Virus record (IMG/VR): IMGVR_UViG_3300017782_000212
Location: 1-24,455 of that record
Source: a virus
Strand: one strand, 5' to 3'
DNA: 24,455 bases
A program made the position numbers and the translations under genes. The notes beneath the pieces were generated by a model, which saw nothing but the letters and a program-made list of their open reading frames with translations, was not told the DNA's origin and did no database searches. This document shows positions 1 through 24,455 of this stretch, piece after piece (the stretch's first letter is position 1; every line of letters begins with the position of its first letter).

Positions 1-2448
1 ATTTATTAAAGCTACTTTATTAAGTTTTCCTTCTTCAGGTAATTGGCTTATTACCTCAAGAGTAGCTTCAGTCATTTCTAATGAAGGATCACCCCCCATA
101 TCTATAGTCATATCATATTCATCACTAGCAGATATAAAACGTGTCACTGTTAATGGAGTTACGCTAAGGGGGGTTGTAGCGAATGGTATAGTAGCAGAGT
201 CACTTGCTATAACAACAGATCCCGAACGTATTTTATAAGTAACTTGTTTAAATGTCCCTGAATCACTATTAGTAAATTTAGGAGTCATTTTAAATGAAAG
301 AGACGCATTAGATCCTTCGGGCACATCAACAATCTGAATATCAGCATTAGCATTAAGTAATGTATATCCTCCGTCTCTAAAATTTATAAATCCATTTCCC
401 CCACCGGAGGTTCCACCAATAGGAATACCTATTCTAGTATCCCCATTAGCATTTATACCTGATACACCTACTGTGTTTTTTATAAACCCAAGATAATTAG
501 GCATATTGTTTAAACTTCCTGTTAGAACTAATCCATCAATAGCATAATTGTTTATATATAAGGCCCCTGAGTTTGCTGTGTTTTGATCGTAAGAAAATTC
601 AGTATCTGATATAGAAGAATCTGATGTAGGGAAGGATTCATCAATTAAAAATTGAGATGCACTTGCTTTTATATTAGTATTGACTAGGGTTGATGATTCG
701 GATGCACTTACAGCCCACACTGTTGTTTTAGCTTCTATATTTGTAGAGTCTGTAGGATTAAAACCACCCGTAGAAGAGGAGGGGTGAAGAAATTGACTAG
801 TTGATAATATATCTACGGTTTGTGGGGTATTATAAATACCCCCATTATGTTGGGGGAAAGTTTTAAAAGCCGTTATAGAAAATGTCTCACTTCTTTCTTG
901 GGAAGGTTGGGGTTCAAATAATGAAAAATTCCCTACAACAGAGTCCCCTGTTTGGTTTGAGGAAGATATAAATGATCCTAAAGACCCCGTATTTTGAAAA
1001 TCAATAGTATTATAAAGTGTGTCACTAAATACATTATCCTCTTCTAAAGAAAACTCATAAGCCCTAAATGAAGAAGAAAATATAATACCACCTTCACTCT
1101 TAAGTACTCTTAAATCAAAATCACTTGGAACTCCATAGGTGGGTCCTATAGTTACTTGACCATAAGCACTTTCGTTTATATTACCTAAAGTATTAGTAAA
1201 TTTAGGTGAAGTAATAGTTATTAATCCGTTTTCATAAAAAACATTTCCTATATAAGGCAACCCAGTTATAGAAGAAGAAACATTAGATATTTGTGTATTA
1301 TTAAGACCTTTATTAAAAATCATTAACTGTGAAATATTACCCCCCGCTGAATTATATTCACTACGAGTTCCTCCTCTATTACCTATATATAGATTAGCTT
1401 TATTTTTAGTAATATTAGTATTATCACTATCACTTCCCGTTAAATTACCATTTAAGTATATGTGTAAATTACTACCGGTTTTAACACAGGCTATATGATA
1501 TAAAGTATCATCACTTAAAACTGCCGAACTAGTAGCTAAAGAAGTTATATCCTGATCGGCTCTAGCAAAATTAATTTGATTATCTGTAAGGTAAACTTCA
1601 AAAGGATATGAGGTTCCAGCATCTATTTCTGTTGGTTGTAAACTACCTGTTATCCTAGTATTACCATTTTCAGGACTATTAATAACGGTTTTGCTATAAG
1701 ATTTAGCTATTAAATATTTGGTTCCTGAAAGTGTAGGGGTTTTATAATAAAAACTAATTGTAAAATCTTGGTTAGATCCAAAATTTATATTATTTGAATG
1801 GGGTGATTTTACATATCCGCTTTCTAAATTTATACCAGTACAATTTAAATCAGATAAATGAGTTATAGAACTACTAATATATTCTACAGTGTTTAAATAA
1901 AGAGAATCATCATAAATGACTTTATCTAAAGTAGATGGGGCATTCACTATGGAATATCCTGTGTTGTAATCTTTATTAAGATTACTTAATTTAAATCCTT
2001 TAACAGGGGCAATATATAGAACTCTTTCTTTATCTGTAGGGTAGTTTGTAAGGGCAATAGAAGAATCATAAAGGTTTCCTTTAGAGTCATCTATATAAGT
2101 TTCAAATAAGTTTAAGGTACTTTTTTGGATTCCACTCCCAAATAATCCCTGGGGTATAGAAATTATATTTAATTCTTTATATAAACGAGTTTCCTGATCT
2201 TCATACTCTAATCCCCCTATATTATTACCAAAATCTTTATTATAATAAAATTTATCTAATTGAAAATATTTTTTGGTTTCATTGGGGTCATTTAAAGAAA
2301 ATAAATCTTTACTTTCTGAACTAAAACGTGCACTAAAAAAATCTATACCTAACGAGCTAGTATTATTAGCCGTTATGTTGTATTGTTTATGAGCCTCAAA
2401 TGGAGTTCGGCTCACATCTGAAGCTTTTAGCTTCTTGTATACAAACAT
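1..2448 (-). CDS. LamG-domain tail/fibre structural protein (C-terminus outside window)
   Basis: The frame is open for 816 codons from an ATG at 2448 to the window edge, so the protein is at least 816 residues and its C-terminus is missing. It begins MFVYKKLKASDVSRTPFEAH. Residues about 215-376 look like a LamG / concanavalin-A-like jelly-roll domain: an early strand around FTISFYYKTP, a central strand LYHIACVKTGSNLHIYLNGN near residues 312-331, and a closing strand QLMIFNKGLNNTQIS near 370. The remainder is rich in Ser, Thr, Asn and Gly, as is usual for phage fibres. LamG folds commonly bind sugars or proteins, so a role in host-surface binding is plausible but inferred. It is the last gene visible in the baseplate and fibre block, and its ATG overlaps the preceding stop (TAATG). 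An adhesin-like baseplate-associated protein is the best guess; the exact virion position is unknown. Confidence 0.75.
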   Translation of the reverse strand, partial: MFVYKKLKASDVSRTPFEAHKQYNITANNTSSLGIDFFSARFSSESKDLFSLNDPNETKKYFQLDKFYYNKDFGNNIGGLEYEDQETRLYKELNIISIPQGLFGSGIQKSTLNLFETYIDDSKGNLYDSSIALTNYPTDKERVLYIAPVKGFKLSNLNKDYNTGYSIVNAPSTLDKVIYDDSLYLNTVEYISSSITHLSDLNCTGINLESGYVKSPHSNNINFGSNQDFTISFYYKTPTLSGTKYLIAKSYSKTVINSPENGNTRITGSLQPTEIDAGTSYPFEVYLTDNQINFARADQDITSLATSSAVLSDDTLYHIACVKTGSNLHIYLNGNLTGSDSDNTNITKNKANLYIGNRGGTRSEYNSAGGNISQLMIFNKGLNNTQISNVSSSITGLPYIGNVFYENGLITITSPKFTNTLGNINESAYGQVTIGPTYGVPSDFDLRVLKSEGGIIFSSSFRAYEFSLEEDNVFSDTLYNTIDFQNTGSLGSFISSSNQTGDSVVGNFSLFEPQPSQERSETFSITAFKTFPQHNGGIYNTPQTVDILSTSQFLHPSSSTGGFNPTDSTNIEAKTTVWAVSASESSTLVNTNIKASASQFLIDESFPTSDSSISDTEFSYDQNTANSGALYINNYAIDGLVLTGSLNNMPNYLGFIKNTVGVSGINANGDTRIGIPIGGTSGGGNGFINFRDGGYTLLNANADIQIVDVPEGSNASLSFKMTPKFTNSDSGTFKQVTYKIRSGSVVIASDSATIPFATTPLSVTPLTVTRFISASDEYDMTIDMGGDPSLEMTEATLEVISQLPEEGKLNKVALIN

Positions 2449-3488
2449 TAATAATCAAGTTTAACTTTAATTAGTGCTTCTTTAGTAAAGTCCTTAGTTA
2501 TAGGTTGACTTAATTTTGCTACTGCAAGCAATTCATTAGCATCATTATATAACCCTATTGTAGTAATATATGACTTAGGAGCATCAATCATAGAATCAAA
2601 GTTTAAATTACCATTATTATCTATGAAAGTAGGATTTGTAGAATAGTTAAATTCTTTATTACGTGCCCTTATAAAATAGAATTGAGATGAGATAGTTTCT
2701 TCTGAATCTACTATAAAATAACCCGATGAAGAAACAGCATTAAACAGTTTTTCATTATTCTTATCTGAAGTATTAGCATTAGTAGCTGTACCTAAATTTA
2801 AACCCTTATCAGCAGTAGCGGCATCTAAGGCATCTGGATTTAAGATAATTACACCAGCATCTGGGTAAAATAATCCATAGCTACCTGAATCTGTTACTCT
2901 TGTTAGATTTGTTCCTAACATGGTTCCATTAGATCCAGAAACTATATTATATTGTCTCCCTAAATTCGTTAATACTGCGCTACCTGTAGTAGTAACTGAA
3001 TCGTCGGTTAAAAATAATTCAGCAGATCCTTTTTTAAGTTTAAAATTTAAAGAACCCGGTTTTAGGGATTGTTTATATCTAGCTCGTTCTACATTTAAAA
3101 CATAAATATCATCTGGTGTGTGGTTATCAAAACTAAAATTACGAGTTTCAGTACCAAATACTAATGATCTATATTGCCCATATATATCTCTTGTAGCACT
3201 TAAACCAAAAGATCCTGTTTCATTAGTAAAATCTAATGAACCACTTCCATTTTTATGGCCATATGATATTGAATATTGAACTTCGGGGGTAATAGAAGTA
3301 GAATCAGTAGCAACATTAAATACGTCAATATAAAATTGGCCGCTAGAAGTAGCACTAGTAAATACTGCTTGGGTACTTGAAGTATGAGCAGTGGTTAAAT
3401 TATTAACATTATTACTCCAAGTTGAAGTAGAGACCTTTTCAGTGTTAATTACTATATCGTCGGATGTTAAACGTACAAATGTTGACAT
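2448..3488 (-). CDS. Conserved T4-like marine phage structural protein, 346 aa
   Basis: A 346-residue protein starting MSTFVRLTSDDIVINTEKVS. The N-terminus and the C-terminal stretch YITTIGLYNDANELLAVAKL, followed by a KEALIKVKLDY end, match my memory of a structural protein family that recurs in the baseplate/fibre clusters of marine T4-like phages. I know of no firm biochemical role for that family. The protein is rich in Ser/Thr/Asn with alternating hydrophobic residues, consistent with a beta-rich virion part. It has no signal peptide or membrane segment. Its stop overlaps the start of the LamG protein, which suggests coupled translation and perhaps joint assembly. Upstream there is only a ten-base gap and an A/T-rich leader without a Shine-Dalgarno site. 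Confidence 0.8.
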   Translation of the reverse strand: MSTFVRLTSDDIVINTEKVSTSTWSNNVNNLTTAHTSSTQAVFTSATSSGQFYIDVFNVATDSTSITPEVQYSISYGHKNGSGSLDFTNETGSFGLSATRDIYGQYRSLVFGTETRNFSFDNHTPDDIYVLNVERARYKQSLKPGSLNFKLKKGSAELFLTDDSVTTTGSAVLTNLGRQYNIVSGSNGTMLGTNLTRVTDSGSYGLFYPDAGVIILNPDALDAATADKGLNLGTATNANTSDKNNEKLFNAVSSSGYFIVDSEETISSQFYFIRARNKEFNYSTNPTFIDNNGNLNFDSMIDAPKSYITTIGLYNDANELLAVAKLSQPITKDFTKEALIKVKLDY

Positions 3489-3498
3489 GATTAATTTT

Positions 3499-4191
3499 TT
3501 ATTTTACAGTTCCTGATACATTTTGATCAGCAGTTATTGCTATAACTTCTTTACTAATTTCTACAGGGATCGTAACTCTAGCTCCGCTATCCCTACCTTC
3601 TATAATAATAGAGGTTAATAGTTTATTAGAAGTACCAAATAGTGTTTGGGAATTAATAGCAGTAAGAGTAAAAGACTGACCTACTACTGATTCTGCTATA
3701 GGGGTATTTGAATAAGGACGTCTTCTAGACACGCGTGCTCCTTTTGCAGCGGTTCCTGTGAATGTTTGGAGTAAACGGCGATCTCCTATAGTAGCTATAT
3801 ATCCTCCTGGTTCTTTTAAATTACTAGTACCATTAAAATTAAGGGTAGTAGGATTAACATTTGTAGTAGATCCTAAAGAAAGAGTAATTTTAGATGTATT
3901 AGCGGTTACTACGGGCATCTTGGAGGTTCCTCTAGGAAGAGTAACTAATTTAGATTTCATAATATAACGATCATCAGGGATAGCTTCTAATATACTCATA
4001 TTTTCAATAGCTTCCCCCGAGTATTGTGATCCGTTAGGGTGATTTTCATTAAATAATGTGTAATCTATTTCATCATCCCCTAAAGCAAATTGGGTTATAT
4101 TGAAAGATCCATCCTGTTTTGATAAGGCTTCTCTTCCTTTTTTAGTTAAAATAGCATCTACTATTATTGTATTATTATTTAAATATCCCAT
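3499..4191 (-). CDS. Conserved T4-like marine phage structural protein, 230 aa
   Basis: A 230-residue protein whose N-terminus, MGYLNNNTIIVDAILTKKGR followed by EALSKQDGSFNITQFALGDD, resembles a small structural family seen next to the 346-residue type in marine T4-like phages. The 'VDAILTKKGRE...DGSFNITQFALGDDEIDY' pattern is the recognisable part; the function is not established. The second half is Thr/Asn/Val-rich and looks beta-stranded. The stretch KGARVSRRRPYSN near residue 150 is unusually basic for this protein. There is no signal peptide. It lies between a 445-residue structural protein and the 346-residue structural protein in the same direction. A 43-base leader precedes it, the longest gap in this part of the window, and carries a TATATTTAT motif. 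Confidence 0.75.
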   Translation of the reverse strand: MGYLNNNTIIVDAILTKKGREALSKQDGSFNITQFALGDDEIDYTLFNENHPNGSQYSGEAIENMSILEAIPDDRYIMKSKLVTLPRGTSKMPVVTANTSKITLSLGSTTNVNPTTLNFNGTSNLKEPGGYIATIGDRRLLQTFTGTAAKGARVSRRRPYSNTPIAESVVGQSFTLTAINSQTLFGTSNKLLTSIIIEGRDSGARVTIPVEISKEVIAITADQNVSGTVK

Positions 4192-4208
4192 AGTTATTTT
4201 ATTTGTTT

Positions 4209-4217
4209 ATAAATATA
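4209..4217 (-). promoter_or_regulatory. TATATTTAT leader motif upstream of the 230-aa structural gene
   Basis: The coding strand reads TATATTTAT 17 bases before the ATG at 4191, inside a 43-base gap. The same nine bases recur in three other short gaps (near 14162, 17495 and 21931). It resembles the Bacteroidota -7 element TAnnTTTG with the last base changed, but I see no matching TTTG at the right distance upstream. The opposite strand here reads TATAAATA, the T4 late promoter core, but in the wrong direction for these genes. It could also be chance in an AT-rich gap. Confidence 0.2.
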
Positions 4218-4234
4218 TATCTTTTATACTTATT

Positions 4235-5572
4235 TTAACTTCCTCTAAACCCAAAAAATCTTCCATCAAATGGATTAAAATCATCATTTCTATTAAAACC
4301 CCCTTCAACATCAAAACCTAATTTATCTTTTAAAATTTTATTAATTTGGGGTCTTAGTCTGGGGTCAAAATTTTCAGGTATAATTATAAACCCTTCATCT
4401 CCAATACCATTTGGTAAATCTTCTTCTTTTATCATATCAACTAATAATGATGGTATTGGATTTAGTTTATAAATATTTACATTACCCGGTGTTGCATTTG
4501 GGTCATTAAATGAATAAAAATGAAAACTACCTATAGCATTTGGATTAGTAAATTGGGGGATATTTTTAAATCTCCCCGAAAATTCAGCATTAGTAGATCC
4601 TGTAATAGTTGAGTTAAAATCAATTTCAAAGGTGTTTACTTGCTTTAATCCTTCTGAAAAAGTATTAAATTTATATGGGTTAGAAGAAATAAATTCCATA
4701 TAAAATTTATTTGAAGAAGGAGACTTAAGATGCTCACTTTTAGCAGTATCAAAAAATGTATTAAATTTTTCAATAACTGTTGGTCCTAAAATTACATTTG
4801 TTCCACTACCATTAACATCAGAATAATATTTACTTTGATTATTATCAAAAACTGTAATAGTAGTGTTAGGTAGTGAAGTATTAGAAATTTGGATAGAAAA
4901 AACTACAGCGGGAAGAATAGTGCCATCATTATTAATAGTAGAAGTATCTGAGCCAAAGGTAAATATATCACTAACTGATGATCCGCTTATTTGGATTACT
5001 CTAGAAAGTAAACCTTCATTAAAGTCTACGTTATATGTGTTTTTTAATTTATGTTCTACACCTTTATCTAAAACCATAATAGATGCTTGGGATCCCATAA
5101 AAAAATCTTCTCTAAATGATCTTTCAAATCCTTTTCTAGAATTAACATCATTAAAATTTACTCCAACTCTACTTACAGTATCATCTGAATTTATAGTATA
5201 ATAACCTTCAACATTAATAAAAGATTTTTTACTAAAACCTGGGTTAGGATTATCAAATGTAGGATTAGTATCATGTCCTATAATTCTATTCCCAACATAA
5301 AGATTTCTACTATATTTTTCAATTACAGGAGTTTTACCATAGGTAACATCACCCGCAGTAAAAGTATTTATTTTAGTGGCTTCCAATTGGTGACCATCAT
5401 ATCTACTTCCTTTCCAAGCTTTAGTTTCAAAAACAGCATCATTTAGTTCTACAGAAAATTCTTTATTTCCTAATAATTTAGCACCAAATGAAGGGGGCTT
5501 TTGTACAGGAGCAGCAGGGGTCCCTTGTGGGATCATTGAACTTAAAGTACCTTGTGTATTATCTTGTGGCAT
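4235..5572 (-). CDS. Putative baseplate/tail structural protein, 445 aa
   Basis: I do not recognise a named domain. The N-terminal 35 residues are Pro/Gln/Gly-rich and probably flexible (IPQGTPAAPVQKPPSFGAKL). The body (about 40-370) is rich in Phe, Asn, Ser and Thr with alternating hydrophobics, as in beta-rich virion proteins. The C-terminus ends in a glycine/phenylalanine tail with FNPFDGRFFGFRGS. It has no signal peptide and no clear membrane helix. It is co-directional with and follows the 1093-residue protein by a 14-base gap, and precedes two conserved structural proteins, so a baseplate or tail-fibre attachment role is likely by context only. The start at 5572 has an A-rich leader and no Shine-Dalgarno sequence. 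Confidence 0.7.
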   Translation of the reverse strand: MPQDNTQGTLSSMIPQGTPAAPVQKPPSFGAKLLGNKEFSVELNDAVFETKAWKGSRYDGHQLEATKINTFTAGDVTYGKTPVIEKYSRNLYVGNRIIGHDTNPTFDNPNPGFSKKSFINVEGYYTINSDDTVSRVGVNFNDVNSRKGFERSFREDFFMGSQASIMVLDKGVEHKLKNTYNVDFNEGLLSRVIQISGSSVSDIFTFGSDTSTINNDGTILPAVVFSIQISNTSLPNTTITVFDNNQSKYYSDVNGSGTNVILGPTVIEKFNTFFDTAKSEHLKSPSSNKFYMEFISSNPYKFNTFSEGLKQVNTFEIDFNSTITGSTNAEFSGRFKNIPQFTNPNAIGSFHFYSFNDPNATPGNVNIYKLNPIPSLLVDMIKEEDLPNGIGDEGFIIIPENFDPRLRPQINKILKDKLGFDVEGGFNRNDDFNPFDGRFFGFRGS

Positions 5573-5586
5573 TATGTATTTATTTT

Positions 5587-8500
5587 TTAATCACCTGCGG
5601 GTGCACTATCCGAATCCGCAGATGTGGTAGGACCTTGATAAAAATTATTAGATATTGCTCCTGAAGACCTATTAGAATCTATATTAAAATCCGCTCCCGC
5701 AAATGTTGAATTCTGGGTTGTATCATTTATAGCATTATCTTCTGTTGGGTGGTTATATTTAGAAGTTATTTTATAATATTTGTTGCTATACCCGCCATAT
5801 ATGAAATTATTTTCAATATTCCCCGCAGATCCATCAAAAGTATTAATAACATTAATATCTGTTTCATTTAAAATATAATCAGCAGAAATTGATCCAGTTC
5901 CACAATAGTTGGCATTATTAATTTCTACATTAGAAAAATCTGTATTAGCATATGGAAATTTATCCCTCTGTAAATAGTGGGGTTCTATTACTAAACCAGT
6001 TTTTAGATTAGCTTTAGCGGGAGTAAATTCTTCAATAATCTTAAATATAGTATGATCAAAATATTGAATAGTTTTAATATAATCAAAGAAATTATATCTA
6101 CGATCTACCTTATTAGCATATATATCTCTTAATGATTTTAAATCAGGATAACTACCACTAGATAAATGTCTAGGATTACCTATATAATCGTCCATTCTGA
6201 ATCCTCCTAGGGTATATATTATGTCTTCATTAATTTCAAATGTAGGTGAAAAAAATACTCCTAAAGTAGAATAATCGGGTGGTTGGCGGTCTAAAGAAGA
6301 TTCTTCACTTTTAATAAAAGGTGATAATATATTATCATTAATAGTACCATTATCATATCTAACTTTTTCAGATGCCATGCTTACCCCTACAGTATCAGGT
6401 GTATTTAAGTGGTGGGTATACTGAATATTACCATAACTAGTTCTAACTAAGTCACCATTTAAAGTAAGTCTTCCTGAATTATTATTTTTAGGAGAATAAT
6501 CTTCAAAATGATATCCATCAGATAAGGATTCTGTTTTAAGGTTAGCCCCTAGGGGTGAATAGTATAATAGATCATTAAAATATGATGAAGTATTATTACC
6601 AGCTACTATGTTAGGATCTTTAGTATGTATATCTTTTACAGATTGAAATAGTGAACTTGTATATGTTTTAAAATTATGAATATAAAAGTTATTTTTAACA
6701 CCATAAGTTCCTATATTAAAATTATCTCCACTATATGAGGATGTAAATGATATGTTATGGATATTATTATCTAAATAAGTAGAGGCTGTTATGGATAATT
6801 CAGTAGATGAGTTTATATCTACATAAAATGTAAGGGGCCTTCCACTATAGACGGGAAAATTCGAACTAGTTCCAAAAGATCCTGAAAAATACCCACCTTT
6901 AGAATTATTTGAACTTGATATAATAGAAGTTATAGCTGTAGAAGAACTTAATATAGGATTAATTCTGTTTATTTTATTAGGTATAATAGTAAATTCAAAA
7001 TGTTTTTTTCCGTTTCCTGATGTAGGGGAAGTAATAACATTTAAACTAGTTGCCGTTGCATTATTAAAATAAAGGGCCTTAGTAGTTTTTTCATAACTAA
7101 ATGTTCTAAATGTAGATTTATCGGCTACGGGTCCCCCATATTCTTTAACGTGAAGGATGGTTTCGGGTATACCATAACAAGCAAGTAAAGCTTTAATACC
7201 ACGTTCAGTACCTTTTGTTTTTAAAAGATAAGGAGTATTATGATATAATCTTTTCCATACTTCTTTAGTAATATCTTCTTTGGGGATTGAACCATCATTA
7301 GAGGCACTTACCATACTTTGTGATGTGGGTGCTTGATATTGAAAATTACCATTAATATCCCCCCCTATAAGATATTCAAATAAACTTGAATTTTCGAATT
7401 GGTCAAAAGCAGGGATACCACGTTCTTTTAAAGCATTAAATACTAATTCTTTAGAAATACCCCTATTAAGGGAATTATCAGCTATGTTTTTATCAGTAAT
7501 ATTTTCAATATATAACCATATATTATCAAAATGTTGACCTACCATATCAACAAAAGTAATAAATTCACTGTTTTGATCGTTATCAAGGATATATTGTGGG
7601 ATAGTATTTCTTAGTATATAAAGATTTTGGTCATCAAATTGGGAAGCACTTAATATTTGACCTCCATAATTGGAATCTGTGGGGATTTTACTACCAAACC
7701 AAGTTAGTGCTTCTGAAGAAGTAGTTGGTCTATTATTATAAGGTTTACTAGAGTCGGATTTAGGCCACGCATAGGTTCCACTTTCAAAGTATAAAAATTT
7801 TTCATAACCATTAAAGTTTTGTATAATTTTATTAGCTAAATTTAAATTATTTTGTCTTTCTATGGTTAATGTAGGATTAGAGTTATAATTACTAATAGTT
7901 TCAATATAACTACTTTGAGAATTATAGGTTTCTATTAATTCTAATTTATAATTGAAATTTTTTATTTTTTCTTCTGCAGATCCAAAATGGGTAAAACTTT
8001 CAAATGTAAATCCGGAGTCAGTGTTGGAGTTATCATATTCCACCGATATAGGAATACTTTCAGATATTGAATTTATAACATTATTTAGGGATGATGTAAT
8101 ATTAGATCTAAGTATTTCATTATAGGATTTATATTTAGAAGGAATACTAGAATTAAGACGAGTATCTATTCGTAAATTAGGACCTCTAAGTTCTGTAGTT
8201 TCTATTTCGATTTCAGGTATACCTAAGTCAACTATGTATTCTATAGGATTAGTTAATTCTTCTATTATTCTAAATTTTGATTTTAAATCAATAGAATTAG
8301 GAATGGGTTCATATAATTTAATTAAAAAACTAAAGTTAGGATTAGGTTCTGTTTCTAAATTAACTCCCGTTAGGATTATGTTTTCTCCAAAGTTAAGGGC
8401 AAAATCTTTAAAATAGGGGGTGTCAGCCCCCTGTGATTCTACTATTAATTCCTCTATACCTTTTATTAAAGGTGCAGAATTTATATTAGGGTTAAGTTTG

Positions 8501-8868
8501 GCTCTTATTTCTGTTCTACTGGGTGATATTTCATCTATAAAAAATATTCTATCGAAATTATTTTGAATTTTTTTTCTGTGAAAATTAACCTTAATTTTAT
8601 ATTGCCCACTATTTAATCCTAATTTTCTTAGAATATTATCAGGATTAAAAGTAATTTCATTAAAATACCCCTTATTGTCATCTATGACATCAGGAATTTC
8701 ATATTCAGTAAAATCCTTTAATGTAATCAAATGTTGATCATCCATGCTATATACATGAATTTCAATATTGTCTTCTTCCCTACCGAATTTTCTTTTTAAA
8801 GGTTTACCTTCTAAAAGTGCCAGATCTTCAGGTCTAATTTGTTCTAATATAGTTTTTTTGATATCCAT
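5587..8868 (-). CDS. Large baseplate wedge-type structural protein, 1093 aa
   Basis: At 1093 residues this is the largest protein in the window. Residues about 437-580 form the most recognisable part: FVDMVGQHFDNIWLYIENIT (438-457), then VWKRLYHNTPYLLKTKGTER (537-556) and GIKALLACYGIPETILHVKE (557-576). This pattern is conserved in a large structural protein of marine T4-like phages. The 'hydrophobic-KGT-xxG-xxxLLxxYGIP' part recalls the P2 tail protein I type of wedge component; that comparison is an inference. The size and place after gp6 make it a candidate for the job of T4 gp7. The C-terminal half is Ser/Asn/Tyr-rich and beta-like. Its ATG overlaps the stop... start junction with the neighbouring gene at 8868 (TAATG). 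The exact role is unproven. Confidence 0.75.
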   Translation of the reverse strand: MDIKKTILEQIRPEDLALLEGKPLKRKFGREEDNIEIHVYSMDDQHLITLKDFTEYEIPDVIDDNKGYFNEITFNPDNILRKLGLNSGQYKIKVNFHRKKIQNNFDRIFFIDEISPSRTEIRAKLNPNINSAPLIKGIEELIVESQGADTPYFKDFALNFGENIILTGVNLETEPNPNFSFLIKLYEPIPNSIDLKSKFRIIEELTNPIEYIVDLGIPEIEIETTELRGPNLRIDTRLNSSIPSKYKSYNEILRSNITSSLNNVINSISESIPISVEYDNSNTDSGFTFESFTHFGSAEEKIKNFNYKLELIETYNSQSSYIETISNYNSNPTLTIERQNNLNLANKIIQNFNGYEKFLYFESGTYAWPKSDSSKPYNNRPTTSSEALTWFGSKIPTDSNYGGQILSASQFDDQNLYILRNTIPQYILDNDQNSEFITFVDMVGQHFDNIWLYIENITDKNIADNSLNRGISKELVFNALKERGIPAFDQFENSSLFEYLIGGDINGNFQYQAPTSQSMVSASNDGSIPKEDITKEVWKRLYHNTPYLLKTKGTERGIKALLACYGIPETILHVKEYGGPVADKSTFRTFSYEKTTKALYFNNATATSLNVITSPTSGNGKKHFEFTIIPNKINRINPILSSSTAITSIISSSNNSKGGYFSGSFGTSSNFPVYSGRPLTFYVDINSSTELSITASTYLDNNIHNISFTSSYSGDNFNIGTYGVKNNFYIHNFKTYTSSLFQSVKDIHTKDPNIVAGNNTSSYFNDLLYYSPLGANLKTESLSDGYHFEDYSPKNNNSGRLTLNGDLVRTSYGNIQYTHHLNTPDTVGVSMASEKVRYDNGTINDNILSPFIKSEESSLDRQPPDYSTLGVFFSPTFEINEDIIYTLGGFRMDDYIGNPRHLSSGSYPDLKSLRDIYANKVDRRYNFFDYIKTIQYFDHTIFKIIEEFTPAKANLKTGLVIEPHYLQRDKFPYANTDFSNVEINNANYCGTGSISADYILNETDINVINTFDGSAGNIENNFIYGGYSNKYYKITSKYNHPTEDNAINDTTQNSTFAGADFNIDSNRSSGAISNNFYQGPTTSADSDSAPAGD

Positions 8869-10331
8869 TAAATGTCAATATCTGTAAATAAAGGTTCAGT
8901 ACCATCAAAACCTGTAACTTGGGCTTTTCTAACAGTGCCATCTATTATAAAAATAATATCTTCAGCCTTTTTATTTGATACTCCCATAGATTCTAATGCC
9001 GCTGTTATCCCAGCACCACCAGCACCCGCAATTGTCGCAGCAGCCCCCGCTGTATAAGCGGCTCCTGCAGCTGCTGAGGCTCCTGCAGTAACTGCTGCAG
9101 CACTTCCCGCTAAAGCGGCGCCACCCGTTAATATAGTAGCGGCACCTACTGCAGTTATTGCTCCTATTACTGCTAAGGGTGATAATCCTCCTATTTCTTC
9201 AATAGTATCTGCTATCCATTCTTCTGCGGTTCTTAATGTAGATCCACCTCTATGCCTATTAGCTATATCTTGTAGGGCCTCATCTAGTCTCTTCCAGTTT
9301 TTACGGGTAACATCATTTTCGGCCATAAATTTAGCATTAGCTCTTAGTGTACTATATTTTATAAGAGGGTTATTATAAGGATCAAGAGTACTAACTCCGC
9401 TACTTTCAGCTACTAACCATAAATTTCTATCCGTAGATAGGCTAGTATATGCTAATTGTACTTCATTTCTTCTTAAAGAAGTATTTTCAAGACTACCATC
9501 TAAATCATCAACTTCTTGTCTTAATTCTTTAATTCTATCTTCATTATTAGGATTTTTTTCAGAACGAAGAATTCGTATATTTTCGAGACGTTTTTCTATT
9601 TGTTCATCTATAAATTCAATTACACTATCTTTAGCATCTAAATCTCTAGCTAAAGATGATAGGTATTCATCTATATCTCCATAAGTTGTCCTGGCAAAAT
9701 CTATATTTAAGATGGGGTCTGACCAATCTCTATTCCATATCTGGCGTTGTATTTCGGGATCTATAGTAGAGTTGGCTAAATTGAAATTACTATCATTTAT
9801 AGGTACTCCATCTTCAATCCCATTTATTATAGAAGGAGGTAATTGAATACAAACTTCATTAAAAGGAGTACTAACATTACCACCATTTAATTGGATTAAT
9901 ACTTTTTCAGTATCTCCATCAAATATTTGGCGTTTTTTACCCCTTTCCATTATGTATTTTTCATCTGTAGAAGAATTTTTTATTAGTTTTCCATTTTCAA
10001 ATAATGGGTGGCTTTCTTCTTCACTAACATCTTTAATTTTATTAAGTTCTTCTTGTAAAGAAGAAATTTGGTTTAATAAATCTTCTATTTCTTGGTCTTT
10101 AGGATCGATCCCCTGGTTTAAAATTTCATTAATCCTAGTAAAAATACTATTAAGACTTTGTTTCCCTTCAATAGGGATATCTAAAAATATTCTATCAAAG
10201 TCATTAAAAAATTTATCTAAAGATAAGGGTTCTTTACTATTTTTTAATTCAGAAAAAGAAGTATCTATTACTTGCTTATATTGCAAGTTATTATAAAGAT
10301 CTTTAGATATTTCAATAGTTTGTTTATCCAT
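8868..10331 (-). CDS. Virion-module protein with coiled coils and a long Ala/Gly-rich hydrophobic segment, 487 aa
   Basis: I do not recognise the family. Two likely coiled-coil stretches are visible: about residues 80-102 (IEDLLNQISSLQEELNKIKD) and about 233-290, rich in Glu, Arg and Leu heptads. Residues 382-447 are almost entirely Ala, Gly, Ile, Leu, Val, Thr and Ser, long enough for two or three membrane-crossing helices. A 40-residue polar tail follows, ending FTDIDI. The codons for that segment make this part of the gene noticeably richer in G+C than its surroundings. It sits between the 1093-residue wedge-like protein and a 382-residue structural protein, with overlapping start and stop at both ends. 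A tail protein that inserts into a host membrane on infection is possible but only inferred. Confidence 0.7.
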   Translation of the reverse strand: MDKQTIEISKDLYNNLQYKQVIDTSFSELKNSKEPLSLDKFFNDFDRIFLDIPIEGKQSLNSIFTRINEILNQGIDPKDQEIEDLLNQISSLQEELNKIKDVSEEESHPLFENGKLIKNSSTDEKYIMERGKKRQIFDGDTEKVLIQLNGGNVSTPFNEVCIQLPPSIINGIEDGVPINDSNFNLANSTIDPEIQRQIWNRDWSDPILNIDFARTTYGDIDEYLSSLARDLDAKDSVIEFIDEQIEKRLENIRILRSEKNPNNEDRIKELRQEVDDLDGSLENTSLRRNEVQLAYTSLSTDRNLWLVAESSGVSTLDPYNNPLIKYSTLRANAKFMAENDVTRKNWKRLDEALQDIANRHRGGSTLRTAEEWIADTIEEIGGLSPLAVIGAITAVGAATILTGGAALAGSAAAVTAGASAAAGAAYTAGAAATIAGAGGAGITAALESMGVSNKKAEDIIFIIDGTVRKAQVTGFDGTEPLFTDIDI

Positions 10332-11479
10332 TACCTAGTTACTTTAAAATAGTAATTATCATCATATATGGCAATACCATCATTGTTATCATGCCTTATA
10401 AGGATTTTATAATATCTTTCGGGTTGTAATCCGTTCATATATATTTTAAAATACATACCTTCAGAATCTGCGCTTAATTTTGTATAGTTAGTATCAAAGG
10501 GTATAATTACTTCCTTAGAAGAGTAATCTTCTATACTATAATAAGAAGATGTAGTTAGGTAATTAATATCTAAGTAATTTGAAGATGTAGTAAAAGTTCT
10601 TGTAGGATATTGTTTTCTAGAACTAATTCTAAATGTTTTTTCTTCACTTTGTTTGTATTCTTTCCTATTATTATTAATGTTTATTTGTAATTTACCACTA
10701 TTTAATATTGTAGCCCCACTACTTGTTACATAACTTGAATCATCCCATTTAATAGCTAAAGCAGGTGAAAAAATAGTATTAGTATCTAATGAAAAGTATT
10801 TTAAAGTACCTTGATCTGTAGAATTATTAAATATGTCGTTTTCTTTTTTTATAATATACCCGTTATTAGGAATTCCATTAGGGTAATTTGACGATAGGTT
10901 GGATGATGAATAATGTTTTAGTACAGTATCTGTTATATTAACATTTATATCAAAATCATTTACTAAATTAAATGTTTGATTATATTCAAATCCACTTCCT
11001 GTATACCATACACCTCCTCCTTTATCACTACCACTAAAACTACCTGTAGTTCCAGTATTAAAAGATGAAGTAGTCCAAGAGGTTTTATCTGTACCATTGT
11101 CACTATATAACCAAGAACACCCATTGCTAGTTATATTATTAAAGTTAGGATTTTCATTATATCTGTTAGTGCCATTAGTCCATGATTGGGAAATAGCATA
11201 TATTTCTAATGTTTGGGTTTGGGGTATATTTTTGCTAAATTCAGTAGAAAATATTTTTAAATCTGCTGAAATTGATCCGTTAGTTTTATTATTAATAATA
11301 TCATTTATTTCAGAATCTTTAAATTGGACTAAAAATCTTGAAGGATAATATAGATTATTAGTAATCCCCTTTTCAGAAGTTAATTCTAAATTTTCTACAA
11401 TACCTGTATTAAGGTCTTGTCTATTAGGATGTGAATATATTGTTGTATCCTTTTCAGGAAATAAAAAATAATATGCCAT
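10331..11479 (-). CDS. Baseplate-region structural protein with a DNRLRE-like N-terminus, 382 aa
   Basis: The first 70 residues (FPEKDTTIYSHPNRQDLNTG, then ENLELTSE and SRFLVQFKDSEI) resemble the start of DNRLRE-type beta-sandwich domains, which have a 'TIYS...NTG...L.V...R.L..FD' pattern. That is a weak match by eye. The rest is rich in Ser, Thr, Asn, Tyr and Phe. The C-terminal part (ADSEGMYFKIYMNGLQPERY, then YKILIRHDN) looks like a fibronectin-type or similar beta domain. It has no signal peptide or membrane helix. It follows gp6 directly and precedes the 487-residue protein, with overlapping stop/start at 10331. A virion protein of the baseplate or its fibres is likely from context and composition; no specific T4 counterpart is evident. 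Confidence 0.7.
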   Translation of the reverse strand: MAYYFLFPEKDTTIYSHPNRQDLNTGIVENLELTSEKGITNNLYYPSRFLVQFKDSEINDIINNKTNGSISADLKIFSTEFSKNIPQTQTLEIYAISQSWTNGTNRYNENPNFNNITSNGCSWLYSDNGTDKTSWTTSSFNTGTTGSFSGSDKGGGVWYTGSGFEYNQTFNLVNDFDINVNITDTVLKHYSSSNLSSNYPNGIPNNGYIIKKENDIFNNSTDQGTLKYFSLDTNTIFSPALAIKWDDSSYVTSSGATILNSGKLQININNNRKEYKQSEEKTFRISSRKQYPTRTFTTSSNYLDINYLTTSSYYSIEDYSSKEVIIPFDTNYTKLSADSEGMYFKIYMNGLQPERYYKILIRHDNNDGIAIYDDNYYFKVTR

Positions 11480-11481
11480 AA

Positions 11482-13371
11482 TTAATAATTAGTTACTCTA
11501 CCTTTTATATCAGAGTTAGGATATTTTAATTCAAAAATACTAGTATCAAGAGAGGGATATATAACATTATTTATAGTTGCTGAATCAAAGTCATATGAAT
11601 ACGGTGAATATCCTAAGGATATTCCTGCTTTATTATTAATACTAACATATTCTACGTTTTGAACACCAGGTACTTTACCTATAACGTTATATACCTCATT
11701 AATAATAATAGGCTGATTAATTTGCCAGTTATCTATGTCAAAATAATTTTTAAGTGATTGTATACACTCTAAAATTACTTTATTATTATTAAAATCTTTA
11801 AAAGCAGTTATTTCAAAATCAACATTAAAATTAATTATAGCTGCATCCTTAATATTAATAGAATCTGTTAACATTCTATATTGTTCCAGATATGTTATTA
11901 AATTTTGTCTAGTAGCGGCATTAATAGTAGTAAGTTGTTTATTTTTATTTAATCCTAGCACAAATAAATTTAAACCATTAGGATTTTCTATACGGGCAGA
12001 TGAATCAGCAGTAATTTGATCATCTTTAATAACATACGCCTTAGATATACTACCTAATCTTTGGGGCATACTTAAAGTTCTTATAATATAATCTTCTTTA
12101 GATACGGTTCTTAATTGGGCTGCCATATTAGCAGCAGCATTTAGTCTTATATCTTCTAAAGAATCACCAGGCCCACCCCCAGTAGCAGGGATAGGGTTAT
12201 TAACTGCTATTGAACTTACTACATCATCTAATGTAGATTGGGTTAAATTTCCTTGATTAGAACTAGTATTAACTACACCTTTTCGAGTTATAATACCAGT
12301 GTCTATGTTAGATGAAATTCCACCACCTATTAAATAGGTTATGGTTAAGGTTGTGTTAGAAGGAGGCTCACCATAGGCTTTAGTATAAAGAAAATTAGAA
12401 GGATCATATGCAAAATCTATTAAAGATCTTCCATCTCTAACTCCTAAACCAATATTATCTGGGTTAGGAACTATTTCTTCATCAGCGTTTCCACTGATAC
12501 CAGCACCAAATTGAATTTGTAATATATTGTTAGAAGTATATCTAGTTACAAATCTTTTAGGTACTTTTTTTAACCTTAATAGATAAGGAGTATCATTACC
12601 ATATTGTTTTAAGTTAGGATTATTAGCTTCAATATTAGGTACCTGTTCGAATATGGTTTCTTGTGCTAAATAAGGAACCTCAGTCCAATTATTACCATCA
12701 CTATCAACTATGGATTCTATACCTATAATATTAGTGTCATTTAATTCTAAGGTTAGGAATCTTTGTGCATTACCTATTTCAAAAGATTTGGTTTTTAATT
12801 CAGCCGAAATAGCTTTTACGGTTTTTTTAAGAAGATAATATTCTGGATTACTACCATTTAACTGGTGAATTGTAACTGAGGTGGGTGATAAAGAAGAACT
12901 AGTTTGAAAATTTACATCACCTTCTATTAAAAATGATGTACCATTCCCCCCTGCAGTAGTTAAAAAAGATGAATTTTTATTAATAGTTATAGCATAGTCA
13001 TAATCTGGGGCATAAGGGGAATTACCCTTAGCAGGAATTTCTATAAATAAATCTAATTCAGTAGTAGAAGGGGATGATATATTAGGTTTATATCCTAAAG
13101 TATATGCTAATGCTAAAAGGTTAGTTTTTTCCTGAGCAGTTTCTATAAAGGTTTCCTGAATTTGAGTATCAGTATAAAAGGATAATACATCGCCCACGTA
13201 AGCTGCTAATTCTAAGAATATCATACCCGGGTTACTTTCCGAAAAATCATTAAATTGATCAGGAAAATAATTTTTACTAAACTCAATTAAATTTTGTTTT
13301 AATTGGTTGTAATTTTTATTAAGATATTTTATATCTTTTTGTGGGGTATTATTTATTTTAGAATAAGCCAT
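11482..13371 (-). CDS. 6: Baseplate wedge subunit, T4 gp6-like (baseplate J family)
   Basis: A 629-residue protein whose N-terminal part is diagnostic: NLIEFSKNYFPDQFNDFSES, NPGMIFLELAAYVGDVLSFY and TDTQIQETFIETAQEKTNLL closely resemble gp6 of marine T4-like phages. gp6 forms the backbone ring of the baseplate wedge together with gp7 and gp53 in T4. The C-terminal third (about 470-600: RQNLITYLEQYRMLTDSINI, INFNVDFEITAFKDFN, YNVIGKVPGVQNVEYVSINN) matches the usual baseplate-J-like C-terminal layout. The length is close to T4 gp6 (660 residues). The gene starts at 13371, where the upstream gp25 stop overlaps its ATG (TAATG), so the two wedge proteins are probably translated together. No damage or missing segment is seen. 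Confidence 0.88.
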   Translation of the reverse strand: MAYSKINNTPQKDIKYLNKNYNQLKQNLIEFSKNYFPDQFNDFSESNPGMIFLELAAYVGDVLSFYTDTQIQETFIETAQEKTNLLALAYTLGYKPNISSPSTTELDLFIEIPAKGNSPYAPDYDYAITINKNSSFLTTAGGNGTSFLIEGDVNFQTSSSLSPTSVTIHQLNGSNPEYYLLKKTVKAISAELKTKSFEIGNAQRFLTLELNDTNIIGIESIVDSDGNNWTEVPYLAQETIFEQVPNIEANNPNLKQYGNDTPYLLRLKKVPKRFVTRYTSNNILQIQFGAGISGNADEEIVPNPDNIGLGVRDGRSLIDFAYDPSNFLYTKAYGEPPSNTTLTITYLIGGGISSNIDTGIITRKGVVNTSSNQGNLTQSTLDDVVSSIAVNNPIPATGGGPGDSLEDIRLNAAANMAAQLRTVSKEDYIIRTLSMPQRLGSISKAYVIKDDQITADSSARIENPNGLNLFVLGLNKNKQLTTINAATRQNLITYLEQYRMLTDSINIKDAAIINFNVDFEITAFKDFNNNKVILECIQSLKNYFDIDNWQINQPIIINEVYNVIGKVPGVQNVEYVSINNKAGISLGYSPYSYDFDSATINNVIYPSLDTSIFELKYPNSDIKGRVTNY

Positions 13372-13793
13372 TATAATTGTAGGGATATTTGATTAGTATC
13401 ATTATCTAATAATATGGTATAACTTAAGTTAATTAATAAATTATTATTATCTTTAATAGGTGATACTTTTAGATTATTTAATCTTATTTGGGGTATATGT
13501 ACCCCAATTTTTTGGTTAATATATTGTTTAAGCCTAGAAATTTTACTATTAAAATCATCAGTACTTTGTTCAAATAAATAATCTCTTAATCCTACACCAT
13601 AAGTAGGTTCATGAAAACGTTCCCCGGGAGATGTTAAAAGTAAGTTAATTAAATTAGATTTAATTTGATCTTTAGTAGTATAATTAAAATCAAAAATATT
13701 TTTTTTATTAAATGGAACTTTTACCCCTAAAGCCTTACGTGTATTAAGGTCTAGGGGATCTATTCTATATCCTGTTTTTTTAATAATAGCCAT
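13371..13793 (-). CDS. 25: Baseplate wedge / sheath initiator, T4 gp25-like
   Basis: A 140-residue protein of the gp25/W family (the 'GPW/gp25' fold). The signature is clear: LLLTSPGERFHEPTYGVGLR at residues 51-70, followed by DYLFEQ, matching the family pattern 'PGER...P.fG..L...lFE'. gp25 sits at the upper end of the wedge, initiates polymerisation of the contractile sheath and contacts gp6 and gp53. The length fits (T4 gp25 is 132 residues). The gene lies directly before gp6, the order seen in T4-like and P2-like baseplate operons, with TAATG overlaps at both ends. Strong assignment. Its presence is the clearest proof that the phage has a contractile tail. Confidence 0.9.
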   Translation of the reverse strand: MAIIKKTGYRIDPLDLNTRKALGVKVPFNKKNIFDFNYTTKDQIKSNLINLLLTSPGERFHEPTYGVGLRDYLFEQSTDDFNSKISRLKQYINQKIGVHIPQIRLNNLKVSPIKDNNNLLINLSYTILLDNDTNQISLQL

Positions 13794-14146
13794 TAGGGTC
13801 TATAGTCTTTTTTCTTTTCTATCGCGTCCATAACGGGTCTGTAATCTTTATTTATAAATTGAGTTACAGGATCATTAGCAGCCATTTTATCTTCCCAAGA
13901 AGGGGTAGTTGCAGTTTCTTGGAGTAAAGAGTCTAAAGTATTATCTCCTGTGTTAAAATTAGGAGGAGGAGCTACCTGTTCTCTTAATTTGTTTCTAAAT
14001 TCTTCTACATTTCCCCTATTATTAATAGGTTTAGTAGGGGAAGATAAAAGTTCTTCTTTTAAAAAGGAAATTTCTCTACGTAAAGCAGAATCTATCTCTT
14101 CACGCACAACTGTTCTAATAAATTTTTCAAATTGTTTAGCTTTCAT
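13793..14146 (-). CDS. Small charged helical protein of the baseplate module, 117 aa
   Basis: I do not recognise this gene. The N-terminal 35 residues form a probable amphipathic helix (MKAKQFEKFIRTVVREEIDS, then ALRREISFLKEELL). A proline/asparagine-rich, probably disordered part follows, and two short 'DYRP' repeats lie near the C-terminus (NKDYRP and KKDYRP). Short proteins with a similar 'xxFxxxIRxxVREEI' opening are common in T4-like marine phages, and such helices often mediate assembly, but the role here is unknown. The stop overlaps the gp25 start (TAATG), and the gene lies between a 281-residue unknown and gp25, so a baseplate assembly role is plausible. A TATATTTAT motif lies 15 bases upstream. 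Confidence 0.65.
   Translation of the reverse strand: MKAKQFEKFIRTVVREEIDSALRREISFLKEELLSSPTKPINNRGNVEEFRNKLREQVAPPPNFNTGDNTLDSLLQETATTPSWEDKMAANDPVTQFINKDYRPVMDAIEKKKDYRP
13849..13856 (-). promoter_or_regulatory. TATAAATA octamer, possible late promoter for gp25-gp6
   Basis: The coding strand carries a perfect TATAAATA, the T4 late promoter core recognised by gp55, ending 56 bases before the gp25 ATG. The window encodes a gp55-like sigma factor, so such sites are expected. However, this octamer lies inside the 117-residue gene (it encodes part of FINKDY), and the same octamer occurs inside other genes at 14693, 16421 and 22550. Chance is therefore a serious alternative. Confidence 0.2.
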
Positions 14147-14161
14147 AATTATTAGTTTTTA

Positions 14162-14170
14162 ATAAATATA
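14162..14170 (-). promoter_or_regulatory. TATATTTAT leader motif upstream of the 117-aa gene
   Basis: The coding strand reads TATATTTAT 15 bases before the ATG at 14146, filling most of a 24-base gap. It is the same nonamer found in the gaps near 4209, 17495 and 21931. No Shine-Dalgarno site is present, so this A/T-rich leader may serve translation start as easily as transcription. Confidence 0.2.
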
Positions 14171-15016
14171 TTAATTTTTAGTTATTTGATATCCAGTGTT
14201 ACCATTTTCACGAAGATATTCAATAAATTTAGGTTTTGAAGATATTTCTAAATTATCTATTACTCTTTCTATATCAAAATTAGAAATAATATTAAAAGTA
14301 GGTGTACCATCAGAAGTAACAACAAGATTAGGATCATTATTTACATTAGATTGAGCTAATACTTGAAGAAGTAAAAGATCAATATCTCTACACCTTGCGG
14401 CCAAAATTACACCTAATTCTGATAATTTATTAGATACTGGTATTAAAATTTCATCTACTTCTTCAGCTACTACTATCAAAGGACCAGCAACACTATTAAA
14501 TACTTTTTGTAGTGCTAATATTTCTTCTAATTTGGCTAATACCCTATCAATAATTTCTTTTTGTTTTATTATAAGAGCACCTGAAACATTACCCCCGGCA
14601 ACCGGAACTGATACTTGTAAAGCTATAATTCCTCTAGCTAACCTTACGATATTTCTAATAAAAGGGACTGTTTGGGATAATGTATTTATAAGTGAGTATA
14701 GGTTATTTAATCTAGTTCTAATTAGGTTAGTTGTATTTAATATATTTTGAACATCCCCTTGGTATTTAAATAGTTGTGATTCTAACTTATGACAGTCCCT
14801 TTTAATTTTTATAAATTTATTTTGGAGACTTAAAAGTTCAGCTTCGGTTTCAATGGTTGAAGATAATATAGCACCAACAACCCCCATTCTAGGGATATTT
14901 GTAGTAATTTGTCCATCAACAAAAGGTACTATTTCTGAAAAATAATAAGTTTTATTTCTAATCTCATTAGTTTTTCTAACCATAGACGATATAGTAGTTT
15001 TAAATGATTCAGTCAT
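14171..15016 (-). CDS. Helical tail/baseplate-module protein, 281 aa
   Basis: I do not recognise the family with confidence. The protein is mostly predicted helix: long runs with heptad-like Leu/Ile spacing occur at about residues 55-120 (ETEAELLSLQNKFIKIKRDC onward) and 150-215 (IKQKEIIDRVLAKLEEILAL onward). A moderately hydrophobic stretch at about 120-150 (NIVRLARGIIALQVSVPVAG) interrupts them. The C-terminal 60 residues (FDIERVIDNLEISSKPKFIE) look globular. The gene follows the split hub gene, with its ATG overlapping the preceding TGA (ATGA), and precedes gp25. Position and helix content suggest a baseplate hub, tail tube or chaperone-type assembly role, but this is inference from context. 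Confidence 0.65.
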   Translation of the reverse strand: MTESFKTTISSMVRKTNEIRNKTYYFSEIVPFVDGQITTNIPRMGVVGAILSSTIETEAELLSLQNKFIKIKRDCHKLESQLFKYQGDVQNILNTTNLIRTRLNNLYSLINTLSQTVPFIRNIVRLARGIIALQVSVPVAGGNVSGALIIKQKEIIDRVLAKLEEILALQKVFNSVAGPLIVVAEEVDEILIPVSNKLSELGVILAARCRDIDLLLLQVLAQSNVNNDPNLVVTSDGTPTFNIISNFDIERVIDNLEISSKPKFIEYLRENGNTGYQITKN

Positions 15017-15474
15017 TTTATGTAAACATTATTACTTTTAATTGTCTTAATCCGTGCCTTTAAAGTATTTAATTCACTTATAAGAGGTGATATTAATGCC
15101 GGGTTTGAAGGGCTGGGAACTGTTGGTGCCCCAGGTACAGTAGTTAACCCATTTAACAATGGTAAAACTGCTGTGTATAGAGTATTAAGGTGGTTTAATA
15201 ACCCTTCTAGTAAATCTTCTAATTCTTTGCCCTTTACTGCAGGGTTATTAGCTAATCCAGGATTACTGTCTTTTATAATACCTAAATGAATTTTAGCACT
15301 GTTTACTGCAAATTTACCATTATTAAGATCATCAGTATTAAAATGAAAATCCTTATTAGTACTAAAAACTACATGACCATTAGAAGTAAGCAAGGAATCC
15401 TCCCTACTATTAAATAATAACCTATCTGAAGTAATTATTACTTGTTTTCCTTGATATTGATTAGGAGATACCAT
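15013..15474 (-). CDS. C-terminal part of a split gp5-like baseplate hub/spike
   Basis: A 153-residue product if the ATG at 15474 is used. I prefer that start because it overlaps the preceding stop as TAATG; the frame is open further to a TTG at 15489, which is less likely. The N-terminal half (VSPNQYQGKQVIITSDRLLF, NSREDSLLTSNGHVVF, KFAVNSAKIHLGI) resembles the beta-rich end of gp5-like hub proteins in marine T4-like phages, where it follows directly on the 'SSIYLTS' region. Residues about 80-153 (LEDLLEGLLNHLNTLYTAVL, SPLISELNTLKARIKTIKSN) match the helical tail of those hubs. Here it is a separate gene directly after the hub-M15 gene. It probably binds to the first hub part to complete the spike; that assembly is inferred. 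Confidence 0.7.
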   Translation of the reverse strand: MVSPNQYQGKQVIITSDRLLFNSREDSLLTSNGHVVFSTNKDFHFNTDDLNNGKFAVNSAKIHLGIIKDSNPGLANNPAVKGKELEDLLEGLLNHLNTLYTAVLPLLNGLTTVPGAPTVPSPSNPALISPLISELNTLKARIKTIKSNNVYIK

Positions 15475-17156
15475 TATACTATATTCCAATTAGGTTCATT
15501 AGGTCCAAATACATCGTTCCAATTATTCTTATCACTACCATAAGTATATGGTAATACAGCTGTTGGACCATTTTTAGCCTGACTTGGGGAATACTTAAAA
15601 TGCCAAGATTCAGATGCTACAACTCTTATAAATCCATATTTCCATCCATTAAAACATAACCAATCAAATTTAGAATTATTCCCACCACCTGTTTGAAAAT
15701 CTATTGCGGTAGAAGCTCCATGACCTGAGGTATACGAGGGTGCTGTTAAAGGAGAGAAGTGTGTTTTTTGAGGACTTAACGTATAAGTATCCCCTATATT
15801 ATATGATATGTCATTAAGAGTAAAGGGAGATGTGACTGTTGTTCTATATAACCATGGTTCAGCTAATTTTCCTTTAAATTTATTTTTTAAATTTTGTACT
15901 CTCAAATCTTTTTGGCTTGTACCTACAATTTTCCCATCTTTATCTATTATATTATTAATAGGAGGTCTAAATCCACTATTAACTGTAAGAGTAACCCCCT
16001 CTGTTTCAGCGGCTAATAACATTTCCATAAGGGGATTAATAAGTAAATCAGTAACAAATCTAAGACCATTTCTTTGGGTAAATCTTTGAGGTATAGCATA
16101 TACTTCTCTTAATCCCCTAGAATTATCTTCATATAATCCCGGGTATTTAGTTAATTCTTCTGGACCTGTATATTCTTCAGGAGAACCAATATCGTCTCTA
16201 TCATTGGATTGGTCATCGGGTCCTGTTTCGTTTTCAATAGAAGTTTCATTATACCCAATACTGTTAGTATTAGGGATTTCGCTTAACCCATATGATTTAA
16301 TAGTATTATTTGCGCTTTCTAATTCATTAAAATTAGCATTTAGACTTTTAAAATTATTGGTAGATAAAGAAATATTAGATATATTTTGATTTGAGGTTAG
16401 ATATATTGAACTTGCATCATTATTTATATCTTCTACAATTATATCGCCATTATTAGTTTGACCATTAGATATAATAGTAATGGGTTCTCCTTCGCTATCA
16501 TTTTCAGACCAAGCATTTTTTCCACGAGGATTAGATGACCCAAATCTAATACTATTACCAAATCGGCCTTCTAAAATCATATCTCCCTCAAAAGGAACCA
16601 TATTTTTTGTATTAGATACTTTATCTTCGTTTATATATTGTCCTAAATCAATTTGTGTTTCTTCCTGCTGGATATTAATATTATTAATACTATTAATATA
16701 TTGATTAACTTTTTTGCCTTTAGTTTTAGTATCACTATCTAATGGTAAAGGATTATATCCACTACTATTCCAAATATTTACAGGGGGAAAGTAATAATAT
16801 TCTGCATTAGAAGTAAAGCCCTGGGTTTGTTCATAATGGTTTTTATTAGGAGCTAATATTAAACTTATAATTTCATTTTTTATAGGAAAATAAGAAAACG
16901 AATTAAAATAAGGTTTAGCTATATTAAGAGTTAATGGGTCTATTTCTTTTTTCCCCTCTTTTAATGCAAGAGACCCCCAAAAAACACATCCTATGTAAGA
17001 CGAATCAAACCCATTTAATTTTTTAGAAAAAAATGGATGTTTATCATCTAATATAATATCAAAAACCCTTCCTATAAAAATAGAAGGAGTATTGGGAGAA
17101 GTAACAGTTCCATTAAAAGATTGTCCTTTAAGACTTTGTAGTTGGTTTCTTGCCAT
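15474..17156 (-). CDS. 5: gp5-like baseplate hub with fused M15 (VanY-type) peptidoglycan peptidase
   Basis: A 560-residue two-part protein. Residues about 1-265 resemble the N-terminal part of gp5-like hubs of marine T4-like phages, most clearly VPFEGDMILEGRFGNSIRFG (187-206), WSENDSEGEPITIISNGQ (216-233) and EDINNDASSIYLTSNQ (242-257). A low-complexity acidic linker follows (about 265-345). Residues 350-535 are a zinc D,D-carboxypeptidase/endopeptidase of the M15 family: SGFRPP at 394-399, SGHGASTAIDF with zinc ligands H479 and D486, and ESWHFKY with the catalytic-type E516 and ligand H519. All four key residues are present, so activity is likely. T4 gp5 carries a lysozyme domain for cutting peptidoglycan during entry; here an M15 peptidase that cuts the peptide stem takes its place. 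It overlaps the upstream small gene by 29 bases. Confidence 0.87.
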   Translation of the reverse strand: MARNQLQSLKGQSFNGTVTSPNTPSIFIGRVFDIILDDKHPFFSKKLNGFDSSYIGCVFWGSLALKEGKKEIDPLTLNIAKPYFNSFSYFPIKNEIISLILAPNKNHYEQTQGFTSNAEYYYFPPVNIWNSSGYNPLPLDSDTKTKGKKVNQYINSINNINIQQEETQIDLGQYINEDKVSNTKNMVPFEGDMILEGRFGNSIRFGSSNPRGKNAWSENDSEGEPITIISNGQTNNGDIIVEDINNDASSIYLTSNQNISNISLSTNNFKSLNANFNELESANNTIKSYGLSEIPNTNSIGYNETSIENETGPDDQSNDRDDIGSPEEYTGPEELTKYPGLYEDNSRGLREVYAIPQRFTQRNGLRFVTDLLINPLMEMLLAAETEGVTLTVNSGFRPPINNIIDKDGKIVGTSQKDLRVQNLKNKFKGKLAEPWLYRTTVTSPFTLNDISYNIGDTYTLSPQKTHFSPLTAPSYTSGHGASTAIDFQTGGGNNSKFDWLCFNGWKYGFIRVVASESWHFKYSPSQAKNGPTAVLPYTYGSDKNNWNDVFGPNEPNWNIV

Positions 17157-17490
17157 CAGTTGCTACTTCTTCTGCTATTTGTTGAAGTTGTTTAAGTTCT
17201 TCATCTGTTAGTAATGAATCACCCCCACTAGAACCATTATTGTTTTGCATTCTTTGAATGACCGCCATCATCTTTATAAGATGTTCATCATTTTTAACAC
17301 TTACTTCTAAATATTCTTTAATAAGAGGAACTACTACTGGGGCATCTCCTATATTTTGTATTAAGGGTTTTAACTCAGCAATTAAAGAATTTATTTGTTT
17401 ATCTTTTTTCTTACTATTATCGTATATTTCCTTAAATACATCAGATGATGTTTTTCCATTAAATAATAATATATCAAGTGGGTTACTCAT
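17128..17490 (-). CDS. Small helical protein between gp55 and the hub, 120 aa
   Basis: The start at ATG 17490 gives MSNPLDILLFNGKTSSDVFK; the frame is open to a GTG at 17538 inside gp55, but that would add 16 residues unlike a conserved start. The stretch VPLIKEYLEVSVKNDEHLIK, then MMAVIQRM, resembles a small conserved protein that follows gp55 in marine T4-like phages; I recall no function for it. The C-terminus is Gly/Ser- then Glu-rich (EELKQLQQIAEEV) and probably helical. It has no signal peptide or membrane segment. Its 3' end overlaps the hub gene by 29 bases, an unusually long overlap for this window, which supports tight co-expression with the hub. Confidence 0.7.
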   Translation of the reverse strand: MSNPLDILLFNGKTSSDVFKEIYDNSKKKDKQINSLIAELKPLIQNIGDAPVVVPLIKEYLEVSVKNDEHLIKMMAVIQRMQNNNGSSGGDSLLTDEELKQLQQIAEEVATDGKKPTTKS

Positions 17491-17494
17491 AATA

Positions 17495-17503
17495 ATAAAT
17501 ATA
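17495..17503 (-). promoter_or_regulatory. TATATTTAT leader motif directly before the 120-aa gene
   Basis: The coding strand reads TATATTTAT only four bases before the ATG at 17490, in the gap after gp55. The distance differs from the 15-17 bases seen at the other three sites. A promoter this close would leave almost no leader, so here the motif more probably marks an A/T-rich translation start region. Confidence 0.15.
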
Positions 17504-17507
17504 TGAG

Positions 17508-18200
17508 TTATAGAACTATTGGTTTTCCAGATTCCCACTGTCCATAGGCCTTAATATAATATTTTTTAAGGACCTTAGTTACTTTAGTAATAGCAGGTGT
17601 ATCACATCCCGTAATCTCACGAATATAAATATAAAGTGCTTTTTTGTTAAATATTTCTAAAGATTCTCTTTTTTTAAAAAGAGTTAAGACCGCATCAGCT
17701 ACTTTTAAATCATCCTGTTTATTAAAAAAAACATGCAATTTACGATCAACTTTATCTATAAAAAGGTCTAAAAATTCTACTTTTTCTTTTAGCCTTTCTT
17801 TATTTTCCATAGTGTTTAATACACCATTATCAGTATCAGCTTCTAGTAAATCTACTTTAGCTTTCTTTTTAGCATAATTCTTATTATTATATAATATAAG
17901 ATAATTTTTTCCTACTATACTAAAATAAGAAAAAGCTTTTCCTTTCCCAACTTTAAAATAATGTAATTTTTCTAACAGAAATGTTACAACTTCATGTTTT
18001 AAATCCTCTAAGTCTTCAACCTCAGTATAATAAAACTTAAAAGTATGAATAAGATTTTCAGCTAATTTATAAAAGGAATAATGGATCCTTGAATTGTAGA
18101 TTTTATTTCTTTCACTTTGATCTTCACTAGCTAAATATTCTACAATTGCTAGTTCGGTATCCTCTGTAAAATACAGTCTTTTGCTTTTTTTTCGGGGCAT
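17508..18200 (-). CDS. 55: Late-transcription sigma factor, T4 gp55-like
   Basis: A 230-residue protein closely resembling gp55 of marine T4-like phages. Recognisable parts are FTEDTELAIVEYLASEDQSE (11-30), IYNSRIHYSFYKLAENLIHT (34-53), FKFYYTEVEDLEDLKHEVVT (54-73) and KGKAFSYFSIVGKNYLILYN (86-105). The last two correspond to sigma region 2-type helices for core RNA polymerase and -10 DNA binding. The C-terminal part (about 185-222, TGCDTPAITKVTKVLKKYYI) is helical and may be helix-turn-helix-like. gp55 redirects host RNA polymerase to late promoters and in T4 is linked to the sliding clamp through a short hydrophobic C-terminal motif; I see no obvious such motif in the final residues GQWESGKPIVL. 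It is longer than T4 gp55 (185 residues). It lies upstream of the baseplate genes that it presumably activates. Confidence 0.85.
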   Translation of the reverse strand: MPRKKSKRLYFTEDTELAIVEYLASEDQSERNKIYNSRIHYSFYKLAENLIHTFKFYYTEVEDLEDLKHEVVTFLLEKLHYFKVGKGKAFSYFSIVGKNYLILYNNKNYAKKKAKVDLLEADTDNGVLNTMENKERLKEKVEFLDLFIDKVDRKLHVFFNKQDDLKVADAVLTLFKKRESLEIFNKKALYIYIREITGCDTPAITKVTKVLKKYYIKAYGQWESGKPIVL

Positions 18201-18205
18201 GTAAG

Positions 18206-18454
18206 TTAGCGAAGGCGAAATTCATTTAGTGCCTCCTGTATATTCCCAAGTTCGGTAAAAAACCAACCTACCTCATCATCAGCAATAAATGATCCTTTAT
18301 CATCTATTTGCTTTAATCTTTTATCACAATAATCAATAGCTTCGCTTTGTTTTGATATAAAGTCCTCTAATATTTCGTTTTTCTTTACGAGATTACGAAG
18401 TGCAAAGCCAGCTACTATTAAAAGTGCTACTAATATTCCTATTATAATTTCCAT
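18206..18454 (-). CDS. Single-helix membrane protein with coiled coil, 82 aa
   Basis: Residues 2-20 (EIIIGILVALLIVAGFALR) are a strong membrane helix at the very N-terminus, followed at once by basic residues (RNLVKK) that would hold the rest in the cytoplasm. Residues about 24-52 (NEILEDFISKQSEAIDYCDK) look coiled-coil. A conserved-looking motif (DDKGSFIADDEVGWFFTELG at 51-70) precedes a short C-terminal helix. I recall similar small membrane proteins beside gp55 in marine T4-like phages, but no function is known to me. Its start overlaps the stop of the HD-like gene (TAATG), and its stop lies five bases before gp55. A scaffold that tethers something to the inner membrane is a guess. Confidence 0.75.
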   Translation of the reverse strand: MEIIIGILVALLIVAGFALRNLVKKNEILEDFISKQSEAIDYCDKRLKQIDDKGSFIADDEVGWFFTELGNIQEALNEFRLR

Positions 18455-19236
18455 TAGTCTGTGAAGAATGAATCAATGATTGATTTTGTTTTTTCGTTGA
18501 AATTGGGGTTATTTTCAGTATTAATTGCTTTAGCTTTCCTTATACTTTTATCAGCTTTGGAAGCATTTGCAGGTTTAGACGGTTGTTGTATGACCGAATT
18601 TCCAGAACTCCACATTTGATATTCAATTTCTTGAGCTGTTTGAATAGCTTGATGAATTAATAATGGGAGGTGGCTTCTAAATTTAGTTTCTTTCTGTCCA
18701 CTGTAAAAATAAAACTTATTACTTTCATCAAATAAACCCTCTTGATTACGAATAGCTAGATATTCATTATGTGAAATTTTAATACCAGCATCCTGTAGTA
18801 GATACATAGTGCGGTCATAAATTTTCATAGCTGGTACATTTTCATTGAATTTATATACCATACCTAAATTCTTAACATGCCAGTCAGAATCATTTTTAGT
18901 AAAATATTCATTATCCCAATCACCTAATTTACCTAATTGACAGAATAAAGATACAAAATTAAGTTCTTCTTCTGTGTAAGACTCATTAGCCTCATGAAAC
19001 ATATATAATTTATGTAGTTGGTTAGCTATTTTATTTACGCGTAAAACATGATCTAAATAACCACCAGGGAATGCGTTATTAAACCAATCCTTAGTAGACG
19101 CAGGAGCAAACATCATTCGTTCCTTTAGACAGTCAGTAAGGGTTTTTAATTTTTTAAGACGTTCGTCCTTAAAATTTGCTTCTAAAACCTTATTAAAAGA
19201 TTCAAAATTAGCTTTAATTTGATCTGCTCCTATCAT
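18454..19236 (-). CDS. HD-phosphohydrolase-family protein, probably catalytically dead
   Basis: A 260-residue helical protein whose layout follows the HD-domain phosphohydrolase type seen near gp55 in marine T4-like phages: AFPGGYLDHVLRVNKIANQL (55-74) with the first histidine H63, then FVSLFCQLGKLGDWDNEYFT (94-113) where the HDxGK motif should be, and SHLPLLIHQAIQTAQEIEYQ (188-207) in place of the usual 'HHAD'. In this copy the HD pair is C99-Q100 and only one histidine of the later pair remains (H195, followed by Q196). These metal ligands are needed for hydrolysis of nucleotides or phosphoesters in active HD enzymes, so it is probably a binding or regulatory relative. The C-terminal 50 residues are Lys/Asn-rich and flexible. 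It overlaps both neighbours. Confidence 0.65.
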   Translation of the reverse strand: MIGADQIKANFESFNKVLEANFKDERLKKLKTLTDCLKERMMFAPASTKDWFNNAFPGGYLDHVLRVNKIANQLHKLYMFHEANESYTEEELNFVSLFCQLGKLGDWDNEYFTKNDSDWHVKNLGMVYKFNENVPAMKIYDRTMYLLQDAGIKISHNEYLAIRNQEGLFDESNKFYFYSGQKETKFRSHLPLLIHQAIQTAQEIEYQMWSSGNSVIQQPSKPANASKADKSIRKAKAINTENNPNFNEKTKSIIDSFFTD

Positions 19237-19436
19237 TCTAAGAATCCTACTTGTGGGTTATGATTTGAAGGTTGAATTGAAATTATATTTTGCAACTCTT
19301 CATATAGTTCTTTTAAATCATTTTCCATAAAATGAAGTGCTTTTGCATTTTCTCCACGTTTTACTAAACTGTGTACACGAGCTAATCCTTGATCTAAACG
19401 GTCTAATGCCGTTTGTAATTGTTGTTTATAAGCCAT
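19233..19436 (-). CDS. Small helical protein, 67 aa
   Basis: I do not recognise it. Residues 1-50 (AYKQQLQTALDRLDQGLARV, then ENAKALHFMENDLKELYEEL) have regular Leu/Ala spacing and look like a helical hairpin; the last 15 residues are Asn/Pro-rich. It has no membrane segment or metal-binding cysteines. Its TGA overlaps the start of the HD-like gene (ATGA), which supports it as a real, translated gene despite its small size and suggests a partner or regulator role for that protein. The leader upstream is A/T-rich with no Shine-Dalgarno site. Confidence 0.6.
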   Translation of the reverse strand: MAYKQQLQTALDRLDQGLARVHSLVKRGENAKALHFMENDLKELYEELQNIISIQPSNHNPQVGFLE

Positions 19437-19468
19437 ATTAAATATTTTTAATGAATATACGAACCATT

Positions 19469-19747
19469 TTACCGTTTTCCAAATTTTTCATAATAAGAAT
19501 TACACACTCTTAATCTTTCTTTAAAATGGGTTTTACTTTGTGCTTCAGGGTTATGGGCTAAAAAATCACTACTTAAAATATTAAGTGAATCAAGGAATTC
19601 TAATGTTTCACCAACATAGTGCAATTCCCTTCTATTTTCTAAGGGAATTGTGTTTTTTAAGTGAATTAATTTTTGCTTAATAGAATCACGCCACACATCG
19701 AACTGTGCGTCTGTATCTATACTATCGAAAAAACTGTTTAATGACAT
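19469..19747 (-). CDS. Unknown small protein, 92 aa
   Basis: No family is recognised. The sequence (MSLNSFFDSIDTDAQFDVWR, then ENRRELHYVGETLEFLDSLN) suggests a compact helical protein with many charged residues and aromatic positions near both ends. It has no signal peptide or membrane helix. It is the first gene after the only non-coding stretch with notable structure in this window (19748-19832), whose third TCGCA repeat ends four bases before the ATG. A regulatory signal acting on this gene, or on the string of genes from here through gp55, is therefore conceivable. Gene status rests on length, a co-directional setting and similar composition to its neighbours. Confidence 0.6.
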   Translation of the reverse strand: MSLNSFFDSIDTDAQFDVWRDSIKQKLIHLKNTIPLENRRELHYVGETLEFLDSLNILSSDFLAHNPEAQSKTHFKERLRVCNSYYEKFGKR

Positions 19748-19751
19748 AATA

Positions 19752-19774
19752 TGCGACTGTGCGATCCGTTGCGA
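19752..19774 (-). repeat. Three TCGCA direct repeats before the 92-aa gene
   Basis: On the coding strand TCGCA occurs three times in 23 bases (plus-strand TGCGA at 19752-19756, 19760-19764 and 19770-19774). The spacings are 8 and 10 bases, close to one helix turn. They stand out against the AT-rich surroundings and end just before the ATG at 19747. They could be binding sites for a regulator or part of an RNA structure; no known family is recognised. Confidence 0.4.
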
Positions 19775-19780
19775 CCCTTA

Positions 19781-19802
19781 CCCTTACCCCCCACAGTAAG
19801 GG
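19781..19802 (-). promoter_or_regulatory. GC-rich hairpin in the 19748-19832 gap
   Basis: A perfect 7-base inverted repeat, CCCTTAC / GTAAGGG, encloses an 8-base loop that reads TGTGGGGG on the coding strand. The right arm on the coding strand is followed by a second GTAAGGG-like copy. It lies about 30 bases after the stop of the nuclease-like gene and about 34 bases before the next start. No run of T follows, so it is not a classical rho-independent terminator. A transcript-stabilising, processing or leader-control structure is possible. Confidence 0.4.
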
Positions 19803-19832
19803 AAGATACATAAAGAAAGATGAAAAGCCAAA

Positions 19833-21005
19833 TTAAATTGTATTGAGAGATGGATATAGGTTATCTACAGCAGGAGATGATGTTGTTATCATCTGATTAG
19901 TATCTATAAGTTTTTCTATATCATCTGCACTAAATAAGCGATACCTAGAATTAGCAGGCGCAAATGTTTTTTCCCCCTCTTTATTTTTCTTAATAGAAGT
20001 ATTTACAAATATAAAGTGATCAACATTTTCTGCTTTAGTATAATGGGTATAATATAATTTAATTAAAGCTTTTTTAACTTTCTCTCCATTTTTTAAATCT
20101 TCTTCAGATAATTCATCAACTACTTTATCGATTATATCACTTTTCCCATAAACAGCATTAGCAAATTCCTTAATACCATCTCTTAATTTTGGGATATCAG
20201 TAGGTGGGTCAACTTCATCTGCTAGGTTTTTAATTAAACTAGAAAGATTTCTATCACTTTTATCGTATTCTTGTGCTAATTGACCTAAAATAGAATTTTT
20301 AAATCCTTGCCATGGGGTACCTCTTCCCCCTAATCTAGCAGAAGATCCTTTCACTTCTAGATATTTTCCGTTCCATGTTAAATCACCTTTCCCTACTACT
20401 CTCATTTTAACATCACCAAAAAACATAGATAAGAATATCTCTGCTTTACCAACACCTCTTCCTTCTTCTTGGCCTTTTATATGGAGTAATTTTTGTATTA
20501 CTAAATCTGTAAGCCCAGATGCTTTTTTAACTTCATCAAATAAATTACCTCTCTCGGGCAAATTAGAGAGTTTAAGTGGATTTTTTATATACTCTGAAAA
20601 TTTATCTACTTGTTCTTCAGATTGTAATACTTGAAATACCTTTTCGTTAGCGGCAGTTTCGTCTTTACCAAAAGTATTTCCATCAATATTTTTAGTACCT
20701 AAATACTCATCAATATTTTCTTGGAATGGCCTGCTATTAAGATATCTAGTTAAAAATTCTATATGATTATCCTTTAATACCCCTTCCTTAGCCATTTTTT
20801 GAATTAACTGAACTACTGAGGCAGATGATCTTTTTGAAGGTTTTTCTTGTTCTGTAATAATTTGTTCTTGAAACTCGGGCAGTGAAATTTCCCATTCATT
20901 AAGGATATCCTTAAGAACCTTAAGATCAGAGGGGCTATCCATATCTGGATAGCCCTTCTCACATCTATACGCCCATTCTGACAATAAAGCGTCTATATTG
21001 ACCAT
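19833..21005 (-). CDS. PD-(D/E)XK nuclease-like protein, 390 aa
   Basis: Residues 184-230 carry a likely PD-(D/E)XK nuclease core: E189 in a helix (GVGKAEIFLSMFFGDVKM), D208 in GKGDLTW and E217-V-K219 in KYLEVKGSSARLGGRG. This gives the D-x8-E-x-K spacing of the fold, with a preceding acidic helix. The N-terminus (LLSEWAYRCEKGYPDMDSPS at 7-26) is a separate helical motif that I recall at the start of various marine phage proteins; its role is not known to me. The middle (about 60-180) and C-terminal parts (IKKLYYTHYTKAENVDHFIF-like region around 310-345) look globular, the latter ending in a strand typical of such nucleases. DNA cleavage in DNA processing or host DNA breakdown is inferred; substrate unknown. 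It follows the acidic protein by five bases. Confidence 0.6.
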   Translation of the reverse strand: MVNIDALLSEWAYRCEKGYPDMDSPSDLKVLKDILNEWEISLPEFQEQIITEQEKPSKRSSASVVQLIQKMAKEGVLKDNHIEFLTRYLNSRPFQENIDEYLGTKNIDGNTFGKDETAANEKVFQVLQSEEQVDKFSEYIKNPLKLSNLPERGNLFDEVKKASGLTDLVIQKLLHIKGQEEGRGVGKAEIFLSMFFGDVKMRVVGKGDLTWNGKYLEVKGSSARLGGRGTPWQGFKNSILGQLAQEYDKSDRNLSSLIKNLADEVDPPTDIPKLRDGIKEFANAVYGKSDIIDKVVDELSEEDLKNGEKVKKALIKLYYTHYTKAENVDHFIFVNTSIKKNKEGEKTFAPANSRYRLFSADDIEKLIDTNQMITTSSPAVDNLYPSLNTI

Positions 21006-21010
21006 TGAAA

Positions 21011-21451
21011 TTATTTTTTAATATTAGCAAGTTTTTTAAGGCGGGCTGCTCCTTCAAATCCTTCTTTTAAAGAAGCTTTTTCACGTGTACCTTGTACATC
21101 TTTTGCTTTAGGAACAACACGATTAGCATTATCACCTCTGAAGAATGTATGGTTATCAACGGCTTCATCAAGATCTTCTTCTGGCTCCTCATCAGCAGCT
21201 TCATCATCTACAGGAGCTTCCTCGTCACCCATATCCATATCCATATCATCCCCACCTTCGGGTTCAACCTGTGGCTTAATCATATCATAAATTTGACGGA
21301 GTAAATCCATGGCTTCTTCACCAGTGTCAATAGCAGGTTCATCAGTAGTTACCTCAATATCATCACCCCCTTCGGTATCATCATCACCCTCAGCTTCAAG
21401 AAAAGCATCAAGCTCTTCTTTAATAAGTTTGTTTAATTCTTCAATAGTCAT
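21011..21451 (-). CDS. Highly acidic small protein, possible scaffold/core protein, 146 aa
   Basis: No named family is recognised. The protein has three parts: an N-terminal amphipathic helix (MTIEELNKLIKEELDAFLEA), a very acidic middle (about residues 21-100, with GGDDMDMDMGDEEAP in the core and runs of Asp/Glu), and a basic C-terminus (HTFFRGDNANRVVPKAKDVQ, ending KKLANIKK). Acidic N-terminal-helix proteins of this sort are found among prohead core or scaffold proteins of T4-like phages, and acidic stretches can also imitate DNA; neither is proven here. The codons for the middle part give a locally repetitive DNA (tandem GATATG/GAT units on the coding strand near 21228-21250). It lies between a basic helical protein and the nuclease-like protein. 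Confidence 0.65.
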   Translation of the reverse strand: MTIEELNKLIKEELDAFLEAEGDDDTEGGDDIEVTTDEPAIDTGEEAMDLLRQIYDMIKPQVEPEGGDDMDMDMGDEEAPVDDEAADEEPEEDLDEAVDNHTFFRGDNANRVVPKAKDVQGTREKASLKEGFEGAARLKKLANIKK

Positions 21452-21457
21452 TTTATT

Positions 21458-21913
21458 TTATTTTTTAAAAAGTTCGTTAATCTTATTTCTAACCTCAGCT
21501 CTAATATTTTCTTTAAGCTTAATTTCTTTCATTTTATCTTCAGTAAAGGTTTCACCTACTTCTTTCATTGAATGGCCTTCTAATTCTTTTAAGAAAGTTT
21601 TAAAAGAAGGTTTTCTATCCATATTACGAGTAGTTGCTTCATAATGTTCCATATAAGAATAATAAGCAGGAACATCTTTTAAATTTTTAAGAACAGTTTC
21701 AGTAGCCTTTTCTCTTTGATCAGATTCAGACTCCCTAAGAGAAGTACCCATTTTTTCTAACTCACAATACATTCCTTTTTTAAATTCATAGGGATTTACT
21801 GATTCAAATTCCATATCTACACCCTTATAAGACTCAGAAGCCTTAGCACGTTTTTTAGGGCTTCTTTTATACCCATAAAAATTATCATTATTTTCAGTCA
21901 GTTTGTTAGCCAT
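21458..21913 (-). CDS. Charged helical protein, 151 aa
   Basis: I do not recognise a function. The N-terminus is basic (YGYKRSPKKRAKASESYKG at 13-31). The middle contains YEFKKGMYCELEKMGTSLRE (42-61), which I associate with a conserved unknown of marine T4-like phages. The C-terminus is a likely amphipathic helix (MKEIKLKENIRAEVRNKINE at 128-147, then LFKK) similar in style to the N-terminal helices of the acidic 146-residue protein and the 117-residue protein. It has no signal peptide or membrane helix. It sits six bases before the acidic protein, so the basic and acidic proteins may act together, for example in head core assembly; this is inference. Confidence 0.65.
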   Translation of the reverse strand: MANKLTENNDNFYGYKRSPKKRAKASESYKGVDMEFESVNPYEFKKGMYCELEKMGTSLRESESDQREKATETVLKNLKDVPAYYSYMEHYEATTRNMDRKPSFKTFLKELEGHSMKEVGETFTEDKMKEIKLKENIRAEVRNKINELFKK

Positions 21914-21930
21914 CTGTTGGTTATTTTGTT

Positions 21931-21939
21931 ATAAATATA
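21931..21939 (-). promoter_or_regulatory. TATATTTAT leader motif upstream of the 151-aa gene
   Basis: The coding strand reads TATATTTAT 17 bases before the ATG at 21913, in a 32-base gap. Spacing and sequence match the site before the gene at 4191 (both continue as TATATTTATAA followed by an A/C-rich stretch). It marks the boundary between the accessory island and the following block, a reasonable place for a promoter, but there is no other support. Confidence 0.25.
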
Positions 21940-21945
21940 GAAAAA

Positions 21946-22674
21946 TTACAAAGGCTCATGCTTAAAGTTTTTAATAATAAAATCTGAGTAATTTTCTTTG
22001 GTTACATCTACTTCTTTAGTTACATGATTATTAATGATAACATTCATTGAATGTCCTTTGAAATATTGTAATAAATCTTTAGGTAAAGATCTTACAGCCT
22101 TTCCATTATAGAAAATAGTAATTTCATCTTCTAAGTACTTAAGACCATATTTAATAAAATTAGTAGCGGGGTTTTTAAAACCAAAAAAATGTGTTTTTGC
22201 TTTAACATTGGCATTTTTACTAGTTTTAATATCTTTATAATGAAAATTCGAGTTTAAATTATAAAATCCAAAGGGGTTAAAACGATTAAATTTTAAATAT
22301 CCTTTACGATTATCAGTATAACCTTCAAAAACATCTATTTCTGGAGGCCATCCTTCCCAACTCCACATCCAGAATGCGGGCCATAAATTTTCTCCTAAAG
22401 GTAATTTAGCTTCTATTTCATAATAACCATACCCAAATTTTTCTTTAGATGAAATTAAACCTACTCCTATAGGAGATTCAATAACGGTTTGTTGATCACC
22501 CTGTCTGATTTTAAATTTTTTGGGCTCTTTTTTAGTTAAAAGATGTAAATATTTATAGTTATCTATAAAAACACAACTGGGATTATAATAACAATAAAGC
22601 TTATCAGCATGGACATTACCCCACCTTTCTCTAGTTATCCACTCGTAACCTGACCAATTAATAGTTTTATGCAT
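21946..22674 (-). CDS. Glycoside hydrolase family 16 (laminarinase-type beta-glucanase)
   Basis: A 242-residue protein with a clear GH16 core. The active-site motif is E112-I-D114-V-F-E117 in PPEIDVFEGY, the ExDxxE form typical of laminarinases, agarases and carrageenases; E112 would be the nucleophile and E117 the acid/base. Just before it, ENLWPAFWMWSWEGWP (95-110) is the usual substrate-cleft stretch, and GYGYYEIEAKLPLG (81-94) is the family's early strand. The C-terminal strands (YLEDEITIFYNGKAVRSLPK) fit the jelly roll, so the domain is complete. There is no signal peptide or membrane anchor, so the enzyme would act inside the cell, be built into the virion, or be freed at lysis. Likely substrate is a beta-1,3-glucan or a related marine or host polysaccharide; this is inference. 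Confidence 0.88.
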   Translation of the reverse strand: MHKTINWSGYEWITRERWGNVHADKLYCYYNPSCVFIDNYKYLHLLTKKEPKKFKIRQGDQQTVIESPIGVGLISSKEKFGYGYYEIEAKLPLGENLWPAFWMWSWEGWPPEIDVFEGYTDNRKGYLKFNRFNPFGFYNLNSNFHYKDIKTSKNANVKAKTHFFGFKNPATNFIKYGLKYLEDEITIFYNGKAVRSLPKDLLQYFKGHSMNVIINNHVTKEVDVTKENYSDFIIKNFKHEPL

Positions 22675-22701
22675 AATACATTAGTTATATACATACGTAT
22701 A

Positions 22702-23082
22702 TTATCTTTTTCCCCCATGATATTCAACAGCATGTCCTTCTTTAATTAATTGTTGATTAACATTAATTAATGTTATACCATCACTACCATTTAGGGGGGA
22801 AATTGAATCAACTAAAACCGTAGCTATAGCCCTCCCAAACTTTCCTACACCCGAAACTTTTAATACACACTTATTATTATTACATTCTAGGATTTCTACT
22901 AATCTATCTTTAGCGGCAAGGCCTAATTTTTTTTCTTCTAAATCTCTTGTTCTCGATTCAGGGGTATTAATACCCGCCATTCGAACTCTTATTTTTTTCC
23001 AGGTTTTAAAACCTAAATCAATAGTACAATCGATAGTATCACCATCAACTACTTTATCTACTATTGCTTTGTATTCATACAT
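22702..23082 (-). CDS. Thermonuclease / staphylococcal-nuclease-like (SNase) protein
   Basis: A 126-residue OB-fold nuclease of the SNase family. Key residues align well with the classical enzyme: D13-G-D15-T in VVDGDTID (metal site), R34 and E42 in RVRMAGINTPES (catalytic Arg35 and Glu43 equivalents), and R84 in GKFGRAIA (Arg87 equivalent). One calcium ligand position, Asp40, is Asn39 here. The C-terminal LINVNQQLIKEGHAVEYHGG matches the family's closing helix. It has no signal peptide, so it probably acts in the host cytoplasm, for example in host DNA or RNA breakdown, or is released on lysis. It follows the membrane protein with overlapping TAATG and precedes the GH16 gene by 27 bases. Confidence 0.88.
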   Translation of the reverse strand: MYEYKAIVDKVVDGDTIDCTIDLGFKTWKKIRVRMAGINTPESRTRDLEEKKLGLAAKDRLVEILECNNNKCVLKVSGVGKFGRAIATVLVDSISPLNGSDGITLINVNQQLIKEGHAVEYHGGKR

Positions 23083-23300
23083 TATTTAGCAAATTTTTCT
23101 AGCCCCGCTATACCAAAGCTACCCAGTGTTATAATAACAAATGAATTATAAATATAATCATTAATTATTAAATCTTTACCTATATATCCTGTGGTTAAAT
23201 CCGCTATAGCAAATAAAACCATAATAGCAAATGCTGCAAAGCCAACTACTGATTTTTCGTTAATGTCGTTTTCGTCTTTAAAAATATCTTTAAATGCCAT
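23082..23300 (-). CDS. Two-helix membrane protein, possible holin, 72 aa
   Basis: Two membrane helices are visible: about residues 17-39 (SVVGFAAFAIMVLFAIADLT and on) and about 50-67 (IYNSFVIITLGSFGIAGL), joined by a short loop with GKDLIIND. Both ends are charged (FKDIFKDENDINEK at the start, EKFAK at the end), so both probably face the cytoplasm. Size and topology fit class II holins, but many small phage membrane proteins share them and no holin motif is decisive. It follows the outer-membrane protein gene by 12 bases and precedes SNase. If it is a holin, the partner lysin is not obvious nearby, because the M15 enzyme belongs to the tail. I rate membrane location high and the holin role low to moderate. 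Confidence 0.7.
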   Translation of the reverse strand: MAFKDIFKDENDINEKSVVGFAAFAIMVLFAIADLTTGYIGKDLIINDYIYNSFVIITLGSFGIAGLEKFAK

Positions 23301-23312
23301 GATTGTGTTGTT

Positions 23313-24356
23313 TTAAATTATTCTATAATTAAAACCGACTGAAAAATCATGCCACGATCTATTCCAGTATTTATGGTATTTTCCTTGGGAAAATAATCCT
23401 AATTGTTTATTTACTTGCCACCCTAAAATCAAACCGCCTGTGTAGTCAAACCAAGTATTACCATCAACAAAGTTGGTATATGAGTATTCGTTTTTAGCAC
23501 TTACATGGAGAGGTAATACACTTGCCCAAGAGTGGAGCCAAAATGATTTAGTATAGTGATAATAATCATATCCTAATACTAATGAATGATTCCATTGATA
23601 GGGTAACAAAGCTCTTTCTTGATCAACATATTCATTTAATACGTTAGGAAGAGTAACAGCATTCCATACTATATTATTTTCGGCCACTATATCTCCACTT
23701 GGGTTAATCCATTCTCCTTCAAAATTAGTACCATAACCTTGTTCAATAGCTATGTTTGTAAAATCAGCTCCCGCTAATTCAGATAAGGGATCAAATCCAT
23801 AGGGTTCAGAAAAACGTTGAACTAAACCAATGTTTAGAGAAAATTCTTTAGCTATATTATATCTATAGCGTTGTGAAGCTTCAAAATATCTTAGATCAGC
23901 AAAGCCATCTTGCACATACTCTACTTTTAAAATCCAATGATCATGAACATATCTTAAAAAGTGCTGTTGATCAACAAATTTACTTCCTTGTTGTCTTTTA
24001 TAATCAAATTCAAATAAATATTCTAAGCCTTCTACATTACCTACTGTAGCAGCATCTGAAACTGATGTTTCAGTACCATTGTAGAATACATTTTTTCTAT
24101 TTTCATAATCCAAACGAGCTATTTTTCTAACACCAAAAGCTAGGGTATAATCAAAAGGGGTAGACTCAATGTTTTCTTCTAAAATACCAGTGGCAGGATT
24201 TATAGAGTAAATACTAATATCTGCTAATGAATTATTACCCGTTACAGCGGTATAAAAAGTAGCAAATTTGAGTTGTTTTTTACCCCAATCTTTAAGTTGT
24301 TGGGCTTGTACTAAAAGAGGTACACAACATAATAAAGTGATTAAAAGCTTTTTCAT
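23313..24356 (-). CDS. Outer-membrane beta-barrel protein with signal peptide, 347 aa
   Basis: The first 18 residues (MKKLLITLLCCVPLLVQA) are a classical signal peptide, with likely cleavage after VQA before QQLKDW. The mature part has many alternating-residue strands ending in aromatic residues, e.g. FDYTLAFGVRKIARLDYENR, YLFEFDYKRQQGSKFVDQQH, YRYNIAKEFSLNIGLVQRFS and a final strand WHDFSVGFNYRII. This is the pattern of a beta-barrel outer-membrane protein, with perhaps 12-16 strands. Similar conserved proteins are present in marine T4-like phages (my recollection; function unknown). It is not the T9SS PorP/SprF family, whose typical start pattern is absent. It would be made in the host and inserted in the outer membrane, perhaps to alter receptors, block superinfection or aid uptake or export. 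Its ATG overlaps the stop of the upstream T9SS-tagged gene (ATGA). Confidence 0.75.
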   Translation of the reverse strand: MKKLLITLLCCVPLLVQAQQLKDWGKKQLKFATFYTAVTGNNSLADISIYSINPATGILEENIESTPFDYTLAFGVRKIARLDYENRKNVFYNGTETSVSDAATVGNVEGLEYLFEFDYKRQQGSKFVDQQHFLRYVHDHWILKVEYVQDGFADLRYFEASQRYRYNIAKEFSLNIGLVQRFSEPYGFDPLSELAGADFTNIAIEQGYGTNFEGEWINPSGDIVAENNIVWNAVTLPNVLNEYVDQERALLPYQWNHSLVLGYDYYHYTKSFWLHSWASVLPLHVSAKNEYSYTNFVDGNTWFDYTGGLILGWQVNKQLGLFSQGKYHKYWNRSWHDFSVGFNYRII

Positions 24357-24455
24357 TGTTTAACAATTTTTTTAGTAAACATAAGATCATTATAAGTTAG
24401 GATTAAATTATAAATACCTGCCTCAAATTGACTTAAATCTAATTGATTTACGTTA
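24353..24455 (-). CDS. C-terminal end of a protein with a T9SS type A-like sorting domain (N-terminus outside window)
   Basis: Only the last 33 residues are in the window, in an open frame running off the right edge and ending in TGA at 24353-24355. They read NVNQLDLSQFEAGIYNLILT followed by YNDLMFTKKIVKQ. This is the usual end of Bacteroidota type A C-terminal sorting domains: a 'Ldls.l..GiY.l.' strand, a gap, and a terminal 'KKIVKQ' strand. Such domains direct proteins through the type IX secretion system to the cell surface or outside, and are cleaved on arrival. The stop overlaps the ATG of the outer-membrane protein (ATGA), so the two are co-transcribed and probably co-translated. The rest of the protein and its activity cannot be judged from this window. 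A chance resemblance of a short Ig-like strand pair is possible but less likely. Confidence 0.6.
   Translation of the reverse strand, partial: NVNQLDLSQFEAGIYNLILTYNDLMFTKKIVKQ

Follow-up and report, generated by a model that had tools for sequence, protein, structure and literature searches.

Two adjacent genes as candidate halves of a gp5-type tail spike with exchangeable cell-wall hydrolases at the break

Two adjacent genes of the window (the whole stretch of viral DNA analysed, 24,455 nucleotides), here called A and B, probably make up together one central spike of a contractile tail, of the gp5 type, broken at a fixed place that holds an exchangeable cell-wall hydrolase. We also lean, if only just, towards a wider reading in which the needle of one clade of uncultured phages consists of two proteins in a 3+3 arrangement, the seam between them being a standing docking port at which M15, M15_3, amidase and other domains are swapped, fused or separate, and which replaces the cleaved internal lysozyme of T4.

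The gene pair and its surroundings

The features of this region are as follows.

15474..17156, minus strand: gene A, 560 residues, spike N-terminal piece followed by an acidic linker and an M15 peptidase (ORF list, alignment to unsplit spikes)
16374..17156, minus strand: spike N-terminal piece, gene A residues about 1–261 (AF2 model, VIA-align rows)
16152..16373, minus strand: acidic linker of low model confidence, gene A residues about 262–335 (composition, pLDDT)
15549..16151, minus strand: VanY/LdcB-like M15 zinc peptidase domain, gene A residues about 336–536
15472..15476, minus strand: TAATG stop/start overlap from gene A to gene B (sequence)
15013..15474, minus strand: gene B, 153 residues, spike C-terminal piece (ORF, alignment to unsplit C-terminal halves, HMM matches)
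15280..15474, minus strand: gene B residues 1–65, needle continuation, GKQVIITSDRLLFN ... KIHLG (alignment)
15016..15279, minus strand: gene B residues 66–153, predicted C-terminal helices (homologous region of the unsplit model)
14171..15016, minus strand: neighbour downstream of gene B, 281 residues
13371..13793, minus strand: gp25-like baseplate wedge (Pfam PF04965, E 5.9e-12; PHROG 261)
11482..13371, minus strand: gp6-like baseplate wedge (PHROG 219, E 1.2e-19)

The original prediction described a baseplate hub split into two open reading frames joined by TAATG, with an inserted M15 peptidase. Both frames and their overlap were found, and the peptidase does belong to gene A; the domain, however, lies at the gene A end, and the protein is better named a spike of the gp5 type. 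Read from its ATG at 15474 gene B encodes 153 residues, whereas the ORF list begins at an upstream TTG (15489) and gives 158. Gene A is conserved in three loci (L003–L005), with more distant counterparts in L040 and L041, and the TAATG overlap is also present in L003, L004 and L005 at 75–81% protein identity to the window, so that the split is neither chance nor assembly error. Each of the 14 split loci listed has, by position and length only, an ORF of 266–386 residues downstream of gene B, and the gp25-like and gp6-like wedge genes form a baseplate gene block shortly downstream of the spike genes.

Unsplit relatives of genes A and B

As far as sequence alignment can tell, genes A and B are two halves of what relatives encode as one protein. 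Residues 29–259 of gene A align to residues 28–223 of gp116 of Flavobacterium phage immuto (KNV73_gp116, YP_010114567.1; 31%, E 2e-18), and residues 2–94 of gene B to residues 240–326 of the same chain (30%, E 4e-11). At an unsplit contig locus (L047) the corresponding matches are 26–259 to 25–250 (40%, 5e-44) and 4–113 to 272–378 (32%, 1e-11). On both unsplit spikes the matches are serial and non-overlapping, bearing out the expectation that the second piece continues the first, and 18 columns of the gene B region, including Y7, G9, Q11, R18, N22 and G65, are invariant across four split and two unsplit sequences. Alignment to unsplit relatives had been named at the outset as the test on which the prediction could fail; its outcome favours fission of one spike gene, which is supported at the level of these comparisons.

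The relatives are not those anticipated. Neither pelagiphages nor marine T4-like cyanophages, the comparison group originally proposed, were matched by tblastn in the phages collection, where only immuto (four records), Microcystis phage Mel-JY01 and one record from an uncultured phage, without annotation, were found. The immuto and Mel-JY01 (WWT39504.1) homologues are each one chain without an enzyme at the junction, and both are annotated 'hypothetical protein'. Two genes further on, immuto carries genes annotated 'baseplate assembly protein' and 'baseplate wedge protein', comparable to the gp25-like and gp6-like genes of the window. Gene B alone yielded nothing useful by tblastn against named phages, its profile search of genome contigs gave 338 pattern matches and no confirmed one, and PHROGs and NCBIfam returned no informative match to the spike pieces.

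It could be argued that B lies outside the needle, so that the spike is a short, blunt trimer of A alone and B acts as a tip or adaptor in its own right. Spikes devoid of a beta-helix occur in some phages that infect S-layer bacteria, according to one report (PMC11948020), so that a short spike can work. We nevertheless consider this arrangement unlikely, since B retains the invariant positions of the unsplit C-terminal half and is found downstream of A in split loci, even with genes between.

Recurrence of the break

From 270 loci gathered (not counting L192, the copy of the window itself), of which 55 duplicates and 19 partial loci were dropped, the spike is split in 79 non-redundant loci and unsplit in 117 among the matches listed; loci were chosen by similarity, with the best 80 per scan taken in some scans, and these frequencies are thus not population estimates. 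The break falls at the same place across the 79 split loci, and unsplit spikes have 14–41 residues between the two halves. The tree rows exclude loci truncated at a contig end (116 used) and, for the smaller tree, also 13 long or odd rows (103). Split versus unsplit amounts to one change on the 116-row tree (SH-aLRT 99) and on the 103-row tree (98), and also on FastTree trees of the N-terminal or C-terminal part only.

This recurrence makes it extremely improbable that the split is a sequencing error, an assembly artefact or the mark of a decaying gene, that is, a fused gene broken by accident. The window is admittedly a 24,455-base virus record and possibly a fragment, and single loci can mislead, as in a pair identical in the tree columns (L189 and L048) whose M15_3 is broken in one and fused in the other. 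Yet the same break occurs in all 79 loci, the TAATG persists at the divergence given above, the zinc-site residues are kept, and a fused OB-enzyme-needle ORF is found in 0 of 117 unsplit loci. For the split as such, assembly error and pseudogene are refuted by recurrence.

If A and B were synthesised as one chain, with ribosomes shifting frame in a programmed way or reading through at the junction, the enzyme would be internal, as it is in uncleaved T4 gp5. The tightness of the junction fits such a mechanism, since A and B follow each other without an intervening ORF in 53 of the 79 split loci, where the first ATG of B falls between 14 bases upstream and 15 downstream of the base at which the A stop begins. 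This ATG, however, occurs in all three frames relative to the stop (29, 14 and 10 of 53), for which reason a programmed frameshift was rejected, and TAATG is present in 21 of the 53. In a further 26 of the 79, at least one ORF separates A from B, ruling out simple fusion there. We therefore regard a single chain as very improbable.

Fold of the spike and position of the break

In the AF2 model the N-terminal piece of gene A contains an OB-type barrel of five strands (residues 27–125) and, beyond it, four strands at 193–254. Its VIA-align rows include a P1 baseplate chain, P2 gpV, VgrG and T4 gp5 (Z 4.8–5.7), and the unsplit homologue, at Z 5.7–6.7, has T4 gp5, P2 gpV, VgrG and injection-system baseplate chains among its neighbours; these matches (Z 4.8–6.7) are modest and tied with unrelated OB-fold rows. 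The models, predicted as single chains, are of middling quality (pLDDT 63.8 and 71.5). In the unsplit model the region matching the start of gene B has only two short strands (249–260), of low confidence, and the region homologous to its C-terminal part has helices at 314–336 and 347–369. Foldseek against the PDB gave no match at E <= 0.001 for either model, and PDB sequence profiles included no solved spike among matches up to E 1, the family being possibly too distant. By prediction only, the break would lie beyond the OB fold and the four strands that follow it, about where the counterpart of the intertwined beta-helix of T4 begins, and A and B would assemble in one spike.

The M15 peptidase and its linker

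The linker is rich in acidic residues (20% D+E, 4% K+R), with pLDDT below 50 over residues 261–329 of the gene A model. The domain beyond it had been called a complete M15 zinc peptidase, and this description holds: H479, D486, E516 and H519 are present and identical in 7 of 7 M15-type sequences (a set that includes the window and L001, a near-copy of it), and correspond to what we take to be the H, D and H of the zinc site and the catalytic E in the motif SxHxxxxAxD ... ExWH. The Pfam VanY score of the window domain (21.1 bits) is below the cutoff of 25, and that of its homologue in L040 (25.9) above it. By VIA-align the domain matches 4jid_B (Z 10.1, rmsd 3.8, 140 aligned), 4mph (Z 10.0) and VanYB 5hnm (Z 9.3). 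It thus resembles VanY/LdcB M15 carboxypeptidases in fold and zinc-site residues, and differs in being a domain hung on a tail spike, with a putative substrate.

Exchange of fillings and order of events

Judging by the sequences compared, one and the same junction takes several interchangeable fillings, of which M15 is just one. M15 (VanY type), M15_3, Amidase_2 and unknown proteins occur there, either fused to gene A or encoded by a gene of their own between the two (a separate ORF in 26 of 79 split loci), and most split loci carry fillings other than M15, so the idea that the split is peculiar to M15 carriers was rejected. Our own hydrolase HMMs (M15_3, Ami2, X700 and X800 built from members of the same locus set) match the gene A extension or an intervening ORF in 63 of 79 split loci, and the stretch between the halves in 0 of 117 unsplit spikes; fillings of any kind, known or unknown, are present in 68 split loci versus 0 of 117 unsplit. 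Of 19 insert proteins run against Pfam, 14 scored above its cutoff. Large unknown fillings showed no clear family in Pfam and NCBIfam (L044, L053, L077, L101) or in PHROGs (L044, L077, L101). The split does not need an enzyme, as 11 of 79 split loci have none. A filling encoded as a separate ORF might, as pure conjecture, be attached to the spike.

Inside the split clade the kind of filling changes at least seven times, 'none' being counted as a state. In AU tests using quick trees and groups named after the tree was seen, one clade of fused-amidase rows and four stump rows was rejected (p-AU 0.0074, L078 left out); with L078 included rejection reaches 6e-83, a figure that hangs on this doubtful row, whose 'Ami2' label is our own reading, Pfam having found nothing.

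Fission had been attributed to acquisition of the lytic domain, an enzyme inserted into an intact gene and thereby breaking it. This order, to which we give not quite an even chance, agrees with the finding that all spikes with a junction filling are split and that, on the best trees, the split groups lacking an enzyme are nested within the split clade, one of these groups (L100, L121, L127, L136) among amidase carriers with a stump of 83–88 residues remaining. A tree that places the enzyme-free L061-type group basal to the rest of the split rows is, however, not rejected (p-AU 0.185), so the split may have come first, and a fused intermediate is seen in 0 of 117 unsplit loci. What survives of the attribution is the fission; a single branch separates split from unsplit, the enzymes changed several times afterwards, and acquisition of the domain is at most a candidate cause.

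Comparison with known spikes

P2 gpV, VgrG and PVC-type spikes are single chains. They are, together with P1, Mu and injection-system baseplate chains, structural neighbours of the N-terminal piece and of the unsplit spike, and, by titles, none of these neighbours tells of a split spike with an enzyme at this junction. According to two reports, cleavage of T4 gp5 at Ser351-Ala352 separates lysozyme from helix, both products, gp5* and gp5C, staying in the particle (PMC3004832), and the protein has domains at 1–129, 174–339 and 389–575 with the first four helix strands at 389–427 (PMC4576200). On that account, the likeness consists of an OB fold followed by a needle, a peptidoglycan hydrolase in mid-protein and, presumably here, two polypeptides per subunit of the final spike. 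The differences are cleavage of one precursor in T4 versus two separate ORFs, lysozyme versus M15, M15_3 or amidase, and an enzyme between OB fold and helix versus one predicted four strands past the OB fold; T4 gp5 has no sequence match to the window spike. The earlier view of an architecture independent of T4's retains in its favour a break site later than the T4 lysozyme insertion, and this by prediction only. In Anabaena phage A-1(L), peptidase and endoglucanase activities are reported for contractile-tail hub hydrolases (PMC10966104); this spike (gp25) likewise has hydrolases at its hub (gp15), with the difference that these belong to the hub protein around the spike and not to a spike break. 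No split gp5-type spike with an exchangeable enzyme was found in the literature by title or start of abstract, most subscription journals and all bioRxiv preprints being outside the scope.

Proposed working of the split spike

Ribosomes would end gene A and restart on gene B through the TAATG overlap, after which three A chains would form the collar and needle base and three B chains the needle, with three peptidases on flexible tethers beside it. Tail contraction would drive the spike into the periplasm, where B may detach, as is thought for T4 gp5C, and the peptidases would cleave peptidoglycan stem peptides for passage of the tube. Splitting the chain would place the enzyme on a free C-terminus in mid-needle, requiring no threading through the trimer and permitting easy exchange. 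If this is true, an intertwined contractile-tail needle can consist of two chains end to end, with the seam as the exchange point of entry enzymes, and the clade offers a natural experiment on matching a phage entry enzyme to the host wall. A function is thereby proposed for spike proteins of two annotated relatives, and continuation of the prism across a chain break becomes a testable structural question.

Hydrolases outside the junction

Where no lysin is recognised at the spike, lysin HMMs had no match elsewhere in the surrounding sequence either (49 unsplit and 12 split loci). In Mel-JY01 a gene annotated 'putative chitinase' directly follows the unsplit spike gene. Finally, and as a point against the proposed explanation, BFVD gave a match to 'Glycoside hydrolase, family 19' (549 residues, E 1.6e-8, TMq 0.26), which may represent a spike in one piece with a different hydrolase joined to it.

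A spike divided between two genes

In this virus record of 24,455 bases, the central spike appears to be encoded by two minus-strand genes joined at the sequence TAATG:

15474-17156, minus strand: gene A, a 560-aa ORF (N-terminal spike piece, acidic linker and M15 peptidase)
15474 (ATG) to 15013 (end), minus strand: gene B, a 153-aa ORF (C-terminal spike piece)

Downstream of gene B follow a 281-aa protein, a small protein, and gp25-like and gp6-like wedge proteins. A similar neighbourhood in the Flavobacterium phage immuto harbors a single 378-aa spike protein, of which residues 28–223 align to A and residues 240–326 to B, and the unsplit spike of contig locus L047 is likewise covered by A (residues 25–250) and B (272–378). 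The two pieces lie in series, without overlap, and are separated by gaps of 16 and 21 residues, respectively. By alignment, then, A and B represent the split gene of one spike, bearing out the original prediction of a hub divided in two, and both full-length relatives contain a counterpart of B. For the C-terminal part of gene A the Pfam VanY score is 21.1 bits, under the cutoff of 25; a VanY/LdcB fold is found for its predicted model (Z 10.1), and the expected zinc-site residues are kept in 7/7 M15-type sequences.

The position of the break was assessed in predicted models (mean pLDDT 63.8 for gene A; pLDDT 71.5 for the unsplit immuto spike). Gene A is modeled as a five-stranded OB-type barrel (residues 27–125) and four more strands (193–254), followed by a low-confidence linker. 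VIA-align pairs A residues 22–264 with T4 gp5 residues 6–439 (1k28, Z 5.0, rmsd 5.0, 152 aligned), the end points extending beyond the T4 lysozyme and into its helix. Chains of contractile systems account for 12 of the 50 rows shown for immuto (Z 5.7–6.7) and 13 of the 50 shown for gene A (Z 4.8–5.7), modest values that are level with unrelated OB folds; six of immuto's 12 are titled spike, VgrG, gpV or gp5, and six, titled baseplate or injection system only, are spikes by our own reading. Foldseek alone returned nothing from the PDB at E ≤ 0.001 for either model. By prediction, the break seems to fall after the OB fold and four strands, near the start of the region matching T4's intertwined beta-helix; a break at this border would leave B as a unit able to trimerise alone.

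Translation restart at TAATG would produce two chains from the outset, assembling as A3 + B3 with three peptidases tethered alongside the needle, which contraction would carry to the cell wall. T4 gp5, in contrast, is cut: PMC3004832 describes cleavage between lysozyme and helix with the parts remaining as (gp27-gp5*-gp5C)3, a lysozyme activity of the gp5C-bearing trimer only 10% that of the monomeric form, and helix loss thought to free the enzyme. Programmed A-B fusion is disfavored, since B starts in all frames relative to the A stop (29, 14 and 10 of the 53 split loci lacking an ORF between A and B); a TAATG junction occurs in 21/53.

Exchangeable fillings at the junction

Loci were gathered by similarity from IMG/VR scans with several queries and from three phage records. 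Among the matches listed, excluding the window's own copy, 270 loci comprised 79 split, 117 unsplit, 19 partial and 55 duplicates, counts that are not population estimates, some scans having supplied the best 80 matches.

Fillings of the junction in 79 split loci (fused to A, or a separate ORF between A and B)
M15_3, separate: 23
Amidase_2, fused: 17
M15_3, fused: 16
M15/VanY, fused (the window's type): 6
Amidase_2-like, separate: 1 (L078, doubtful)
Unknown protein, fused: 3 (a pair of one kind, plus one of another)
Unknown protein, separate: 2
None: 11

Pfam scores exceed cutoffs in 14 of the 19 insert proteins tested. Linkers preceding fused M15_3 or Amidase_2 have a median of 135 aa, with 21% D+E, 3% K+R and 10% P (29 of 33 such loci, the remaining ones being cut or short). 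Unsplit proteins have 14–41 aa between the halves, and 0/117 of them match the hydrolase profiles.

Large fillings (L044:2593-5004, L052:3081-5474; L053:2140-4350, L077:6053-8080; L101:1116-2819) take the form of extensions of about 550 and 290 aa or separate ORFs of 676–737 aa. Pfam and NCBIfam gave no clear family for those of L044, L053, L077 and L101; the separate ones carry WLFC ... GHIG-like stretches that, by eye, are reminiscent of NlpC/CHAP cysteine peptidases. In seven loci with separate M15_3 (L046, L049, L051, L054, L067, L071, L099) gene A runs 114–199 aa past the spike profile in a tail that looks acidic by eye and may serve to dock the enzyme; in L147, L153 and L180, also with separate M15_3, the tail is only 21 aa. 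Hubs of L048 and L189 are the same in tree columns, and the M15_3 fused to A in the former is broken into a separate ORF in the latter, which may reflect an error in sequencing or else a change of recent date.

Evolution of the split

In a tree built from both halves joined together (116 rows), whose root we placed on L007 and L008, one branch parts split from unsplit spikes (SH-aLRT 99). The parting persists when 13 rows that are long or odd are taken out, and also when each half is given its own tree. Since T4 gp5, P2 gpV and VgrG are each synthesized as one chain, the unsplit form is likely ancestral, and we infer fission rather than fusion. The kind of filling, 'none' counted, calls for at least seven changes inside the split clade. 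A single clade of fused-amidase rows and four enzyme-free loci (L100, L121, L127, L136) was rejected (p-AU 0.0074, or 6e-83 with the doubtful L078 added) using quick trees and groups named after seeing the tree; accordingly, enzymes were exchanged on a spike that was retained. The four enzyme-free loci, placed among amidase carriers and with 83–88 aa of linker left, look like enzyme loss. The other enzyme-free set (L061-type) is nested on the best tree, and its basal placement is not rejected (p-AU 0.185), so that either order of events is plausible: the enzyme may have broken the gene, as originally predicted, or the break may have invited the enzyme.

Known parts and neighboring observations

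The gp5-type spike, M15 and amidase are known kinds of parts, and hydrolases in the hub or spike are already known from T4 and from A-1(L) (PMC10966104). What would be new is a spike whose gene is broken at a single constant position where enzymes can be exchanged; none of the titles or abstract openings listed by full-text literature searches describes one (a scope excluding most subscription journals and all bioRxiv preprints).

Among unsplit spikes, L195 has a C-terminal tail of 359 aa with no Pfam match. The unsplit spike of Microcystis phage Mel-JY01 is directly followed by a gene (L007:5331-6362) whose annotation reads 'putative chitinase' and for which Pfam gives no match at E 0.1. Other branches may attach hydrolases to unsplit spikes, as is hinted by a BFVD model bearing the name GH19.

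Other proteins of the window include:

17508-18200, minus strand: 230-aa protein upstream of the spike, with weak sigma-70 factor likeness (NCBIfam TIGR02937 E 0.024, far under cutoff) and, by eye, the look of a T4 gp55-type late sigma factor
22702-23082, minus strand: Staphylococcal-nuclease-like protein (Pfam E 5.7e-10)
21946-22674, minus strand: glycosyl hydrolase family 16 protein (Pfam E 1.4e-10), possibly targeting beta-glucan polysaccharides
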